The position numbers and the translations under genes are program-made. A stretch of 64,000 nucleotides of DNA. Source: Clostridia bacterium (GTDB taxonomy: Bacteria > Bacillota > Clostridia > Oscillospirales > Acutalibacteraceae). The notes below the pieces were generated by a model. That model made no database searches, was not told the origin of the DNA, and saw only the letters and a list, made by a program, of their open reading frames with translations. Location: NCBI GenBank assembly GCA_017410325.1, contig JAFQRA010000021.1:124001-188000 (forward strand), written 5' to 3'. Shown here one piece after another: positions 1 to 64,000 of the stretch (its first letter is position 1; every line of letters begins with the position of its first letter).

Positions 1-1
1 G

Positions 2-841
2 GGTCTCAAAGACCCGAAGCGGCCAACTGGCTCGTTCATTTTCCTCGGCCCTACGGGCGTGGGTAAAACCGAGCTTTGCAAAACGCTTGCCGCCTCAATG
101 TTCGGCGATGAAAACGCAATGATAAGGCTCGATATGTCCGAATATATGGAAAAGCACACCACCTCACGCCTTGTCGGCTCGCCTCCCGGCTACGTCGGCT
201 ATGACGAGGGCGGTCAGCTCACCGAGCGTGTGCGCCGCAAGCCCTATTCGGTAATTCTGTTTGACGAAATCGAAAAAGCACACCCCGACGTGTTCAATAT
301 GCTGTTGCAGATTCTTGATGACGGTATACTCACCGATTCCCAGGGGCGAAAGGTCGATTTCAAAAACTGTATTATAATTATGACCTCAAACATCGGCGCA
401 AAGCTGATTGCGGGCAGCGGCTCAGCGCTAGGCTTCGGCAACGAAAAGGGCAGTTCAATGAGCGATGAAAAAATCAAAGAAGCGGTTATGGGCGAGCTCA
501 AAAAAGCGTTCCGTCCCGAATTTCTCAACCGCGTTGACGACATCATCGTTTTCCGCAAGCTTGTCAAAGAAGACATCAGAGAAATTGCAAAGCGTATGCT
601 GTCCTCTCTTACAAAGCGTGTTGCGGCTATGGGAATAACCGTTGAGTTTGACGAAACCGCCACGGAAAAAATTGCCGATGCAGGCTTTGACCCCGTTTAC
701 GGTGCAAGACCCCTGCGCAGAGCAATTCAGTCGCAAATCGAGGATAAGCTTTCCGAAGAAATCCTGGAAGGTAAAATAAATGCAGGTGAAGCCTGTGTCT
801 GTAAGGCAGACAGTGACGGCTTTGTGTTTGAAAAGAAATAA
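2..841 (+). CDS. clpC: ATP-dependent Clp protease ATPase ClpC, C-terminal part (5' end outside window)
   Basis: Open in frame from base 2; the first 279 visible residues are the second AAA+ module of a Hsp100 unfoldase. Seen: Walker [10 protein letters not shown], pore-loop/ClpB-ClpC signature [17 protein letters not shown], Walker [12 protein letters not shown], sensor-1 IIIMTSN, and sensor-2 GARPLRR near the end. The wording of this module matches ClpC of Bacillota better than ClpB. In the family it unfolds proteins for ClpP in the cytoplasm, with adaptor MecA or McsB. N-terminal repeats, the first AAA+ domain and any ctsR-mcsAB neighbours lie outside the window. An intrinsic terminator follows 15 bases after the stop. 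Confidence 0.95.
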
Positions 842-856
842 GAATAGTTCATCAAC

Positions 857-898
857 ATTCAGGGCAGTAACCAAGGGAAGGAGCTGCCCTGAATTTTT
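857..898 (+). terminator. Intrinsic terminator after clpC
   Basis: Perfect 11-bp stem ATTCAGGGCAG (857-867) with CTGCCCTGAAT (884-894), followed by a short T run. Confidence 0.9.
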
Positions 899-934
899 AT
901 CTGAGCTGTATTCTGAATTCGGTAAATAATCCGA

Positions 935-963
935 TTGACTAATTCTCCTTGTTATGGTAAAAT
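935..963 (+). promoter_or_regulatory. Sigma-A-type promoter for the lipoprotein gene
   Basis: TTGACT (935-940), 17-base spacer, TAAAAT (958-963). It lies 32 bases before the ATG at 996, with ribosome site AAGGAGA at 981-987. Confidence 0.65.
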
Positions 964-995
964 AATTTGTAATTCTTTAAAAGGAGATATGAGAA

Positions 996-1676
996 ATGAA
1001 AAAATATATTGCCGTTGTTCTTGTTTTCGCCATGATTTTTGCTTTCGCAGCCTGCAAAAATGATGTTGACGAGGGTCAGACAACCGAGCCCGTTGCAGAG
1101 GAAACGGGCAGACCCGGCGACTGGGTTACAAATGCTTCGGGTGAACCGCAGACAACACAGAACTACTATGTAATTCTTGATGACAACAGTAAGCCGATGA
1201 CGGAAGTTGTCACGGATGAAAACGGCTCCGAAAGCTTTGAAATTGTAACAACCGTTGTCTACGACATTGAAACCTACCCCGGTGCAACTCAGGCACCCAC
1301 GGTTGCACCCGGCTACACAATGGCAGACAAGGGAATGAGCTGGCCCGGATATAAGTTTATGGACAAGGTGCCCGTGCTTAAAGAAAAGATTTCCGACAGC
1401 AGCTACTCAAAGAACGAAGAGGGCGAGGTTGCCGTTATATACCTCAACGATATGAGCTATGCCGATTACCTTAAGTATATCGACAAGTGCAAGGCAGCAG
1501 GCTTTGAGCAGACACTCGGCGACAACCTTCCCGAAAAAGAAGAGGACGGCAACAGCTATATTTACTACTCAATAGCAAACGGCCTGTATCTCGGTGTCAC
1601 CTACAACACCAATTCCGCACCCTACCGTAACTGTGACGTTAAAATTACCGTTACCAACTACGATGTCAGAAAGTAA
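996..1676 (+). CDS. Secreted lipoprotein of unknown function
   Basis: 226 residues. The N-terminus is a lipoprotein signal: MKK, a hydrophobic stretch, then lipobox-like FAAC with the modifiable Cys at residue 20. A Thr/Glu/Pro-rich linker follows (about 25-110), then a folded part that mentions many Tyr and Asp residues (about 115-226). The start is fixed by AAGGAGA at 981-987. I do not recognise the C-terminal domain. It would be anchored on the outer face of the membrane. It has its own promoter and is followed 16 bases later by an HAD phosphatase gene, with which it is probably co-transcribed up to the terminator at 2265. Confidence 0.8.
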   Translation: MKKYIAVVLVFAMIFAFAACKNDVDEGQTTEPVAEETGRPGDWVTNASGEPQTTQNYYVILDDNSKPMTEVVTDENGSESFEIVTTVVYDIETYPGATQAPTVAPGYTMADKGMSWPGYKFMDKVPVLKEKISDSSYSKNEEGEVAVIYLNDMSYADYLKYIDKCKAAGFEQTLGDNLPEKEEDGNSYIYYSIANGLYLGVTYNTNSAPYRNCDVKITVTNYDVRK

Positions 1677-1692
1677 AAGCGCCCGATAAGAA

Positions 1693-2259
1693 ATGAACGT
1701 ATTTGATTTTGACAATACAATTTACAGGGGCGAAAGCTTTGTTGACCTGTTTGTAATGGTGCTCAAAAAAGACCCGACCCTGCTGAGAAACGTTCCGCAC
1801 ATGGTTTCGGGCGTGCTGCAGTACAAGCTGGGCACGCTCCGCCTTGAAAAGGCACTTGAAAAATATGCGGGCATTTTTGAGGAATACGTTTCGGGGCTCG
1901 ATAATCTGGACGGCCTTGTAAACGAATTCTGGGACAAGCACATACATAAGGTCAAGCCGTTTTATCTGGACGTTAAGAGCGAGGACGATATTGTAATTTC
2001 CGCTTCGCCCGAAATCGTAATTGCCGAGGTGTGCAGAAGAATAGGCATAAACAACTACGTCGGCACGAAATACGACGTTGAAGCGGGCAAGCTCGGTATG
2101 GTGTGCTTCCGCGAAAATAAGATAAAGGCTTTTTACGAGCGATATCCCGACGGAAAAATCGACACGCTTTACACCGACTCAATGCACGACAAACCGCTTA
2201 TGGATATTTCCGACAAGGTGTTTTTCGTAACGGGTGACAGGATAAAGAGAATAAAATAA
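1693..2259 (+). CDS. HAD-superfamily phosphatase (HAD-IB / phosphoserine phosphatase-like)
   Basis: 188 residues. HAD motif I is at the very N-terminus (FDFDNTIYRG, nucleophile and general acid Asp). Motif II is IVISASPE near residue 96, and motif III/IV region is YTDSMHDKPLM near residue 157, where the metal-binding acidic pair is expected. An all-helical cap sits between motifs I and II, as in HAD-IB enzymes that hydrolyse small phosphate esters. The substrate cannot be read. The ribosome site before this ATG is weak, so translation may be coupled to the lipoprotein gene 16 bases upstream. A terminator follows. Confidence 0.8.
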   Translation: MNVFDFDNTIYRGESFVDLFVMVLKKDPTLLRNVPHMVSGVLQYKLGTLRLEKALEKYAGIFEEYVSGLDNLDGLVNEFWDKHIHKVKPFYLDVKSEDDIVISASPEIVIAEVCRRIGINNYVGTKYDVEAGKLGMVCFRENKIKAFYERYPDGKIDTLYTDSMHDKPLMDISDKVFFVTGDRIKRIK

Positions 2260-2264
2260 AACCA

Positions 2265-2298
2265 AGCTCTCCGCTTTTGTGTGGAGAGCTAGATTTTG
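2265..2298. terminator. Bidirectional terminator between convergent genes
   Basis: 8-bp stem AGCTCTCC (2265-2272) with GGAGAGCT (2283-2290). T-rich sequence follows on both strands, so it can serve the HAD gene (plus) and the glycosidase-like gene (minus). Confidence 0.75.
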
Positions 2299-2317
2299 TT
2301 AGTGCATTCTGCGCTTT

Positions 2318-4303
2318 TTACAAGTAATAATTAATAAGCTTTCTCAAATCCGCATACTGTCTTTCGTATTTTTCAAAAAGCAACTTAAAAAGCTTGGCGA
2401 AAATATTTTCATCGGCTTCTCTCGGCGGTATCTCTTCGCCGTCAGCGGTGCTGTCAAAAACGAAGGTAAACCTTCCGCCGGGGGCAACATCGCCGTCGGT
2501 GTAGAAATCCAGAATATCCTCGCTCTGAACGTTGTCGGCCCACTTGAAGTTAAACTTCACCGCTTCGCCGTCCGGGCCGAGTGCGCTTCTCGGCACGGCT
2601 ATCTGCAACACGTTACCGCTGACGCTGTAATCGGCAAGGGCAACCGTTTCAAAGCTCCAACCGCTGACTGAACGCTCAACCGTAACCTTGCCGTTTTCGG
2701 GCGAATTGCGGTTTATAACGTACTCAAAGCCCTCCCAGTTGGGCGAAACACCGCTTGTGTCGGTGTCTACAAACAGGCGCATCCACGCGCTGTCGGTTTC
2801 GGGAGTAAGCTCGTCAACCGTTTCAACGCAGAAATAAACGTTGTCGCTGTCATAAGCAACCTTTGCCTTGGCGATATCGTTGCGCCTTGTGTCGTTGGTG
2901 TAATATGTTCCAAGCCACCCTGCGCTGTCACGGTTTTCACCGCCCGTGTAGTGGCTGTATTCGGGCTGAACGCTTTCCCACTGTACCGTGTCGGCCGAAA
3001 TGTCAATGGTTTTTTGTGCGCCGTTTGCACGCTGAGCATCTACGCCCTTGAAGCGGCGGATATTTTCAACAAGCTGATAGTAATAATGGTCTTTGAGTAC
3101 GCCCTTACTCGGCTCAATGTCGCGGCTGTATTCGGGGCTGAACTGGTCGGGGAAGGCGTTTTCCGTGCCGTTCCATTCCTTCCAGCGGCCAGCAATCCAT
3201 TCGTTAAAGCCCGTTACAAAAATAAATTCGGGGTCGTTTTCGATTGCGTAATCCCATTGCTGCTGAAAATTAAGACCGTATAAAAGTGAGTTTTCGGTGT
3301 CTTTATCAACCGTTATTTCCTTGCCTGCGTAGCTGTAGGTGTAGGAGAAAACGCCGTCGGTGAAGCTTCTGCCCTGAACCGTGCCTTCGGGACAGTTCAG
3401 AGCGTTGAGGCCGTATTCGTTGGCATTCTGCGCAACGGAAACACACATCTGCTCCACACCGCCGAAAATGCGTTTGCCGAACCTGGTCTGCTCGTAATCG
3501 GAGCACCAGCCCCAGGTATCATCAAGAAAATCCGTATCGTCCGCAAAATAGGTTGCCTCATTGTCGCGGAAGGTGAAGAAATCGAAAATCTCCTTGTCAA
3601 TTTCATCATCAAGGTCAAGGCAGGTTATATCCGCCATTACGAGCGGCTTGCCCTCCCACATAAACCACATATCCTCATAAAGGCCCTGCGAGTACATTAT
3701 TTCGTAAAGCGTTCTCAGCTGAGTGCGTGTGTCCTCAGCACCGCCGAAATTGAGAATAAAGGCAACCTGTGGAACGTCAACGCCGTCTGCTTTTGCTTCG
3801 CTCCACACCTCAAGAAGCACGGAAGCCGAAGGCTCAAACAGAAGCGTTCCGTTGGTTGTGTCGAATATAACAACGTCAACGTCGGCATCGGTCAAAAGCT
3901 CGGCGTGCTTGCGCAGGACATATCTGTCCGTACTCGTGTAGAAGCCGTAAAGAGGCTCATCCCAGAAATACGGTCTGCCGTCGTATGTGTTACCCCAGGC
4001 AGGGTGCTCCCAATCGTTCACTGCTTCGGGGTATTTGTCGAGCACACTGCCCGTAGTCAGCGGCTCGTGGTCATTGACCCAGCGGTAATGCCACGTCCAG
4101 TAGAAAACACCCACAAATTTATCCTGCCTTCTGCCGCCGACGGCTTCACCGTCCGACAGCGTTCTGCCCAGTCCGTCTACCGCCGCCCACGTTGAAGGCT
4201 GTACCGGAGTTGCTTTTTCCCGCGTGCCCGAAGCGAAAACGGCACCTGTTCCCGAAAGCACGGCAAAACACAGTAATAAGGATATAATACGAATAAATTT
4301 CAT
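2318..4303 (-). CDS. Secreted glycoside-hydrolase-like protein with C-terminal CBM9-like domain
   Basis: 661 residues from the ATG at 4303. The upstream ATG at 4312 overlaps the ribosome site AAGGAG, so 4303 is preferred (9-base spacing). A signal peptide ends near the ASG after about 24 residues. Residues about 50-420 carry a TIM-barrel-like region with YFWDEPLYGFYTSTDR, DVVIFDTTNG and NEWIAGRWKEW, resembling the GH71/GH99-like group that often acts on alpha-linked or mannan polymers. Residues about 430-610 look like a CBM9-type carbohydrate-binding beta-sandwich (KVAYDSDNVYFCVE; WMRLFVDTDTSG). The last ~30 residues form an amphipathic tail. Exact substrate is unknown. It is monocistronic with its own promoter. 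Confidence 0.7.
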   Translation of the reverse strand: MKFIRIISLLLCFAVLSGTGAVFASGTREKATPVQPSTWAAVDGLGRTLSDGEAVGGRRQDKFVGVFYWTWHYRWVNDHEPLTTGSVLDKYPEAVNDWEHPAWGNTYDGRPYFWDEPLYGFYTSTDRYVLRKHAELLTDADVDVVIFDTTNGTLLFEPSASVLLEVWSEAKADGVDVPQVAFILNFGGAEDTRTQLRTLYEIMYSQGLYEDMWFMWEGKPLVMADITCLDLDDEIDKEIFDFFTFRDNEATYFADDTDFLDDTWGWCSDYEQTRFGKRIFGGVEQMCVSVAQNANEYGLNALNCPEGTVQGRSFTDGVFSYTYSYAGKEITVDKDTENSLLYGLNFQQQWDYAIENDPEFIFVTGFNEWIAGRWKEWNGTENAFPDQFSPEYSRDIEPSKGVLKDHYYYQLVENIRRFKGVDAQRANGAQKTIDISADTVQWESVQPEYSHYTGGENRDSAGWLGTYYTNDTRRNDIAKAKVAYDSDNVYFCVETVDELTPETDSAWMRLFVDTDTSGVSPNWEGFEYVINRNSPENGKVTVERSVSGWSFETVALADYSVSGNVLQIAVPRSALGPDGEAVKFNFKWADNVQSEDILDFYTDGDVAPGGRFTFVFDSTADGEEIPPREADENIFAKLFKLLFEKYERQYADLRKLINYYL

Positions 4304-4347
4304 AATCAACATCTCCTTGAAAAGAAAAAAGCGGGTTGATAAAATTA

Positions 4348-4376
4348 TTTTATCATTTTTATCTGTTTAAATCAAC
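4348..4376 (-). promoter_or_regulatory. Promoter for the secreted glycosidase-like gene
   Basis: On the minus strand TTGATT (4376-4371), 17-base spacer, TAAAAT (4353-4348), about 45 bases before the start codon. Confidence 0.6.
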
Positions 4377-4468
4377 CGATAATATTAACGGCGCATAATC
4401 TGTGCATCAGCGAAAAATTTGTCACCTTACCTTGCTCTCGTTCGTTTTATATGTGAAAGGAGGATACT

Positions 4469-4954
4469 ATGAAGTCTCGGGATCTCGAAAAAGAATTTGA
4501 AGAAAAATACAGGCTTTATGCGGCGATGCTTTACAGAATATCCTTTCTTTATCTCGGCAACAGCGCTGATGCCGAGGACGTGCTACAGGACGTGTTTACA
4601 AAATATTTTTTCGGCAAAGCCAAATTCAGCGGTGCCGAACACGAAAAGGCGTGGCTTATAAGAACAACTAAGAACGCCTGCCTCGATTTGCTCAAAAAGG
4701 CGGGCAGAAAAAACGTGAGTACGCAGGAGGTTTCACTTTCCGTATACTGTGAAAACGATGCACGGCAGGACGTGCTGCGCAGTGTGCTTGCCCTGCCTGC
4801 CAAGTACAAAATCGTGGTGCTTTTGTATTATTATAACGACTGTTCCGTTGAGGAAATTGCACGCATATTAAAGCTCAGTAAAGCCGCAGTAAAAAAACGT
4901 TTACAGCGCGGCAGAGAAATGCTCAAACCTGAATTGGAGGATTATGCACAATGA
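4469..4954 (+). CDS. ECF-type RNA polymerase sigma factor
   Basis: 161 residues. Region 2 (about 10-75) contains YLGNSADAEDVLQDVF and the promoter-melting part. Region 4 (about 105-155) has the helix-turn-helix CSVEEIARILKLSKAAVKKR. Region 3 is absent, as is normal for ECF sigmas. A strong site AAAGGAGG (4456-4463) fixes the start. The stop overlaps the start of the next gene by 4 bases (ATGA). The partner gene encodes a single-pass membrane protein, so the pair probably forms a signal-responsive sigma/anti-sigma unit. Such units usually control their own promoter, but I could not define it by eye. Confidence 0.92.
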   Translation: MKSRDLEKEFEEKYRLYAAMLYRISFLYLGNSADAEDVLQDVFTKYFFGKAKFSGAEHEKAWLIRTTKNACLDLLKKAGRKNVSTQEVSLSVYCENDARQDVLRSVLALPAKYKIVVLLYYYNDCSVEEIARILKLSKAAVKKRLQRGREMLKPELEDYAQ

Positions 4955-5823
4955 AAAAGGAAGAGTTCAAGAATATAATTGATGACATTCAGCCCGACAT
5001 ACATATGAAAACCCGACTCAAGGCAAAGGTCATCGGCGGTGCTGCTCACGCAAAGCCGAAAAGAAAAACAAGGGCGCTTGTTGCCGTGTGCCTTGCGGTA
5101 ATTATTGTTCTAGGTGCAGGCTTTGCCGGAACACAACCTGCGGCTGACCCCGAAATTTCCGCACAGGAAACCACACGGAATAACGTACTTGATATGATGG
5201 GCGGCTTTATAATGCTTGCAGGTGCCGCACAAGCCGAAAAGTACACGGTAATTCCGCTTGAAATCAACGAGGGCTATGACTGCGGCATTAAATTGACCGT
5301 AACCGATATACGAGGAATGACGGACGGTGAAAAGGAAAATGTCCGTTCCGAACTTGATAACGGGATTTACGCTTACCGTGATGAAGACGGCTTTTTCAGG
5401 GGCAGAAGCCATAGCTGCGGTACGGATGAATTTTATCTCACGCAGTATTCCGTCAATGAATTCAGGCTGACCTTGGAAGAGGGCAGAAGCGTAAAAAGCG
5501 TGTCGGTAAAAAACACGTCTGAATACGGAGAGCTTGTTTATTCTATAGGCAGACCTGTTTTTTCTGCTCCCGAACACGGACACGAAATCGTTATCAGCGG
5601 TGAAGATTACAACGCCGAAACGGACGGCTTTTACTGGGAGCACACGGACGAAATGTTAAAAGCTCTGTCGGAAAACAGCGGTATATCTTTTTCAGCCTTT
5701 AATGACACGGTTACGTTTACCGTTGAATATGAAGACGGGTTTACGGCAATCGGTGTTGTGGATATCGTTTTCAGCGAAAACGGCGAAGCAACAGCCGTTT
5801 GTAAAGATTATGCTTTAAAATAA
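4951..5823 (+). CDS. Single-pass membrane protein, putative anti-sigma factor
   Basis: 290 residues, translationally coupled to the ECF sigma gene (ATGA overlap). There is a short cytoplasmic N-terminus (about 1-42, basic, KPKRKTR), one transmembrane helix (about 43-62, ALVAVCLAVIIVLGAGF), and an extracytoplasmic domain of about 220 residues. The topology and gene order are those of anti-sigma factors that hold the sigma factor at the membrane. No zinc-binding HxxxCxxC motif is present, so it is not a ZAS-type anti-sigma. The outer domain is not recognised. The anti-sigma role is inferred from position only. Confidence 0.7.
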   Translation: MKKEEFKNIIDDIQPDIHMKTRLKAKVIGGAAHAKPKRKTRALVAVCLAVIIVLGAGFAGTQPAADPEISAQETTRNNVLDMMGGFIMLAGAAQAEKYTVIPLEINEGYDCGIKLTVTDIRGMTDGEKENVRSELDNGIYAYRDEDGFFRGRSHSCGTDEFYLTQYSVNEFRLTLEEGRSVKSVSVKNTSEYGELVYSIGRPVFSAPEHGHEIVISGEDYNAETDGFYWEHTDEMLKALSENSGISFSAFNDTVTFTVEYEDGFTAIGVVDIVFSENGEATAVCKDYALK

Positions 5824-5868
5824 AGGTAGGTGAAGCAGAAAAAGTATAGTTTTTCCGGGAAGAGATAA

Positions 5869-5914
5869 AGGACAGCACAGTATGGGTGAACTGTGCTGTC
5901 CTGTTTTGTGTTTT
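5869..5914 (+). terminator. Intrinsic terminator after the sigma/anti-sigma pair
   Basis: Perfect 13-bp stem AGGACAGCACAGT (5869-5881) with ACTGTGCTGTCCT (5890-5902), then a T-rich run. Confidence 0.92.
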
Positions 5915-5994
5915 ATCGCAGATAAAATGCAGTGCCGTCAATCACGCACGGGATTGACGGCATATCGTAGGTGAATGTAACGAGCCTATATCGA

Positions 5995-6038
5995 AATTTC
6001 AAGCATTGAAATTATATCGCATTTGCCGTAAGGCAAAT
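5995..6038. repeat. Double-palindrome intergenic element
   Basis: Two adjacent inverted repeats: AATTTCAA-gca-TTGAAATT (5995-6013) and ATTTGCC-gtaa-GGCAAAT (6021-6038), set in ATAT-rich flanks. The layout is that of short palindromic interspersed elements in clostridial genomes. No second copy occurs in this window, so dispersal is a guess. Confidence 0.45.
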
Positions 6039-6076
6039 ATATCGCTATAAAAATTAAATATTTTACTATAAGAAAA

Positions 6077-6100
6077 CAGCCTCACGCATTGGTGAGGCTG
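6077..6100 (-). terminator. Terminator for the minus-strand membrane-protein genes
   Basis: 9-bp stem CAGCCTCAC (6077-6085) with GTGAGGCTG (6092-6100). On the minus strand TTTTCTTATAG follows. Confidence 0.8.
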
Positions 6101-6112
6101 AATAGAGTTTAA

Positions 6113-6784
6113 TCAGTTATTAGCACTTTTATTCAGCCAGTTTAAAGCTGCCTCTTCGCTTAACTCTACAGAAACATTCGATTGTGAGTCAACAATAGGT
6201 GTTAGAACAATTCCAGAATCTGATGAATATATATCAATAGCAACGTTTTCAAGTATTATCCAATACTCCAATCCACCCGGTATATCGGTTCTGTATCCAA
6301 TGTCTATATTATCAGGTAATTCAATTCGGAAATTTATATGCTGTTCTGTTTCGGGAACGGATGTGTTTTCCCACGGTATATAAACAAGGAACACATTGTT
6401 GCTTACTTGATCTATAATTTTTGCAACACAATTGTAACGATATGTATATCCGTTTGAGTGCTTTTCATATTTGTTTTCTCCTTCGTAAAGTCCGTTCTTC
6501 TTGGAATATGAAATTACTTCTTTAGCGTTGAGAATAGTAACAGGTTCACTTGACATTGTTTGCTTTTCAACTTTGTCACCTATCGAACTCACTATGGAAA
6601 TCAACACCATTATCAGTAAAGCAGTACCGCAACCAATTCTCTTTTTTCGTTTCTTTTCTTGCTTTTTTGCTTCTTTTTCGTCTTCAATGCGTTTTAATGC
6701 AGCGTAATAGTCGTTTTGGTTTTGCGTATTGTTAATAATCGGTGTATTGTTTGGATTTGATTCATTTTTTATATTTTCATCCAT
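6113..6784 (-). CDS. Single-pass membrane protein of unknown function
   Basis: 223 residues. An Asn-rich N-terminus is followed by a Lys/Glu-rich segment (about 30-48), then one hydrophobic helix (about 50-68, CGTALLIMVLISIVSSIG) and an extracytoplasmic domain (about 75-223). Start from GAGGTG nine bases before the ATG. No family is recognised. It lies 36 bases downstream of a PH/SHOCT membrane protein gene on the same strand and before a shared terminator, so the two probably form an operon. Base composition is more AT-rich than the surrounding chromosome, suggesting an acquired patch. Confidence 0.7.
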   Translation of the reverse strand: MDENIKNESNPNNTPIINNTQNQNDYYAALKRIEDEKEAKKQEKKRKKRIGCGTALLIMVLISIVSSIGDKVEKQTMSSEPVTILNAKEVISYSKKNGLYEGENKYEKHSNGYTYRYNCVAKIIDQVSNNVFLVYIPWENTSVPETEQHINFRIELPDNIDIGYRTDIPGGLEYWIILENVAIDIYSSDSGIVLTPIVDSQSNVSVELSEEAALNWLNKSANN

Positions 6785-6820
6785 TTTGCTTCACCTCGTG
6801 GTATAGTAATTAAGACAGAA

Positions 6821-7672
6821 CTAAATGCCCAAAAGCTGCTTTTTCTTTGCGTCAAATTCCTCTTGTGTAATGACTCCGTTATCCAATAATTCTTTGTACT
6901 TTTTTAATTCATCTGCCGAAGAATCACTTTTTATAACTGTTGTTTGCTGTGATTCTTCTTTCTTGGATTTAAACATATCAACGCAATTATTGATATAGTT
7001 TTTTACTTCTTCAGCATTGTGAATGTAGTGGAAAACAGATTTTTTATCGCCGTGAATAATTTGCAGAGTTTTACCCGACCTTAATTTATCAGCTTTTGTT
7101 TGACTTACCGTAATGTTATTAATATTAGCAAATGGAATATCGATTTTTTTCTTTATTATTGCGATACCGCAACTTCCATATATTTTATCATCTTTGATGT
7201 TGAGCTGAGTGTTTTGACACTCTTTTTTTCTTGTGAACTCAAAAACAAACGGAGCAGCAGCAAGCAATATATTAAGTACGATAAATATAAAAACGTTTTC
7301 AGGATAAGATTCTTTTTGTTCTCCCCAGTATGTTTTATCATTGCTGTATCCCATATCATAAAAATAATTATGTTGCCAGCCTTCACCTTCAAAAGTGAAT
7401 CTCAAAAAATACCAACCGGTATACTTGTCTTCATGTGCCGGAAAATATTCGCCGTTATTTTCAGAGTAGCGATTCATTACTTGTCCACCGTCGCTGTAGT
7501 TGGTGCCACTGCCTACAAAGAAGCCTAAAATAAAGATAACAACAAAAGCAACATAGTAGAGCTTTTTGAATTTATTCGCTTCAGGATGTTCCGTAACACG
7601 AATGTCGGCTTTTACAGTAGTAGCGTTTTCATTAGTTACGTCAATGATGATGTTATCAATAATTTTTTCCAT
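6821..7672 (-). CDS. Membrane protein with PH-like and C-terminal SHOCT domains
   Basis: 283 residues from the ATG at 7672, which is 7 bases from the GAGG site; a second ATG at 7678 is too close to it. There are two hydrophobic helices (about 40-58 and about 125-145). The part after the second helix has a bacterial PH/YdbS-like run (YGSCGIAIIKKKIDIPFANI). The last ~30 residues are a SHOCT domain (ELLDNGVITQEEFDAKKKQLL), a short module often found at the end of membrane or secreted proteins. Function unknown. Divergent from an XRE regulator across a Fur-like box, with its own promoter. Confidence 0.75.
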   Translation of the reverse strand: MEKIIDNIIIDVTNENATTVKADIRVTEHPEANKFKKLYYVAFVVIFILGFFVGSGTNYSDGGQVMNRYSENNGEYFPAHEDKYTGWYFLRFTFEGEGWQHNYFYDMGYSNDKTYWGEQKESYPENVFIFIVLNILLAAAPFVFEFTRKKECQNTQLNIKDDKIYGSCGIAIIKKKIDIPFANINNITVSQTKADKLRSGKTLQIIHGDKKSVFHYIHNAEEVKNYINNCVDMFKSKKEESQQTTVIKSDSSADELKKYKELLDNGVITQEEFDAKKKQLLGI

Positions 7673-7705
7673 ATCCATACCTCTTTTTTATACTTATTTA
7701 ATCTA

Positions 7706-7733
7706 ATTATAACTGCTTGATTTTAAATGTCAA
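7706..7733 (-). promoter_or_regulatory. Promoter for the PH/SHOCT protein operon
   Basis: Minus strand TTGACA (7733-7728), 16-base spacer, TATAAT (7711-7706). Confidence 0.7.
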
Positions 7734-7737
7734 TAAT

Positions 7738-7754
7738 GATAATGAAAATCATTA
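7738..7754. promoter_or_regulatory. Fur/PerR-like box in a divergent promoter region
   Basis: GATAATGAAAATCATTA closely fits the palindromic GATAATGATAATCATTATC consensus. It overlaps the -35 of the rightward XRE promoter and sits just upstream of the leftward -35, so a bound repressor could act on both. Confidence 0.45.
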
Positions 7755-7780
7755 ATAAATATTCTATAACTTGATAAAAT
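7752..7780 (+). promoter_or_regulatory. Promoter for the XRE regulator
   Basis: TTAATA (7752-7757), 17-base spacer, TAAAAT (7775-7780); 29 bases before the ATG. Confidence 0.5.
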
Positions 7781-7809
7781 AAATCAAAACAGCCTGTGAG
7801 GTTTGATTT

Positions 7810-8121
7810 ATGATTAATTTCAAGCAGATTGGACAAAGAGTAAAAAACGCCCGTAATGAAAACGGCTATACTCAAGAAGAGTTTTCCGAAATGCTGGGTG
7901 TTTCAGTTGAGCATTTAAGCAGAATTGAAACGGGTTCCTGCAGACCGAGTCTTAACCTGATTGAAAGGATCTGCAAAGCGTTACAGGTTTCGGAAGAAGC
8001 AATTATGTTCGGCAATATAAATGCCAATTCACAGCATAGTGAACTGGCAAACAAAATAGCCTGCCTTTCTATTGAGAAACAGCAAGCCTTGAATGTGATA
8101 ATAGATTTAATTTCAGAATAG
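7810..8121 (+). CDS. XRE-family helix-turn-helix regulator
   Basis: 103 residues. The Cro/C1-type HTH occupies about residues 7-62 (GYTQEEFSEMLGVSVEHLSRIE, then PSLNLIERICKAL). The remaining ~35 residues are a short helical tail. It is a cytoplasmic DNA-binding protein, divergent from the PH/SHOCT membrane operon, which is the obvious target. Ribosome site TGAGG precedes the ATG. A strong terminator follows at 8130. Confidence 0.88.
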   Translation: MINFKQIGQRVKNARNENGYTQEEFSEMLGVSVEHLSRIETGSCRPSLNLIERICKALQVSEEAIMFGNINANSQHSELANKIACLSIEKQQALNVIIDLISE

Positions 8122-8129
8122 TTGATACT

Positions 8130-8170
8130 AGAACAACCGCCTTGCTTTTGGTAAAGCGGTTGTTCTATTT
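8130..8170 (+). terminator. Terminator after the XRE gene
   Basis: 11-bp stem AGAACAACCGC (8130-8140) with GCGGTTGTTCT (8156-8166), followed by a T-rich stretch. Confidence 0.88.
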
Positions 8171-8192
8171 ATAATCGGAGCGAAGCGACCCT

Positions 8193-8225
8193 CAATTTTG
8201 CACTTTGCGTTTTGCATTTTGCATT
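8193..8225. repeat. TGCAAA-iterated dispersed repeat, copy 1
   Basis: Read on the minus strand this is AATGCAAAATGCAAAACGCA followed by AAGTGCAAAATTG. A close relative lies at 56507-56543. It sits directly at the 3' end of the HAD gene. Confidence 0.6.
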
Positions 8226-8883
8226 ATAAAGAAAAATATCCATCAAGCTCTTCATACTTATAAAAAAACACCTTACTGAGCTCTCGGATTTCCTTTTCCT
8301 TGCTTGAGGCTGACTCATCGTAAACCGCCGCTACGGGGAAATCTGCTTTTGCCGCGGTTTCAACGGCGTGGAACGAATCCTCAAACACGTAGGTTTCCTG
8401 CTTTTTTGTTGAGAGAAAGCTGAGTGCCTTTTCAAAAATAAGCGGGTCTCTTTTGCTCACTCCCAAGTCTGCGCAGGTGAAAATTTCATCGAAATATCCG
8501 AGCATACCGTTGTGCTCAAGCGCCGGAACTGCGAGCCTTCTTTCCGTTGCCGTTGCTACGCACATTTTAATGCCGGCTTTTTTGAGCTTTTCAAGAAACG
8601 GTATTACGTCCTCTTTCGACGGAACGAGGTTGATGTAAAAATTGTCTATCTGCTCGTGCATAAATTCGAGCACGTCGTCCGCCGTGCAGTCGAGGTTGTA
8701 CTCGTCCACAACGTACTGCGAGGACTCGCGCAAAAACATCGTCGAAACTCTGTCGCGTAAATCGGGCTTCGGAGTAATGCCGCGTGCGGTGAGAAAATTG
8801 AAGCTCAAGTCGTTCCATATCGGCATTGAGTCAATAAGCGTGCCGTCAAGGTCAAAAATTGCGGCGGTGATTTTATTGGCCAT
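8224..8883 (-). CDS. HAD-superfamily hydrolase, beta-phosphoglucomutase-like
   Basis: 219 residues. Start at 8883 is preferred (GAGG six bases upstream) over a longer frame from 8922. Motif I is IFDLDGTLIDSMPIW (about 7-21), with a helical cap. Motif II is CVATATERR near residue 107, motif III Lys near residue 140 (GVSKRDPLIFEKAL), and motif IV VFEDSFHAVETA near residue 160. This is the class of phosphoglucomutases and sugar-phosphate phosphatases. It overlaps the thiN stop by 11 bases, the last gene of a trmB-thiN-HAD operon, so a housekeeping or damage-repair phosphatase role is plausible. Confidence 0.85.
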   Translation of the reverse strand: MANKITAAIFDLDGTLIDSMPIWNDLSFNFLTARGITPKPDLRDRVSTMFLRESSQYVVDEYNLDCTADDVLEFMHEQIDNFYINLVPSKEDVIPFLEKLKKAGIKMCVATATERRLAVPALEHNGMLGYFDEIFTCADLGVSKRDPLIFEKALSFLSTKKQETYVFEDSFHAVETAAKADFPVAAVYDESASSKEKEIRELSKVFFYKYEELDGYFSL

Positions 8884-9523
8884 CGTTTTCCTCTCTTTCG
8901 GGCAGGTTGCCCGCGCTTTCAATTATTATTACGGCCGTGCCGCCGTGCACCGTAATTTCGGCTGCCTTACCCGTAAACTCGTTGCTTATTCCAAGCGGTC
9001 TGTCGCAGGGCAGGGGAGCACGGTCAAGCCCGTATTTAAGCCCCTTGAGCGTTACGATACAGCTTTGGCTTCCCCACGGTAAAAGGGAAATATATCCGCT
9101 TGCATTTTTATCAAAGCGCAGCGTGCAATTCCTTGCGGCGGTAACTGTATAGTCCTTGTCGATAATAAAGCCCTGCTTGCTTTCGCTTGCAAGGAAGCTG
9201 AGTATCTGTATGTTGCCGAGAGTGTGCGCAATTCTGCCGCCCGTGCCGCCGTAAATCAGAAAGCGGTCACAGCCTGCCTCAATGCCCTGTCTTACTGCAA
9301 GCATTGTGTCCGTGTCGTCCTTAATGCTCGGATGTGTTTGGGTGTCGGGGTGGTCGGGCACAAAGCCGAGCGAGTCGAAATCGCCCACAACGATGTCGGG
9401 TGTAATTCCAAGCTCTGTCAGCCTTTTATAGCCGGCATCAACGGCTATTATTAAGTTGTCCTTTTCGGGCCTGAAGCCCCCGGCGAAAAAATCTCCGCCG
9501 CCGACAAGTAAGCAGGTTTTCAT
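8873..9523 (-). CDS. thiN: Thiamine pyrophosphokinase
   Basis: 216 residues, usual size. It transfers pyrophosphate from ATP to thiamine, giving thiamine pyrophosphate in the cytoplasm. Seen: N-terminal VGGG, AVDAGYKRL, the family signature VVGDFDSLG (about residue 46), DDTDTMLAV (about 68), and YGGTGGRIAHTLGNI (about 95), followed by the C-terminal beta domain. The start overlaps the trmB stop by 4 bases (ATGA). No TPP riboswitch is visible upstream, which fits its place inside an unrelated operon. Confidence 0.93.
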   Translation of the reverse strand: MKTCLLVGGGDFFAGGFRPEKDNLIIAVDAGYKRLTELGITPDIVVGDFDSLGFVPDHPDTQTHPSIKDDTDTMLAVRQGIEAGCDRFLIYGGTGGRIAHTLGNIQILSFLASESKQGFIIDKDYTVTAARNCTLRFDKNASGYISLLPWGSQSCIVTLKGLKYGLDRAPLPCDRPLGISNEFTGKAAEITVHGGTAVIIIESAGNLPEREENDGQ

Positions 9524-10188
9524 AAATACGCTTCCACTCTGTAAATGGGCATGCCCTGCGAAGCAAAGCGGTGCTCATATTCTGTTTCTATGTTGCCCTC
9601 AAAGCCGCTGTTGTGCAGGTCAAGGGATATGTTTTTGATTTTGAAGCCGAAGGCGGAATACTGCTCAAGCGAATATTCAAAAAAGTGCATATTATCCGTC
9701 TTCTGGTGGATTTCTGCGCCGTCTTTAAGAATTACCGCATAGCTTTTGAGAAAGCGTGCGTTGGTAAGCCTGTGGTTGGCGTAGGAATTCTTAGGGTACG
9801 GGCAGGAGAAGTTGAGGTAAATTCTTTCGATTGATTTGGGCGCAATATATTTTTCAAGGTATTCCGCACCGCCGTGAAGAAAGCGCAGATTTTCGATTTT
9901 TTCTTCTCTTGCCCTTTCACTTGCCGCCACAATAACGTTTGCAACCTTTTCAAGCGCAAGCACATTGATTTCGGGGTTGGCTTTAGCCAGCTCGCAGGCA
10001 AATTTGCCCTTGCCGCAGCCTACCTCAAGCACAACGGGCCTGTCGTTGCCGAAAAGCTCCTTGAAATCAAAGTATTCCTTCTTCTCGATTGCCGTCATAA
10101 AGTTGCGGTCGTCGCTGAAAAGCTGAATAATGTTGTCGCCGCACTCGCTCAGACGTTCTTCAAGATATTTCTTTTTTCTCATTCTCAT
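9520..10188 (-). CDS. trmB: tRNA (guanine-N7-)-methyltransferase TrmB
   Basis: 222 residues. It methylates G46 of the tRNA variable loop with S-adenosylmethionine. The AdoMet-binding motif is VLEVGCGKGKF (about 52-62), with NVLALEK as the next strand. The family's usual DPWPK motif reads NFSCPYPKNSYANHRLT here, so the Asp is Cys and the Trp is Tyr. The C-terminal TEYEHRFASQG is typical. Start from AAGGAAG. It is first in the trmB-thiN-HAD operon. A terminator-like hairpin separates it from the DivIVA-like gene. Confidence 0.92.
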   Translation of the reverse strand: MRMRKKKYLEERLSECGDNIIQLFSDDRNFMTAIEKKEYFDFKELFGNDRPVVLEVGCGKGKFACELAKANPEINVLALEKVANVIVAASERAREEKIENLRFLHGGAEYLEKYIAPKSIERIYLNFSCPYPKNSYANHRLTNARFLKSYAVILKDGAEIHQKTDNMHFFEYSLEQYSAFGFKIKNISLDLHNSGFEGNIETEYEHRFASQGMPIYRVEAYL

Positions 10189-10209
10189 AGCTGATATTCT
10201 TCCTTATAT

Positions 10210-10237
10210 AAAAGCCACACAGTTGAGTGTGGCTTTT
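10210..10237 (-). terminator. Terminator between the DivIVA-like gene and trmB
   Basis: 11-bp stem AAAAGCCACAC (10210-10220) with GTGTGGCTTTT (10227-10237), U-rich end on the minus strand. Confidence 0.8.
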
Positions 10238-10241
10238 GTTG

Positions 10242-10829
10242 TTATTCGTCTTTTCCGTCGTCAATTACTTCAACAGTACCTTCGTTTTCGGTGTCCCTGG
10301 CAAAGCTGCCGAGCATTGACATAAGGCTGCGTACCTCGTGGTTGACCTGCTCCTTAATGAAGTTTGCCTTTTCCTGCTCAAGGCGTGCAGCTGCCGTGAT
10401 TGCGTCTGCCTTGCGCTGTGCATCCTTTTCAAATCTCTGCACAATCTGCGAAACCTCTTCAATCATTTTTGAAGCCGTATCGCCGTAGAATTTTGCAACC
10501 TCCGTGCCTTCTTTGCGGGCGATTTCAAGCTCTGCCTTAAGCTTTTCGTTTTCAGCTTTGAGAGCAGCGTTTTCCTCGCGCAGGTTAGTGCTTTCACGGA
10601 CTTCTTCGGAAAGTCCTGCTTCACGCAGCTTCTGCAGCGCTGCGGCAAGAGCGGTGCAGTCCTTGTGCAGTTTGGATTTTTCTTCACAGAGAGCATCGTA
10701 TTTTTCCTGCAGAGAAGCATAGCTTTCACGAAGCTGTGTTTCGGACTGGCGTACACAGCTGATGTATTCGTCAACCTCAGCGCAATTGTAGCCCTTTCTT
10801 GAAATGGAAAAGCTGTTGTTATCGGCCAT
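10242..10829 (-). CDS. DivIVA-domain coiled-coil protein
   Basis: 195 residues. The N-terminal DivIVA-type segment reads FSISRKGYNCAEVDEYISCV (about 6-25). Almost everything after it is predicted coiled coil, rich in Glu, Lys, Leu and Ala (about 30-180), ending in an acidic tail. DivIVA/GpsB-type proteins bind curved membrane at poles and septa and recruit cell-wall enzymes. It is not the full-length DivIVA of the division cluster, as no sepF-ylm genes surround it. The ribosome site is weak. It lies between a DapA-family gene and trmB on the same strand. Confidence 0.85.
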   Translation of the reverse strand: MADNNSFSISRKGYNCAEVDEYISCVRQSETQLRESYASLQEKYDALCEEKSKLHKDCTALAAALQKLREAGLSEEVRESTNLREENAALKAENEKLKAELEIARKEGTEVAKFYGDTASKMIEEVSQIVQRFEKDAQRKADAITAAARLEQEKANFIKEQVNHEVRSLMSMLGSFARDTENEGTVEVIDDGKDE

Positions 10830-10863
10830 TTTGGATACCGCCTTTAGTAGTGTTTGAAATTAA

Positions 10864-11775
10864 TCAGTCGTTATAGAACTTGAAGCCCGTTGCCTTTGCC
10901 CAGTCGAAGAATACACGAAGTGACTTGAGTCTCTGGGGAGCAAGGTTGTGGCTGCCTCTTGTGTACCAGTTGAAGCCCTCTATGCCGCAAAGGCTGACGA
11001 GGTATTTTGCGCTTGCACAGAAGCCGGAATCAATAGCGTTGTCAAGCATACAAATCTGCTGGTGGGTGTAGTTTGCGGCTTCTCTGTCGTTCTGAACAAA
11101 AAATTCATCGTACATCTTGGAGAAGAGATAAGCACCGCAGCTTGTGGGTGTTGCAACAACGCCTCTTGCGCCTGCCTCATAAGCTTCCATAAGGTAGGGG
11201 ATGTTAGCCTGAAGAACGGCGGAGTCGCCCTGAACGGCAATCTTTTCCTTGATTTTTTCAATGCGGCAGGTTGTGTCCTTAATGCCGTAGAACTTGCCTG
11301 TTTCAACAAGCTTGCCGTAGCACTCTGCATCCATAAGGTGGGGCTGCATACCGGGGAACTCGTAAAGAATAATGGGGAGAGTTGTGTGCTCCGCAAGCTC
11401 GGAGAGGTAAGTAAACATTCTGTCGTTATTGTCGCAATAGCCCTTGGTTACGAAAACAAGGCCTTCAACGCCCGTCTGCTCCATACGCTTGATTTCCTCA
11501 ATCTGGCCGTGCCAGGTGGGCTCAACATTGGCGGTAGCAACAACGGGAGTGCCGTTGGCGTGCTTAACAGCAAGTGTAGCAAGCTCAATTCTCTCGTCGG
11601 GTGTAAGGGTAGTCATTTCGGAACTGCCGCAACAAGCAAAAAGGTGCTGTGCACCCTGACGGGACTGCCACTCAACGTACTTTTTGTAAACCTCAAAGTC
11701 AATTGAACGGTCTTCCTTGAACGGAGTGAGAAGAAGCGAATAAACGCCTTTGTTGTCGAAAGCTCTGTTTGCCAT
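10864..11775 (-). CDS. Dihydrodipicolinate synthase / N-acetylneuraminate lyase family aldolase
   Basis: 303 residues from the ATG at 11775, which has GAGGG nine bases upstream; a longer frame to 11826 runs over the promoter. It is a class I aldolase TIM barrel. Seen: substrate-carboxylate motif CCGSSEMTTLT (about 42-52), the catalytic Tyr in ILYEFPG, and the Schiff-base Lys in FYGIKDTT. The Tyr motif is YEFPG rather than the YNVPG of classic DapA. With no lysine-pathway neighbours, another 2-keto-acid substrate is likely. It is preceded by its own promoter and by the phage head module. Confidence 0.85.
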   Translation of the reverse strand: MANRAFDNKGVYSLLLTPFKEDRSIDFEVYKKYVEWQSRQGAQHLFACCGSSEMTTLTPDERIELATLAVKHANGTPVVATANVEPTWHGQIEEIKRMEQTGVEGLVFVTKGYCDNNDRMFTYLSELAEHTTLPIILYEFPGMQPHLMDAECYGKLVETGKFYGIKDTTCRIEKIKEKIAVQGDSAVLQANIPYLMEAYEAGARGVVATPTSCGAYLFSKMYDEFFVQNDREAANYTHQQICMLDNAIDSGFCASAKYLVSLCGIEGFNWYTRGSHNLAPQRLKSLRVFFDWAKATGFKFYND

Positions 11776-11814
11776 AATTTTTAACCCTCGGTTCTGAATT
11801 TTTAGTTTTTCTAC

Positions 11815-11843
11815 AGTATAACTCACACGGACACAAAAATCAA
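11815..11843 (-). promoter_or_regulatory. Promoter for the DapA-family gene
   Basis: Minus strand TTGATT (11843-11838), 17-base spacer, TATACT (11820-11815). It begins 30 bases after the last phage gene's stop, so the aldolase does not depend on phage transcription. Confidence 0.65.
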
Positions 11844-11872
11844 CATTTATTCTTTATTATTTTTATTATTTG

Positions 11873-12715
11873 TTATTTGAGAGCTATGTAGCTATAATCG
11901 ATATTCAGCTTGTTGAGCAAAACAAAAGTGTCGGCGTTGTTTTCGGAGGTGCCCTGCTTTATCATAAAGCCGTTGTCGTTGATGTACACACCTGCACTCG
12001 AATAGTTCTGTACCGCTATGCCGCTCAGGCAGTAGGATAATCCGCTTGACGTGTAAAACATCGGCAGGATTGACGGCGAAACTATAACTGCCCTCGGCCT
12101 GAAGCCGAGCTTTATGCTTCGGCTTGCTTCACCCGTGCCGAAATATGTGCCTACGGTAACGGCTGAATTCCATTTCGCTTTTTCTTCCTGCGAAACGTGC
12201 AGTTCGGTATCGTTCACGTGCGAGGCACAGAAAAAAGTTTTTGGCAGAAAGGCCTCGTACTGAACCTCGCTCGATTCGGCAGGGCAGAACTGCGCCTGAA
12301 CATCTGCCCAGCTTTTCATAACAAAGGCATCCGTTTCCCTGTCGGCGGTTATTGCCTCACAGCCCGACTGAACAAGGTTAAGGTCGCTCTTGAAGGAAAG
12401 GCAATCGATTGTCCTTGTGAATGCATCGTGGCACGCCGTGCCGCCCATTGAATAGGGCACGTGAATTGAAAAACGCAGTCTGATGTCAGCCAGGCGGCAG
12501 TATTCGTCGGGCACTAACTCACCCTCGCTGTTTTCGGTAAAGAAATCGCTGATTTTAACGCTGTCAAGTCCCACCGATATAATCGGATTTTTAAGCGGTG
12601 TCGCCTTGGGTACGGGCGGAAATTCTGTCAGAAATTTTATTTCGCCGAAAACGTCCGTTTGCTCGTTGAGCCATTTTACAATGTCCTTTGGCATAGCGCT
12701 TATTGAATTTGACAT
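11873..12715 (-). CDS. Phage structural protein: joining/tail-completion-like N-terminus, fibre-like C-terminus
   Basis: 280 residues. The ATG at 12715 has GGAGG nine bases upstream; a longer frame from 12799 overlaps the previous gene. Residues about 1-160 look like a small head-tail joining or tail-terminator protein. From about 165 it changes to a receptor-binding style: HVNDTELHVSQEEKAKWNS is a linker found in tail-fibre proteins of Bacillota phages. It is followed by GTGEASRSIKLGFRPRAVIV and a beta-rich end. It is the last gene of the module. Assignment is by local pattern and position; the joining-protein half is the weaker part. Confidence 0.55.
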   Translation of the reverse strand: MSNSISAMPKDIVKWLNEQTDVFGEIKFLTEFPPVPKATPLKNPIISVGLDSVKISDFFTENSEGELVPDEYCRLADIRLRFSIHVPYSMGGTACHDAFTRTIDCLSFKSDLNLVQSGCEAITADRETDAFVMKSWADVQAQFCPAESSEVQYEAFLPKTFFCASHVNDTELHVSQEEKAKWNSAVTVGTYFGTGEASRSIKLGFRPRAVIVSPSILPMFYTSSGLSYCLSGIAVQNYSSAGVYINDNGFMIKQGTSENNADTFVLLNKLNIDYSYIALK

Positions 12716-12716
12716 A

Positions 12717-13046
12717 TCATTCAACCTCCACAATTGTTCGTATAATTGCCCAGATGTAAAAGACACTCTCGCCGCTGTAAACTCTTTCCGCACGGTCAAT
12801 CTGGTATTTCGTGCCGCCAGAAGTGAGAAACGCAGTGTCCTCTGCCAGGGTAAGGTCGGGGTCGGAAGGGCCTATATAAAGGTAGTGTCCCTGACTGTTG
12901 AAGCCAATCTGCGTGTAAATACCGTCAAGGTACATTTTGTTCTTATATCTCAGCGGCTGAATAAACGCTTTGAAGCTTTTCGTTGTGCTGTCTGTGCTCA
13001 GTTCAACCGTTCTGCCGAAAAGCTTTATAATGTTATCAATGTTCAT
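12717..13046 (-). CDS. Phage head-closure (stopper)-like protein
   Basis: 109 residues, mostly beta. It contains LYIGPSDPDLTLAEDTAFL and a C-terminal VYSGESVFYIWAI, consistent with the small proteins that close the portal channel after packaging. It overlaps the previous gene by 4 bases (ATGA) and ends 1 base before the next start. Ribosome site AGGTAGG. Assignment rests mainly on size and place after the capsid gene. Confidence 0.5.
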   Translation of the reverse strand: MNIDNIIKLFGRTVELSTDSTTKSFKAFIQPLRYKNKMYLDGIYTQIGFNSQGHYLYIGPSDPDLTLAEDTAFLTSGGTKYQIDRAERVYSGESVFYIWAIIRTIVEVE

Positions 13047-13411
13047 TTACCTACCTGCCTGAAAACAAAGTTCGTATCTTCAATAAGGTCTGCCGCTGCG
13101 GCAAAAGCCTCATCTCTGACCGAAACGGCAAGCTCGACCGCTGCCGCGGGAGAGCGGCTTACCGTAACGTCGCCTGCCTTGAAGCCGGTTGTGCCCTGTG
13201 AATCAACAGCGTTTCTTAAGGTGATGCGGTAAAAGGCGAGTGCCGCCGCACACGAGGCGATGCGGCTGTCGTTTTCGTCTGCGCCCTCGCGCAGGCGTTT
13301 TTTAATTTCGTTAAGGCAGAGTGAGCAAAGAGGCAGAGCGTTCTCTGCCTCTTTCTCGTCAAGGGTCATAAGCTGCCTTAATCCGTTGAGTACAGTATAA
13401 TTACCGATCAA
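13043..13411 (-). CDS. Phage head-tail connector-like protein
   Basis: 122 residues, largely helical, starting at a TTG. It resembles the gp6/gp15-type adaptor proteins that bind the portal ring: an N-terminal helix-rich part with CSLCLNEIKKRL, and a middle helix ASCAAALAFYRITL. Located directly after the major capsid gene, where such adaptors normally lie. No enzymatic motif. Confidence 0.55.
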   Translation of the reverse strand: MIGNYTVLNGLRQLMTLDEKEAENALPLCSLCLNEIKKRLREGADENDSRIASCAAALAFYRITLRNAVDSQGTTGFKAGDVTVSRSPAAAVELAVSVRDEAFAAAADLIEDTNFVFRQVGK

Positions 13412-13430
13412 AGCGCCCTACCCCCGTAAA

Positions 13431-14435
13431 TCAGACTTCAAGCACACGGGATGCATCCGTGAAGATTTTTGCAAAGCCTGCAATTGAGGTGATGGCGGCA
13501 CGCTCAAGCTGTCTGTCAATGAGCTTGTCGTATTCGGTCATTACTTCGCCTGCCTTAACCATTTCAAGTGCGCAATTTTTATCAAGGCCGATAATTTTTC
13601 CGCTTTCAACGGCGGAGGAACGGATGAGCTCGGCACCGATGGGTGTAATCATCTTGCCTGTTGCGTGGAAGCTGAGGCCTGCCGCAGAGTCCTTGAATTC
13701 AGCGAGGTTGAGCATATTCACCGCATCTGCGTTGTTTGCAATAAGAACGTTCATTTCGTACGGGTCAAGGTCCTTCCAGAGGTTTACGATGTCGGTATAG
13801 CTGAGCGTGCCTGCGGAAGCTGCCTTCGTTGCGGCGGCAGCGTTGGAGTTGCCGTCACCGTTTACGATTACGTCAATTGCATCGGCAAGCTGTGCCTTCG
13901 CGATATATGCGCCAATCTGACGCAGGGTGACGGTGAAAAGGTCGAGGCGCTGGAAGCGGATAGCCTCGTAGGATGCGACGAGCATCCTGCCTCTCTTTTT
14001 GAGCTTTACGAGGTTTTCTCTCGTTTTTACAACCGTCTGCGGAATTGTACTGCCCTCGGCAACCTCCTTGAGCGCCTTGTCATCGTCTGAAGGAATGCTT
14101 GTGATCGAGCGGTAGTCGAGAGAGTCAATGTTGGTAACGCTTGCAATAAGCTTGGGAAGCACGTTAGCCTCCTCCATACCCTGTCGTACTGCTCTTGCCA
14201 CGTATTCGGGGAAAAGGGTTGCGCTGTCTGTGGTCTTGAAGAACTTTTCAACAACGTCACTGCCCGCACCGCTTACCTTGATGTCAAAACGCTTGAGCTG
14301 TCGCTGATACGCGTCAAGTCCCTCAAGTGCACTGCCCTTGTAGTTTTCGGACGGGTCAATGCTCTCAAGAGCGGATGTGAATGAGCCGCCGCAGTAAAGT
14401 CCTTTTTCGAGTCTGATGTTATCAAAATTTGCCAT
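13431..14435 (-). CDS. Major capsid protein, HK97 fold
   Basis: 334 residues. The first ~60 residues are a delta-domain-like leader, then the HK97-type core: an N-arm with DSATLFPEYVARAVRQGMEE, a spine/P-domain with RENLVKLKKRGRMLVASYEA, and A-domain segments VLIANNADAVNML and ITPIGAELIRSSAV. A good ribosome site (GGAAGGAG) and a position between the decoration protein and connector genes support the call. The expected product self-assembles into an icosahedral shell. Confidence 0.85.
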   Translation of the reverse strand: MANFDNIRLEKGLYCGGSFTSALESIDPSENYKGSALEGLDAYQRQLKRFDIKVSGAGSDVVEKFFKTTDSATLFPEYVARAVRQGMEEANVLPKLIASVTNIDSLDYRSITSIPSDDDKALKEVAEGSTIPQTVVKTRENLVKLKKRGRMLVASYEAIRFQRLDLFTVTLRQIGAYIAKAQLADAIDVIVNGDGNSNAAAATKAASAGTLSYTDIVNLWKDLDPYEMNVLIANNADAVNMLNLAEFKDSAAGLSFHATGKMITPIGAELIRSSAVESGKIIGLDKNCALEMVKAGEVMTEYDKLIDRQLERAAITSIAGFAKIFTDASRVLEV

Positions 14436-14457
14436 AGTTATTTACTCCTTCCTTTTA

Positions 14458-14802
14458 TTAAAGCAAAATGCCTGCCGTGAGTGCCGCTGTGTCTACTTCA
14501 AGCACGGTAACGAGCTTTCCGTTTGTTGAGTCAGCCTTGATTTTTGTGTCACCTGCGGCAGCAATTGCCGTAACGCCCAGGGCAGGCGCGGAACCCGAGT
14601 AGGGCAGGGCGGCGTAGCCTGAAATCTGTACGGCGGCAAGATTTTCTCTGCTTGATACGACAACGCCCACAATCTTGCTGTTTGCCGCACAGGCGCTTAC
14701 CGTGCCGTTAGCGCTGACAGTAACGAGCGTACCGGCGGCAAGCTCCTGCTCTGTTCTGAATGTAACTACCTGTTCGTTGATGCCTTTGAATGAAACTGAC
14801 AT
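14458..14802 (-). CDS. Capsid decoration-like protein
   Basis: 114 residues, Ala-, Val-, Ser- and Thr-rich, all beta, with no Cys cluster. A VTVSANGTVSACAANSKIVG turn resembles trimeric lambda gpD/DUF2190-type decoration proteins. It lies between the protease and capsid genes, the standard place for such a protein. Ribosome site AAGGAGG. It would bind the capsid surface and stabilise it. Confidence 0.6.
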   Translation of the reverse strand: MSVSFKGINEQVVTFRTEQELAAGTLVTVSANGTVSACAANSKIVGVVVSSRENLAAVQISGYAALPYSGSAPALGVTAIAAAGDTKIKADSTNGKLVTVLEVDTAALTAGILL

Positions 14803-14813
14803 ATTTTTCCTCC

Positions 14814-15794
14814 TTAAATTTTAAATTCCTTGTTGTCTGTTTTGTTTTCGTGTGTGAATGTGCCAAGCTGAGGCGTGAGCGGAAAACGTTTTGCCGCGTT
14901 TGCCGAAAACGCCTTTTCGAGTGCTGTAAGGCTGTCGGTCGGAAGCTTGGCGCAAATGTGTTCAAGCTCATCTGAGCTCAGCTCGGGAACAGCCATTGCA
15001 CCGAGCCTTGAAACTCTTGCTTCAAGTGCTTTTCTGTACTTCTCGGCGTCCTTTGAAAGCTCCTGCAGGCTGTGTATTTTTGCGGTAAGCTGAGAAAATG
15101 CCTCAATGCTCAGTGTGACCGCCTCACAGCCCGCGGCGGCTTTTTCAATTTTGTCAAAAGCCATACCTGTGGGCACCGTAAAGCTTTTGGTAACGCCTGC
15201 TTCGGGCTGGGCAGGCACGGCAACAAAGCTGAATTCATAAGCGTCGGTAGGCTTGCCGAGCACGGTGTGGCACATCCTGCCGTCATAAATTTCGCCCTTG
15301 CGGTGCTTGCAGCCGCCCTTTCTGATTTCTGCGTTGCACACCGAGCAAAGCTGACTGCTCACGGTACAGCTGATGCTCGTTTCCTTTTTTATGCCCGATT
15401 TAATCTGCTCAATAAGCTCCTCGCTTTTGTGCGTTATGGGGATGTATGCCCTCGCCTTGAGAGCGGTGTAGTTTTCGCCCGTTGAAGTCTTGCGAATTTC
15501 GCTTTCTTCAATCCACGTTCTGAAAATTCTTGAGTGCTGGTTTTCTGTTTTCATGCTGTGGTCTGCAATACCTGTCCTGCCCTCAAACATAGGTGCAAGT
15601 GCGGTAAGCGCCTCAACGCTGAAACGCTCGAAATCTCTGTCGATTTCATTGTCGCACAGCGTAAGATTGAAACAGAAAACCTCGTCTGCTTTAAGCTCCT
15701 TCACCGTGTAACGGTTGATTAGCTCAAGGTCGTTGTCCGTCGGGATAAAAGAACATTCAACCCCCGACGGTGCGTTCTTCTGTAATTTCTCCAT
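14814..15794 (-). CDS. Prohead protease with C-terminal scaffold-like region
   Basis: 326 residues. Residues about 30-200 fit a phage prohead protease: FCFNLTLCDNEIDRDFERF, then GRTGIADHSMKTENQHSRIF with the candidate catalytic His, and KKETSISCTV and YEFSFVAVPAQP with candidate Ser residues. A possible metal-binding cluster CSVCNAEIRKGGCKH sits at about 150-164. Residues about 225-300 are a coiled-coil-like, scaffold-type region, so protease and scaffold appear fused. AAGGAGG precedes the ATG; it overlaps the portal stop by one base. Confidence 0.75.
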   Translation of the reverse strand: MEKLQKNAPSGVECSFIPTDNDLELINRYTVKELKADEVFCFNLTLCDNEIDRDFERFSVEALTALAPMFEGRTGIADHSMKTENQHSRIFRTWIEESEIRKTSTGENYTALKARAYIPITHKSEELIEQIKSGIKKETSISCTVSSQLCSVCNAEIRKGGCKHRKGEIYDGRMCHTVLGKPTDAYEFSFVAVPAQPEAGVTKSFTVPTGMAFDKIEKAAAGCEAVTLSIEAFSQLTAKIHSLQELSKDAEKYRKALEARVSRLGAMAVPELSSDELEHICAKLPTDSLTALEKAFSANAAKRFPLTPQLGTFTHENKTDNKEFKI

Positions 15795-16885
15795 TATTCC
15801 TCCTTGGTTAATCTGAGCGCCTGCGCCGAATAAAGCTCGGCACGGGAAAGCTCAACCATATCCTGCAGCATTATGTCGTCCCAGATTACCTGCGTGCCGC
15901 CCGAAAGTCCGAAAAGTCTCAGGCAGGTGTCGGCAAGCCTTGTTATTGCGGGTGTAAGTATTCTGCGGTAGGCTTCAAGCTCGCTTGTCAGAGCATCTGC
16001 CTGCTGTGAGGACATTCTCTCCGTGCTCGACCAGCTTAAGCCCAGCAGAAACGGCGGTAATCCCGTTTTTGAAACAATCTGTTCAAGCAGCTGTCTTACG
16101 GGTATTTCGCTGTCCGGAATCTGTGTTTCCGAGCCGATAGCCTTAATCTGAATGTCACCCACGGCAACGAAATCTCTCACGCTCTCGCTGCTCATGGCGC
16201 TGCTCCATTCCTTTGCAACCTGCATTGCCCTTTCCTTGGCGTATGCCTTGTCAAGCGCATCGTTTGCAGGCTTGTAGGTTACTGCAAAGCGTGTGTTGCC
16301 AAGGCGCTCCCAGTTGGTGCCCGTAGTTCTGAAAATCTGCATAAGCGTCTGTGCAACAAAGGGCAGGCCGCTCAGCAGCGAATTTCCGCAAAGCTCGCCG
16401 GGCTTCGGATTAAGAGCCGACATAATGACAAGCTCGGGGTACCTGACTTTCTGCGGTGTACCAGAACAAACCGTGAAAACGTCGATATCAATGCCGTTTG
16501 CGTTTCGCTTCAGTTCAATATTTTCCAGCGGTGCGTTAAAAAGCGCAACGGGGAGCCCCGTGCTGTCCGTAACGATTTCACCTATGGCCGTGCCGTAGGT
16601 GAGAAGCTGTTCAAAGTAGCTCGATACAAAGCTTTCAAGTCCGAGGGAATTGCCGTTGACGTTTACCGAGTCAAAAAAGCGGTCAAGCGTTTCCTGTGCG
16701 GCAGAGTCCGTACAGCGTATGCAAAAGCCGCCCGTAAGTCTTACAAGCTTCATAATTGCCGCATCAATAATCGGTACGGCATCCCTGAGCGCCGAATACA
16801 GCCGAAGCTGTTGTCTGCCCAATGCCGAACAGCTTTCCAGAAACGCAAACGGGTTTTGCGTGTGTCCCGTCTGTACCGAGCACAC
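15794..16885 (-). CDS. Phage portal protein
   Basis: 363 residues from a GTG. It forms the dodecameric DNA channel at one capsid vertex in characterised phages. Seen: VPIIDAAIMKLVRLTGG near the N-terminus, a wing region, QLLEQIVSKTGLPPFLLGLS (about 266-285), and the typical SSTERMSSQQADALTSELEA followed by the stem helix. No ATG or good ribosome site precedes the GTG, so the true start could be a few codons upstream. It begins 33 bases after the large-terminase stop. Confidence 0.82.
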   Translation of the reverse strand: MCSVQTGHTQNPFAFLESCSALGRQQLRLYSALRDAVPIIDAAIMKLVRLTGGFCIRCTDSAAQETLDRFFDSVNVNGNSLGLESFVSSYFEQLLTYGTAIGEIVTDSTGLPVALFNAPLENIELKRNANGIDIDVFTVCSGTPQKVRYPELVIMSALNPKPGELCGNSLLSGLPFVAQTLMQIFRTTGTNWERLGNTRFAVTYKPANDALDKAYAKERAMQVAKEWSSAMSSESVRDFVAVGDIQIKAIGSETQIPDSEIPVRQLLEQIVSKTGLPPFLLGLSWSSTERMSSQQADALTSELEAYRRILTPAITRLADTCLRLFGLSGGTQVIWDDIMLQDMVELSRAELYSAQALRLTKEE

Positions 16886-16917
16886 CTCGGCTTCAGCGGT
16901 GTTCTTTTTGCTTTTTC

Positions 16918-18210
16918 TTATAGCCTTTCATTCCTTTCCTGTGCAATGGCGAAAAAGTCGCTTTCACCCGTTTGCATAAGTGTTGTCACAAAGTAGCGCA
17001 GGTCGTCCATTGCGTGGTCGTTGGTCTTTTTCGGGGTATCCTTCGTGCAGTTGTCCTCCCAGCGGTACAGCGAGAATTCACGGATGATGTCACGGCAGGG
17101 TGAGCAGATTTTGATTTTTCCGCCCTTTAACGCTTCGGACACCTTTCTGATTCCGTCAAGCACGTCGTTTCTTGCGGGAACAACACGGAATCTGCCGTGC
17201 CTGCGTATGCATTCAATAAAGCTTGCCGCAGACGGGTCAACGGTAACGGAGTCAATCTCTCTGTCACCTGCCAGCTTTTCAAGTGCGCTGTAGTGCTCTT
17301 CATCCGTTTTCTGTTCGCCGAGCAGGCGTGAATCGTGGTAGTATTCGTCTATCCTGTACCAGATTCCGTTTTGCTTTCCCCACAGCCCGAAGGAGGCGGG
17401 GTTTACCGTACCGTAGTCACACGAAATGCAGTACCGCTCAAATTCACCGCCAGGCACTTCGCACACGTTTCTGCTCTCGCAGAAAAACGGGTAAACAAGT
17501 CCCTGCACCGCAACCCACTTGCCCTCAACGAAGCGCTCGTAAAACGAGCCGCTGTAAAGACTGCGGTAACGCTCCATAATCTGCCTTGTCAGCGAGGGGT
17601 TGTCCTGCATTAAAAAATGAAGGTAAAGGCAGTTCTTTTCCTCACTTTTCTTTATCCATTCCTCGTGAAACCAGTGAAGCGGATTGTCGGGGTTGCAGTT
17701 GAACCAGAATTTTGAGCCCTCAACCGAACAGCGTGCAAGTGCCTGCTCAACGAACGAGCGCGGCATAAGCGCAACCTCGTCCAGCAAAACGCCGCCGAGT
17801 GTCATACCCTGAATAAGCGATGCGGAGGATTCATCCTTACCGCCGAAAAGATAAAAGTTGTTTGCCTTGCCGTCAAAGGAAATCTCAATAAGATTTTTCG
17901 ACACCTTTTCGGTGCACTCAAAGCCAAGCTCTCTGAGCACGGGCAGCAGTGGAGTTATAACGTTTCTTTTCAGCGAGGTCACCGTTTTGCCGCAGATTGC
18001 AAACGCCGTGCCGTCAAAAGCGGAAAAAGCCCAGGCGATAAACGAAATTGACATACAAAGCGTCTTGCCCGACCTTACCGCACCGTCACAGATTATTGCA
18101 TCACGCATTTTATGGGGCGAAGAAGGGCACCACCAGGTGAGTGCGGTCAGCTGCTTTTCGGAAAACGGTTTAAAACTACTGTAAAGCTTCTTGACTTTAC
18201 TCAAACGCAT
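16918..18210 (-). CDS. Phage terminase large subunit (PBSX-like)
   Basis: 430 residues from the ATG at 18210. The ATPase half shows Walker A GAVRSGKT (43-50), VLLDEV Walker B (141-146) and the coupling motif FNCNPDNP (about 170-177). The nuclease half shows CISCDYGTVNP (Asp 265), VTVDPSAASF, and a late acidic region NDHAMDDLRY. Both enzymatic halves look intact, so DNA packaging is possible. It overlaps terS by 14 bases; the ribosome site is close to the ATG, and translation is probably coupled. Confidence 0.92.
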   Translation of the reverse strand: MRLSKVKKLYSSFKPFSEKQLTALTWWCPSSPHKMRDAIICDGAVRSGKTLCMSISFIAWAFSAFDGTAFAICGKTVTSLKRNVITPLLPVLRELGFECTEKVSKNLIEISFDGKANNFYLFGGKDESSASLIQGMTLGGVLLDEVALMPRSFVEQALARCSVEGSKFWFNCNPDNPLHWFHEEWIKKSEEKNCLYLHFLMQDNPSLTRQIMERYRSLYSGSFYERFVEGKWVAVQGLVYPFFCESRNVCEVPGGEFERYCISCDYGTVNPASFGLWGKQNGIWYRIDEYYHDSRLLGEQKTDEEHYSALEKLAGDREIDSVTVDPSAASFIECIRRHGRFRVVPARNDVLDGIRKVSEALKGGKIKICSPCRDIIREFSLYRWEDNCTKDTPKKTNDHAMDDLRYFVTTLMQTGESDFFAIAQERNERL

Positions 18211-18670
18211 CTCTCCCGTAAAGTGCCTTTGCCGAGCTGTTGAGTGCCTCGTAAAACGGCAGAGCGGCCGCAGCCTCACCTTCACTCATTTCGGCAAGCC
18301 TTTCAAGCGGTTTAAGCCTGTCGAAAAATTTGATTTCCAGTCCGCCGCCCTTGGGGCGTTTTATTTCGGCTACGTTAAACAAATCCATTTCCGCAAGCTC
18401 CTCTTTAGTCGGAGCTTCCTCACGGAAAAGCAGGCTCAGCGCATCGGCTGCAGAGCCGAAGGCAAGCCGTTTGTAGCCTGTTGCCGCCTCCGTCTGAATT
18501 GGCTTGAAGCGGGCGGAAACTGCGGCGATTTCCTCGGCTATTTCCTTGCGCGCAAGCAGCTTCACCGAAGCACTTTTGGGGCTTAGCGTATAGCCGGACC
18601 TTGCCGCCGCCTCGCTCCCGTTGCGAAGCATTGCGTAGTTTAAGCAAAACAGCTTTTCGCGTTTGCTCAA
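18197..18670 (-). CDS. Phage terminase small subunit
   Basis: 157 residues if read from the TTG at 18670. The N-terminal DNA-binding part REKLFCLNYAMLRNGSEAAARSGYT, split as REKLFCLNYA then NGSEAAARSGYT, is typical of Terminase_2 proteins. The rest is helical, with a Pro-Lys-Gly loop. The ribosome site AAGGTG lies 20 bases before the TTG but 5 bases before an in-frame ATC at 18685, where the family's usual MAKK start would fall. First gene of the module. Confidence 0.82.
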   Translation of the reverse strand: MSKREKLFCLNYAMLRNGSEAAARSGYTLSPKSASVKLLARKEIAEEIAAVSARFKPIQTEAATGYKRLAFGSAADALSLLFREEAPTKEELAEMDLFNVAEIKRPKGGGLEIKFFDRLKPLERLAEMSEGEAAAALPFYEALNSSAKALYGRDAFE

Positions 18671-18746
18671 TTGTTTCTTTGCGATTTTTTCACCTTCTCA
18701 CATTTTTGTAGAGCAGTTTTTCCGTGCGGCGGAAATTACACGAAAG

Positions 18747-18768
18747 TGTAAAGCTGATACGCTTTACA
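18747..18768. promoter_or_regulatory. Inverted repeat upstream of the phage module
   Basis: TGTAAAGC (18747-18754), six-base loop, GCTTTACA (18761-18768), about 75-95 bases before terS. It could be an operator or leader hairpin. No clear -35/-10 pair was found nearby. Confidence 0.35.
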
Positions 18769-18900
18769 ACGGTTAGCCTTAACACTTTTTAAAAACTCCT
18801 CTCACTCAAAAGGGGTACAGCCCGTTTTTTTACGCAAAAAGGTTGACAAAAACGGCAAAAATCCAAAATGTTAACAAATTGTTCATAAATAGGCATAAAA

Positions 18901-18937
18901 ATAAGCGCCTGAACATTGTTTTCGTTCAGGCGCTTAT
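18901..18937 (-). terminator. Terminator after the small acidic gene
   Basis: 14-bp stem ATAAGCGCCTGAAC (18901-18914) with GTTCAGGCGCTTAT (18924-18937). On the minus strand the stem runs into TTTTTATG. Confidence 0.88.
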
Positions 18938-18944
18938 GTGCTTG

Positions 18945-19361
18945 TTATTGATATTTAATGTTATGCTTTTGACACCAATTCACAGCGTCGTTATACAATT
19001 TTTTTCTTTCAAATCCATACCAGTTTTCTGACATTCCTTCTTCAACTTCAATTAATGTTTTGAAGGCTAAATCAAAATTACCGTTTGCTTGGGTAACGAG
19101 TTTTTCTGTTTTATCTTGGAGTGGTCTGGAATTATATTCTGCTAAAAATTCCTTTTCAAGTTCTATAATATCTGTTTGAAAGAGAGGTATAAAATACTCG
19201 GATTGTAATATATCATCCGTATCCTTGTATGAATACTCTTTAATTAAGCTTTCCGAAGAATATATCTGATAATCATCTTTACCAAACCACCAGTACGGCT
19301 CCGATGTAATATCAGTATAATGTCTTCCGTAATACATTATATCTTTGATATTTATTTTCAT
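18945..19361 (-). CDS. Small acidic cytoplasmic protein of unknown function
   Basis: 138 residues from the ATG at 19361, with AGGAG six bases upstream; a longer frame from 19397 has no ribosome site. It is acidic and Tyr/Glu-rich, with no signal peptide or membrane helix. A patch YWWFGKDDYQIYSS (about 23-36) and a C-terminal helical half are visible. Not recognised. It begins 20 bases after the stop of the TPP enzyme and shares its transcript and terminator. Confidence 0.7.
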   Translation of the reverse strand: MKINIKDIMYYGRHYTDITSEPYWWFGKDDYQIYSSESLIKEYSYKDTDDILQSEYFIPLFQTDIIELEKEFLAEYNSRPLQDKTEKLVTQANGNFDLAFKTLIEVEEGMSENWYGFERKKLYNDAVNWCQKHNIKYQ

Positions 19362-19380
19362 AATTTCTCCTATGATTTTG

Positions 19381-21195
19381 CTAATCAACCAAATCAATTA
19401 TCATATTTTCTTTTAATTCTTCTCGGCTTAAAAACGGTGCAAGGTCTTCAAGCGGAGCGGAAACGATAGTGCCGTCCTCAAGTCGCTTTGACGAAGCCTT
19501 GGGCTCAAATTTCTGCTCGGGGCTGACAACAACCTCACAGAAAACAGGACCTTCCTCTTTCAGCACCTCGTCAATAACCTTTGAAAGCTCCTTGTTTTTG
19601 TCGCAGCGGTAATACTTCATTCCGTAAGCGGGCACGAGCTTTGACATGTCGGGAAAACTCAAATCACCGCTTTCGGGGCCTATACCAACCAACGGCTCAC
19701 CGAAAAAATTTTTCTGCGACTGCCTTATTGAGTGGTAGCCGCCGTTGTTAATCATAAACGTCTTAATCGGCAGGCGGTTTTGCAGTATCGTCTGCATCTC
19801 CTGTAAATTCATCTGTATGCTGCCGTCACCCGTTATGAGGATAATATCTCTGTCCTTTTCCGCAAAAGCAACGCCTATTGCCGCAGGCAAATCGTACCCC
19901 ATTGAAGCAATGGCGGAATTAATAATAAACCGCTGATTTTTCTTTATCACATAAGCGTGGCTGCCCACAACGCAGGCAGAGCCGTTGCCGACAACCGTAA
20001 TATCGCCCTCATCAAGCTTTGAGCTTAACTCCTTGATAAAAGCGTAAACGTTGGCTTCTTCACATTCGTAGTGCTTGGGAAGCACTACGGGATATTTAAT
20101 CTTCCAATCGGTGCATCTGTCGTGCCAGTCGGATTTCGGGAAGCTGAAATTTCTTTCGTCAATTCTTCTTTCAAGTGCCTCAAGGAAATCCTTTGCATCC
20201 GCCCAAATCGGAAAATCGGCGTTTACGTTGGGCTTTTTCAGTTCTTCGCTGTCAATATCAACTACTATTTTTTTGGCGGACCTTGCCCAGGTCTGATAGT
20301 TATAGCCTACCTGCCTTATGCTCAGTCTGCTGCCGACACTCAGCAACAAATCGCTGTTCTGTACGGCAAAGTTACCGGGTCTGTCGCCCATTATGCCTGC
20401 CCTGCCGACGTACAAAGCGTTTTCGTCCTCAATACAGTCAATGCTGTTCCAGCCCGTAACAACGGGAATGTTCAGCTTGTTTGCAACGCGGTAAAACACC
20501 TCGTGTGCGCCTGCAATTCTCACGCCGTTGCCAACGTTGAAAACGGGCCTCTCACTGCCTGCAATAAGGTCAAGCACCTTGTCAGCCGTTTCGTCACTAA
20601 CGGGGCAGGGGAGAGTGATATCTTCTTCGCCGTCGTATGCAATAAGCTCATCGGTTTCAATATATGCACCCTGAACATTCATCGGAATATCTAACCAGCA
20701 CGGGCCGGGTCTGCCGCTTTGGCAGAGCTTGAGCGCCTTTTCAAGGCAGTATCTTATCCGCCAAGGCTCAATAACCATTTCGCTGTACTTCGTCATGCAG
20801 TCAACTGCCTTCGTAATGTCAAACTCCTGGTCGCCCATTGCGCGCAGATTCAGTCCGCTTCCTCTTGCCGTCGTGTCGTAGCGTACCTGACCCGAAATAA
20901 TCAGCATCGGAATAGAATCAAGCCAACCGCCCACAACACCCGTAATGGCGTTTGTGCCGCCGGGGCCCGTCGTAACGCAGACACCTGCAATTTTATTGTG
21001 AATTCTCGCGTAAGCCTCCGCCGCTATTGCACACGCCTGCTCGTGGTGGTTGTAAACACAGCGTAAGCCCTCTTGATGGCCGAAGGCATCGTTGAGGTGC
21101 ATTGCGCCGCCGCCCGTAACGGTAAACAGCGTGTCAATGCCGTTGTCAACCAGAAACTGTGATATATAGTTCGAAACCTTGATTTTCATTTTCAT
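19381..21195 (-). CDS. Thiamine-pyrophosphate enzyme, acetolactate-synthase-like
   Basis: 604 residues with three TPP-family domains. The N-terminal Pyr domain has VTGGGAMHLNDA and the cofactor-activating Glu in YNHHEQACAIAAEAYAR (about residue 50). The central domain has GNGVRIAG. The C-terminal PP domain has the TPP/Mg motif GDGSIQMNLQEMQTI ending in MINN. The family condenses 2-keto acids. No ilvN or ilvC adjoins it; similar stand-alone enzymes occur in polysaccharide clusters, so a sugar-branch reaction is an alternative. There is no good ribosome site; the leader is only about 20 bases, and ATG 21189 is another possible start. Confidence 0.82.
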   Translation of the reverse strand: MKMKIKVSNYISQFLVDNGIDTLFTVTGGGAMHLNDAFGHQEGLRCVYNHHEQACAIAAEAYARIHNKIAGVCVTTGPGGTNAITGVVGGWLDSIPMLIISGQVRYDTTARGSGLNLRAMGDQEFDITKAVDCMTKYSEMVIEPWRIRYCLEKALKLCQSGRPGPCWLDIPMNVQGAYIETDELIAYDGEEDITLPCPVSDETADKVLDLIAGSERPVFNVGNGVRIAGAHEVFYRVANKLNIPVVTGWNSIDCIEDENALYVGRAGIMGDRPGNFAVQNSDLLLSVGSRLSIRQVGYNYQTWARSAKKIVVDIDSEELKKPNVNADFPIWADAKDFLEALERRIDERNFSFPKSDWHDRCTDWKIKYPVVLPKHYECEEANVYAFIKELSSKLDEGDITVVGNGSACVVGSHAYVIKKNQRFIINSAIASMGYDLPAAIGVAFAEKDRDIILITGDGSIQMNLQEMQTILQNRLPIKTFMINNGGYHSIRQSQKNFFGEPLVGIGPESGDLSFPDMSKLVPAYGMKYYRCDKNKELSKVIDEVLKEEGPVFCEVVVSPEQKFEPKASSKRLEDGTIVSAPLEDLAPFLSREELKENMIIDLVD

Positions 21196-21221
21196 CACCG
21201 AAGAAGTTTGATATTATAAAT

Positions 21222-21250
21222 ATTATACATTATAAGTATAGGCGTGTCAA
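21222..21250 (-). promoter_or_regulatory. Consensus promoter for the TPP enzyme
   Basis: Minus strand TTGACA (21250-21245), exactly 17 bases, TATAAT (21227-21222). Both hexamers are perfect, suggesting strong transcription. Confidence 0.85.
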
Positions 21251-21393
21251 ATTGCAGTTTTGCATTGCAGCGAAAGGCTTTTGGATTTTGTGTTTTATCT
21301 GTAACTTTTTAATGCTTTTTATCATTTAACTATACTGACCTTTTTTAGGCAGCAAGGTGTTGGTTTTGCTGCCTTAAGAAAGGAAGATAAATA

Positions 21394-21576
21394 ATGCTCA
21401 AAGAAAAATTTTACGATAATAACCATATGTATATAGCCGTTCTCGAAAATGATATTTTGATTATAGCATACGAGGACGGCACGGCTAAAGATCTCAACGG
21501 CAATCGCTATCGGCTCATTTCCCACCTCGACGAAAACGATGAAACCGTACCCGACGGCTGGCAGCTCATAAAATAA
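21394..21576 (+). CDS. Small hypothetical protein (60 aa)
   Basis: 60 residues with a fair ribosome site AAAGGAAG eleven bases before the ATG. It is acidic and compact: MYIAVLENDILIIAYEDGTA then LISHLDENDETVPDGWQL. No signal or membrane helix. A hairpin (AGGCAGCAA 21347-21355 with TTGCTGCCT 21366-21374) lies in the leader just before the ribosome site. The call rests on the ribosome site and protein-like composition. No family known to me. Confidence 0.55.
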   Translation: MLKEKFYDNNHMYIAVLENDILIIAYEDGTAKDLNGNRYRLISHLDENDETVPDGWQLIK

Positions 21577-21750
21577 CCCCACCGCCGCAACCATAATCGG
21601 AATAAATATTTAAACTGTCAGCAAAACCAACACGTTATTTATCGACTCGTTTTGACTTGCATTTTGACTTGCATTTTTTGCACAAAGCGGATAAAAACAG
21701 CGTAAAGCAGATAAAAAACTATTTGGAAAAGCAGTGTAAAACGCAAAAGA

Positions 21751-21794
21751 AAAACGCTCACACTTGGCTATGCAGAGCCGTTTGTGAGCGTTTT
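21751..21794. terminator. Terminator hairpin within the duplicated tRNA flank
   Basis: Stem AAAACGCTCACA (21751-21762) with TGTGAGCGTTTT (21783-21794); an inner GGCT/AGCC hairpin makes it Y-shaped. T runs on both strands. It may now serve the small gene at 21394. Confidence 0.75.
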
Positions 21795-21823
21795 TGTTCT
21801 TGGCAGGGGCAGAAGGACTTGAA

Positions 21824-21948
21824 GTTGCTTCGCAACCCCTCTTGCGGTGCCCAAAATTCATTACGGCTTGGAGCGCCTATGAATTTTGACCGCTGCGCCA
21901 TCCTCGCCTTGCTTTATCCGCCACAGGCGGCGCTTCAGCGACGATGCC
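21824..21948. repeat. 125-base structured insert inside the tRNA-Trp fragment
   Basis: It splits the tRNA fragment. Internal inverted repeats: GTTGC-ttc-GCAAC (21824-21836), CAAAATTCAT (21852-21861) with ATGAATTTTG (21879-21888), and CCGCC-aca-GGCGG (21918-21930). No coding capacity. It looks like a small non-autonomous palindromic element. Confidence 0.55.
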
Positions 21949-21966
21949 CGGCACGCGGTTTTGGAG

Positions 21967-22238
21967 TCGTCACATTTGGTTAAAAAAGTCAAGCAGAACA
22001 GGGAAATCCGAGAGTTTCGCCCTGAACTGACAGTTGTTTTGACAGTAGCGTAATGTCATATTATCAAGTAAATGTCATTTACATAAAAATTAGCGCTTCG
22101 TACGTACCTTGTATGTGATTTGTACGTAATTGTCTTTTACACTACCATAATTTGAAGATATACTTAATTTTTATAAACTATAATTCATTTGTTGACTATA
22201 CTTTAGTAGCGTGTTAAAATTTTGGCGGAGGTGTTTTT
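21967..22238. other. AT-rich gap before the beta-helix gene
   Basis: No gene. Several direct repeats of CGTAC/GTACGTA lie near 22100-22130. The ribosome site GGAGG lies 7 bases before the ATG at 22239. TTGACT near 22192 could be a -35, but no matching -10 is clear. Confidence 0.4.
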
Positions 22239-23780
22239 ATGAAAATGCTCAATAAATTTTTTTGTATCGTGCTTTGCTTGTGCATAACAGCTTCGGCAAC
22301 GGTCTTTGCCTCGGCGTCCACGGGTACGGTTTACTATGTTGATTCAATAGCCGGAGATGACTCCAACAGTGGTTTATCGCCCGACAAGGCTTTTAAGACA
22401 ATCGAAAAAGCTGCTTCGATTTTATATTACGGTGGAGACAGCGTTCTTTTCAAGGCAGGCGGTGTTTACATAGGTAATTTTGGTGTTATGGGAACTTCCG
22501 ACGCCTCAAATCCGATAACTATCGGCTCTTACGGTGAAGGTGCGAAGCCTCTGTTTACCTCGTCAAAGGAAAATGATCCCGTTATAGCTCTTTATGATGC
22601 TTCGGGTTGGATTATTGAAAATATTGAAATAACTGCTCCGAAAGGTACGGGTATTCTTGTTTATTACAGAAATACGTGCGTAAAAGATGTAATTATACGG
22701 AATGTTACTCTTCATGATATACAGAATTATCCTTCAGACAATTACTTTAGCAGCAGTAGGGCTGCAATCCGTCTGATGGGCTCGCCCGTAACTCCGGGTG
22801 CTCATCTTGAGAATATAACCGTTGACGGCTGTGAAATATATGACTGCGGTTACGGCATTTTCACGGGAAGTAACTACCCCAATACTCCCGAAACACCGTA
22901 CAATAAAAATATAATTGTTGAAAACTGCAGTATTCACGATTTGTGGGATGATGCGTTTATAATGTCGGATACGGATACAATTATCCTGCGCAATTCTTCA
23001 ATTATCAACACTTGTCAGAGCTCCGGTGTTTATTATACTGCTCCCGTGTGGATGTGGGGTGTTACCAACGGTCTTGTTGAAAATTGTGAGATTGCAGGTG
23101 CAAAAAATGTACTTGACGGAATGGCAGTCGATTTTGATGACCATACCGACCACAGCACATTCCAATACATTTACTCTCACGACAATGTAAGATTTATGTG
23201 GAACTGCCCTGTACACGACGACCATTACGGCAACACTGTCCGTTACTGTCTTTCTGTAAACGATAATATAACTTCAAACGGTTCCGGAAACGGTAACGAA
23301 ACAGCAGAGCACGATTTCAAGTTTTACAACAATACCATTGTCAACGGCAGCACGTATAACTTCTATATGTATGATGATGCCGTGATAAAAAATAACATAT
23401 TCATCCTCGAACCCGGTTACCTTATAAAGTTTAACCGAAAATACGATTATGATATGTCAAACAACTGCTATTGGGGCGTTACAAAGCCCATAAATGACAA
23501 AAACTCCTTCATCGCCTTGCCACAGTTTGCAGGTGAGGATTTAACAGATAAGAACAGCTTTATACTCAAAGCCTGCTCTCCGTGCATCGGTGCAGGTGTT
23601 CAGGTTGAAGAAAATATGGGTGAGCATGACTTCTTCGGTAATTCTCTTGACAGTACGCATAATATCGGCTGTTACGAGGGTGACGGTGTTGAGGGTGAAA
23701 AGGAGAGCCCGACAATCTGCGATATCCTCGTCAGTATGTTCATTGCAATATCCCGCCTGATTTCCGATTTGTTTGACTGA
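22239..23780 (+). CDS. Secreted right-handed beta-helix protein (pectate-lyase-like fold)
   Basis: 513 residues. Signal peptide about 1-26 (cut after VFASA). A DUF1565-type opening VYYVDSIAGDDSNSGLSPDKAFKTI, split as YYVDSIAGDD and NSGLSPDKAFKTI, leads into many beta-helix rungs with repeated N-I-x-I/V-E-N/D-C segments (about 110-400). This fold is used by polysaccharide lyases and hydrolases of pectin or related glycans. Catalytic residues cannot be assigned. The C-terminal 20 residues are a hydrophobic amphipathic tail. It is the main gene of the island between the two tRNA-Trp copies. Confidence 0.78.
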   Translation: MKMLNKFFCIVLCLCITASATVFASASTGTVYYVDSIAGDDSNSGLSPDKAFKTIEKAASILYYGGDSVLFKAGGVYIGNFGVMGTSDASNPITIGSYGEGAKPLFTSSKENDPVIALYDASGWIIENIEITAPKGTGILVYYRNTCVKDVIIRNVTLHDIQNYPSDNYFSSSRAAIRLMGSPVTPGAHLENITVDGCEIYDCGYGIFTGSNYPNTPETPYNKNIIVENCSIHDLWDDAFIMSDTDTIILRNSSIINTCQSSGVYYTAPVWMWGVTNGLVENCEIAGAKNVLDGMAVDFDDHTDHSTFQYIYSHDNVRFMWNCPVHDDHYGNTVRYCLSVNDNITSNGSGNGNETAEHDFKFYNNTIVNGSTYNFYMYDDAVIKNNIFILEPGYLIKFNRKYDYDMSNNCYWGVTKPINDKNSFIALPQFAGEDLTDKNSFILKACSPCIGAGVQVEENMGEHDFFGNSLDSTHNIGCYEGDGVEGEKESPTICDILVSMFIAISRLISDLFD

Positions 23781-23795
23781 TAATAAAGTAATATT

Positions 23796-23836
23796 AAAAG
23801 CTTGCATTTTTTTACGATGCAAGCTTTTGTTTTATT
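23796..23836. terminator. Bidirectional terminator between convergent genes
   Basis: Perfect 12-bp stem AAAAGCTTGCAT (23796-23807) with ATGCAAGCTTTT (23817-23828), T-rich on both sides. Confidence 0.9.
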
Positions 23837-24467
23837 TCTGAACATCTGCCTCTTTGCAGAGCTTTTCAATCATATCATCATATTTTTTTGAAATTGCCGT
23901 TTTGCGTGCGGCGGCATAATTTTCCTCTTGTGTGCCGAAATTTTCAAGACAAGCATTGATTTCTTCTTCCGTCGGTGCAAGCTCCTTTTCACCGAGAATG
24001 TTTTTAAGTTTCATAACTCCCGTATCAATATAGTAAGTGTAAAAGGTATCCATTTCAATTGTTTTTAAACCAATTGCTCCGCTTTTATCCTGACTGTTAA
24101 AGTTTTCTGCCCTTTGGCGCAAACCAACGAATGAAATGTCATCATAAATTCCGTTTTCTCTGCAAAGAACAAGTTGAATTTTAGCTTTTACACACTCACT
24201 AACTGCTCTGTCCTCAAGAGCTTTTTCCGGTGTTGTCCCGTTAAAATCCTTCTGCCAGAAATCCTCGTCAACCTTGGCGTCAAACTCAGAAATATAATAA
24301 TTTATAACATCTGCCCTTAGGCGAGCTTTGAAATAGTTAAACTCCTCCTGTGTCACCGTTTCACCGTTGACAACAGCTACCGTTGTGACTGCTTCGTCCT
24401 CGGCACACGAACACAAGAGAAACAAAAAAACTGAAATTAAAATCAAAATGGTGCGGACTGTTTTCAT
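23832..24467 (-). CDS. SurA/PrsA-like N-terminal-domain lipoprotein
   Basis: 211 residues from the ATG at 24467 (AGGGGG seven bases upstream; a GTG at 24473 is too close). The lipoprotein signal ends in LLCSC, with lipidated Cys near residue 21. It is followed by VAVVNGETVTQEEFNYFKA, the hallmark opening of SurA/PrsA/trigger-factor-like chaperone domains, and a helical body. No parvulin isomerase domain follows, so it would be a membrane-attached holdase rather than a full foldase. It faces the beta-helix gene across a shared terminator and may help that or other secreted proteins fold; this is inference. Confidence 0.72.
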   Translation of the reverse strand: MKTVRTILILISVFLFLLCSCAEDEAVTTVAVVNGETVTQEEFNYFKARLRADVINYYISEFDAKVDEDFWQKDFNGTTPEKALEDRAVSECVKAKIQLVLCRENGIYDDISFVGLRQRAENFNSQDKSGAIGLKTIEMDTFYTYYIDTGVMKLKNILGEKELAPTEEEINACLENFGTQEENYAAARKTAISKKYDDMIEKLCKEADVQK

Positions 24468-24619
24468 AGGCACACCCCCTGCCGAAATTATATATCACCG
24501 CTCCGATAATTGTCAACAACGATGAATAAAGAAACAATCTCATTTTATTAAAAGTTTTTTAATGCATAATGTGCCTTCTTGTATAAATTGTTTCCTATAA
24601 CATCAATAGATTCTCGCAT

Positions 24620-24943
24620 CTATTTTGATTTACTATAATAAACGACGCCGGAATACTTCCCATCTTTATTTAATCGTCTGTTAGAAATATATCCATCTTT
24701 TATAAATCCCGCTTTTTCCATTACTCTAAATGATTGTACATTAAGTTCATTACACGAACATTCAACCAAATAATAACCACGGTTATTCAACAAATGGTCT
24801 GCAACTGCTTTTAATGCTTCAGCAGCATAACCATTGCCCCAATAGTTATATCGTATGTTGATGCCTACAAGAAGTGGGAAAACATCTGCGTTGACTGTAG
24901 CACCCTGAACGGCTAACCTGCATCTTTTCGCACAATATGTTCG
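24620..24943 (-). pseudogene. Truncated GNAT (RimJ/RimL-type) acetyltransferase
   Basis: A 107-codon frame with no start codon, closed upstream by TAA at 24946-24944. It encodes the C-terminal two thirds of a GNAT enzyme: acetyl-CoA motif INIRYNYWGNGYAAEALKA, then NVQSFRVMEKAGFIKDGYI and a normal end at YYSKSK. The N-terminal strand and helices are absent. No ribosome site. It has been cut, probably by the rearrangement that built this island. Confidence 0.75.
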
Positions 24944-24985
24944 TTAGAGTTTAAACTATTTTAAAGTGTTTTAAAGTAATTAAGC

Positions 24986-25026
24986 AAAAAGCCGCCTGCT
25001 CCTTCATCGGAACGGGCGGCTTTTTT
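24986..25026. terminator. Intrinsic terminator within the island
   Basis: Stem AAAAAGCCGCC (24986-24996) with GGCGGCTTTTT (25015-25025), T runs on both strands. No intact gene ends just before it on either side, so it may be left over from a deleted gene. Confidence 0.8.
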
Positions 25027-25089
25027 CATATATTGCAATTTCTGATATTAGAGTATATAATTGTCGATACGAAAGAGAGGTTATGTTTA

Positions 25090-25320
25090 ATGAACGATTT
25101 GAAAGCTGAGTATACTCGAATTTGGAAAGAAAACTCAATGTCGCTCCGGAAATGTTGTCTTGCTCAAATGCGAGAAGACCGTGAAGAAGCAGAAGACATA
25201 GTATTGGAAGTTTTCTCTTTACTGTGGAACAAGATGATAACTGATGGCGCTCCTGCCAACGCTAAAGTGTGGCTATACGCAACACTTAAAAGAGTTATGA
25301 AACAGCACACTGCAAAATAA
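25090..25320 (+). pseudogene. Truncated ECF-like sigma factor (region 2 only)
   Basis: 76 residues from the ATG at 25090 (AGAGAGG upstream). It shows sigma region 2: CCLAQMREDREEAEDIVLEV and FSLLWNKM, then LYATLKRVMKQH. It stops where the linker to region 4 should begin, so the DNA -35-reading domain is missing. Its 3' end lies about 45 bases before the duplicated tRNA flank, which suggests the gene was cut by that junction. It could still bind core polymerase, but a normal sigma role is unlikely. Confidence 0.65.
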
Positions 25321-25434
25321 AAGAAGAGCTTCTGTTTTTACCGACCTATTTACCGACCTTTTTCGCATAAAGCGGATAAAAACAGCGTAAAGCAGATAAA
25401 AAACTATTTGAAAAATCACTAAAAAACGCAAAAG

Positions 25435-25480
25435 AAAAACGCTCACACTTGGCTATACAGAGCCGTTTGTGAGCGCTTTT
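25435..25480 (-). terminator. Terminator of the tRNA operon
   Basis: Stem CGCTCACA (25440-25447) with TGTGAGCG (25468-25475), inner GGCT/AGCC hairpin; on the minus strand TTTTTCTTTT follows. Confidence 0.82.
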
Positions 25481-25485
25481 GATTT

Positions 25486-25561
25486 TGGCAGGGGCAGAAG
25501 GACTTGAACCCTCGGCACGCGGTTTTGGAGACCGCTGCTCTACCAACTGAGCTATACCCCT
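25486..25561 (-). tRNA. tRNA-Trp (anticodon CCA)
   Basis: 76 bases with encoded CCA. The acceptor stem AGGGGTA pairs with TGCCCCT. The D arm is AGCTCAGTTGGTAGAGC, the anticodon loop CTCCAAA with CCA, and the T arm GGGTTCAAGTCC. Second in a two-tRNA transcript, followed by a terminator. A broken copy lies at 21801-21966. Confidence 0.97.
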
Positions 25562-25570
25562 ATATTCAAC

Positions 25571-25647
25571 TGGTGGGCCATCAGGGACTCGAACCCCGGA
25601 CCAACCGGTTATGAGCCGGTTGCTCTAACCAACTGAGCTAATGGCCC
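25571..25647 (-). tRNA. tRNA with CAT anticodon (elongator Met, or Ile2)
   Basis: 77 bases with encoded CCA. Acceptor stem GGGCCAT pairs with ATGGCCC. D arm AGCTCAGTTGGTTAGAGC, anticodon loop CTCATAA, T arm GGGGTTCGAGTCCC. It is not an initiator type, as it lacks the GGG/CCC anticodon-stem pairs. A CAT elongator tRNA may carry Met or, if its C34 becomes lysidine, Ile; sequence alone leaves this open. Confidence 0.9.
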
Positions 25648-25675
25648 ATATGGCTGCATTTTCAACAGCTTTTGA

Positions 25676-25704
25676 AGTATAACAAATATGTAAGCGTTTG
25701 TCAA
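25676..25704 (-). promoter_or_regulatory. Promoter of the tRNA operon
   Basis: Minus strand TTGACA (25704-25699), 17 bases, TATACT (25681-25676), about 30 bases before the CAT tRNA. Confidence 0.85.
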
Positions 25705-25741
25705 GATTTTTTTGAAAATATTATTTGCTTTTGCAAGATTA

Positions 25742-25770
25742 TTGCATTTAACGTATATAAGTGTTAAAAT
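25742..25770 (+). promoter_or_regulatory. Promoter of the membrane protein-GNAT-GH29 operon
   Basis: TTGCAT (25742-25747), 17 bases, TAAAAT (25765-25770); GAGGTG ribosome site and ATG at 25793 follow. Confidence 0.6.
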
Positions 25771-25792
25771 ACCTGTAATGAGGTGATTATAA

Positions 25793-26713
25793 ATGAAAAC
25801 GAAAAAAATGCTCAATGTTTACACGGGCTTGTGGGCGGCGGTTGCGGTTGCCTACGGGCTGTGGATGGCAATATTTATGAGCTGGGATCAGTATCCTTAT
25901 ATCATACCCACTCAGGCGGATATGCTTTTGCCTGCCGAAGAGTTCATTGCAAAGTTTGACGGTATGCTTTATGAGCCGTTGTACCCGAACGCAACCGTTT
26001 ACTGGCTGTGGGTAATTGCATCTACCGCGTTGCTTTTCTGCTACGCTCTGCTTATCCGCAAAATTCTTTTTGCACGTACGCTTACCAAGGCCGTTACCGC
26101 GTTCTGTGTTATCAATCTTATTGCGGGCTGTGCGTTTATTACCTGGTACGGCTTTCTCAGCTTCCCGGAGCAGTTCGGCAATATTTTAACAGACGTTACG
26201 GCAAGTATGCTCGGACTTCGTTATCCGTGGTATTTCAAGCTGTGGGGCGTTCTTGCCTCTCTTTCAATTTTTACAAACACCCTTTATATGTACCGTAAGA
26301 ACAATTACCGCGGCAAGGCGGGTGTAATCGTAACCTCTCTTGGCTGTGCGGCAATTTACATAACGGTCAACGTGCCTTCGGCCGGTCTGGAGCTTATTAT
26401 GACTCCCCGTTGCCTTGGCCATTGGGCTACAGCGCTCATTTTTGCTTTCCTCGGTGCGGCAGGCGTTATAATTTTCCTTTTCCATAAGTGCAAGCAGAAG
26501 GATAAGAAATACATAATTGCAACGGTTGTATTTATTGCTGTGCTTCTGATTATGCTTGTTCTTCTTGTCTTTGTGGGCAAGAGCGCCTTTATTGAAAACC
26601 TGCCTATGTGGGTTGCATACGCGTTGCTGTTTATTATTAACTTCACATCGTTCTTTGATAAAAAGCCCGAATCCGGAAAAATTAAAGAAAAGAATACGGT
26701 TGGTGTAAAATGA
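25793..26713 (+). CDS. Polytopic membrane protein of unknown function
   Basis: 306 residues with about eight hydrophobic helices. The first begins near residue 10 (GLWAAVAVAYGLWMAIFM) and the last near 270-290, with a Lys-rich cytoplasmic tail. A soluble loop with TQADMLLPAEEFIAKFDG (about 40-57) lies between helices 1 and 2. No transporter motif is recognised. It overlaps the following GNAT gene by 4 bases (ATGA) and heads a three-gene operon ending in a fucosidase, so a role in handling a sugar or its derivative is possible but unproven. Confidence 0.7.
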   Translation: MKTKKMLNVYTGLWAAVAVAYGLWMAIFMSWDQYPYIIPTQADMLLPAEEFIAKFDGMLYEPLYPNATVYWLWVIASTALLFCYALLIRKILFARTLTKAVTAFCVINLIAGCAFITWYGFLSFPEQFGNILTDVTASMLGLRYPWYFKLWGVLASLSIFTNTLYMYRKNNYRGKAGVIVTSLGCAAIYITVNVPSAGLELIMTPRCLGHWATALIFAFLGAAGVIIFLFHKCKQKDKKYIIATVVFIAVLLIMLVLLVFVGKSAFIENLPMWVAYALLFIINFTSFFDKKPESGKIKEKNTVGVK

Positions 26714-27303
26714 AGAAAAAACCTATTGACAACAAAACGCTGAAGTATTTTGCCCGTATGGCGGCTCAGGCTTACGTCAATGACCCCGTGCACGCTTACG
26801 TTACCAAAAGCGAAAAGTTCAGAAAAAGATTTGTTTATCACTTTATGATTGAGCGTCTTGCCACCTCAAACCGCGAGGATATCGTTTATATTGATGAAGA
26901 AAAACGCGGTATATGCATCTGGCGCGAGGCTCATAACGAATACGATGTTCTGGATTTTCTGATGTATCCCAATTGGGTTTTTCTGTGGCTGTATTGGCCG
27001 AAAACACTAAAAACGCTTATGGCTTATTCTCACCTTGACGTAAAGGTTTTCCCTGAAAATACTTATATTATTTCGCCGGTTTTCGTTGACCCAGAGCATC
27101 AGGGCAAGGGTATTGCAACAAAGCTGATAAAGCAGGGGATAGAGGACCTTACCGCAAAGGGCTATAAGCTCGGGCTCGAAGCGCAGGACAAGGACAACGT
27201 TAGGTTTTACGAAAAGCTTGGCTTTAAGGTTATTAAGCACGATTACTGGAAAAGAGAGGGCATAGACAATTACTATATGATGTATGCCCCCGAAAAGGAA
27301 TAA
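26710..27303 (+). CDS. GNAT-family N-acetyltransferase
   Basis: 197 residues. The acetyl-CoA site is ISPVFVDPEHQGKGIATKLI (about 122-141), with the Q/R-x-x-G-x-G/A loop QGKGIA. A later motif DKDNVRFYEKLGFKVI is typical of GNATs. An extended N-terminus (about 1-110) has aromatic FLWLYWPKTLK segments. Substrate unknown. Starts inside the stop of the membrane-protein gene and is followed by the GH29 gene one base after its stop, so all three are co-translated. Confidence 0.85.
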   Translation: MKKKPIDNKTLKYFARMAAQAYVNDPVHAYVTKSEKFRKRFVYHFMIERLATSNREDIVYIDEEKRGICIWREAHNEYDVLDFLMYPNWVFLWLYWPKTLKTLMAYSHLDVKVFPENTYIISPVFVDPEHQGKGIATKLIKQGIEDLTAKGYKLGLEAQDKDNVRFYEKLGFKVIKHDYWKREGIDNYYMMYAPEKE

Positions 27304-27304
27304 T

Positions 27305-28312
27305 ATGAATAACAGAGAATGGTTCAAATCCGCACAGTACGGAATGATGGCGCATTGGGGGCTTTATTCTGTACTTGGCGGTGAATACAAGGGTAGAAGG
27401 GTAAAGGACTACGCCGAGTGGATTCAGAGCTGGCTTGCAATACCCAACGCCGAATACGGAAAATTAGCAAAGGTTTTCAATCCCATATATTTTAATGCCG
27501 AGGAATGGATTCGCCTTGCCAAGGACTGCGGAATGAAGTATTTCGTTTTCACCTCCAAGCACCACGACGGCTTCGCGATGTTCAAGTCCGAGGCGGATAA
27601 GTTCAATATTGTTGATGCCACGCCTTTTGGCAGGGACGTTGTTGCCGAGCTTGGCGAGGCCTGCTATAAGCACGGGCTTAAATTCGGGCTCTACTATTCG
27701 CAGGAGCTGGACTGGCACCACCCTCACGGCGGCGGTTACACCAACCTTTCGGGCTGCTCGGGCTCCTCGTGGGACAATAACTGGGACTTCCCCGACAGAA
27801 GCAAAAAGGATTTTTCAATCTGCTTTGAGGAAAAAATAAAACCGCAGGTAAAGGAAATTCTCACGGGTTACGGCGAGCTGTGTCTTGTTTGGTTTGACGT
27901 TCCGCATACGATAACCCCCGAACAGAGTCTTGAACTCAACGCCCTTGTAAAGCAGTATCAGCCGGACTGCCTTATCAATTCAAGAATAGGCAACGGTGCT
28001 TACGACTACGTTTCACTGGGCGATAACGAGTACCCCGATGAGTTCAAGCCGAGCGAAAATTCCGACCCCAACAGCCTTGACGGCTTCAAGTATTCTCCCT
28101 ACGGCCTTTACGAAACCGCAGGCACTCTCAACAGCTCGTGGGGCTTTAAGTATTACGACCGGAACTGGATTACCCCCGAAGAGATTGCACAGAGAAGAAA
28201 AAAGCTCAATTCGCTGGGTGTTAACTATCTGCTCAATATCGGCCCGGACGGGCTCGGCAGAATACCCTCGTTCTCGGTTGAAGCGCTGAAAAAATCGGCA
28301 GAGCTTATGTGA
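27305..28312 (+). CDS. Alpha-L-fucosidase, GH29 family
   Basis: 335 residues, starting at the ATG at 27305 (AAGGA upstream). It is a GH29 barrel: AHWGLYSVLGGE near the N-terminus, FVFTSKHHDGFAMF (about 76-89), KFGLYYSQELDWH, and the nucleophile Asp in LCLVWFDVPHT (about residue 201). It ends after the barrel; the C-terminal beta-sandwich seen in longer GH29 enzymes is missing. No signal peptide, so it should release alpha-fucose from oligosaccharides inside the cell. Third gene of the operon. Confidence 0.88.
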   Translation: MNNREWFKSAQYGMMAHWGLYSVLGGEYKGRRVKDYAEWIQSWLAIPNAEYGKLAKVFNPIYFNAEEWIRLAKDCGMKYFVFTSKHHDGFAMFKSEADKFNIVDATPFGRDVVAELGEACYKHGLKFGLYYSQELDWHHPHGGGYTNLSGCSGSSWDNNWDFPDRSKKDFSICFEEKIKPQVKEILTGYGELCLVWFDVPHTITPEQSLELNALVKQYQPDCLINSRIGNGAYDYVSLGDNEYPDEFKPSENSDPNSLDGFKYSPYGLYETAGTLNSSWGFKYYDRNWITPEEIAQRRKKLNSLGVNYLLNIGPDGLGRIPSFSVEALKKSAELM

Positions 28313-28359
28313 TTTTTTGCTTTGCAACCGTGGGTTGACAGATTGCAAGCCGCTGTTTG

Positions 28360-28389
28360 TTGGTATGTAAGCTGTTGCTTTGCTATAAT
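28360..28389 (+). promoter_or_regulatory. Promoter of the XRE membrane regulator
   Basis: TTGGTA (28360-28365), 18 bases, TATAAT (28384-28389). Confidence 0.5.
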
Positions 28390-28440
28390 TGAGACAGCAC
28401 AGGGGACTCCTTTGTGAAATATCTCAACGAGGTGAACGGA

Positions 28441-29412
28441 ATGATACTGGCTGACAAGATAATAAGACTGAGAAAGAAAAACGGTTGGTCACAGGAAGAA
28501 CTCGCAGAAAAAATGAATGTTTCAAGACAGGCTGTTTCAAAATGGGAGGGCGCACAGACTGTACCTGACCTTGAAAAAATACTGCAGCTTGGTGAACTGT
28601 TTGGCGTAACAACGGATTATCTTTTAAAGGATGAAATAGAAAACGAAGAGTTTAGCGGCGTTAATAACGATTTACTTGTAAAGCGTGTTACAATGCAGGA
28701 GGCAAATGAATATATTGAACACAGAAAAAAAGCCTCTCTGCTGCTTGCGCTCGGCGTGTTCCTTTGTATTATGTCACCATCAGCGCTGATTGTGCTTTCT
28801 GCCGCTACGGTTTATTACAGCGTTTCAGAGGGCGTAGCTGTTTTGGTTGGCCTTGTTGCACTGTTGTTTATGGTGGCGGCTGCCGTTGGCATTTTCTGCT
28901 ATTGCGGCTTCAGGCATGCTGCATTTTCTTACCTGAACGGTGAGTTTGAAACCGAGTACGGCGTTGTCGGTATGGTTAAAGAAAAGGATAAGCAGTTTAC
29001 TCCCTTCGGCATAGCAAGCAATATAATTGCAACCTGCCTTTGCATTATTTCTCCTGTGCCGTTGATTGCTTCTGCTTTTTTTGGCAACGAATTTGCGGTT
29101 TGTGTTTGCGTGGCTGTTCTGCTTCTGATTGTCGGTATAGCCGTTGCGCTGTTTATCATCGGTACTGTGCGCAGCAACAGTATGCACCGTTTGCTCAAGG
29201 ATGGAGAATTTTCCGCAGAGAAAAAGAAAAGCAGCGAGAAAGGCGGAAAACTGTCAGCAGCTTATTGGCTGATTGCTACGGCGGTTTATCTGGCAACGAG
29301 CTTTATTGCAAACGCGTGGGGAAAAACGTGGATAATATGGCCGATTGCCGGTGTGCTTTTCCCGGTGGTTTATATAATTGGTAATTCTGTGTTTAATAAG
29401 AAGAATAAATAA
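28441..29412 (+). CDS. XRE-family HTH fused to a multi-pass membrane domain
   Basis: 323 residues from the ATG at 28441 (GAGGTG seven bases upstream). HTH at about 6-60: GWSQEELAEKMNVSRQAVSK then FGVTTDYLLKDE. A linker of about 40 residues is followed by about six transmembrane helices (about 95-320). Such membrane-bound HTH proteins are one-component regulators thought to sense envelope state. The HTH is close in wording to that of the lipase fusion at 37564, implying related DNA sites. It has its own promoter and terminator. Confidence 0.85.
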   Translation: MILADKIIRLRKKNGWSQEELAEKMNVSRQAVSKWEGAQTVPDLEKILQLGELFGVTTDYLLKDEIENEEFSGVNNDLLVKRVTMQEANEYIEHRKKASLLLALGVFLCIMSPSALIVLSAATVYYSVSEGVAVLVGLVALLFMVAAAVGIFCYCGFRHAAFSYLNGEFETEYGVVGMVKEKDKQFTPFGIASNIIATCLCIISPVPLIASAFFGNEFAVCVCVAVLLLIVGIAVALFIIGTVRSNSMHRLLKDGEFSAEKKKSSEKGGKLSAAYWLIATAVYLATSFIANAWGKTWIIWPIAGVLFPVVYIIGNSVFNKKNK

Positions 29413-29415
29413 AAA

Positions 29416-29457
29416 CAAGGTGGAGTGTGCCTAAAGCATACTTCACCTTGCTGTTTT
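29416..29457. terminator. Bidirectional terminator
   Basis: 15-bp stem with two mismatches, CAAGGTGGAGTGTGC (29416-29430) with GCATACTTCACCTTG (29436-29450), T runs on both sides; serves the XRE gene and the nitroreductase. Confidence 0.88.
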
Positions 29458-29465
29458 TTATAGGA

Positions 29466-29993
29466 TTATTTGAATGTTACAAGCTCGTTCAAGTCCTTGC
29501 GCTTCTTTTCACGCAGCTTGTCGTTTTCGCTTGCATAGCCGAGGGCTATCACAAGCCTTACCGGGTCATTGAGTGAACAGATTTTGCGCAGCTCCTTATC
29601 GTCAAGCCAGCCTAAAATGCAGGTTGAAAGCCCCTGCGCACAGGCCTCTGCCGTGATGTAGGCGGTAACGATTCCAATATCAATCGAGCGGTAGTCGTTG
29701 TGCTTTATCTTTGCGCCTGCGGCGGCGGTCGTGTTGTACGGCTTTTCGGATATTACTATCATCACGGGTGCGTCTGCTGTGAATTTGTTCATTCCCATTC
29801 CCTGGGTTGCTTTGGCAACAGCCTTGGCTGTTTCGCCCGTGCATACCGTCAGGTGGTAGGGCTGTGCGTTGCAGGCAGATGGTGCAAGCCGTGCCGAATT
29901 GATAACCGCATCGAGCTTCTCTTTCTCAACCGATTTTGAAGCATCATAGCTTCTGCAGGACTGTCTGTTGATTGCTATATCTGTAAAATTCAT
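29466..29993 (-). CDS. Nitroreductase-family flavoprotein
   Basis: 175 residues from the ATG at 29993 (GGGAG eight bases upstream). FMN-binding wording: NRQSCRSYDASKSVEKEKL, then ARLAPSACNAQPYHLTV (about 33-49) and IDIGIVTAYITAEACAQGL followed by GWLDDKELRKI near the C-terminus. These cytoplasmic dimers reduce nitro groups, quinones or flavins with NAD(P)H. It is short compared with NfsB-type enzymes, like the clostridial group of about 170 residues. The AraC regulator gene 72 bases upstream reads in the same direction and may control it. Confidence 0.88.
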   Translation of the reverse strand: MNFTDIAINRQSCRSYDASKSVEKEKLDAVINSARLAPSACNAQPYHLTVCTGETAKAVAKATQGMGMNKFTADAPVMIVISEKPYNTTAAAGAKIKHNDYRSIDIGIVTAYITAEACAQGLSTCILGWLDDKELRKICSLNDPVRLVIALGYASENDKLREKKRKDLNELVTFK

Positions 29994-30065
29994 TGTGACC
30001 ACTCCCGTACTTCATATATTAAATATTATAACTTTATTTTTCCGAGAATGCAATAAAATTTCATA

Positions 30066-30935
30066 TTATTTCTTTACAACCGGAACCCATATTTCGCTAC
30101 GGTAATCGGGGCTCCCCATATTTCCCTCGGTATAAGCCTCAATATCCATTTCGTAAGTAGGTTCATAGCCTGATGTGGGGAAAAATTCCGAAACAATCTT
30201 GTTCCACATATCCTGCATAGCTTTCGGCATAGCACCTTTACATTCAAACACTGCCCATGTTCTTGCAGGAATAGTGTTTCTTCTGAAGCCTTCGGGAATC
30301 TCTGTGTTTTCATCACATTTGGCTGCGATTGAATAATCAAAAGTCTTTGCATTTGCGGGAAGATTTCCGTAGCACACACCAAAGATGAATGTTCTGTCTG
30401 TTGTTGATTCTGTCAGTCTCTTAACAGTACCGTCCTTGTGAGAACGTGTCCAGAAGTCGGGAATACTTTTGGCATTTTCTGAATTTTCAACTGTATGTGC
30501 TTCTACCTTTTCAATAATATCAAAAGCATCTTTTTCTACAATTTTGTAGTTCATTATATTTCCTCCGCTTAATGTAATCTTCACAGTAAGGCGAGAAAAA
30601 GATTTGAGCTTTGAACCGTCCTTTTTGGCTTCTGACGGGGTTATACCGTGAAATTTTGTAAATGCTCTGGTGAAACTTTCAGGGCTTTCATAACCGTATT
30701 TCAATGCAATATCAATTACTTTTGTGTCAGAAACACACAGCTCATTGCCGGCAAGTGTAAGCCGTCTGTTTCTGATGTAGTCACCTAAAGTAACCCCACA
30801 TAAAACACCGAAAATTCTTTGAAAATAGAATTCCGAACAAGCTGCTTTTTGGGCAACAAGCTCCATATCAATTTCATCGGTAAGGTGTTCTTCAACATAG
30901 TTTATTGCATTCTGTATGCCCGTAGCCCAATCCAT
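30066..30935 (-). CDS. AraC-family regulator with GyrI-like ligand-binding domain
   Basis: 289 residues from the ATG at 30935 (GAGGTG upstream). The two AraC helix-turn-helices are N-terminal (about 5-105): EFYFQRIFGVLCGVTLGDYI and YGYESPESFTRAFTKFHG. A GyrI-like (AraC effector-binding) domain follows (about 120-289), with FWTRSHKDGTVKRL and the closing EIWVPV. This layout matches multidrug- or small-molecule-responsive regulators such as Rob/SoxS relatives with bound effectors. A paralogue lies at 39523. Confidence 0.9.
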   Translation of the reverse strand: MDWATGIQNAINYVEEHLTDEIDMELVAQKAACSEFYFQRIFGVLCGVTLGDYIRNRRLTLAGNELCVSDTKVIDIALKYGYESPESFTRAFTKFHGITPSEAKKDGSKLKSFSRLTVKITLSGGNIMNYKIVEKDAFDIIEKVEAHTVENSENAKSIPDFWTRSHKDGTVKRLTESTTDRTFIFGVCYGNLPANAKTFDYSIAAKCDENTEIPEGFRRNTIPARTWAVFECKGAMPKAMQDMWNKIVSEFFPTSGYEPTYEMDIEAYTEGNMGSPDYRSEIWVPVVKK

Positions 30936-31065
30936 ATTACTCACCTCTTTGCGTGGTTACATTATAAAGCAAAGACAATAATAATTCCTGACTTTTTATG
31001 CTCATTGTTGTATGGATATATTTTAACATACTTTATCAGCTGTTTCAATTAAGGTAATTATAATG

Positions 31066-31107
31066 TAAAGATTACATATATACAGTATAAAGATTACAGA
31101 TATACAG
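31066..31107 (+). promoter_or_regulatory. Tandem 20-base direct repeats abutting a -35 box
   Basis: TAAAGATTACATATATACAG (31066-31085) and TAAAGATTACAGATATACAG (31088-31107) differ at one base and are 22 bases apart, two helical turns. The second ends immediately before the -35. This is the classic layout for an activator binding as a dimer. Confidence 0.7.
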
Positions 31108-31136
31108 TTTAAATTTTATAAATTGTATGTTATAAT
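31108..31136 (+). promoter_or_regulatory. Promoter of the second beta-helix gene
   Basis: Poor -35 TTTAAA (31108-31113), 17 bases, perfect TATAAT (31131-31136). A weak -35 next to paired repeats suggests it needs activation. Confidence 0.7.
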
Positions 31137-31170
31137 ATTAAGAAATATTAAACAACAGGCGGTGCAAAAA

Positions 31171-32310
31171 ATGAAAAAGTATTTATTAAAGGTTTTATCT
31201 TCTGTGTTATGTATTGCTCTTGTCTTTGCCGTTGTTTGTATCGGCGTTTCTGCTGAAGGCGACAGGGGCTACATAGTTGTAACCGATACGGTTGCGGCAA
31301 ACACGGGTCTGGACGTTTCCGATGCTATTCAGAGCTTAATCGACTCCAACCCCAACCGTACAATCTATTTCCCCGACGGCGAATACGTTTTGGCAAAGCC
31401 GATTTATACTCCGGCAGACCCGAAATTGAGTGTTTCGCTTGAACTTTCGGATTTTGCCGTGCTCAAGGCGGCTTGGAGCTGGACGAAGGGCGAGGCTGTT
31501 GTTCAGCTCGGCGGTAAAAACCCGGCAAACGACACCCACACCGTCGGCAGTAACTATTCGTTTGAGGGCGGCGTAATCGACGGCAGCGGCGTTGCAAACG
31601 GCATATCCATAAACGGCGGCAGAGAAACAGCCGTGCGAAATGTTTCAATCAAGCACACGGTTGTGGGCTTGCACGTTATGTACGGCGCCAACAGCGGCTC
31701 GTCGGATTCGGATATCTACGGCGTGAATATCATCGGCACCGGCGGTACGGATTCTGTCGGCATACTGCTTGAAGGCTTTGACAATACGGTTACTAACGTG
31801 CGCATAGGCTGTGTTTATACAGGTGTGCACGTGAAGTCTGGCGGTAATATACTGCGCAATGTCCATCCTCTTTATTATTCCGATTATACCGATTTCGAAA
31901 ACAGCTGCGGCTTCCTTATTGATGAGGGCAACAACTGGTTTGACTACTGCTACTCCGACCAGTTTGCCATAGGCTTCCGCACAACCAATTACGGCTCAAG
32001 CACCTTCAACAACTGCTTCTGCTACTGGTATTCTCCAAACGGCGGCGTGCAGACAGGCTTCAGAGCAGATAAGTATTTTAATTCCGACATTACAAGCCTT
32101 ACCCTTGGCTTTAAGGACGAAACCTACAACACCGTGCTTTCCGTCGGCGAAATAGGCGGCACGGGCACAATATCAAACTTAAGCGTAGATGCCGACAACG
32201 TTGATGAACACTCTTATCTTGCATATATGGAGGATATGACCGTATTCACCCGTATATTCGGCTTCTTCGTGCTGCTGTTCAATTGGCTGCTGGCTGCGGT
32301 TGTCGGTTGA
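31171..32310 (+). CDS. Secreted beta-helix protein with hydrophobic C-terminal tail
   Basis: 379 residues from the ATG at 31171 (GGCGGTG upstream). Signal peptide about 1-27, ending at VSA. The opening VAANTGLDVSDAIQSLIDS followed by TIYFPDGEYVLAKPI is the pectate-lyase-3-like start of a right-handed beta-helix, and rungs continue to about residue 340. Such proteins are lyases, hydrolases or phage-depolymerase relatives; the substrate is unknown. The last ~20 residues (FGFFVLLFNWLLAAVVG) are strongly hydrophobic and could anchor or oligomerise it. Controlled by the repeat-flanked promoter just upstream. Confidence 0.75.
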   Translation: MKKYLLKVLSSVLCIALVFAVVCIGVSAEGDRGYIVVTDTVAANTGLDVSDAIQSLIDSNPNRTIYFPDGEYVLAKPIYTPADPKLSVSLELSDFAVLKAAWSWTKGEAVVQLGGKNPANDTHTVGSNYSFEGGVIDGSGVANGISINGGRETAVRNVSIKHTVVGLHVMYGANSGSSDSDIYGVNIIGTGGTDSVGILLEGFDNTVTNVRIGCVYTGVHVKSGGNILRNVHPLYYSDYTDFENSCGFLIDEGNNWFDYCYSDQFAIGFRTTNYGSSTFNNCFCYWYSPNGGVQTGFRADKYFNSDITSLTLGFKDETYNTVLSVGEIGGTGTISNLSVDADNVDEHSYLAYMEDMTVFTRIFGFFVLLFNWLLAAVVG

Positions 32311-32373
32311 TTGAATTACGGTTTTGCGGTTGCTTCGGCAGGCAGTAATCGGTTAATTCAAGGTAACACGCTA

Positions 32374-32402
32374 TTGCTTAGCTTTTCTTGATTTATTATA
32401 AT
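32374..32402 (+). promoter_or_regulatory. Promoter of the secreted lipase
   Basis: TTGCTT (32374-32379), 17 bases, TATAAT (32397-32402). Confidence 0.7.
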
Positions 32403-32430
32403 AAAGAAAAATGTTCAAAGGAGTAACAAA

Positions 32431-33693
32431 ATGATAAAAAGGATTACGGCTTTTCTGCTTGTGTTTGCTCTTACTTTTTCTTCCCTTGCAATAAATTCCT
32501 TTGCCGCCGAGGACACGAAAACGGATTATCCGTACATATTCGTTCACGGTATGGGCGGCTGGGCACCCGGCAATGAGTTTTACGACCTTTCGCCTTACTG
32601 GGGCGGCGGCCTTTGGCTGAGTGATACCGACCTTATCAAAATCCTCAACGAAAAGGGGATAGAGGCGTATGCGCCTGCCGTCGGTCCTCTGAGCAGTGCG
32701 TGGGACAGGGCGTGTGAGCTCTACGCTCAGCTTACGGGCACGGTTGTCGATTACGGCGAGGCACACTCAAAGGCGCACGGTCACGACCGATACGGCTTTA
32801 GCTACGAGGGTAATGCGGTTATGGGCGAGCCGTGGAATATGAAGGACAAAATAAACCTCGTCGGCCATTCCTTCGGCGGCGAAACGGTAAGGCTCTTTAC
32901 CTCGCTTATGGCTTTCGGCTGTGAGGAGGAAATTGCCGCAACGGGCGAAAATACAAGCGAGCTTTTCAAGGGCGGTCACGAGGCTGTGCACGCCTGCATA
33001 ACCCTTTCAAGTCCCCACAACGGCTCTCAGGTTGCAAACTACCTCGTTGACCCGCAGTTCACAATGCTTCTGCTTGCAACGGCAATCAATGCCATCGGCG
33101 GTATCTTCGGCAACAATTTCCTCGTTTTCTCCTTCCAGCTAAGCCAGTTCGGCTTAACTCCCGCACAGGATGAGTTTCGTGCTTTACCCGATTTTAAAGG
33201 TATATATAATTTTTATAAATACAACGATAACTGCGGCTACGATATGACCCTGCGCGGTGCAAAAGAGCTTAACGAAAAAATCAAGCTTGACCCCAACGCA
33301 TATTATTATTCCTATACGACAGCCGCAACAAAGGAAGGGCTTTTCGGTCTGCAGTATCCCATAAGCTCACTCAACCCGATTTTCTATATCTCGGGTGCAA
33401 TGCTCGCCCTTACAACTGGTATGACGATTGACGGCATTAAAATCGAGGGTGACTGGGCAGTGAACGACGGAATAGTTCCGCTTGCCTCGGCACTCTATCC
33501 GGAAACGGATGCCGCAACAGCCCGCGATTACGAGGAGGCACTTTCCGCAGGAGAAAAAATCGAAACCGGCAGATGGTACTACCTCGACACTATGTACGGT
33601 ACGGACCACTTTGATTTCTGCGGAACGAAGGACTACCCCACGACCTTTGAGGACTTCTACTTCGGTATGATAGAAACCGCAAACAGCAGATAA
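32431..33693 (+). CDS. Secreted lipase, bacterial family I.5/I.6-like
   Basis: 420 residues. Signal peptide about 1-25 (SFA). The alpha/beta-hydrolase opens with YIFVHGMGGW (oxyanion strand). The nucleophile is Ser147 in VGHSFGG; candidate partners are Asp346 (NDGIVPL) and His393 (GTDHFDF). The block WDRACELYAQLTGTVVDYGE is characteristic of staphylococcal/Geobacillus-type lipases that carry a zinc site. Product: extracellular triacylglycerol or phospholipid hydrolysis. AAAGGAG precedes the ATG. It shares long blocks with the HTH-TM-lipase at 37564, so the two are paralogues. Confidence 0.88.
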   Translation: MIKRITAFLLVFALTFSSLAINSFAAEDTKTDYPYIFVHGMGGWAPGNEFYDLSPYWGGGLWLSDTDLIKILNEKGIEAYAPAVGPLSSAWDRACELYAQLTGTVVDYGEAHSKAHGHDRYGFSYEGNAVMGEPWNMKDKINLVGHSFGGETVRLFTSLMAFGCEEEIAATGENTSELFKGGHEAVHACITLSSPHNGSQVANYLVDPQFTMLLLATAINAIGGIFGNNFLVFSFQLSQFGLTPAQDEFRALPDFKGIYNFYKYNDNCGYDMTLRGAKELNEKIKLDPNAYYYSYTTAATKEGLFGLQYPISSLNPIFYISGAMLALTTGMTIDGIKIEGDWAVNDGIVPLASALYPETDAATARDYEEALSAGEKIETGRWYYLDTMYGTDHFDFCGTKDYPTTFEDFYFGMIETANSR

Positions 33694-33706
33694 AGATTCA
33701 TAAATT

Positions 33707-33752
33707 TTAAGGCTTACACAGTTTTTATGACCGTGTAAGCCTTAATCCTTTT
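33707..33752. terminator. Bidirectional terminator between convergent genes
   Basis: Perfect 13-bp stem TTAAGGCTTACAC (33707-33719) with GTGTAAGCCTTAA (33733-33745), T-rich on both strands. Confidence 0.9.
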
Positions 33753-34976
33753 TTACTCAACCGGTGTCATTGTTACCTGCTCTTTTTCGTATTGAGACGG
33801 GTATTTGTCCTGGTAATAGTTTTCTTTGATTATTTCAAATTCTCCGTCGGGGCTGTAGTTGATTACCGTACAGCCTCTCTGGATACCCTCTTTTGAAATT
33901 CCTATGTAGGCCAGGTAGTCAATGCTCATACTGTAGCTCATAGTAACGCCCTTATATTCGAGCATAAAATTGTTTTTGTGGTCGTGTCCTACAAAAACAG
34001 CCTTGGTTGAGTTCTTTTCGAGAATAGCCTCAAACATTCTGTCGTCACCGACACCGCAGTAAACCATATTTTCTTCGTCTTCGCCGGCATCACCGCTGAT
34101 GAATTTTACGTTTTCGGTGTCAGATTTGCCGTTGTTGTAATACTCAAACCACGCATCCTTGTGTTCCGTAAGCGGAATGTGCATATAAAGGCTTGACGTA
34201 AAGGGCTTGCCGCCGTTCTGTACGGTCAGGTTTTCAATGGCTTCCTCGTACCACGCAACCTGATTGTCGTGGAAGTTGTCGTACTTCCAGAAAAGACCGA
34301 ACGGGTCGGAGGGAAGATACGAGTGGCTGTCCATAATGAACAGTGCCTGAGTCAGCTCACCCTTTGTATTTTTGATGTTTATTACGTAGTTGCCGTATCC
34401 GTCAACGTCCTCGGGGCCGGGCTGATAAAGGCAGTATTTGAAGCCGCTGTTTGCGTAGAAATCGGAAATCTTTTCACGGTTAAAGTAGCTGTAGCTTTCC
34501 GTGTCGTGGTTGCCGAAGCACACCGTCCAGTAAACGCCGAGCTTTTCCATCAGCGCCGCAAAGGTTTTGGCACCGGTGAGATTGTTAAACGTGCCTGCCT
34601 GGAACGGTACGGGGTAGGCAATGTCACCCGTAGCGATTACGAGGTCGGGCTTTTCCGCCTTAATCATTGCAGCAACGGCGTTGAGCGCCATTTCGTCCTT
34701 CTTTGCGGACATCCATCCGCCGCCGATATGAACGTCGGTAATCTGTACTACCTTGAAATTTTCGTCTGTGGTAAAGGTGTAGTATCCGTTTGCATCCTTT
34801 TCGGGTACGAGCTGATTTTCAATCTCAACCGTTTCAAAGGTGTTTGCAAGCTTGATGATTTTGTCGGATAAGCTTAAGTTTACAGCTAATGTTACAACCG
34901 TTATTAAAACAATGACTGCGGCAATACAGCCAAGGATTTTTTTAGCCTTGCCTTTGCCGTTTTTATTATTTTTCAT
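33753..34976 (-). CDS. Membrane-anchored metallophosphoesterase
   Basis: 407 residues. A basic N-terminus is followed by one transmembrane helix (about 14-33); the catalytic domain is outside. Calcineurin-like metal motifs in order: VQITDVHIGG (about 78), IATGDIAYP (about 111), CFGNHDTES (about 152), LYMHIPLTEH (about 261) and VFVGHDHKN (about 330). The general acid/base His sits in GNHDTE. It resembles purple acid phosphatase-like/3',5'-cyclic phosphodiesterase-like surface enzymes; the substrate is unknown. Last gene of a minus-strand operon after GH13 and a histidine phosphatase, before a shared terminator. Confidence 0.85.
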   Translation of the reverse strand: MKNNKNGKGKAKKILGCIAAVIVLITVVTLAVNLSLSDKIIKLANTFETVEIENQLVPEKDANGYYTFTTDENFKVVQITDVHIGGGWMSAKKDEMALNAVAAMIKAEKPDLVIATGDIAYPVPFQAGTFNNLTGAKTFAALMEKLGVYWTVCFGNHDTESYSYFNREKISDFYANSGFKYCLYQPGPEDVDGYGNYVINIKNTKGELTQALFIMDSHSYLPSDPFGLFWKYDNFHDNQVAWYEEAIENLTVQNGGKPFTSSLYMHIPLTEHKDAWFEYYNNGKSDTENVKFISGDAGEDEENMVYCGVGDDRMFEAILEKNSTKAVFVGHDHKNNFMLEYKGVTMSYSMSIDYLAYIGISKEGIQRGCTVINYSPDGEFEIIKENYYQDKYPSQYEKEQVTMTPVE

Positions 34977-35002
34977 ATTCCCATATTTCCCCTAAATTAT
35001 TT

Positions 35003-35662
35003 TTAGTTAAGGTGCCGTGTGTTGTTTGCCGTGCGCAGCAGCGGCTTTCTGCCGTCCTTGCGCAGGACTATGCAGGTGGCTGAGCAGTTGTCAACCTCCC
35101 AGTTAAAGGTTTCGTCATTACCGATTCCCAGACTTTCCCTTATCAGATACCCGAAATACGAGCCGTGCGAAACCACGATTACCGTTTCGCCGCTGCTGTA
35201 ATTGCTTTTTATGTAATCAATACACCGCTTTGCTCTTGCGGTAAGCATTTCGGGGCTCTCGTTTTCGGGCAGAAGAAGTGTTCCGCCCGTGGGAGTAGGC
35301 TCTTCGGTGCAGGGTATGCTGAGCGGAAAATCCCTTTCCAGCATTTCTCGCTCACAGCCTGCTATACGGGTGTCTATCTCCATAAGGTCGGGCAGCAGCT
35401 CAATCCTCATCCCGAGCTTTTGTGCCGTGGGGTAAACGGTTTGCACCGTTCTTGTAAGGGGGCTTGCGTAAATGTGCGCAATTTCTCCCTTTTCAAAGCA
35501 GTCGGACAGCTTCTTGGCCTGCTCAAGTCCGTTTTCCGTCAGCGGCGGGTCATCGGGGTGAAAGCCTTCGGGCGTCGCGAGCCCTACGTTTCCGTAGGAC
35601 TCGCAGTGCCTTATAAATACTATCTGTGTCTTGTAATCGTCGCGTTCGCGTAAGCCAAGCAT
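35003..35662 (-). CDS. Histidine phosphatase (phosphoglycerate-mutase-like)
   Basis: 219 residues. The catalytic RHG-type motif is FIRHCESYGN near residue 17, with Cys in the usual Gly place (RHC is a known variant). SPLTRTVQT comes next, then the second catalytic His in VSHGSYFGY near residue 166. Cytoplasmic, substrate unknown; sugar phosphates are plausible given the GH13 partner. Its ATG follows the GH13 stop by one base with no ribosome site of its own, so it depends on translational coupling. Confidence 0.86.
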   Translation of the reverse strand: MLGLRERDDYKTQIVFIRHCESYGNVGLATPEGFHPDDPPLTENGLEQAKKLSDCFEKGEIAHIYASPLTRTVQTVYPTAQKLGMRIELLPDLMEIDTRIAGCEREMLERDFPLSIPCTEEPTPTGGTLLLPENESPEMLTARAKRCIDYIKSNYSSGETVIVVSHGSYFGYLIRESLGIGNDETFNWEVDNCSATCIVLRKDGRKPLLRTANNTRHLN

Positions 35663-35663
35663 A

Positions 35664-37328
35664 TCAGTCGAAAAGATAAACTCTGGTTTCGTAGGGACGA
35701 GTCGTGAAGCTGTTTGCAGAAGAGGGGTTATCCTTGTAGTTGCAAAGGATAGCCTTGCCCTTTGTCAGGTCGAAGCCTGCGGGAGCGGTAAAGTTGACAC
35801 TCTTCTCGGAAAACGAGCAGATTACGAGAAGCTTCTTGCCCTGATAGCTTCTGGAGTATACGTAAAGCTCCTTGCTGTTTTCGTTGTATTCCTTGTAGTC
35901 GCCCTTGGCAATAATCGGGTTTTCCTTGCGGAACTTGATAAGAGCCTTATAGTGGTTGAATATTGAATCGGGGTTTTCCATTTCGGCCTTGGCGTTTATG
36001 CCGTCTTTATAGTTGGGGTTGACGGGCATCCACGGTGTACCCGTTGTGAAGCCTGCGTTTTCGCTGTCGTCCCACTGAACGGGTGTGCGTGCGTTGCCGC
36101 GGCTGACCTTCTTGAGTCTTTCGTTTGCCTTTTCGTCGGACATACCGAGCATCTTGAGGGTCTTGCCGTTGTTGATTGCAAAAACGTCCATATAGTCCTC
36201 AACCTTGGGCAGGTGAATGTTTACCATACCGATTTCCTGGCCCTGATAAATGAAGGGCGTGCCGCACTGAAGCAGGTAGGAGTTGGCAATGGATTTACCG
36301 CTTTCGGTTCTGTACTTCTCACTGCCGTAACGGGAAATAATTCTCGGATGGTCGTGGTTTTCCATATAGAGTGCGTTCCAAGCCTTGTCCTTAAGACCGT
36401 ACTGCCATCTTGAAAAAGCCTTCTTGAGCTTTTTGAGGTTGAAGGGCATAGCCATAAACTCGGTGAACAGGCAGTCTGCTTCCATATGCTGGAAGTGGAA
36501 CATCATATCAAGCTCCATATCGGGGCCTTCTTTAATGTATTTGAGTGCTTTGTTGGGTGTCATCATCGGTGCTTCGCCGACAACGAAGCAATCGTACTCG
36601 TTGAGCACCTCACGGAATTCCTTGAGGTATTCGTGGATGTGCGGACCGTCAGCGTAGTGCTCCATACCGCAGGCCTGGGGAATGGGGAAGCCGTTGGGAA
36701 GACCCTCACGCTTTGAAACGAAGGTAATAACGTCCTCGCGGAAGCCGTCAACGCCCATATCGAGCCAGAAGCGCATAATGTCCTTGACTTCCTGTCTTAC
36801 GGCAGGGTTATCCATATTCAGGTCAGGCTGCTTCTTGGAGAAAAGGTGCAGGTAGTACTGACCGTTTTCGGGGCAGTATTCCCAAGCCTTGCCCTCGAAA
36901 AGTGAGGACCAGTTGTTGGGCAGCTTGCCCTTTTTGCCGTCACGCCAGATGTAGTAATCGTGGTATTTGCTGTTCTTGTCAATACCCTGCTTGAACCACT
37001 CGTGCTCGTCGGAGGAGTGGTTTACGACAAGGTCCATAATAACCTTCATACCGCGCTTGTGAGCCTCGTCAAGCAGCTTTTTGAAAAGCTCGTTGTCGCC
37101 GTATTCGGGGGATATGTTTCTGTAGTCGGAAATGTCGTAGCCGTAGTCGGCGTTGGGTGAACAGTAAAGCGGTGAGAACCAGATGCAGGTAACGCCAAGC
37201 TCCTTGAGGTAGTCGAGCTTGGAAAGCACGCCTTCGAGGTCGCCTATGCCGTCACCGTTGCCGTCACAGAAGGAACGGGGCCAGATCTGGTAGCAAACGG
37301 CGTCCTTGTACCATTGAGTTTTTTCCAT
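35664..37328 (-). CDS. GH13 alpha-glucosidase (oligo-1,6-glucosidase type)
   Basis: 554 residues, no signal peptide, cytoplasmic. GH13_31-like wording: VCYQIWPRSFCDGNGDGIGD, DYGYDISDY and VVNHSSDEH. The nucleophile is Asp199 in DGFREDVI (commonly FRMDV), the acid/base Glu252 in VVGEAP, and transition-state Asp326 in MENHDHPR. It releases glucose from the non-reducing end of isomalto- or malto-oligosaccharides. AAGGAG precedes the ATG. It heads the GH13 - histidine phosphatase - metallophosphoesterase operon. Confidence 0.9.
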   Translation of the reverse strand: MEKTQWYKDAVCYQIWPRSFCDGNGDGIGDLEGVLSKLDYLKELGVTCIWFSPLYCSPNADYGYDISDYRNISPEYGDNELFKKLLDEAHKRGMKVIMDLVVNHSSDEHEWFKQGIDKNSKYHDYYIWRDGKKGKLPNNWSSLFEGKAWEYCPENGQYYLHLFSKKQPDLNMDNPAVRQEVKDIMRFWLDMGVDGFREDVITFVSKREGLPNGFPIPQACGMEHYADGPHIHEYLKEFREVLNEYDCFVVGEAPMMTPNKALKYIKEGPDMELDMMFHFQHMEADCLFTEFMAMPFNLKKLKKAFSRWQYGLKDKAWNALYMENHDHPRIISRYGSEKYRTESGKSIANSYLLQCGTPFIYQGQEIGMVNIHLPKVEDYMDVFAINNGKTLKMLGMSDEKANERLKKVSRGNARTPVQWDDSENAGFTTGTPWMPVNPNYKDGINAKAEMENPDSIFNHYKALIKFRKENPIIAKGDYKEYNENSKELYVYSRSYQGKKLLVICSFSEKSVNFTAPAGFDLTKGKAILCNYKDNPSSANSFTTRPYETRVYLFD

Positions 37329-37371
37329 AATTTAACACTCCTTAAAAAGAAGAATATTTTGTTTAAATAAA

Positions 37372-37400
37372 ATTATATCAAAGAAATCTGAACTTAACAA
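37372..37400 (-). promoter_or_regulatory. Promoter of the GH13 operon
   Basis: Minus strand TTGTTA (37400-37395), 17 bases, TATAAT (37377-37372). Confidence 0.7.
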
Positions 37401-37563
37401 TACCGAAACCGAAAAAAATACCAAATGTAAAGCGGACTTTACATAAAAAATTCTATATATTTTTCGGAAAATTGTAAATTCCAACTCGACTTGCTGGACT
37501 TTTTTACCCGATTGCTATACAATGAAACCACATAATGAAACTTGATTGTACAGAGGTGCAGTA

Positions 37564-39219
37564 ATGAATTTAGGAGAAAGAATATTGGAGCTGCGTAAAA
37601 AGAGCGGTCTTTCACAGGAGGAGCTTGCCGAAAAACTGGGCGTGTCACGCCAGTCTGTTTCAAAATGGGAAACCGGCAACGTAATGCCCGATATTGACAA
37701 GGCCGTTGCAATGTGCGAGCTTTTCGGCGTAACAACGGATTATCTTCTCAAGGGCAGAACAGACCACGCAAGTGCAGTATATAACGATGTTCTGGAGGAA
37801 GAGATTATAGGCAGCATTGACTCGGAAGAGGCTGAGGCTCCTGCCGAAATACACGAAGATTCAACGAATCCGGCCGATGTAAACCCGCCTTTACATAACA
37901 AAGAGCAGGACGAAAAGGCTGAAAAAGAAGAAAAAGAAGAAAAGCCTGCCTACCTTAAAGCAATAGCAGGCGTGCTTGCGGTTATTCTGCTGTTTGCAAT
38001 TATTCTGCCTATTCCGCTGGGCGGATACAAAAGACTGTGGGCAAAATTCACTGAGCCTCCCGTTGCTTATCCCTACGTGCTCGTTCACGGTATGGGCGGC
38101 TGGGGCGAGGGTGCAGGCATCAACAGCCTCTCACCCTATTGGGGCTCTGTTACCGGCAGCCTTTCAACGTACCTGCGCTCGATGGATATTGAGGTAGCGG
38201 AGGCCAACGTCGGCCCGTTTTCAAGTGCCTGGGACAGAGCGTGCGAGCTTTATGCACAGCTGACGGGCACCCGTGTTGACTACGGCGAGGCACACTCCAA
38301 AATCCACGGCCATGAGCGTTACGGAAAAACCTATGCAACAAAGCTCGTTGAAGGCTGGGGTACGGAAACTCAAGGCGGTCAGCTTCAGAAAATCAATCTC
38401 ATCGGCCACTCTTTCGGCGGCAATACAATCCGTCTTCTTACAAGCCTGCTCGAATACGGCAGCCCCGAAGAACAGCAGGCTAGCGGTGACGAGGTTTCCG
38501 AGCTTTTCACGGGCGGCAAGGGCGAATACATCAACAGTGTGACGACTCTTTGCTCACCGCATAACGGCTCAACGCTTTACTACGTTGTGGACAGATACAA
38601 CCTTATTCAGACCGCACTCGGCGTGCTGTATGCCGCAGGCGGCGTGACGGATGTGATTGAAGGCGGCCTTGTCGATTTCAATCTTGACCATTTCGGTATT
38701 CAGTCGGGTACAAGCCAAACGCTTGAACTTATCAATCAGAAATTCAGCACAGGCACGGATAACGCGTTTTACGATTTGTCTCCCGACGGTGCCGCCGAAC
38801 TCAACAAAACAATCAAAACGGTTGACAGTGTCTATTATTTTTCTTACGCCTATTGTACAACCGAAAAATCTCTTATAACAAACCATCAGCTTCCGAAAAA
38901 ATCCACACTTCTCGTGCTTATGCCCGTTGCAACGCTTATCGGCAGATATACGAACACAAGCGACTCTGCAACAATTAAAATCGACGAAAGCTGGCTTCCG
39001 AATGACGGCCTTGTGAACGTAGTTTCCGCACAGTGTCCGAGCGATGAAGAGATGTTCAGCTATACTGCCGACACTGAAATTGAGCGCGGCAGATGGTATG
39101 TGTTCCCGACACTTGAAGGCGACCACGGCACGGTAATCGGTATGAACGGCAACGTGCAGAAAACCCACAGCTTCTATACCGACCATATAGCTTTAGTTGA
39201 TGCTTTACCGAGAAACTGA
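37564..39219 (+). CDS. XRE helix-turn-helix - transmembrane - lipase fusion protein
   Basis: 551 residues from the ATG at 37564 (GAGGTG six bases upstream). Residues about 6-62 are an XRE HTH (GLSQEELAEKLGVSRQSVSK; FGVTTDYLLKG). Residues about 65-127 are an acidic then Glu/Lys-rich linker. One transmembrane helix lies at about 132-153. From about 168 to the end is a full lipase: YVLVHGMGGW, nucleophile Ser283 in IGHSFGG, candidate Asp481 (NDGLVNV) and His521 (GDHGTV). By charge the HTH is inside and the lipase outside. It shares WDRACELYAQLTGT and neighbouring blocks with the secreted lipase at 32431. No frameshift is seen, so the fusion looks genuine. A role as a one-component surface-lipid sensor is inference. 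Confidence 0.88.
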   Translation: MNLGERILELRKKSGLSQEELAEKLGVSRQSVSKWETGNVMPDIDKAVAMCELFGVTTDYLLKGRTDHASAVYNDVLEEEIIGSIDSEEAEAPAEIHEDSTNPADVNPPLHNKEQDEKAEKEEKEEKPAYLKAIAGVLAVILLFAIILPIPLGGYKRLWAKFTEPPVAYPYVLVHGMGGWGEGAGINSLSPYWGSVTGSLSTYLRSMDIEVAEANVGPFSSAWDRACELYAQLTGTRVDYGEAHSKIHGHERYGKTYATKLVEGWGTETQGGQLQKINLIGHSFGGNTIRLLTSLLEYGSPEEQQASGDEVSELFTGGKGEYINSVTTLCSPHNGSTLYYVVDRYNLIQTALGVLYAAGGVTDVIEGGLVDFNLDHFGIQSGTSQTLELINQKFSTGTDNAFYDLSPDGAAELNKTIKTVDSVYYFSYAYCTTEKSLITNHQLPKKSTLLVLMPVATLIGRYTNTSDSATIKIDESWLPNDGLVNVVSAQCPSDEEMFSYTADTEIERGRWYVFPTLEGDHGTVIGMNGNVQKTHSFYTDHIALVDALPRN

Positions 39220-39522
39220 AGCGTAAATATTAAAAAAAATGACCCGCGAGGCACCCTCCGTCAGGAAGGTGCCTCGGCCATACGGCGGACGGCCTTATTG
39301 ACCGATTCTGCCGAAAAAGTGCAATACGCAACCGGCGGTTGACAAAACTCCAACTGCGGTTGGTGGAATTTATTTAACCTTTTTGTTATCTTCGGAATAA
39401 AGGGCATAATTCAGAACTAAGCACTGATGTGACACTAAAAACCCGACTTTTCTCCGCACTGATTGTCGGGAATTCAATTTTGCCTTCTGTTAAAATAAGC
39501 ACACAGACAAGGAGGGATAACA
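39220..39522. other. Palindrome-rich gap between lipase fusion and AraC gene
   Basis: No gene. A 9-bp hairpin CGAGGCACC (39247-39255) with GGTGCCTCG (39268-39276) lacks a T run on the plus strand, but TTTTTTTT follows on the minus strand. Two related palindromes lie further on: CAACCGGCGGTTG (39329-39341) and CCAACTGCGGTTGG (39350-39363). The ribosome site AAGGAGGG for the AraC gene is just before 39523. Confidence 0.5.
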
Positions 39523-40434
39523 ATGGATTGGATTATCGGAATACAACGGGCTGTAGATTATATTGAAAATAATCTGACTGAAACGATTGATTATGAAGAA
39601 GCTGCAAAGCAGTGTTATTCTTCAAGCTATCATTTTCAGCGTGTGTTCAGTATTCTTTGCGGCTTTACTTTGGGCGAATATATCCGTAACCGCAGATTGA
39701 CGCTTGCCGGCAGAGAGCTTGCAACAACCAATGCAAAAGTAATTGACGTTGCTATGAAATACGGTTATGAAAGTCCCGACAGCTTTTCAAAAGCGTTTCA
39801 TAAGTTTCACGGAATATTACCGTCACAAGCCAAAAATAACGGCAGTAATCTGAAATCCTTTTCCCGTCTTGTACTGAAATTTTCTTTGGAAGGCGGTACA
39901 ACAATGAAATATCGTGTTGAAAACAAACCGGCACTTACGCTTATCGGCTACAAAAGGCGTTTTAACGGAACGCCGTACGATTCTTTAAGACAGCATCAGG
40001 AAGGAGATTTCTTTGCTTCAACAAGAGCGTATCAATGGATGCTTAAAGGAATGACCAACGACAAGCTTTCAGATTATTGCGTTCTTTCCGGTTTTGATGA
40101 TGACGGCTATGATTTTTACATTTCAGTCACTACGGATGATTATGAACGCAATAATTTATACAACAGCGAAGTAACGGGAATTGACTTTATGGAGAGATTC
40201 GGGTTTGAGGAAATCGTCATTCCCGAAAGGACCTATCTCATCTTTGAAACAGAAAAAACAAAAATGCCTATTCCCGAATATTTCGATATGCGTAAGCAGA
40301 TTTCGGCAGAGTGGTTGGCAAACGACGAATATCAGATAACTAACGCTCCCGAGCTTGCGGTTTATCATTGGGGAATTGTGGGCGGCTGTCCCGAACGAAC
40401 AATAGAAATATGGATTCCCATTGAGAAAAAATAA
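39523..40434 (+). CDS. AraC-family regulator with GyrI-like domain (paralogue of 30066)
   Basis: 303 residues. N-terminal HTH pair at about 1-105 (SYHFQRVFSILCGFTLGEYI; YGYESPDSFSKAFHKFHGI), then a GyrI-like effector domain (about 125-303) with PALTLIGYKRRF at its start and IEIWIPIEKK at its end. The first 110 residues are very close in wording to the regulator at 30066, while the effector domains diverge, so the two likely see different ligands but similar DNA. A strong ribosome site (AAGGAGGG) precedes the ATG. It follows the HTH-TM-lipase gene on the same strand. Confidence 0.9.
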   Translation: MDWIIGIQRAVDYIENNLTETIDYEEAAKQCYSSSYHFQRVFSILCGFTLGEYIRNRRLTLAGRELATTNAKVIDVAMKYGYESPDSFSKAFHKFHGILPSQAKNNGSNLKSFSRLVLKFSLEGGTTMKYRVENKPALTLIGYKRRFNGTPYDSLRQHQEGDFFASTRAYQWMLKGMTNDKLSDYCVLSGFDDDGYDFYISVTTDDYERNNLYNSEVTGIDFMERFGFEEIVIPERTYLIFETEKTKMPIPEYFDMRKQISAEWLANDEYQITNAPELAVYHWGIVGGCPERTIEIWIPIEKK

Positions 40435-40442
40435 AACAAAAT

Positions 40443-40477
40443 GCAAACAGGCGAGCCGCAACGGCTCGCCTGTTTGC
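40443..40477 (+). terminator. Large hairpin after the AraC gene
   Basis: Perfect 16-bp stem GCAAACAGGCGAGCCG (40443-40458) with CGGCTCGCCTGTTTGC (40462-40477), three-base loop. It is followed by AAAAGG and not a T run, so it may be an attenuator or mRNA-end stabiliser and not a classic terminator. Confidence 0.55.
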
Positions 40478-40492
40478 AAAAGGAAGGAGTAA

Positions 40493-40558
40493 ATGAAAAA
40501 GAAACAAAAAGAAGAAATCAAAAATAAAAAGAAAAAAAGAATATGTGGAATGGCTTGA
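40493..40558 (+). CDS. Possible 21-residue lysine-rich peptide
   Basis: The ATG has AGGAAGGAG three bases upstream, a strong if close ribosome site. The product is 21 residues, more than half Lys/Arg, ending in CGMA. It lies directly after a very stable hairpin. The frame is A-rich, so a chance ORF is quite possible. No family can be assigned to so short a sequence. Confidence 0.3.
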   Translation: MKKKQKEEIKNKKKKRICGMA

Positions 40559-40816
40559 TTGCCTTCCGTGGTTATATATTACAATACTTTTCGCCACAAT
40601 TTGATAATAAATGATGTCTTTTTTGTGAACAAATTGTAAACGATTTCTTGCAAAATTCTTTCAAAAATTATTTTTCCGTAATATTTGGAATATGTTGTGG
40701 ATTTTTTAACGACATTTTGTGCCTTGCCCCGACTTATACCACCATAAGTCGCATTTTTCACCGAAATCCACAAGGTTTTCCACAAAATGAGGGCTTTTTT
40801 GTGTGCAAATTAAGCC
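40559..40816. other. AT-rich intergenic region before the ffh operon
   Basis: No gene. It holds a small hairpin ACTTAT/ATAAGT near 40731-40748 and three TCCACA-type words near 40692, 40770 and 40779, similar to DnaA boxes. Spacing is irregular and dnaA/dnaN are absent, so no origin is claimed. Confidence 0.4.
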
Positions 40817-40845
40817 TTGACACGGAGCTTTTTATTTAGTATAAT
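40817..40845 (+). promoter_or_regulatory. Consensus promoter of the ylxM-ffh operon
   Basis: TTGACA (40817-40822), exactly 17 bases, TATAAT (40840-40845). Both hexamers are perfect. Confidence 0.9.
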
Positions 40846-40898
40846 GCTTGACTGTAAAGAATATTTGCTTTACAGATAATATCAAGGGGGATAACCTT

Positions 40899-41264
40899 GT
40901 GGCTAAGAATCTTCAGGTCACGGTCTTGCTCGACATCTACGGCGAGATGCTGACCGAAAAACAGCGCAGCTTTTTGGAATATTATTATAATGATGACCTT
41001 TCTCTTTCCGAAATTGCGGAAAACGAGGGCATCACAAGGCAGGGTGTCCGCGACGCAATCAAGCGTGCAGAGGCTCAGCTTTTCGATATGGAAAATAAGC
41101 TCGGCCTGTTTGCCCGTTTTGAAGAGCTCCGCCGCGGTCTTAACGAAATCTCCGAGAGTGCAAACTTAATATTTGAACAGAATATGCGTTTCGGTCTCTC
41201 ACGCGAGATTAACGATGCAACCGTGCGCATCCGTGCGCTTGCAGCAACCCTTATGGAAAACTGA
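40899..41264 (+). CDS. ylxM: YlxM/p13-family DNA-binding-like protein (UPF0122)
   Basis: 121 residues from a GTG at 40899 (AAGGGGG eight bases upstream); a longer frame to 40848 would overlap the promoter region. HTH of sigma-70 region-4 type: LSLSEIAENEGITRQGVRDA (about 35-54), then a coiled-coil tail. YlxM proteins are encoded just before ffh throughout Bacillota and modulate the signal-recognition-particle GTPase cycle in streptococci. Same context here, 36 bases before ffh. Confidence 0.92.
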   Translation: MAKNLQVTVLLDIYGEMLTEKQRSFLEYYYNDDLSLSEIAENEGITRQGVRDAIKRAEAQLFDMENKLGLFARFEELRRGLNEISESANLIFEQNMRFGLSREINDATVRIRALAATLMEN

Positions 41265-41300
41265 TTTCTACATATCTTATTATAAAGGAAGTGTATTTTC

Positions 41301-42641
41301 TTGGCATTCGAAGGCCTTTCAGACAGACTTGAAGCTGCGTTTCAACGCCTCAAAAGCAAGGGCAGCCTTACCGAGCACGACGTAAGAGAAGCTATGCGTG
41401 AGGTTCGTCTTGCTCTTCTTGAAGCAGACGTTAACTTCAAGGTTGCCAAGGATTTCACCAACACCGTAACCGAGCGTGCAATAGGCGCACAGGTTATGGA
41501 AAGCCTGACACCCGGCCAGATGGTTATAAAAATAGTCAACGAAGAGCTGACTAACCTTATGGGCGGTACACAGACAAGGCTTACATCCGCTCCGCATCCG
41601 CCTACGGTTATAATGATGTGCGGTCTGCAGGGCTCAGGTAAAACGACACACAGTGCGAAGATTGCCCTTATGCTCAAAAAGCAGGGCCACCGTCCGCTGC
41701 TTGTCGCCTGCGATATCTACCGTCCCGCCGCTATCAAGCAGCTGCAGGTTGTCGGTGAGCAGGCAGGGGTGCCCGTTTTCGAAATGGGTCAGTCCAACCC
41801 CGTTACAATTGCTCAGGAGGCTATAAAGCTTGCCAAGGACCAGGGCTACGATTACGTGTTCCTCGATACGGCAGGCCGCCTTCACATAGATGAGGAGCTT
41901 ATGAACGAGCTCAAGTCGGTCAAGAGCGCCGTTCATCCTCACGAAATCCTTCTCGTTGTTGACTCAATGACAGGTCAGGACGCCGTTACCGTTGCCAACG
42001 GCTTTAACGATGCTCTGGGCATCGACGGTCTTGTTCTCACCAAGCTCGACGGTGATACGCGAGGCGGTGCCGCTCTTTCCGCAAGAGCGGTTACGGGCAA
42101 GCCCATCAAGTTTGTCGGTATCGGTGAAAAGCTCGAAGACCTCGACGTTTTCCACCCCGACCGTATGGCTTCCCGAATTCTCGGCATGGGCGATATGCTT
42201 TCCCTTATCGAAAAGGCAGAGCAGGCGCTTGACGAGAAAAAGGCAAAGGAGCTTGAAGAAAAGCTCCGCAAGAACAAGTTTGACCTCAACGACCTTCTCG
42301 ACCAGTTTGACCAGATTCGCAGAATGGGCTCAATTAAGGATATGCTCGGCATGATTCCGGGCCTGAACAAGCAGATTAAGGATGTAGAGGTTGACGAAAG
42401 CCAGTTCGACAGAATTCAGGCTATCATCCTTTCAATGACACCCGGCGAAAGAGAAAACCCCGACATTATCAATCCTTCCCGTAAGCGCCGTATTGCGGCG
42501 GGCTGCGGTATGGAGGTTGAGGATGTCAACCGCCTTCTTGCACAGTTCAGGCAGATGCAGAAAATGTTCAAGCAGTTCGGCGGCAAGGGTATGGGCAAGC
42601 GCTTGTCCAAGTCCTACAAGGGCAAAAAGAAGCGCAAATAA
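41301..42641 (+). CDS. ffh: Signal recognition particle GTPase Ffh
   Basis: 446 residues from a TTG (AAGGAAG upstream). N domain about 1-90. G domain: G1 GLQGSGKTTHSAK (about 107), DIYRPAAIKQLQ (G2), DTAGRLH (G3), TKLDGDTRGG (G4) and GIGEKLEDL (G5). The methionine-rich M domain follows from about 300 (MLGMIPGLN; RKRRIAAGCGMEVEDVNRLL) and ends in a basic tail. It binds signal peptides and 4.5S/SRP RNA and delivers ribosomes to FtsY at the membrane. No SRP RNA gene is visible beside it. Confidence 0.98.
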   Translation: MAFEGLSDRLEAAFQRLKSKGSLTEHDVREAMREVRLALLEADVNFKVAKDFTNTVTERAIGAQVMESLTPGQMVIKIVNEELTNLMGGTQTRLTSAPHPPTVIMMCGLQGSGKTTHSAKIALMLKKQGHRPLLVACDIYRPAAIKQLQVVGEQAGVPVFEMGQSNPVTIAQEAIKLAKDQGYDYVFLDTAGRLHIDEELMNELKSVKSAVHPHEILLVVDSMTGQDAVTVANGFNDALGIDGLVLTKLDGDTRGGAALSARAVTGKPIKFVGIGEKLEDLDVFHPDRMASRILGMGDMLSLIEKAEQALDEKKAKELEEKLRKNKFDLNDLLDQFDQIRRMGSIKDMLGMIPGLNKQIKDVEVDESQFDRIQAIILSMTPGERENPDIINPSRKRRIAAGCGMEVEDVNRLLAQFRQMQKMFKQFGGKGMGKRLSKSYKGKKKRK

Positions 42642-42729
42642 CCCCGGTAAAATCAATATGCACGAATAGGATAAGGTATATTGTAATTTTATAAAAAAAT
42701 TATTATTATATATTTGGAGGAAAACCAAA

Positions 42730-42975
42730 ATGGCAGTTAAAATCAGACTGCGCCGTATGGGCGCAAAGAAGGCACCCTTCTACCGTATCGTTGTAGCAGA
42801 TTCCCGTTACCCCCGTGACGGCCGTTTCATCGAGGAAATCGGCACATACGACACAATGAAGAACCCCGCTGAAATCAAGATCGACGTTGAGAAGGCTCAG
42901 CAGTGGATCAAGAACGGCGCACAGCCCACAGACACAGTTAAGGACATCCTTAAGAAGTCAGGCGTTATCGGCTGA
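42730..42975 (+). CDS. rpsP: 30S ribosomal protein S16
   Basis: 81 residues, full length: [20 protein letters not shown] at the start and the conserved [18 protein letters not shown]. Binds 16S rRNA in the body of the small subunit. Strong ribosome site GGAGG. Codon choice is biased to a few codons, as expected for a highly expressed gene. Part of the ylxM-ffh-rpsP-khpA-rimM-trmD group. Confidence 0.98.
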
Positions 42976-43022
42976 GTTTAATTATATAAGCGAAGCCGCA
43001 AAAATATTCGGAGGTGCTGTCA

Positions 43023-43256
43023 ATGACAGAGCTTTTAATCGCAATCGCGCAGGGTCTTGTAGAGGATCCTTCTGCAGTAACCGTTACTGTAGATGAACCT
43101 AACGAGGAGGGCGTAACTGTTTACCACCTTCACGTCGGCGAGAACGATATGGGCAGAGTAATCGGCAAACAGGGCCGTATTGCCAAGTCTATACGCACCG
43201 TTATGCGTGCCGCTGCGACCCGCAACAACGAGAAAATCGCAGTTGAGATCGAATAA
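43023..43256 (+). CDS. khpA: KH-domain RNA-binding protein KhpA
   Basis: 77 residues from the ATG at 43023 (GGAGGTG seven bases upstream). One KH domain with the GxxG loop in VIGKQGRIAKSIRTV (about residue 48). KhpA pairs with KhpB/Jag to bind many RNAs and affects cell division and elongation in Gram-positive bacteria. Typical position between rpsP and rimM. Confidence 0.94.
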   Translation: MTELLIAIAQGLVEDPSAVTVTVDEPNEEGVTVYHLHVGENDMGRVIGKQGRIAKSIRTVMRAAATRNNEKIAVEIE

Positions 43257-43373
43257 TCTCGCTAAACCAAGGTTCTATTTACAATAGTACAGCCACGCTC
43301 TATGTGCTTTTTGAGAATTAAAAAAGCCATAGGGCTATTGGTGTTTTACAGTATTAATGTTCAGGTGACAAAA

Positions 43374-43895
43374 ATGTTGAAAGAATATCTTGAATTGGCG
43401 CAAATCGTGTCAACCCACGGTGTGCGCGGTGAGTTGCGTGTAAACCCGTGGTGCGACAGCCCGGAGTTTGCCTGTAAATTCAAAACCGTATATTTTGACG
43501 ATAAGGGCGAAAAGCCCGTCAAGGTTGTTTCGGCCCGTCCTCACGGCAACATAGCTCTTATGAAATTGGAGGGTGTTGACACCGTTGAGCAGGCTCAGGC
43601 AATGCGCAACAAAATCCTTTATATGGCGCGTAAGGACGCCAAGCTTCCCGAGGGCAGCTGGTTTATAGCTGACCTTATCGGCTGCAAGGCACACGATGCC
43701 GACGATGAAACCAAAATCTGGGGCACGGTTACCGATGTCAGTCAGACGGGTGCAAACGATGTCTGGCATATTACAGCCGAAAACGGCAAGGAGTACCTCA
43801 TTCCCGTCATTCCTCCCGTTGTAATCAGTACGGATGTTGAAAACGAAAAGGTTTTTATCAGACCGTTGAAGGGGATTTTTGACGATGAGGATTGA
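43374..43895 (+). CDS. rimM: 16S rRNA processing protein RimM
   Basis: 173 residues from the ATG at 43374 (AGGTG upstream); a longer frame from 43302 has no ribosome site. N-terminal RimM domain LELAQIVSTHGVRGELRVNP, and C-terminal PRC-barrel with YLIPVIPPVVISTDVENEKV. It binds S19 and helps 30S maturation. The stop overlaps trmD by 11 bases. Confidence 0.95.
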   Translation: MLKEYLELAQIVSTHGVRGELRVNPWCDSPEFACKFKTVYFDDKGEKPVKVVSARPHGNIALMKLEGVDTVEQAQAMRNKILYMARKDAKLPEGSWFIADLIGCKAHDADDETKIWGTVTDVSQTGANDVWHITAENGKEYLIPVIPPVVISTDVENEKVFIRPLKGIFDDED

Positions 43896-44628
43896 TATTA
43901 TGACCCTCTTCCCCGAGATGTGCGAAACCGTTGTAAGCGAAAGCATACTCGGCAGGGCGAGGGAAAAGGGACTTGTTGAAATCAATTGCCGCAATATCCG
44001 CAAGTATACGCTTGATAAGCACCGCAGGGTGGACGATGCACCCTACGGCGGCGGCTCGGGTATGGTGATGCAGGCACAGCCCGTTTACGACTGCTATAAA
44101 TCGCTTTGCGAGGATTTGGGCAAAAAGCCCCACGTGATTTATATGTCGCCGCAGGGTACGGTGCTCACGCAGAAAAAGGCAATTGAGCTTCTGGAATACG
44201 ATAACATAGCCCTGCTCTGCGGCCATTACGAGGGCATTGACGAGCGCGTGCTCGAAGAAATAGTTGACGAAGAAATTTCAATCGGAGACTATGTGCTCAC
44301 GGGCGGCGAGCTGCCGGCAATTATAGTTGCAGACAGTGTGTGCCGCATGCTGCCGGGCGTACTATCAAGCGACGAGAGCTTTATGAACGAAAGCCACTAT
44401 AACTCTCTGCTTGAGCATCCGCAGTACACACGCCCCGAGGAATGGCACGAAAAAAGAGTGCCTGATGTGCTGCTCAGCGGCCACCACGCCAATATTCAAA
44501 AATGGCAGCGTGAAAAACAGCTCGAACGTACCCTTGCAAAACGCCCGGATATGCTCGAAAAAGCCGAGCTTACGAAGAAAGATAAAGAGTATCTTTCTGG
44601 AATTGAACATAACACATCAATTGATTGA
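43885..44628 (+). CDS. trmD: tRNA (guanine-N1)-methyltransferase TrmD
   Basis: 247 residues from the ATG at 43885 inside the rimM stop. SPOUT trefoil-knot methyltransferase acting on G37 of tRNAs. Seen: RIDIMTLFPEM, PYGGGSGMVMQ (about 55), the AdoMet-knot region LCGHYEGIDERVLEEIVDEE and GDYVLTGGELPA, and the C-terminal DVLLSGHHANIQKWQ. Last gene of the translation operon before a palindromic spacer. Confidence 0.97.
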   Translation: MRIDIMTLFPEMCETVVSESILGRAREKGLVEINCRNIRKYTLDKHRRVDDAPYGGGSGMVMQAQPVYDCYKSLCEDLGKKPHVIYMSPQGTVLTQKKAIELLEYDNIALLCGHYEGIDERVLEEIVDEEISIGDYVLTGGELPAIIVADSVCRMLPGVLSSDESFMNESHYNSLLEHPQYTRPEEWHEKRVPDVLLSGHHANIQKWQREKQLERTLAKRPDMLEKAELTKKDKEYLSGIEHNTSID

Positions 44629-44650
44629 TATTGAACTTAATTGACAGCGT

Positions 44651-44674
44651 ACGGAACGGTCTTGACCGTTCCGT
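44651..44674. repeat. Palindrome ACGGAACGGTC/GACCGTTCCGT, copy 1
   Basis: 11-bp arms at 44651-44661 and 44664-44674, immediately before the GGAGA ribosome site of the GNAT gene. No T run, so not an ordinary terminator. A near-copy lies at 45143-45161 before the next gene. Confidence 0.6.
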
Positions 44675-44686
44675 TTGGAGAAACTT

Positions 44687-45115
44687 ATGATTATATCCGA
44701 ATATAAAGATAAGTATCTGCCCGGCATATACGAGCTTTTAAAAAATGAGCTCGGTAAAAACGTATCGGTTGAAACACTTGAAAAACGTATCGATAAAATG
44801 ATGACGGATGACGATTACAAAATCTTTGTTGCCGAAATTGATAACGAAACAGTCGGTTTCATCGGCGTTCACTTCGGGCTTGCTTTTGAAATTGACGGCA
44901 AGGTTATGCGTATTATTGCCCTTGCTGTTAAAGAAGAATACCAGAATAATGGTATAGGTACGGCACTGGTAAAAACAGCAGAAGAATACGCACAGAATAA
45001 CGGTGTAGCTGTAATCGGTGTCAACAGCGGTTTGCAAAGAGCGGTTGCTCATAAATTTTACGAAAAGCAAGGCTTTTATAAAAAGGGATATTCTTTCATA
45101 AAAACTCTTGAATAA
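44687..45115 (+). CDS. GNAT-family N-acetyltransferase
   Basis: 142 residues from the ATG at 44687 (GGAGA seven bases upstream). Motif A reads IIALAVKEEYQNNGIGTALV, with the acetyl-CoA loop QNNGIGTA; a later VAHKFYEKQGFYKKGYSF is the usual GNAT end. Substrate unknown. Of the streptothricin/AAC(6')-like size class but without a recognisable drug signature. It sits between two copies of the ACGGAACGGT palindrome. Confidence 0.85.
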   Translation: MIISEYKDKYLPGIYELLKNELGKNVSVETLEKRIDKMMTDDDYKIFVAEIDNETVGFIGVHFGLAFEIDGKVMRIIALAVKEEYQNNGIGTALVKTAEEYAQNNGVAVIGVNSGLQRAVAHKFYEKQGFYKKGYSFIKTLE

Positions 45116-45142
45116 TGGAATCAAAAATAATAAAATTGTACA

Positions 45143-45161
45143 CGGAACGGTTTTGACCGTT
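45143..45161. repeat. Palindrome ACGGAACGGTTTTGACCGTT, copy 2
   Basis: Shares ACGGAACGGT-y-TTGACCGTT with copy 1 at 44651. Again lies just before the ribosome site, here of the MraY-like gene. Confidence 0.55.
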
Positions 45162-45193
45162 TTATGCAAAAATTTAGAAGAAGGTTATATTTT

Positions 45194-46147
45194 ATGCTTA
45201 ATTCATTACTTCCCTTAAACTGGTTAACCCTTTTGTCGGTTGTCCTGTCCTTAGGCGGTGTTTTTGCCGCGCTCAAGCTGTTCAAAAACAAGCTCCCCGT
45301 TGACGGCGGACGTGATTTTGCCTTTAACGGCAAGCTTTCCGCAGGTAAAAAACGCGGTGCAGGTATAGTTTTTATCTGCGTGTTTATACTCGTTTCGCTC
45401 ATCTGCGTTGAAATCAGTATTCAGAACATACTTTACTATGTAATGATATTCCTTGCAATGCTTTCGGGCTATCTTGACGATGCTTCGGAAAAGCCGTGGA
45501 ACGAATACAAAAAAGGCGCTATCGACCTTGTAATCTGTCTGCTGACCTCTGCCGCATTCGTCTGGCAGAACGGCGGTGTGCTCAACCTCAATTTCGGCTT
45601 CTTCGGCTTTAACGTGCATTGGGCGCTGTTTATTCTTATCTCAACTGTTTTCCTGTGGATGATGATTAACGCCACAAATTGCTCGGACGGTATTGACGGC
45701 TTCTGCGGTTCGCTTTCAATCAATTCGATTATCTTTATCGCAATTGCCTGTAAATTTATGGCGAAGGATTCCGAGGTTTCACAGCTTGCCGTTATTATGA
45801 TTTTCTCAATTATGGCTTATCTGTGGTACAATGCCGAGCCCAGTTCAATGATGATGGGCGATGCAGGCTCCCGTGCAATCGGCCTTTTCCTCGGCATTAT
45901 CGTGCTTGAGTCGGGCAATATGCTGCTTGCCGTTCCGCTTTGCTTCGTGCTCCTGCTCGACGGACTTATCGGCATCTTTAAGGTTTCCGTTACACGCTTC
46001 CTCAAAATCAAGGTGCTCAAAAATATCCGTACACCCTTGCACGACCACTTCAGAAAGAACAAGGGCTGGTCAAATTCTCAGACCATCTACCGCCTGAACA
46101 TAATCCAGGGCGCAATTTCCTTCTGTACACTGTTGCTGATTAAATAA
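45194..46147 (+). CDS. MraY/WecA-family phospho-sugar transferase
   Basis: 317 residues from the ATG at 45194 (AGAAGG upstream), about ten transmembrane helices. PNPT-family motifs: GYLDDASEK (Asp-rich Mg site, about residue 98), NATNCSDGIDGFCGS (about 167), MMGDAGSRAIGLFLG (about 220) and TPLHDHFRKNKGW (about 287). The last corresponds to the MraY HHH loop, here HDH. It would join an N-acetyl-sugar phosphate to undecaprenyl phosphate. The lack of division-cluster neighbours suggests a second, specialised enzyme and not the essential mraY. Confidence 0.85.
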   Translation: MLNSLLPLNWLTLLSVVLSLGGVFAALKLFKNKLPVDGGRDFAFNGKLSAGKKRGAGIVFICVFILVSLICVEISIQNILYYVMIFLAMLSGYLDDASEKPWNEYKKGAIDLVICLLTSAAFVWQNGGVLNLNFGFFGFNVHWALFILISTVFLWMMINATNCSDGIDGFCGSLSINSIIFIAIACKFMAKDSEVSQLAVIMIFSIMAYLWYNAEPSSMMMGDAGSRAIGLFLGIIVLESGNMLLAVPLCFVLLLDGLIGIFKVSVTRFLKIKVLKNIRTPLHDHFRKNKGWSNSQTIYRLNIIQGAISFCTLLLIK

Positions 46148-46155
46148 AAAAATTT

Positions 46156-46198
46156 CAACCGCTTGCTGAAATTAATCAGTAAGCGGTTGTTTTGTATA
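46156..46198 (+). terminator. Terminator after the MraY-like gene
   Basis: 14-bp stem with one G-T pair, CAACCGCTTGCTGA (46156-46169) with TCAGTAAGCGGTTG (46176-46189), then TTTTG. Confidence 0.88.
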
Positions 46199-46274
46199 TT
46201 CTCTGCAAATTACAGTTTGTCAATTCAAACACCTGCAATTTATTATCCGTTATTTTTCTTCATTTTAGAAAAAC

Positions 46275-46306
46275 AAAGACGGAACTTCGTTTGAAGCTCC
46301 GTCTTT
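46275..46306 (-). terminator. Terminator of the GH5-GxGYxYP-GH16 operon
   Basis: 14-bp stem with one mismatch, AAAGACGGAACTTC (46275-46288) with GAAGCTCCGTCTTT (46293-46306); minus strand continues GTTTTTC. Confidence 0.85.
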
Positions 46307-46319
46307 TAGTCTTTATTTC

Positions 46320-47255
46320 TTATTTAGATTCTGTAAGTGTGGGCTGATAAATTCGTACGTAGTCAACTACAAATTCGCTGTGGTAGGTTTCCTTGTTGAG
46401 GGGCTCAAGGTATTCCGCGTCGGGAACTTCAAGCGAAACTCTGACCTCTTCCTTGGACTGTGAAGTGCCGTTGCCGAAGGAGGAACGTGCGGTTTCAACA
46501 CCGTTGATGTAGAAGATATATTCATCTTCCGTCCACTTCAGACCGTAGGTATTGTATTCCTCGTAAATGTTGTTGCCGTAGAAGGCACCGAGCATACGGG
46601 ACTGGTAGCCCTCCTGTACGCCGTCAACGCCTGCACAGTGAATTGTCTGTGTTACGCCGTTGTGAGCGAGAGTCTTGCCGTAGTAGGGAGCTTCGAAAAT
46701 GTCGATTTCTGCGCTGCCGATACCGCCCTTTGAGTATTCGGCTTCATACGGTCTGTGACCCATAATCCAGAATGCGCTCCAGAAGCCGCCGCCTGCGCTT
46801 ACCTTACAGCGGATTTCGTAGTAGCCCTGGCAGTACCATTCCCTCATCGCAAGGTCGCCTGCATACCAGCCCTCGCCGAACTGACCGTCTTTGAGGTATT
46901 CTGCGGTGATTACAAGGTTGCCGTCTCTGACTTCAACCTGGCTGGGCGTGCGGTAACCGCCTCTGCGGACACCCGTGTTGCAGTACTTCCAAACGTCCGT
47001 GTTTAGTGTATTACCCTCAAATTCATCCTCAAAAACGAGGCTGTAGCCCGTAAGGTTAAGCTCCTCGCCTCTGGGCGTTGTGGGTAAATCGAAAATCGTA
47101 AGTCCGAAAAGCTCAACTATTGCAAGCAGGGAGGCAATTGCAACCTTTATGTTTTTTGCGGTGAAGAGCTTTTTGAGGTGGATTTTTTGCTGTTCAACAC
47201 CCCACATCTGTCTGGGTGCAAGCTTCAAGGTTTCGGTAAGAAATTTTTCGAACAT
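46320..47255 (-). CDS. GH16 family beta-glucanase, membrane-anchored
   Basis: 311 residues. An unusual N-terminus: about 35 amphipathic residues, one transmembrane helix (about 38-56), then the catalytic domain from about residue 70. The GH16 active-site motif is AEIDIFEAP, with Glu183 nucleophile, Asp185 and Glu188 acid/base. It lacks the extra Met of the lichenase bulge variant wording and looks closest to laminarinase-type GH16 enzymes that cut beta-1,3/1,4-glucans. AAAGGAG fixes the start. Third gene of the operon. Confidence 0.88.
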   Translation of the reverse strand: MFEKFLTETLKLAPRQMWGVEQQKIHLKKLFTAKNIKVAIASLLAIVELFGLTIFDLPTTPRGEELNLTGYSLVFEDEFEGNTLNTDVWKYCNTGVRRGGYRTPSQVEVRDGNLVITAEYLKDGQFGEGWYAGDLAMREWYCQGYYEIRCKVSAGGGFWSAFWIMGHRPYEAEYSKGGIGSAEIDIFEAPYYGKTLAHNGVTQTIHCAGVDGVQEGYQSRMLGAFYGNNIYEEYNTYGLKWTEDEYIFYINGVETARSSFGNGTSQSKEEVRVSLEVPDAEYLEPLNKETYHSEFVVDYVRIYQPTLTESK

Positions 47256-47271
47256 AATTATTCTCCTTTAA

Positions 47272-48975
47272 TTATTCGGCAAAGGTTTTCGTTGCGTTCT
47301 TGTGGGGTATATTCTGTGCTACTGCGGCGAGAAGCTCGTCAGCGGAAAGGAACTCAACGCCGTCGTCAAGCTGGCTGACGAAATATGCAAGGTCATCGGG
47401 GCCTACCGTCCACGGGTGAACGTTGATTACCGTGTAGCCGTTGATTGTGTTGATGTCGGCAGGGTAGCTGTTGATTATATCAGCCTGTGCCTTGAGCCAT
47501 TCTTGATTTACCTGAGCGGCATCACCGCTCGGATGCCAGAGGGAGAAGCCTACGGAAACAAAGGGCTTGTCGTTGGAGAAGAATACTCTGCCTCTGCCGC
47601 CGCCGTAGCCGCCTGTGTAATCGTCGGGGTCAACCTGAAGAATACCGCCGGTAATGTTGTCGTATCTTGCAAAATAGCCGAGCTTTGCGGCGTAGGAAGC
47701 AAAGTCAATCTCGGTTTTGATTTCGTCAAGCAGGGTTATCGTGGAAATACCCGATTTGAGCATTGCCGCCGCAGTAATGTCAGAATAAGCTCTGACCTCG
47801 CTCGGGGACATCATAGAAATTCTGCCGTAGCCTGCACCGGAGGGACCCGTGATGAAGGAATCCTCGGGGTCCTTGTTTTCAAGCGCCTTTTTGACGGCGG
47901 TTGAAGAGAATTTATACATCTGCGGTGCAAAGGTCCAGGTAACGGGGATGTCTATATCGTAGCTCTGCCATGTGTGGAATTCGCTGTAGCCGTTTGAAAT
48001 CCACTGTGCGTTGTCGCCGTCACTCCATACAATTGCCACATAGTGCTTTGTCGGGTCAAGCTCGGGTGCGGTAACGTTTTCGTTGCCGATTCTGCTCGTT
48101 TCAACTCTGTTGCAGGTGAGCACACTCGTGTTGAAGCTGTGGTCGGAGGGGATAACGTAGTGGCCGAAGCGACCTGCACATTCCGTGTGCTTAATCTCGT
48201 ACTTGCACCAGCCGAGTATCATTGAAGCGGGCTCAAGCTCGCTGTAGAGCATATCACGGTAGGCGCGGGCAACGTAATCGCTGTCCTCAACGTAGGTGAT
48301 GAAAATTTTCTGCTGTACGGCAAGGTCGCGCAGACCGGAAGCCATTGCGTAGAGGTGAACAAGGCAGTCCTTGCGGAAAAAGTCTCTGTGCTCCTCGTAA
48401 AAAGCCTGCTCGTGTGTGAAATCAAGCACGGTCGTGCTCAAATCCAATTTCTTTTCAAGGCCTGCGGCAATTGCCTTGGCTTCAGCCGAAACGGGCACTG
48501 CAAGCCAGCCGTTTACCGTAGCGTAGTTGAACGCAAGGTTAATCTGTGCGTGCGTGTCAGCATCGGAAAAAAGCACGTAGCCGTTGTCTGTAATGTGCTG
48601 AGAATAACGGTTAATAAGGCTCGTCAAATCCCAGTTACTGCCGTTTTCATCTTTGTAAAGCAGGGTGCTTCCTGCCTTTTCAAGGTCTGCAAGCTCGGCA
48701 GATGCCTGATAGCCGTAGTTGATGAAAATGGAGGCTTGAGTTCTGCCGACAAGACCCTGAAGGCACTGAATGGCGGCACGTTCGTCCTTGCTCAGTCCGT
48801 TGACAACTACGATTTCGTCCGCAAGGGGCTTGATGTCAAAATCATAAAGAACGTCTGCCAGCTCTTCTTCGCTTTTTGCCTCAGGAATAATACCGGGCAG
48901 GTAGGAGGTTATGCCGTTGTAAACGAACATAAAAATTGCCGTAAATAAGGTGATGATTGTTTTGACTGTTGCCAT
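47272..48975 (-). CDS. GxGYxYP-type putative surface glycosidase
   Basis: 567 residues. An N-terminal hydrophobic segment (about 1-28) acts as signal or anchor. The body matches the GxGYxYP family: N-terminal DEIVVVNGLSKDERAAIQCL and GLVGRTQASIF, a central HYVAIVWSDGDNAQW, and the name-giving loop GPSGAGYGRISM, in which the usual YP reads RI-S. The family occurs in polysaccharide-utilisation loci, but its reaction has not been firmly shown. It lies between GH5 and GH16 genes, 16 bases before GH16, which supports a beta-glucan role. Confidence 0.75.
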   Translation of the reverse strand: MATVKTIITLFTAIFMFVYNGITSYLPGIIPEAKSEEELADVLYDFDIKPLADEIVVVNGLSKDERAAIQCLQGLVGRTQASIFINYGYQASAELADLEKAGSTLLYKDENGSNWDLTSLINRYSQHITDNGYVLFSDADTHAQINLAFNYATVNGWLAVPVSAEAKAIAAGLEKKLDLSTTVLDFTHEQAFYEEHRDFFRKDCLVHLYAMASGLRDLAVQQKIFITYVEDSDYVARAYRDMLYSELEPASMILGWCKYEIKHTECAGRFGHYVIPSDHSFNTSVLTCNRVETSRIGNENVTAPELDPTKHYVAIVWSDGDNAQWISNGYSEFHTWQSYDIDIPVTWTFAPQMYKFSSTAVKKALENKDPEDSFITGPSGAGYGRISMMSPSEVRAYSDITAAAMLKSGISTITLLDEIKTEIDFASYAAKLGYFARYDNITGGILQVDPDDYTGGYGGGRGRVFFSNDKPFVSVGFSLWHPSGDAAQVNQEWLKAQADIINSYPADINTINGYTVINVHPWTVGPDDLAYFVSQLDDGVEFLSADELLAAVAQNIPHKNATKTFAE

Positions 48976-49000
48976 AATATTTCCTCCGGTTTAACTTTTT

Positions 49001-50266
49001 TTACAGATGTGCTTTTACGTTTCTGTCATAGTGTCCGCTGTCCGTGAAGCCTACGTCCGTGCGTAAGCATTCGCCCCACTTGAGCAGGATTTCCTCGTAT
49101 GTATCCGTGTAAACGTTTACTCTTGCAAAGCCGTCCTTTGCGCCCCTCAGACACCAGTCGGATTCCCACATACCGTGTGAGCTTGCCTTGTACGTCCACA
49201 AAAACCAGCTGTAATCGAGCTTTTCCATTGTATTGAAGCAGTTTTCCCAGGTTGTGTCACCGTGCGGGAAAAATTCACCCATCATCATCGGCACATCAAA
49301 GAAAATTGCCTTTGTAAAGAACGCAAAAACATTGAAAATAAAGTTTGAGTTGTTGTAGAAATGTACCTGATAAACAACGTTTTCCCAGCCCTTCATAAAT
49401 GCGTGGGGCAGGGCAATGGCCGTCCAGATAGCCTCCATTGTGATGATGTGGTTTTCGTCAACGGCTCTTACCGTATCGTAAAGGCGGGTGTAAATGAATT
49501 CGTTGTTGATTCTGCGCTGAATTTCACCGCAGTCAACGTCGCACATAGGCTCGTTGAGAAGGTCGTACATTGCAACGGCAGGCTCGTCCTTAAAGCGTGT
49601 TGCAATCTCTGTCCAAAGCTCGTCCGTCAGCTCACGGTATCTTTCGCCCTGTTCGGTGTCCTCGTAAAGTCCGCAGGAATTGCCCTTGCCGTTGTGGGGA
49701 GCATCGCTCTGGTAGCCGACTGCACCGTGCATATCAAGTATAACGTAAAGCTCTCTTTTGGCACATTCGCTGACTACCCATTCAAGGCGCGAAAAATCCC
49801 ATTCGCCGTTTTTGTCAAGGATTTTGGTGCCCTTGTCATCGTAATAGAAATTTCTGTACCAGAACGGTACTCTTACGGCGTTGAAGCCGAGGCTCTTTAT
49901 TTCGTCAAGGTCGTATTCCGTAATCCAGTTGTCCATATATGTATTGAAAAGCTCGTAAGCCTTGTCGCGTCCGAAGCGGTCTTCAAGCTCGGTGAGCACC
50001 GTGTAGTGGTCAAGCTTTTCCTCGTACGGGCCGTAAGGAGAGAGCCAGTCCTCCCATATCATCCACGAGCCGAGGTTGACACCCTTGAGGGTTATCTCCT
50101 CACCCTTGCGGCTGACTATTTTCTGCCCCTTGGCTGAAAGGAAATCATCCTGAGTAAAGCCTGCTGCGGTGTCGTCACTTGTCTGTGCCGTGCCCGCAAA
50201 GTAGGTGCAGGAAAGCACGCAGGCAATGCACAGCAATACGGCAACGGCTCTTCTGACAGTTTTCAT
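49001..50266 (-). CDS. Secreted GH5 family glucanase
   Basis: 421 residues. Signal peptide about 1-27. The start of the catalytic domain is GVNLGSWMIWEDWLSP, a wording found in exo-beta-1,3-glucanase-like GH5 enzymes. LDMHGAVGYQSD follows; the acid/base is Glu239 in DLLNEPM and the nucleophile Glu331 in MMMGEFFPHG. GGAGG precedes the ATG. First gene of the minus-strand operon with GxGYxYP and GH16, a likely extracellular beta-glucan degrading set. Confidence 0.88.
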   Translation of the reverse strand: MKTVRRAVAVLLCIACVLSCTYFAGTAQTSDDTAAGFTQDDFLSAKGQKIVSRKGEEITLKGVNLGSWMIWEDWLSPYGPYEEKLDHYTVLTELEDRFGRDKAYELFNTYMDNWITEYDLDEIKSLGFNAVRVPFWYRNFYYDDKGTKILDKNGEWDFSRLEWVVSECAKRELYVILDMHGAVGYQSDAPHNGKGNSCGLYEDTEQGERYRELTDELWTEIATRFKDEPAVAMYDLLNEPMCDVDCGEIQRRINNEFIYTRLYDTVRAVDENHIITMEAIWTAIALPHAFMKGWENVVYQVHFYNNSNFIFNVFAFFTKAIFFDVPMMMGEFFPHGDTTWENCFNTMEKLDYSWFLWTYKASSHGMWESDWCLRGAKDGFARVNVYTDTYEEILLKWGECLRTDVGFTDSGHYDRNVKAHL

Positions 50267-50304
50267 AATGTACGGCCTCCATAAAAATTATTTTATTATT
50301 TTGA

Positions 50305-50333
50305 ATTATAGCATATAGTCTGTAATTTAACAA
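50305..50333 (-). promoter_or_regulatory. Promoter of the GH5-GxGYxYP-GH16 operon
   Basis: Minus strand TTGTTA (50333-50328), 17 bases, TATAAT (50310-50305). Confidence 0.7.
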
Positions 50334-50364
50334 TACTTTAATTTTTCGTATTTCACATATTTGC

Positions 50365-50393
50365 TTGACGGAATGAGTGTGAAACAATATAAT
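50365..50393 (+). promoter_or_regulatory. Promoter of the GH31-chromate transporter operon
   Basis: TTGACG (50365-50370), 17 bases, TATAAT (50388-50393). Its -35 is 32 bases from the leftward operon's -35, so the two promoters are back to back. Confidence 0.8.
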
Positions 50394-50424
50394 AATCAAA
50401 GAATACAAAAGGAGCTTGAAGTTT

Positions 50425-52716
50425 ATGCTTAAGAAGACTCTTGTGGCTGTAACGGATGCCGTTGCGGACAAATCACAGCTTTATGTCGGCGACGGCTGGC
50501 GCGTGACCTTTATTACCCCCCGTTTAATCCGCTTCGAAACAGGTGAATTCACCGACGAGCCGAGTACCGCCGTTTGGTTTCGGCGTTTTGAATGCGGCAA
50601 TATGTCCGTTGACAAAAACGGTAAAACAATTACGGTTGAAACCGATGAGGTTATTTACACAATAGAAAATCTTGTTCCCTGCAGCGTTTGCTTCAAGGAT
50701 ACGAAAAGGGTAGAGATTTTTTCGCGCCAGGAAAACCTGAAGGGTACACGCCGTACTCTTGATATGCAGTTCGGTGCAGCAAAGCTTGGCGACGGCTTTA
50801 TAACGAAGGGCGGAGCGTATCTTTTTGATGACAGCGCCTCTCTGCTGATTGATGAGAGCGGCCATTTCAAGAAGCGTACGGGCAAGGGCAAGGATTATTA
50901 TATGTTTGCCTACGGCAAGGATTACCGCGGAACAATAAATGCCTTTTATAAGATTTCCTCTGCCGTACCGCTTGTGCCGCGTTATGCGCTGGGCGTGTGG
51001 TGGAGCCGTTATCACGCCTACACACAGCAGGAATATCTAGACCTGATGCTGCGCTTTAAAAAAGAGGGTATTCCGCTTACCGTTGCAACCGTTGATATGG
51101 ACTGGCATTGGGTAAAAATCAAGGAAAAGTTCCAAATGGACTACAACGGCTGGACGGGTTATTCCTGGAATACCGATCTTTTCCCCGATTATAAGGGCTT
51201 TCTTAAAGAGCTTCACGATATGAATCTGCGTGTCACCGTAAACCTTCACCCTGCGGACGGTGTCAGGGAATACGAGGATATGTACGAGGATATGGCAAAA
51301 GCTGTCGGACTTGACCCGAAAACCGGGAAAGCGGTTGAGTTTGACTGCTCAAACGATGATTTCTGGAACGCTTATTTCGATATACTCCACAAGCCCTATG
51401 AAAAGGACGGAGTTGATTTCTGGTGGATAGACTGGCAGCAGGGCACAAAGAGCCGCGTTGACGGACTTGACCCGCTTACCGCGCTCAATCACTATCACTT
51501 CCTCGATATTGCAGAAAACGGCGAGCTGCCGTTGATTCTTTCACGCTATTCTGGTGCAGGCTCACATCGTTATCCGTTGGGCTTCTCGGGCGATACTGGC
51601 ATTACTTGGAAGGCACTCAATTTTCAGCCGTATTTTACCGCAACGGCTTCTAATGCCGCCTACAGCTGGTGGAGCCACGATATCGGCGGCCACATGTTCG
51701 GAATCAGAGATGATGAGCTTTATATCCGCTGGTTGCAGTACGGTGTTTTTTCACCGATAATGCGTCTTCATTCGAGCAACCTTATGCTGCTTGGCAAAGA
51801 GCCGTGGAAGTACAGCGGCGAGGTCTGCCGTGCCGCAAAGGAGTGGCTCAAGCTTCGCCACAGGCTTATTCCGTATATCTATACAATGGATCACCGCACT
51901 CACAGCGAGGGTACAGCTCTTTGTGAGCCGATGTACTATTCTTACCCCGAAGAGAAGCAGGCGTACGAAGTTCCCAACCAGTATATGTTCGGTTCTCAGC
52001 TTATGGTCTGCCCGATTACAAGTCCGAACAGCAAAAAAATGCTTATGGGAAGCACGAAAGCGTGGATTCCCGAAGGCAGATGGACAGATATCTTTACACT
52101 CAAAGCCTATGAAGGAAGTAAAGTGCTTGAACTTTACAGAGACACTGCAACTATGCCTGTTCTTGCAAAAGAGGGCGCAATTATTCCGCTTTCAGCCGAT
52201 GAAGGCAACATCTGCAAAAACCCTGAAAGCCTTGAAATATTGGCGTTTTCCGGCAACGGAAGCTTCACTCTTACCGAGGATGACGGCACAACGGACTTTG
52301 AAAACCGCACCGCAACCACTCAGTTTGAGATAAAGTACGAGGATTGTAAAGTAGAATTCCTTGTCAAGGCTTCGCAGGGAGATCTGAGCGTTATTCCCGA
52401 AAAGAGAAATTATAAAATCAGAATCCGTGACCTTGAAAAGGACTCGGAAGAGCTTGTCTTTGTTCTCGATGATGCCTGCGTTGCCGAAGACCACATTTTC
52501 ACCGCTGAAAATGTCACTCGCATCAAGGGCGAAAGCAGAGCGGAAAGAATTGAGCGCGTGCTTTCACGCTGGCAGGGAAAATCACTGAGGAAAGAGGCAC
52601 GCTACAGAATTCTCAGCAGAATAGAAGATAACGAAAAGCTTTACAAGCGTATGAAGCTTCTCGGAATACCCAAGGTTGTTGTAAACGCCGTAAGAGAAGA
52701 ATTGGAAAGCGAGTAA
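50425..52716 (+). CDS. GH31 family alpha-glycosidase
   Basis: 763 residues from the ATG at 50425 (AAGGAG ten bases upstream; a TTG at 50416 is too close). N-terminal beta-domain, then the barrel: GVWWSRYHAYTQQEY, VDMDWHWVK, nucleophile Asp336 in WWIDWQQG, acid/base Asp390 in FSGDTGITW, and HDIGGHMFG. The C-terminal beta domains carry an extra helical end (SRWQGKSLRKEARYRILSRI, about 710-730) that is not usual for GH31. No signal peptide, so cytoplasmic oligosaccharide trimming is likely. First of an operon with two transporter halves. Confidence 0.92.
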   Translation: MLKKTLVAVTDAVADKSQLYVGDGWRVTFITPRLIRFETGEFTDEPSTAVWFRRFECGNMSVDKNGKTITVETDEVIYTIENLVPCSVCFKDTKRVEIFSRQENLKGTRRTLDMQFGAAKLGDGFITKGGAYLFDDSASLLIDESGHFKKRTGKGKDYYMFAYGKDYRGTINAFYKISSAVPLVPRYALGVWWSRYHAYTQQEYLDLMLRFKKEGIPLTVATVDMDWHWVKIKEKFQMDYNGWTGYSWNTDLFPDYKGFLKELHDMNLRVTVNLHPADGVREYEDMYEDMAKAVGLDPKTGKAVEFDCSNDDFWNAYFDILHKPYEKDGVDFWWIDWQQGTKSRVDGLDPLTALNHYHFLDIAENGELPLILSRYSGAGSHRYPLGFSGDTGITWKALNFQPYFTATASNAAYSWWSHDIGGHMFGIRDDELYIRWLQYGVFSPIMRLHSSNLMLLGKEPWKYSGEVCRAAKEWLKLRHRLIPYIYTMDHRTHSEGTALCEPMYYSYPEEKQAYEVPNQYMFGSQLMVCPITSPNSKKMLMGSTKAWIPEGRWTDIFTLKAYEGSKVLELYRDTATMPVLAKEGAIIPLSADEGNICKNPESLEILAFSGNGSFTLTEDDGTTDFENRTATTQFEIKYEDCKVEFLVKASQGDLSVIPEKRNYKIRIRDLEKDSEELVFVLDDACVAEDHIFTAENVTRIKGESRAERIERVLSRWQGKSLRKEARYRILSRIEDNEKLYKRMKLLGIPKVVVNAVREELESE

Positions 52717-52721
52717 GATAA

Positions 52722-53303
52722 ATGGAACAGAATAACAAAAAAGAGAGCAGAGGAAGGCTGCTTGCACAGCTTTTTGTGTCCTTTGCCAAAATTGGTGTGA
52801 TGACCTTCGGCGGCGGTCTTGCAATGCTGCCTATGCTTGAAAGAGAGCTTGTTGAAAGCAAAAAATGGGTTACGACCCAAGAAATACTTGACTATTATGC
52901 CGTCGGTCAATGTACCCCAGGCATAATTGCGGTAAATACAGCGACCTTTGTCGGCTATAAAAAGTCAAAGGTTTTGGGCTCGGTTGTTGCAACACTCGGT
53001 ATGGTTTTTCCCTCGCTTGTTATTATCAGCGTAATTGCCGCCGTGCTGAGTAACTTTGCTGATATTCCTGCCGTACAGCACGCATTTGCAGGCATCAGAA
53101 TAGCTGTATGTGCGCTTATTGCATCTGCCGTAATCAAGCTTGCAAAAAGCAACGTCAAGAATCTCACTCAGATTATAATTGCTGTTGCCGCGTTTATCAT
53201 AATTGCGGTTTTCGGCGCAAGTCCCGTTGTTGTCGTAATCGCTTCGGCAATTGCAGGCCTTCTTCTCGGTAAATTCGGCAAGAAGGAGGCGGCTGAAAAA
53301 TGA
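52722..53303 (+). CDS. Chromate transporter-family protein, half 1
   Basis: 193 residues, one ChrA domain with about five or six membrane helices. Signature FGGGLAMLPMLERELVE (about 29-45) and CTPGIIAVNTATFVGYK (about 64-80). The split two-gene form is common in Bacillota; the halves pair to form one carrier. The natural substrate in gut clostridia is uncertain and need not be chromate. It starts 5 bases after GH31 and overlaps half 2 by ATGA. Confidence 0.88.
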   Translation: MEQNNKKESRGRLLAQLFVSFAKIGVMTFGGGLAMLPMLERELVESKKWVTTQEILDYYAVGQCTPGIIAVNTATFVGYKKSKVLGSVVATLGMVFPSLVIISVIAAVLSNFADIPAVQHAFAGIRIAVCALIASAVIKLAKSNVKNLTQIIIAVAAFIIIAVFGASPVVVVIASAIAGLLLGKFGKKEAAEK

Positions 53304-53884
53304 TGGATACTCTGATGAATATTCTTACTCTTTGCTTTGAATTTTTCAAAACGGGTCTTTTCGCTGTCGGCGGCGGACTTGCAACCCTGCCCTTCCTTTC
53401 CGAAATGGCGGACAAATACCCGTGGTTTACTCACGAACAGCTTGCCGATATGATAGCCGTTTCGGAGTCAACTCCCGGTCCGATAGGTGTCAATATGGCA
53501 ACTTATGTCGGCTTCCGTGTGTGCGGAATCCCCGGCTCGGTTCTTGCAACGCTTTCGCTTGTGCTTCCATCGCTCATCATTATTGTTATCGTTGCAAAAA
53601 TGATGAACAAATATATGTCTAACAAGTATGTTCAGTGGGCATTCAGCGGCCTTCGTCCTGCCGTAACGGGTCTTATTGCCGCCGCGGGCTGGAGTGTAGT
53701 TGAGCTGGCGCTTCTTGACCTTACAGATTTTAACATCGCACGCTTCTGGGAAGCGATAAATATTCCTGCAGTTATAATTTTTGCTGTTGTGCTTTTCCTT
53801 GCACAGTTCAAAAAAACAAAAAAACTGCACCCGATAGTCTTCATCGGTGCGTGTGCAGTTCTCGGAATATTGCTCAAGCTGTAA
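53300..53884 (+). CDS. Chromate transporter-family protein, half 2
   Basis: 194 residues. Same ChrA signature in the second wording: VGGGLATLPFLSEMADKYPW (about 23-42) and STPGPIGVNMATYVGF. About six membrane helices. Translationally coupled to half 1 (ATGA overlap) and followed by a terminator. Co-transcription with a GH31 enzyme hints that the carrier may move a sugar-linked anion, which is speculation. Confidence 0.88.
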   Translation: MMDTLMNILTLCFEFFKTGLFAVGGGLATLPFLSEMADKYPWFTHEQLADMIAVSESTPGPIGVNMATYVGFRVCGIPGSVLATLSLVLPSLIIIVIVAKMMNKYMSNKYVQWAFSGLRPAVTGLIAAAGWSVVELALLDLTDFNIARFWEAINIPAVIIFAVVLFLAQFKKTKKLHPIVFIGACAVLGILLKL

Positions 53885-53887
53885 AAT

Positions 53888-53928
53888 ACCGCCGTACCTG
53901 TATAAAAGCAGATACGGCGGTTTTATTA
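53888..53928. terminator. Terminator between convergent operons
   Basis: 13-bp stem with one mismatch, ACCGCCGTACCTG (53888-53900) with CAGATACGGCGGT (53909-53921), then TTTATTATT. Confidence 0.82.
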
Positions 53929-53929
53929 T

Positions 53930-54628
53930 TCAGTTTTGTTTTGCCCTTTCTATAAGCTTTTTGGTTATCAGGCTTGCAACCGTTGCAAAAACAACGATAA
54001 CGGCAACGGGAATAGCCACTACCCACGGCTGTTCTCCGACAGTCTTAAGCGTACAGCCAAAGAAGGTGTAAACAATAGCCAGCGGCAGCGTTCCCAGATT
54101 GCCGCCAATCATAAACGATTTGTAGGATATACCCATTGCGCCGAAAAGCAGGCTTGAAAGGTCGCCGGGTATCAGGCCGGAAAGCTTAACCGCAAAAGTC
54201 ATCTGCGTTTCGTTTGCACCTGCAAAATCATCCAGCTTCTTGACCGCCTTGAATTTGCCCTTGAGCGCGTCAGCCATTCCCGCTCCTGTGAATTTGCCGA
54301 GGAAATAGGGGATTGACAGACTGAGAAAGCTTGAAATTATATTTACAAGGAGTGCAAGCCAGAAATTCGGCAGAAGGTACGCGCAAACGGAAAAAACAAC
54401 CGCAGGCGGGAAAACAAGTGCAAAGGATTTGACAACGGAGAAAAGAATTATGCCTAACGAAATTGCAAGTGTACCGCCGGTAATCTGCTCGCAAAGCTGA
54501 GGTATGTTGGTAACCTTGATGTTGTATTTCTTTGTAAGCACAAGGCAAAGCACAACCATCGCAGCCATAAAAATGCCTGCAATAACCTGCAGTACCTTGA
54601 TGAGCTTACCGTAATTCTTCCCGGACAT
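53930..54628 (-). CDS. VTT/TVP38-type (SNARE-associated, DedA-like) membrane protein
   Basis: 232 residues from the ATG at 54628 (GGGAG upstream). About five membrane helices. VTT-domain wording: VFPPAVVFSVCAYLLPNFWL (about 72-91), then GKFTGAGMAD and KLSGLIPGDLSSLLFGAMGI, followed by LGTLPLAIVY. DedA-like proteins of this kind help lipid-carrier recycling or membrane homeostasis. Monocistronic, 70 bases downstream of the DeoR gene on the same strand. Confidence 0.85.
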   Translation of the reverse strand: MSGKNYGKLIKVLQVIAGIFMAAMVVLCLVLTKKYNIKVTNIPQLCEQITGGTLAISLGIILFSVVKSFALVFPPAVVFSVCAYLLPNFWLALLVNIISSFLSLSIPYFLGKFTGAGMADALKGKFKAVKKLDDFAGANETQMTFAVKLSGLIPGDLSSLLFGAMGISYKSFMIGGNLGTLPLAIVYTFFGCTLKTVGEQPWVVAIPVAVIVVFATVASLITKKLIERAKQN

Positions 54629-54698
54629 AAAACTTCTCCCTAAAAATAATGTTTTAATAAACATACATTATTATGTGCTTTTTGTCAATTACGGTTGA

Positions 54699-55481
54699 TT
54701 ATACAACGTTTTCGGCTATTACTACCTCCACTCCGATTTCGTCAAACTGCTTCAAATCTTCTTCCGAGGCATCCCAATCGGTTATGAGGGTGTTGAGCTT
54801 GCTTGCGGGACAAATACTTATCACCGACTCGAAGCCGATTTTTTCCGTGGGGTAAAGTCCGTAGACCTTTCCGGAATTTGCGATTACGGTGTTAGTCAGC
54901 TCGATGCTTCTTGATTTCTGGATAGATAAACCGAAGCCGGCTGAAATGCACGCGGAAGTGATGAAGCACTTGTCAAAGCGCAGTCTTTTGATAACGGAAA
55001 GGGTAAAGCTGTCGTAAAAACAGCCGTTTTTCTCCATTTCGCCGCCCGTGAGAATAACGCTTACATCAACATTTTTTCTCAAAACCTCTGCAATGGCAAC
55101 TGAATTGGTAACAACCGTGCATTTTAACGCTTCGGGAATATTCTGCGCCATAAGATAGCCGACGCTTGCGTTTGTGATATAAACAATGTCGTTTTCCTCT
55201 ATCTGTTCAACCGCCTTTTTTGCGATTGACAGGTAGTTTTCTTTTATGCTTTCAACTCTTTCGGCAGGGGAGAGGTCACGGCACATATTACCGCCGACCT
55301 GCTTTACGGGGATTGCACCGCCGTGCGTGCGCTTAAGCAAGCCCTTTTCCTCCAAAATACGCAGGTCTCTTTTGGCAGAATCGTAGCTTACGCCGAATTT
55401 TTCCTGAATTTCGCCGTTGGAAATCCTGCCCGTTTCGTTAAGGTAATCGAGAATAGCCTGATGTCTTTCTTCTATAAACAT
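54699..55481 (-). CDS. DeoR-family transcriptional regulator
   Basis: 260 residues. Winged HTH at about 3-60: RHQAILDYLNETGRISNGEI and YDSAKRDLRILEEKGLLKRTHGG, split as YDSAKRDLRILEEKG and KRTHGGAIP. The effector half (about 80-250) is the sugar-phosphate isomerase-like DeoR domain with NSVAIAEVL and ILTGGEMEKNGCF. It should answer a sugar phosphate. No sugar operon lies beside it, so the target may be itself or a distant gene. TTTCGTG words near its start and the GTTAAC palindrome in its promoter are candidate operators. Confidence 0.9.
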   Translation of the reverse strand: MFIEERHQAILDYLNETGRISNGEIQEKFGVSYDSAKRDLRILEEKGLLKRTHGGAIPVKQVGGNMCRDLSPAERVESIKENYLSIAKKAVEQIEENDIVYITNASVGYLMAQNIPEALKCTVVTNSVAIAEVLRKNVDVSVILTGGEMEKNGCFYDSFTLSVIKRLRFDKCFITSACISAGFGLSIQKSRSIELTNTVIANSGKVYGLYPTEKIGFESVISICPASKLNTLITDWDASEEDLKQFDEIGVEVVIAENVV

Positions 55482-55547
55482 ATTTTTACCTCATTTCGTG
55501 TAATTTCGTGAAATAACGGGAATGTCGACCTTCCCTGTTTCGAGTAT

Positions 55548-55576
55548 ACAATAGCACGGTTGTTAACGAATGTCAA
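55548..55576 (-). promoter_or_regulatory. Promoter of the DeoR gene with palindrome in the spacer
   Basis: Minus strand TTGACA (55576-55571), 17 bases, TATTGT (55553-55548). The spacer holds TTCGTTAACAA, a near-perfect palindrome, suitable for autoregulation. Confidence 0.65.
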
Positions 55577-55585
55577 TAGGAAAAT

Positions 55586-55625
55586 AAAAAAATCGTGAAA
55601 GTTCGTTAAATAAACTTTCACGATT
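55586..55625 (-). terminator. Terminator of the rfb genes
   Basis: Perfect 13-bp stem AATCGTGAAAGTT (55591-55603) with AACTTTCACGATT (55613-55625); on the minus strand seven T follow. Confidence 0.9.
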
Positions 55626-55637
55626 CGGGAATTAATG

Positions 55638-56480
55638 TTATTTAATTTCTTCCAAAAACCTGCCCAATGCGTCTTTCCAATCGGGTAGGGGAGAGAAGCC
55701 GTTATCGAGCAGCTTCTGCTTGGAGAGCTTGCTGTTCATCGGGCGTTTTGCTTTGGCGGGGTACTCGCTTGAGGTTATGGGTACAACTCTTGCGTTTGAG
55801 CCGGACTGACGCATAATCTCGTAGGCAAATTCCGCCCAAGAGCAGAAGCCCTCGTTCGTTGCGTGGTATGTACCGTATCTGTCCGTTTCAAGCATATCAC
55901 AGATAAGTTTTGCAAGGTCTTTTGTGTAGGTAGGCGAGCCGAACTGGTCGCAGACAACGTTGAGTGTATCTCTTTCGCTTCCGAGGCGGAGCATCGTTTT
56001 GACGAAATTGCTGCCGTTTGCACCGAATACCCACGCCGTGCGCACGATGAAGTGCTTTGCAAGGCTTTGCCTTACCGCGTTTTCACCGCCGAGCTTTGTC
56101 AAGCCGTAAACCGTCTGCGGATTTGTTTTGTCTTCGGTTTCATACGGCTCTTTTTTCTCGCCGTCAAAAACATAGTCCGTGCTGACGTACACGAATTTAA
56201 CGTCAAGGTTTTTGCAGGCGGTGCAGAGGTTTTTTGTGCCTGCAACGTTTACGGCGTAGCAGTTGACGCTGTCCTCCTCTGCCTTGTCAACAGCCGTGTA
56301 TGCGGCGCAGTGAACAACAGCATCGGGTCTGAAAGCCTGTACAAAGCCCGTTGTGCTGTCTGCGTTTGTCAGGTCAAAATCCGCCTTGTCTGCGGCAAGG
56401 CAGGTTTCGCCCTTTGCTTTGAGCAGCTCGTAAACGTCGTGGCCCAGCTGTCCTGCACAGCCGGTGATTAAAACTCGCAT
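55638..56480 (-). CDS. rfbD: dTDP-4-dehydrorhamnose reductase
   Basis: 280 residues. Extended SDR fold: NADPH site VLITGCAGQLGHDV, VHCAAYTAVDKAEED (about 57-71), YVSTDYVFDG (about 106-115) and catalytic YGLTK (Tyr/Lys, about 130-134). It makes dTDP-L-rhamnose, the last step of the pathway. GAGG precedes the ATG. It is separated from rfbC by 161 bases holding a repeat and hairpin, unlike the tight rfbA-rfbC junction. Confidence 0.95.
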   Translation of the reverse strand: MRVLITGCAGQLGHDVYELLKAKGETCLAADKADFDLTNADSTTGFVQAFRPDAVVHCAAYTAVDKAEEDSVNCYAVNVAGTKNLCTACKNLDVKFVYVSTDYVFDGEKKEPYETEDKTNPQTVYGLTKLGGENAVRQSLAKHFIVRTAWVFGANGSNFVKTMLRLGSERDTLNVVCDQFGSPTYTKDLAKLICDMLETDRYGTYHATNEGFCSWAEFAYEIMRQSGSNARVVPITSSEYPAKAKRPMNSKLSKQKLLDNGFSPLPDWKDALGRFLEEIK

Positions 56481-56506
56481 AATTCTTCCTCACTTGTACG
56501 TAAATG

Positions 56507-56558
56507 AATGCAGAATGCAAAGTGCAAAATGCAAAGTTGAAGGTGGGCTTACGCCCAC
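56507..56558. repeat. TGCAAA-iterated dispersed repeat, copy 2, with hairpin
   Basis: AATGCAGAATGCAAAGTGCA then AAATGCAAAGTTGAAGG (56507-56543), followed by GTGGGC-ttac-GCCCAC (56543-56558). Related to the element at 8193-8225. It sits inside the rfb operon between rfbC and rfbD. Confidence 0.65.
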
Positions 56559-56610
56559 ACCCATTATAAATTTGGCATATTGGTGTTGTTTAATGTTTTA
56601 CTTAAATTTA

Positions 56611-56634
56611 TCGGGCGGAAAACAATCCGCCCGA
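56611..56634 (-). terminator. Hairpin after rfbC, possible attenuator
   Basis: Perfect 9-bp GC-rich stem TCGGGCGGA (56611-56619) with TCCGCCCGA (56626-56634), just after the rfbC stop. No T run follows on the minus strand, so read-through into rfbD is likely. Confidence 0.5.
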
Positions 56635-56641
56635 AGTCAAG

Positions 56642-57211
56642 TTAATATGTAAATTTAACGTCGCTGTCCTTCAGCAGGGGGGCAGAGCTGTCCTTTGCCG
56701 AAAGCACGGGGCTTTCAATTCCCCAGTCGACATTGATGTCGGGGTCGTTAAAGGCTATGCTTCTGTCTGCGCTCGGCTCGTAGTAGCTGTCTGTCTTGTA
56801 CATAACCTCAACCTCGTCGGTAAGGGTTACAAAGCCGTGCAGAAAGCCCCTCGGAATAAAAAACTGCCTCTTGTTTTCTGCGGAAAGCTCAACCTTTATC
56901 CACTTCATATAGGTCGGTGAGCCCTCACGGATATCCACAGCTACATCGAGTATGGCGCCCTTTGTGCAGGTGATGAGCTTTGCCTGCGCAAACGGGTCGA
57001 GCTGGCAGTGAAGTCCTCTTAAAATACCCTTCTGTGCGGAATACGAGCGGTTGTCCTGTACGAAATCCGCCTTGATTCCGAGCTCCTCGTATTTCTTTTT
57101 GGAGTAGCTCTCGTAAAACCAGCCTCTTGAATCGCCGTGTACAAGCGGCTCAACGATAATTGCACCGTCAAGCTCGGTTTTAACGGCTGTGAGTGCCTTA
57201 TTCGGGGTCAT
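56642..57211 (-). CDS. rfbC: dTDP-4-dehydrorhamnose 3,5-epimerase
   Basis: 189 residues, cupin fold. Motifs [20 protein letters not shown] (catalytic His in RGLHC) and [14 protein letters not shown], plus Tyr in [10 protein letters not shown]. The ATG overlaps the rfbA stop by 14 bases and has GAGGAG nine bases upstream. Confidence 0.95.
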
Positions 57212-58151
57212 AGCTGTCTTCTCCTCTGCCCCAGATGGGCCTTTCGTTCTGGCGGTTGTGTCTTGAATAAAGTATTCTGCCCTCAGCTACACGCCTTAAG
57301 TGCTCACCGTAGGGGGATTTGCCGTATTTTTCTGCGGATTCGAGAAGCTGCTTCTTGGAAATCCAGCGCATATTGTAGGCAATTTCCTCAAGTGCGGAAA
57401 TCTTGATTCCCTGAAGCTGCTCGATTGTGCGGATGAAGTTTGCCGCATCGTGAAGCGAATCAACCGTGCCCGTGTCAAGCCAGGCAAAGCCTCTGCCCAT
57501 AAGCTTGATGTCAAGTTCACCGTTTTCGAGGTAGATGCGGTTTATGTCGGTAATTTCAAGCTCACCGCGCTTGGAGGGCTTGAGCGATTTTGCATATTCA
57601 ACAACACGGTTGTCGTAGAAGTAAAGGCCTGTTACCGCATAGTTGGATTTCGGACATTCGGGCTTTTCCTCAATTGAAATAGGCTTGCCAGTTTCGTCAA
57701 ACTCAACAACGCCGAAAGCCTGCGGATTTTCAACGTAGTAGCCGAAAATTGTGGCACGCTTGTTGTTGGCGGCAGCGTGGCGAAGCATTGAGCCAAGGCC
57801 GTTGCCGTAGAAAATATTGTCGCCGAGCACCATTGCGACGTCGTCATCGCCGATAAATTCTTCGCCGATGATGAATGCCTGTGCAAGACCTTCGGGCTTT
57901 TCCTGGACGGCGTAGGACAGCTTTAGACCGAACTGTGAGCCGTCGCCCATAAGTGCCTCGAATTTCGGCGTGTCCGCAGGTGTGGAAATAATCAGAATTT
58001 CTCTGATGCCTGCGAGCATAAGTGTTGAAAGCGGATAATATATCATCGGCTTGTCGTAAACCGGTAAGAGCTGTTTACTGGTAACCATTGTAAGCGGATA
58101 AAGGCGTGTGCCAGAACCGCCTGCAAGGACTATACCTTTCAAATAATTCAC
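57198..58151 (-). CDS. rfbA: Glucose-1-phosphate thymidylyltransferase
   Basis: 317 residues from a GTG (AAAGG upstream). Nucleotide-binding [20 protein letters not shown], Mg site VLGDNIFYG, and sugar-binding [10 protein letters not shown]. It joins dTTP and glucose-1-phosphate. The tail is about 25 residues longer than usual (after ~290), basic and unremarkable. The 4,6-dehydratase gene rfbB, normally in this cluster, is absent between rfbA and rfbD and must be elsewhere. Confidence 0.95.
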
Positions 58152-58189
58152 AATCCTTTCGGCTGAAATAAGTATAATAACTTTTATTC

Positions 58190-58218
58190 AATATACTACT
58201 TTATTCCGCTTTAGTCAA
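58190..58218 (-). promoter_or_regulatory. Promoter of the rfbA-rfbC-rfbD operon
   Basis: Minus strand TTGACT (58218-58213), 17 bases, TATATT (58195-58190). Confidence 0.75.
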
Positions 58219-58282
58219 CACTTATGGCTGTTAGTTAAAATTTTGTTCATTATTTGTGCAAACTGTCAAACGGGAAAAATGT

Positions 58283-58311
58283 TTGACCGAGGAGCAAAAA
58301 TGTAGTATAAT
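58283..58311 (+). promoter_or_regulatory. Promoter of the DUF6472-like gene
   Basis: TTGACC (58283-58288), 17 bases, TATAAT (58306-58311); 24 bases before the ATG. Confidence 0.8.
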
Positions 58312-58334
58312 CAAGCCGTAAGGAGCTGAGAAAA

Positions 58335-58508
58335 ATGAAGATGTGCGAGGACTGCCTCAACTACGAATACAACGAGGAAACGGGCGAAAACGAGTGTATA
58401 ATTGATATGGATATGGACGACACCGAGCGCTATATGGGCGGCATGGTGAAAAGCTGTCCGTATTTTATGATTAATGACGAGTACGCTATTGTCAGAAAAC
58501 AGAACTGA
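58335..58508 (+). CDS. Small Cys-containing acidic protein, DUF6472-like
   Basis: 57 residues, ATG at 58335 with AAGGAG nine bases upstream and a consensus promoter and terminator of its own. Two Cys pairs: CEDC (residues 4-7) and later Cys at about 21 and 41, in ENECIID and KSCPYFM. The arrangement, with DMDDTERYMGG between them and DEYAIVRKQ at the end, fits the small clostridial family DUF6472. The Cys may bind a metal. Cytoplasmic; function unknown. Confidence 0.85.
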   Translation: MKMCEDCLNYEYNEETGENECIIDMDMDDTERYMGGMVKSCPYFMINDEYAIVRKQN

Positions 58509-58514
58509 AAGCGT

Positions 58515-58552
58515 AAAAAGGCGAACTGTGTAAAAGCAGTTCACCTTTTTGT
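58515..58552. terminator. Bidirectional terminator, DUF6472-like gene and glmS
   Basis: 14-bp stem with one mismatch, AAAAAGGCGAACTG (58515-58528) with CAGTTCACCTTTTT (58537-58550). Confidence 0.88.
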
Positions 58553-60340
58553 TTATTCTACCGTAACGGATTTGGCAAGGTTTCTCGGTTTGTCAATGTC
58601 ACAGCCGCGCAGTCTTGCTATGTGGTAGCTGAGCAGCTGTAAGGGCACAATCTGCGTGCTGACCGCAAAAAGCGGATGCACTTCGGGCAATGTTATTGTT
58701 TCGTCGGCGTTGATTTTACTGTCTGCCGAGGTTACGGCAATAACACGTGCACCTCTTGAACGCACCTCGTCAATGTTGCTTTGCAGTTTGTGCGCAAGAG
58801 CTGTTTGCGTGTTCATTGCAATAACAGTCGTGTCCTTTTCAATAAGTGAAATTGTGCCATGCTTCATTTCGCCTGCGGCGTATGCCTCGCAGTGGATATA
58901 GCTGATTTCCTTGAGCTTTAGTGAGCCCTCCGAAGCCGCCGCAAAGCCGGCACCTCTGCCGATGAAATATGCTCTGTCAATACCCTTTAGCCTATGTGCA
59001 ATTTCCTTTATCTGCTCCTCGCAGTTAAGTGCCGCACTTACCGATTTGTGAAGGTCGTTGAGTGCTTTTTTCATTTCTTCAAGCTCGTTTTTGTCTGCCG
59101 TGCCGAAGCTTTCGGCAAAGTAAATTCCGAGCAGATACAGCGCTGAAAGCTGTGCGCCGTAGGCCTTGGTCGTTGCAACGGCGATTTCGGGCCCTGCCCT
59201 GGTCAGCAGTACAAAATCGCTTTCCGAGGCAATTGTACTCTCTTTTACGTTAACTATGCTCAGCGTTTTTGCGCCCCGCTTTTTTGCTTCTCTCAGTGCC
59301 GCAAGGCTGTCTGCCGTTTCGCCGCTCTGGCTGATAATTATGACGGGTGTTTCCTCGTTCACAAGCGGCTCGGAATAGCGGAATTCCGACGCTGTTTCAA
59401 CGCTTACGGGGATTTTGGCAAGTGTCTCAAAAACGCGTCTGCCCACAAGTCCGGCGTGGTATGCCGAGCCGCAGGCAACAATAAAAATCCGCTCGGGCTT
59501 TGCAGGTTTAAGCCCTAAATCAAAGCCGTTTTCGTTCAGGTAAGCCTCAACCGTTCTGCGTATCGCTTCGGGCTGCTCGTAAATTTCCTTGAGCATAAAA
59601 TGCTCGCAGCTTCCTTTGTCTGCCGTGTAGCTGCTCTTTTCAAATACATCGGGTGTTTTTGTTATTCTGTTCAGCTCAAAATCGTAAAAGCTGATTCTGT
59701 CTTTTTCAAGCACGGCTATTTCGCCGTCGTTCATTCTGTAAAGGGTGTGAATATTTTCGCTGATTGCCGCCGTGTCCGATGCGGCAAAAGTTCCTTCGCC
59801 AAGTCCTACAACAAGCGGGCTTGCCTGCCGTACGCAGAAAAGCTTTTCGGGTTCATCCTCGTACATCACGGCAAAGGCAAACGAGCCTTCAAGCTGCTTT
59901 GCCGTGTGTGCAATTGCTTCAAGACAGCTGTCGGAGCAGAACCTGTTGAGCAGGTGTACCGCAACCTCGGTGTCGGTGCCGCTTTTCATTGCGGTGAGTT
60001 TTAAATACTGCTCTTTCAGTTTGGTGTGGTTTTCGATTATTCCGTTGTGAACAAGCGTGAATTTTCCGCTTTGGTGGGGATGGGCGTTTTCGTCACTCGG
60101 CTCGCCGTGAGTTGCCCAGCGTGTGTGCCCGATGCCGATTTGTGCTTCCGAATTCGCTTTCCGTTCAAGCTCTTTTACAAGTGCGGCAACTCTGCCCTTT
60201 TTCTTTTCGGTTACGGTTTTTCCCTTGCATAACACGGCAATGCCCGAAGAATCATAACCCCTGTATTCCATTTTTTTCAGCCCGTTTATGAGTACGGGCA
60301 CGGCCGACTCAACGCCGTTGCAGCCTATAATTCCGCACAT
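58553..60340 (-). CDS. glmS: Glutamine-fructose-6-phosphate aminotransferase
   Basis: 595 residues from the ATG at 60340 (GAGGTG eight bases upstream). This start puts the catalytic Cys directly after Met (MCGIIG), as required for the Ntn glutaminase. Seen: GIGHTRWATHG and VHNGIIENH, then two SIS domains with CGSAYHAG and ISQSGETADSLAALR, and the closing PRNLAKSVTVE. It makes glucosamine-6-phosphate for wall synthesis. The leader is too short for a glmS ribozyme. A nested palindrome lies just upstream. Confidence 0.97.
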   Translation of the reverse strand: MCGIIGCNGVESAVPVLINGLKKMEYRGYDSSGIAVLCKGKTVTEKKKGRVAALVKELERKANSEAQIGIGHTRWATHGEPSDENAHPHQSGKFTLVHNGIIENHTKLKEQYLKLTAMKSGTDTEVAVHLLNRFCSDSCLEAIAHTAKQLEGSFAFAVMYEDEPEKLFCVRQASPLVVGLGEGTFAASDTAAISENIHTLYRMNDGEIAVLEKDRISFYDFELNRITKTPDVFEKSSYTADKGSCEHFMLKEIYEQPEAIRRTVEAYLNENGFDLGLKPAKPERIFIVACGSAYHAGLVGRRVFETLAKIPVSVETASEFRYSEPLVNEETPVIIISQSGETADSLAALREAKKRGAKTLSIVNVKESTIASESDFVLLTRAGPEIAVATTKAYGAQLSALYLLGIYFAESFGTADKNELEEMKKALNDLHKSVSAALNCEEQIKEIAHRLKGIDRAYFIGRGAGFAAASEGSLKLKEISYIHCEAYAAGEMKHGTISLIEKDTTVIAMNTQTALAHKLQSNIDEVRSRGARVIAVTSADSKINADETITLPEVHPLFAVSTQIVPLQLLSYHIARLRGCDIDKPRNLAKSVTVE

Positions 60341-60370
60341 AAAAATCACCTCACCGATTAATATGCCCAT

Positions 60371-60419
60371 AGGGTGGCGAGTATAATCCGAAACGGATTC
60401 AGAATATATTCGACACCCT
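60371..60419. promoter_or_regulatory. Nested palindrome between divergent glmS and M14-like gene
   Basis: Outer arms AGGGTGGCGA (60371-60380) and TCGACACCCT (60410-60419) match at nine of ten positions. Inner perfect palindrome AATCCG-aaa-CGGATT (60385-60399). A leftward -10-like TATACT (60385-60380) overlaps the inner arm. Likely operator for glmS, the facing gene, or both. Confidence 0.5.
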
Positions 60420-60458
60420 AAATTAATAAAATTTACTGCCTTTGCATATTGATTAGAG

Positions 60459-61364
60459 ATGTCTGAGAAAAAAATGAAAGCGGTGGTTAAAACGGAGGAG
60501 AAAGGTTTTTGCGGCGATTATGCGGATATGCGGCGCAAAGTATATGCGCTCAAGGAAAAATATCCCTTTGCCTGCTGTACCGTCGGGGCGAGAAGTTGGG
60601 GAGGCAGAGCAATTTTTACTTTGGGTCTGGGTCAGACTCAGGGTGCAACGCTTTATACGGGCTGTGTGAATGCCTGCGACGGTGAAACGGCTTTTGCGCT
60701 TTTGAGGCTGTATGAAAATATGTGCCGTGCCGTTGACGGCGGCGGTAAGCTGTGCGGAATAAAGCTTAATGAAATTTTTAAAAGCAGGGGAGTGATTATT
60801 GTGCCCTGCGTAAATCCGGACGGAATGGAAATACGCCGCTGCGGTGCCGTTGCGGCGGGGTGCTACGCGGGGCTTGCACAGCGCTTGAGTCCCGACGGGT
60901 TCGAGAATTGGCGCGCCAACGCCGCAGGCGTGGATTTAAGCCGTAATACTTCGGATAATTGGCGCAGGCTGAAGGAAACGGAAAGAAGCGTTGGCTATAC
61001 CTCGCCGGGGGCAAGGTTTTACGGAGGCAAAACCTGTTTCAGCGAGCCTGAATCCCGTGCGGTGGCAAGCTTGTGCCGTAAATACGGCGTGCGGCATATA
61101 GTGGATGTTAGGAGGGGAAATAACGCGCTTTACGTTACGGGCGGTGAATGTGAGGAAAAGGGTGCGCTTATGGCAAAAATACTGCGCCTTTGCTCGGGGC
61201 TTGAAAAGGCGGAGCGAAGCGGTGCACTTGATGAGGAAAGAGGCTTCTGCGACTGGTTTGCCGCCGAATACGGCAGAGCAGCATTTTCGCTTGAATATGA
61301 AGAATACTGTGTGAAAAATTATCCGTCTTTTGAGGAGGCGGCAGTGGTTGCGGCTATAATGTAA
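60459..61364 (+). CDS. M14 carboxypeptidase-like protein lacking zinc ligands
   Basis: 301 residues. Fold-level matches to clostridial M14 gamma-D-glutamyl-diaminopimelate peptidases: IIVPCVNPDGMEI, NWRANAAGVDLSRN and FSEPESRAVASLCRKY. But the first zinc motif (HxxE) reads VNACDGE, with Asn71 in the His place. The third ligand motif (LHSxG) reads VDVRRGN, with Arg218/219. The general base Glu279 (FSLEY) remains. So it probably cannot bind zinc and is a pseudoenzyme, perhaps a muropeptide-binding protein. No signal peptide; weak ribosome site; ATG 60474 is an alternative start. Shares an operator region with glmS. Confidence 0.7.
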   Translation: MSEKKMKAVVKTEEKGFCGDYADMRRKVYALKEKYPFACCTVGARSWGGRAIFTLGLGQTQGATLYTGCVNACDGETAFALLRLYENMCRAVDGGGKLCGIKLNEIFKSRGVIIVPCVNPDGMEIRRCGAVAAGCYAGLAQRLSPDGFENWRANAAGVDLSRNTSDNWRRLKETERSVGYTSPGARFYGGKTCFSEPESRAVASLCRKYGVRHIVDVRRGNNALYVTGGECEEKGALMAKILRLCSGLEKAERSGALDEERGFCDWFAAEYGRAAFSLEYEEYCVKNYPSFEEAAVVAAIM

Positions 61365-61537
61365 AGATGTTTGTACAGTTTTTACAAATAAAAACAGCGG
61401 CCTCGTTATTTTACACAAAAGGCCTTTGAAAAAGCTGCAAATCAAGAATTTTGCGGAATGAAACGACCGAAAAATTTGCAGGAAAACAATATTTATTTTA
61501 GCGATTTTAACAAAGAATATATTATTACAGAATTTGC

Positions 61538-61602
61538 TTGCAAAATTTTACATTTGTGTTATAATAGGATTACCTAAAAGGGGAGTATGAGTTCGCCTCC
61601 CC
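61538..61602 (+). promoter_or_regulatory. Promoter and hairpin leader of the large acidic protein gene
   Basis: TTGCAA (61538-61543), 16 bases, TATAAT (61560-61565). The leader then forms GGGGAG (61580-61585) with CTCCCC (61597-61602), ending 37 bases before the ATG; AAAGGAG ribosome site follows. Probably an mRNA stabiliser. Confidence 0.65.
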
Positions 61603-61639
61603 GGGTGCCAAAAGAAATATACGAAAGGAGAAAATCAAA

Positions 61640-63217
61640 ATGCAGTTTTTCCAGAAGATCATCTCACTTTTCCTGTCTTTTGTGATGTCCCTTCTCGGTC
61701 TTACTCCTGCTCTTCAGCCTGAGGACTGTTATACAGAACTTGAGTGGTACGTAATGGTTTACGAAAAGTTCCAGCTTACTTACGAGCCCGCCAAGGACGA
61801 AGTTCTTACAGACGAGCAGTTTGCCATCAAGGCTTGTGAGTATTGGGACGTTATCTACGGTGAGTATGATGAAGATGCAGCAATTACAGACGTTCTTGTT
61901 GCAGAATCTCTCGTTGCTGCTGCAAACCTCAAGGCTATTTCCGATGAGGATACCGCTGTTAAGGTTGCAGTTGATCTCGGTGTAGTCAAAATCGAAATCG
62001 AGTCAGGCGAGTACGAGGCACAGCTTATCAGCAAGGCTGATGCAAGAACAGCGCTTGATCTTGCCGATCAGCTCCGTTCAAACAACGTTCTTAAGCCCTC
62101 CGAAAACGGCGGTGTTCTTACCGACAAGGATCAGGGCGATATGAACCTGCAGAGCCTTTCACTCGTATCCAACAGCGACGGACTTACCCTTCAGACAGCT
62201 GACGGTGAGATTATCGAAGAAGAGGATATTACATACCTTGCTTATGAAGGCAGTGTAAATCCCTTTATTCAGCCCGAAAAAGCAGGCATCAACGGCCAGT
62301 CTATCCTTGAAGATATCGAGGTAGATTTCTCTATTGCCGGTCTTGATGTTCATGCAGGTCTCGCAGAAGGCGGCTTTGATGTTTCCGTAGCAGGTACATT
62401 CAATGGCGTAAACGTTGAGAAAGCATACGAAGTACGTAACTTCGACGTAAAGACAAAGTTTGAGGGTGCTCTTTCCGTTAACGACGTTAAGCATTCTTAC
62501 ATCATTGTTGATTACGATCTTAAGGACAGAACAACCGTTACAGGTTCCAAGTCCTGGTCTCTTGACGAATCCGAACTTCCCGAAGGCTCCGAAGCTATCG
62601 ACTTCTTTGGTCGTGTAGAAGGCGGTCTCTTCGAGATGAAGGGCGGCTCCGAAAGCGAAATCGAAGTATTCTCTGTCGATGTTGCTATTCCCAACTGCCC
62701 CGCTATCACAGTCGGTATCACAGCCAAGTTCGTTATCACCTTTGACGGCAGAGTTGATCTTGTTATCACCTCTCACGAAACTAAGGGTGTAGAGGTTATC
62801 GACAATAAGGTCAGAGCTATCTCTCACGAGGAAGCCGGCACAACAGACTTCACAGCTCAGGCTTGGGTAGAAGCTGTTCTCGGTCTTTATGTTGATATCA
62901 GCATCGTAAGCATCGTCCTTGTTGACGTTGGCCTTGAGGTTGGTCTTGGCGTACACGTAACAGTACACCTTACCTCCGGTGCTGCAGTTCACAACCTTGA
63001 CATTCCTTATGACTTCCTTATGGATATGAACTGGACTCTTCCCACAGGCGAGAATCTTGACGGTTCCATTAACTTCAAGGTTTACGGTATCGTTACAATC
63101 TCCGTTGGTGAGAATTCCGACATCCTTGAGCCTCTCGGCCTTTGCAAGACCTGGAGACTTGTCACAGAGGAAAACGGTACATTTATCGATGAGACAATTG
63201 AACTCAGTGATCTTTAA
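61640..63217 (+). CDS. Large acidic surface-type protein of unknown function
   Basis: 525 residues. The N-terminus MQFFQKIISLFLSFVMSLLG is hydrophobic and amphipathic and could act as a signal or anchor. A helical region follows (about 30-150), then a long beta-rich acidic region (about 190-510) with repeated hydrophobic-alternating strands such as VDISIVSIVLVDVGLEVGLG. No enzyme motif is recognised. Codon choice is narrow, like that of ribosomal genes (GTT, ATC, CTT, TCC, ACA), so it is probably highly expressed. It has a strong promoter, structured leader and terminator of its own. Confidence 0.7.
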   Translation: MQFFQKIISLFLSFVMSLLGLTPALQPEDCYTELEWYVMVYEKFQLTYEPAKDEVLTDEQFAIKACEYWDVIYGEYDEDAAITDVLVAESLVAAANLKAISDEDTAVKVAVDLGVVKIEIESGEYEAQLISKADARTALDLADQLRSNNVLKPSENGGVLTDKDQGDMNLQSLSLVSNSDGLTLQTADGEIIEEEDITYLAYEGSVNPFIQPEKAGINGQSILEDIEVDFSIAGLDVHAGLAEGGFDVSVAGTFNGVNVEKAYEVRNFDVKTKFEGALSVNDVKHSYIIVDYDLKDRTTVTGSKSWSLDESELPEGSEAIDFFGRVEGGLFEMKGGSESEIEVFSVDVAIPNCPAITVGITAKFVITFDGRVDLVITSHETKGVEVIDNKVRAISHEEAGTTDFTAQAWVEAVLGLYVDISIVSIVLVDVGLEVGLGVHVTVHLTSGAAVHNLDIPYDFLMDMNWTLPTGENLDGSINFKVYGIVTISVGENSDILEPLGLCKTWRLVTEENGTFIDETIELSDL

Positions 63218-63246
63218 TCTTTAAATAAACCGTAATTATAAAGATG

Positions 63247-63280
63247 CGCCCTTCGGTTAACGCCGAGGGGCGTTTTCTTA
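63247..63280 (+). terminator. Terminator after the large acidic protein gene
   Basis: 10-bp stem with one G-T pair, CGCCCTTCGG (63247-63256) with CCGAGGGGCG (63263-63272), then TTTTCTTATT. Confidence 0.9.
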
Positions 63281-63378
63281 TTGCTATATTTAATTGTCAT
63301 TATAATTATTTTTTACTTGAAAAACACTATAAAGGTATGTTAATATAATGGTATAATTTTTTATCCGGGTGATTTGAA

Positions 63379-64000
63379 ATGACAATGGTTTTTCTCACGG
63401 CACTGGGTGTAGGCGGTGCTTCGGTAATGGGAGCACTTCTCGGCCTTATTTTTAAAAAGACAACGCATAAATTCAACGATATCGTTCTTGCCTTTGCGGC
63501 AGGTGTAATGCTCGCCGCTTCGGTTATAGGGCTTATCCTGCCCTCGCTCGAGCTTGGCGGAAAATATTCGCTTGTTGTCACGATTGCGGGCATTTTCTGC
63601 GGTGCTATGTGCGTTAATTTAATCGATAAAATCGTACCGCACCTGCATAAAATGACGGGTGTTGACCAGGAAGCACACCCCGAAAAGCAGGCACAGTTAA
63701 ATAAAGTGTTGCTCTTTGTAATTGCAATTGCAATACACAACCTGCCCGAGGGTATAGCCGCAGGTGTCGGCTTCGGTACGGGCAACGTTACTCAGGCGCT
63801 TGCAATTGCAATCGGTATAGCTTTGCAGAACATTCCCGAAGGTATGGTAATAATAGCTCCGATGCTCGCCGCAGGAATGAGCCATTCCCGAACCTTTGTC
63901 GTGGCAATACTCACAGGCGTGGTCGAGGTTGTCGGAACTCTTTTCGGCTTCTTTGCCGTGAGTATATCAACAGCTATCCTGCCGTTTGCCCTTGCCTTTG
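63379..64000 (+). CDS. ZIP-family metal transporter (GufA/ZupT type), 3' end outside window
   Basis: The first 207 residues are visible; the frame is open to the window end. About six membrane helices. ZIP metal-binding motifs: HNLPEGIAAGVGFG (about 120-133) on one helix and QNIPEGMVI (about 153-161) on the next. These carry the His, Glu and Asn ligands for zinc or manganese. A short soluble loop with HLHKMTGVDQEAHPEKQ (about 85-101) lies before them. Two TATAAT words at 63344-63357 lie upstream. Likely imports zinc or another divalent metal. Confidence 0.93.
   Translation, partial: MTMVFLTALGVGGASVMGALLGLIFKKTTHKFNDIVLAFAAGVMLAASVIGLILPSLELGGKYSLVVTIAGIFCGAMCVNLIDKIVPHLHKMTGVDQEAHPEKQAQLNKVLLFVIAIAIHNLPEGIAAGVGFGTGNVTQALAIAIGIALQNIPEGMVIIAPMLAAGMSHSRTFVVAILTGVVEVVGTLFGFFAVSISTAILPFALAF

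Follow-up and report, generated by a model that had tools for sequence, protein, structure and literature searches.

A predicted membrane-anchored XRE-lipase fusion protein and its covarying candidate operator in one family of Clostridia

In the 64,000 nucleotides of DNA from a clostridial gut bacterium analyzed here (hereafter the window), one open reading frame joins an XRE-type helix-turn-helix (HTH) domain, a membrane helix and a lipase. The fusion is conserved among related genomes, and the presence of its HTH covaries with a palindromic candidate operator in front of the gene. This covarying operator is a new result, which goes beyond the sequence-only evidence of the first-pass annotation of this DNA. 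We consider it probable that the protein is a one-component regulator that spans the membrane and has a lipase as its outer part. It would control its own gene and a regulon of very few members, activation being likelier than repression. We infer the positive sign of this regulation from promoter geometry only. As to the input, the occupancy of the lipase, its substrate or its clustering at the cell surface would alter the dimerisation of the HTH.

The fusion protein and its predicted topology

The gene and its parts are located in the window as follows.

37564..39219, forward strand: XRE-HTH / membrane helix / lipase fusion gene, a 551-aa open frame from ATG with Pfam matches to HTH_3 and Lip_C, one of 18 distinct homologous fusions
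37582..37746, forward strand: XRE HTH domain, residues 7-61 (Pfam HTH_3, E 1.3e-18, far over the cut-off)
37756..37953, forward strand: charged linker, residues 65-130 (mean pairwise identity 0.20 over the 18 fusions; pLDDT block means 26-54 for residues 61-130)
37957..38022, forward strand: single membrane helix, residues 132-153, predicted N-in/C-out (hydropathy peak 134-152; helix 130-147 in the structure model)
38068..39150, forward strand: Lip_C lipase domain, residues 169-529 (Pfam PF24708, E 6.1e-58; the solved lipases 5ah0, 5ah1, 8yye and others align)
38410..38412, forward strand: nucleophile Ser283 in GHSFGG (invariant in 18/18 fusions; pairs with GHSMGG/AHSMGG of solved lipases)
39004..39006, forward strand: Asp481 in NDGLV (invariant in 18/18 fusions; pairs with NDG of solved lipases)
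39124..39126, forward strand: His521 (invariant in 18/18 fusions; pairs with DH of solved lipases)

The first-pass annotation had read an HTH, a charged linker, one membrane helix and a complete lipase in a single frame, and this arrangement is confirmed by Pfam, by hydropathy and by the invariant triad. The polypeptide is also unsplit, as had been proposed: its 551 aa are open from the ATG, and no internal start with a ribosome-binding site was found. Codons 50-177 contain no in-frame ATG, and the linker contains no Shine-Dalgarno-like start. A separate free lipase made from an internal start was rejected for want of such a candidate.

The Pfam match and the five-helix, Cro/CI-type HTH of the structure model assign the N-terminal domain to the XRE/HTH_3 group. 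The model was built from the 18 fusion sequences (mean pLDDT 69, pTM 0.64). It places the HTH helices at residues 3-13, 18-25, 29-37, 44-54 and 58-63, with pLDDT block means of 83-94 over residues 1-60, while the lipase is of mixed confidence and the linker is disordered. The segment VSRQS[VI]SKWE (residues 27-36), which we take to be the recognition helix region, is invariant in 18/18 fusions at residues 27-31 and 33-36. An HTH followed by a membrane helix is also the layout of RodZ, a known protein, and the fusion could be a RodZ-like scaffold whose HTH binds a cytoplasmic protein instead of DNA and merely positions the lipase. The RodZ-type HTH is HTH_25, however, whereas the best Pfam HTH match of the fusion is HTH_3, HTH_25 not being among the matches up to E 0.001. 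Moreover, a DNA motif covaries with the HTH (see below), and we regard a scaffold of this kind as very improbable.

The lipase half reaches 196.8 bits with the Lip_C profile (curated cut-off 27), and solved lipases of the I.5/I.6 type align over residues 168-537 of the fusion (best E 1e-70). The profile match, the length and the Ser-Asp-His order of this predicted lipase are those of the Lip_C family. A cleavable N-terminal signal peptide is usual, though not defining, in that family. Reading of the fusion sequence revealed no N-terminal signal peptide, and the sole strong hydrophobic stretch lies near residue 132, behind the HTH.

Each of the 18 fusions has one strong hydropathy peak (mean 2.37 to 2.98 over 19 residues). 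Lysine and arginine residues are more numerous on the N-terminal than on the C-terminal flank of the helix in 17/18 fusions, and that of the MAG RGIG6297 ties (3 and 3). In the window's own protein, acidic residues outnumber basic ones on the N flank (5 D/E, 4 K/R), and the C flank has a net positive charge (3 K/R, 1 D/E), which speaks against an N-in orientation. Lipases of the Lip_C family are normally extracellular. From the bias of the flanks and this usual location, the HTH is predicted to be cytoplasmic and the lipase half to lie outside the cell.

The linker is long, disordered and fast-evolving, and it adjoins the membrane helix. Such a segment would suit regulated proteolysis, in which a cut near the membrane frees the HTH into the cytoplasm, or the lipase outside. 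With a mean pairwise identity of 0.20, however, the linker is hardly conserved, so that no shared cleavage site stands out. In addition, membrane-bound regulators can work unreleased, and a passage of PMC11856585 describes two that act while anchored. Release by proteolysis therefore seems unlikely to us.

Distribution and joint inheritance of the two halves

When 398 genomes from the same Clostridia family were searched at the protein level, 108 gave matches, with full or near-full fusions in the window's genus and several others; three candidates were scored per genome, and the fusion counts are lower bounds. The fusion was recovered in 16 further genomes of the family and in RGIG6297. Two of the 16 genomes share contigs and proteins with the gut MAGs RGIG6257 and RGIG1745. 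The search for chains made of XRE and lipase, which the first-pass annotation had suggested, thus returned 18 distinct fusions from six genus groups (g1, g63, g16, g133, g4 and g43) of one Clostridia family. The same annotation had envisaged that a sequencing join might have brought the two halves together, and recurrence in 16 other genomes and RGIG6297 excludes this. We rejected an artefact of assembly or frame on the same grounds and on those of co-inheritance over a whole clade (see below), and give it next to no probability.

The first 76 fetched loci yielded 64 distinct lipase frames, of which 18 have the HTH, a proportion that is not a prevalence because the loci were best matches and some had been picked for a long frame. 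The 46 HTH-less frames include one gene that was read twice in overlapping loci. In the tree of the lipase domain, all 18 HTH-lipases fall inside one clade of 24 members (support 95/91), and the HTH label needs 4 changes, compared with 15.9 when labels are shuffled. One gain and three losses of the HTH would be the simplest reading, the count of changes being unable to separate gain from loss. Distances between HTHs are correlated with those between lipases (Mantel r 0.84, a value not reached in any of 5000 permutations), and both halves have therefore descended together. In comparisons with the five nearest orthologues, dN/dS was 0.02-0.15 for the HTH and 0.04-0.12 for the lipase; for the linker it was 0.23-0.49 in the three orthologues where it was computable. 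On this measure, the HTH is under strong purifying selection.

To delimit the distribution, samples of the order and of the class were searched. The order sample (394 genomes) had five genomes matched at E 1e-40, all from the same family. The class sample (391 genomes) also had five, of which four, besides the window's own, belong to other families. Five of the seven loci from these four genomes were read, at least one from each genome, and by eye their N-terminal parts carry no HTH. Within these order and class samples, the fusion appears in one Clostridia family only, and it may also occur elsewhere. One locus from another family of the class (L222, G861) encodes a long hydrophobic N-terminal part, apparently with several membrane helices (by eye), in front of a Lip_C-like lipase. 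In the window itself, two AraC-type regulators with GyrI-like/Cass2 effector domains (30066-30944 and 39523-40434) flank the lipase pair.

Candidate operators, promoter geometry and putative targets

Four elements were located around and within the start of the fusion gene.

37426..37443, palindromic, no strand: site 1, candidate operator TGTAAAGCGGACTTTACA (exact form at 13/18 fusions and 0/46 HTH-less lipase frames)
37479..37496, forward strand: site 2, degenerate candidate operator TTCCAACTCGACTTGCTG (TTG 27 bp ahead of the -10 hexamer; the joint score in this gene is not significant by itself, and the assignment relies on position and on the related promoters)
37518..37523, forward strand: -10 box TACAAT (from joint promoter scoring with site 2)
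37878..37895, palindromic, no strand: second exact palindrome TGTAAACCCGCCTTTACA, within the linker coding sequence (conserved in G292 and RGIG6297 but not in G230, G148 or G342)

The exact palindrome TGTAAA-N6-TTTACA was found upstream of 13 of the 18 fusions and of none of the 46 HTH-less frames (Fisher 6.5e-10), whose best copy has 2 mismatches. Within the lipase clade, 13/18 fusions and 0/6 HTH-less members have it (p 0.003); these Fisher p-values overstate independence because the genomes are related. The upstream scan ran from -250 to +90 relative to the most upstream start codon, and shuffles preserved single-base content only. Five fusions have no exact palindrome in that range: G313 and G177 (2 mismatches), G382 (3), and G340 and G162 (4). 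An exact copy does exist in G162, 264 bp upstream and just beyond the scanned range, and was hence counted as a miss. The distance of 285 bp between the aligned start and the exact palindrome in G148 counts against our preferred reading.

We also counted the palindrome genome-wide. The window's genome has three exact copies: at the fusion promoter, in the linker coding sequence and on another contig. The 16 other fusion genomes have 27 (0-5 per genome), compared with 13 for the reversed pattern. Thirteen of these 27 are located at fusion promoters, and in 7 of the 16 genomes the fusion-promoter copy is the only one. Seventeen chosen relatives in which no fusion was seen have 6 exact palindromes and 6 of the reversed pattern, i.e. 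no excess. Nine of the 27 copies lie neither at fusions nor at genes of the MGSS type (described below), which counts against the preferred reading. Two of these nine precede a gene next to the fusion (292 aa in G148, 300 aa in G313) and one precedes a 60-aa frame in G145; the remaining ones may be due to chance. The 60-aa frame, under its TGTAAA candidate operator, was noted as a short gene of its own (L169:3306-3488), as was a 65-aa frame directly 3' of the fusion gene in G222 (L093:6229-6426). A good-looking TGTAAACTCCGGTTTACA site was seen in G207 (L229, G207:C135:3672-3689), a genome whose same-clade lipase has no HTH; this site is perhaps a relic or the site of another binder.

Could another protein bind these sites? 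Among HTHs of proteins that have no lipase, the nearest share 58-66% identity with that of the fusion, and they are encoded in several of these genomes. A census of XRE proteins covered 30 of 45 matches. Those XRE membrane proteins that were read have several membrane helices, no lipase, and two-site promoters with GCAAC-type palindromes. Such a pair of sites may be common to the XRE membrane proteins of this Clostridia family, and as these other proteins have a similar layout, it is by itself insufficient to identify the binder. A different XRE protein might then occupy the operators, the fusion HTH being an inherited membrane-anchoring module. However, the sites of these proteins are of the GCAAC type, and among the six nearest non-lipase HTH genes none coincides with an exact TGTAAA site. 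The exact TGTAAA palindrome is absent from same-clade lipases without HTH and shows no excess in the 17 fusion-less genomes, and a dN/dS of 0.02-0.15 for the HTH also argues against a mere anchoring module. Because the TGTAAA sequence tracks the lipase fusion while other XRE proteins use GCAAC, the evidence points to the fusion's own HTH, which we infer to bind the TGTAAA sites. Binding by another XRE protein is, in our view, quite unlikely.

It had also been suggested that the XRE gene at 28441 and the lipase gene at 32431 share an operator with the fusion gene, and this did not hold. The best copy at that lipase has 4 mismatches. The XRE membrane-protein gene (28414-29412, starting at GTG 28414 or ATG 28441) is preceded by a TATAAT box and a palindrome of the GCAAC type (28324-28400). 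A GCAAC-type operator pair, CAACCGGCGGTTGACAAAACTCCAACTGCGGTTGGTGGA, is also present 3' of the fusion gene (39329-39367), in front of the AraC/Cass2 gene of 39523-40434. This pair resembles the promoters of XRE membrane proteins in relatives, and no XRE gene directly follows it. The membrane-bound one-component regulator of the first-pass annotation stands as the best reading, and the operator evidence suggests DNA binding. The annotation further supposed that the lipase may sense or cut lipid and relay its state through the helix, or that cleavage may free the HTH.

Downstream of the palindrome and ahead of the -10 box lies site 2, with the consensus TGTAAA-N6-TTG-N-TT. Site 2 and the -10 box were scored jointly on 25 promoters (18 fusions, 5 MGSS and 2 others). 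With a gap of 27 bp, 17/25 promoters score at least 14 of 17, compared with 0-6/25 for fifteen other gaps, the consensus having been derived from the same promoters on which it was tested. These 17 comprise 13/18 fusions and 4/7 of the others, and none of the 46 HTH-less frames reaches this score. Against the preferred reading, 8/25 promoters score below 14. Site 2 is weak in the window's gene and in its two nearest orthologues (12 of 17), with shuffle p-values of 0.16-0.23 (0.18 for the window's gene) from shuffles that again preserve single-base content only. In G230, the best-scoring place for site 2 is the palindrome itself.

Assuming the usual placement of the -10 box, site 2 is centred near -42.5 and overlaps the -35 region. 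Class II activators of the lambda CI kind have an operator near -42, and such a position is predicted here, though weakly for the gene in the window. By our reading, the -35 hexamers match at a mediocre 3 to 5 of 6 positions, compared with 5-6 of 6 for the -10 boxes of well-scoring promoters, the -10 match having itself been part of the score. The same protein and sites could also serve an autorepressor, in which occupancy of site 2 blocks the -35 region and keeps the number of membrane lipases constant. Many small XRE proteins are repressors, and the overlap of site 2 with the -35 region would suit one. The palindrome of G291 C1 is located behind the -10 box, a place that suits a repressor better. 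An autorepressor, however, needs no single fixed distance between site 2 and the -10 box, yet the gap of 27 alone stands out, and the contrast between mediocre -35 hexamers and good -10 boxes also speaks against it. The fixed gap and the mediocre -35 boxes together fit positive autoregulation of the lambda CI kind better than simple repression. Autorepression is the rival that carries the most weight, and we hold it to be possible, if doubtful.

Some candidate sites precede genes other than the fusion. In the window's genome, an exact palindrome (C27:23174) lies 127 bp upstream of a gene for a 247-residue protein, with the same two-site layout. This protein (L145:5308-6048 on C27) has an N-terminal hydrophobic helix, a predicted beta-rich part and weak Ig-like matches, and no family match in Pfam. 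We gave the label MGSS to the small family of membrane-anchored proteins to which it belongs. Homologues are present in 7/398 genomes of the Clostridia family, six with the fusion plus G324 (co-occurrence p 1.6e-8, which overstates independence, the genomes being related). In G324, the same-clade lipase (L063) has no HTH and exact palindromes are absent genome-wide; in G222, there is none outside the fusion promoter. These two genomes were judged solely by counts of exact sites. Among the 15 MGSS loci, L210 was left out, L208 (G324) was misframed, and L205 and L211 were read from larger loci. In G148, exact palindromes precede two MGSS genes. In G291, one MGSS gene has such a palindrome in front of it, and a further exact copy lies about 460 bp before another, seemingly with a short frame between (by eye). 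Copies with 1 or 2 mismatches precede one more MGSS gene each in G292, G291 and G148. The two-site layout recurs at several MGSS genes. In G287, the fusion gene is followed after about 300 bp by the first of two MGSS genes. These associations suggest that the fusion HTH also controls MGSS genes where they are present, a very small regulon with perhaps a few other members.

According to the preferred reading of a transmembrane activator, a dimer of the cytoplasmic XRE domain, held at the membrane, would bind site 1 (TGTAAA-N6-TTTACA) upstream of its own promoter. It would then bind the degenerate site 2 near -42.5, overlapping the -35 region, and recruit polymerase to its own promoter and to those of the MGSS genes. 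The outer lipase would supply the input through its substrate, its product or clustering. More tentatively, and with considerable doubt on our part, the protein could be a surface enzyme that reports its own work. Its lipase ectodomain would act through one helix on a lambda-CI-like cooperative, possibly bistable switch, looping through the intragenic operator could hold the gene at the membrane, and the fusion would belong to a larger class of XRE membrane proteins of this Clostridia family with two-site promoters centred near -42.5.

Comparison with known systems and significance

Several known systems share parts of this design. Transmembrane transcription regulators (TTRs) such as CadC, ToxR, TcpP, ChiS and TfoS unite a DNA-binding domain and a membrane region in a single polypeptide, to which a domain on the outside is often added. 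The fusion likewise has a recognisable DNA-binding domain (HTH_3, E 1.3e-18) and, by hydropathy peak and structure model, at least one transmembrane region. It differs in that its outer domain is a complete predicted lipase with an intact triad. PMC10269533 counts, in its main text, 50,302 TTRs, about 56% of them single-pass, with the helix-turn-helix as the commonest DNA-binding domain, and neither "lipase" nor "hydrolase" is mentioned in this main text. Among the matches listed from the open-access literature, none describes an XRE-lipase fusion.

Lipases of families I.5 (Geobacillus) and I.6 (Staphylococcus), which belong to Pfam Lip_C, share profile, triad and length with the lipase half. 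They are secreted enzymes with signal peptides, whereas the fusion is anchored through its membrane helix and bears an HTH. No HTH match was obtained for any of the 46 other lipase frames. The regulatory half recalls lambda CI at PRM, with a Cro/CI-type HTH and paired operators, one of them near -42 of its own promoter. Lambda OR2 is centred at -42 of PRM. A passage of PMC3708714 states that CI bound at OR1/OR2 activates its own promoter PRM, whose -35 sequence is TAGATA. This likeness is an analogy: CI is a soluble phage protein, whereas the fusion HTH belongs to a membrane protein with an enzyme, and activation by it is presumed. The trigger enzymes PutA and BirA act in the cytoplasm. Each is an enzyme and a DNA-binding regulator in one protein, as set out in a passage of PMC6978683, whereas the catalytic part of the fusion is predicted to lie across the membrane.

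Membrane-bound transcription factors are common, yet the sensed input of most of them is obscure. In the fusion, the outer half belongs to an enzyme family that is well studied and has solved structures, so that the input can be guessed and tested. The candidate operator, the promoter geometry and the small set of targets are predicted to the base, and the transfer of an outside state to DNA through a single helix is thereby open to direct test. If lipase activity is indeed the signal, the trigger-enzyme idea would be extended across the membrane.
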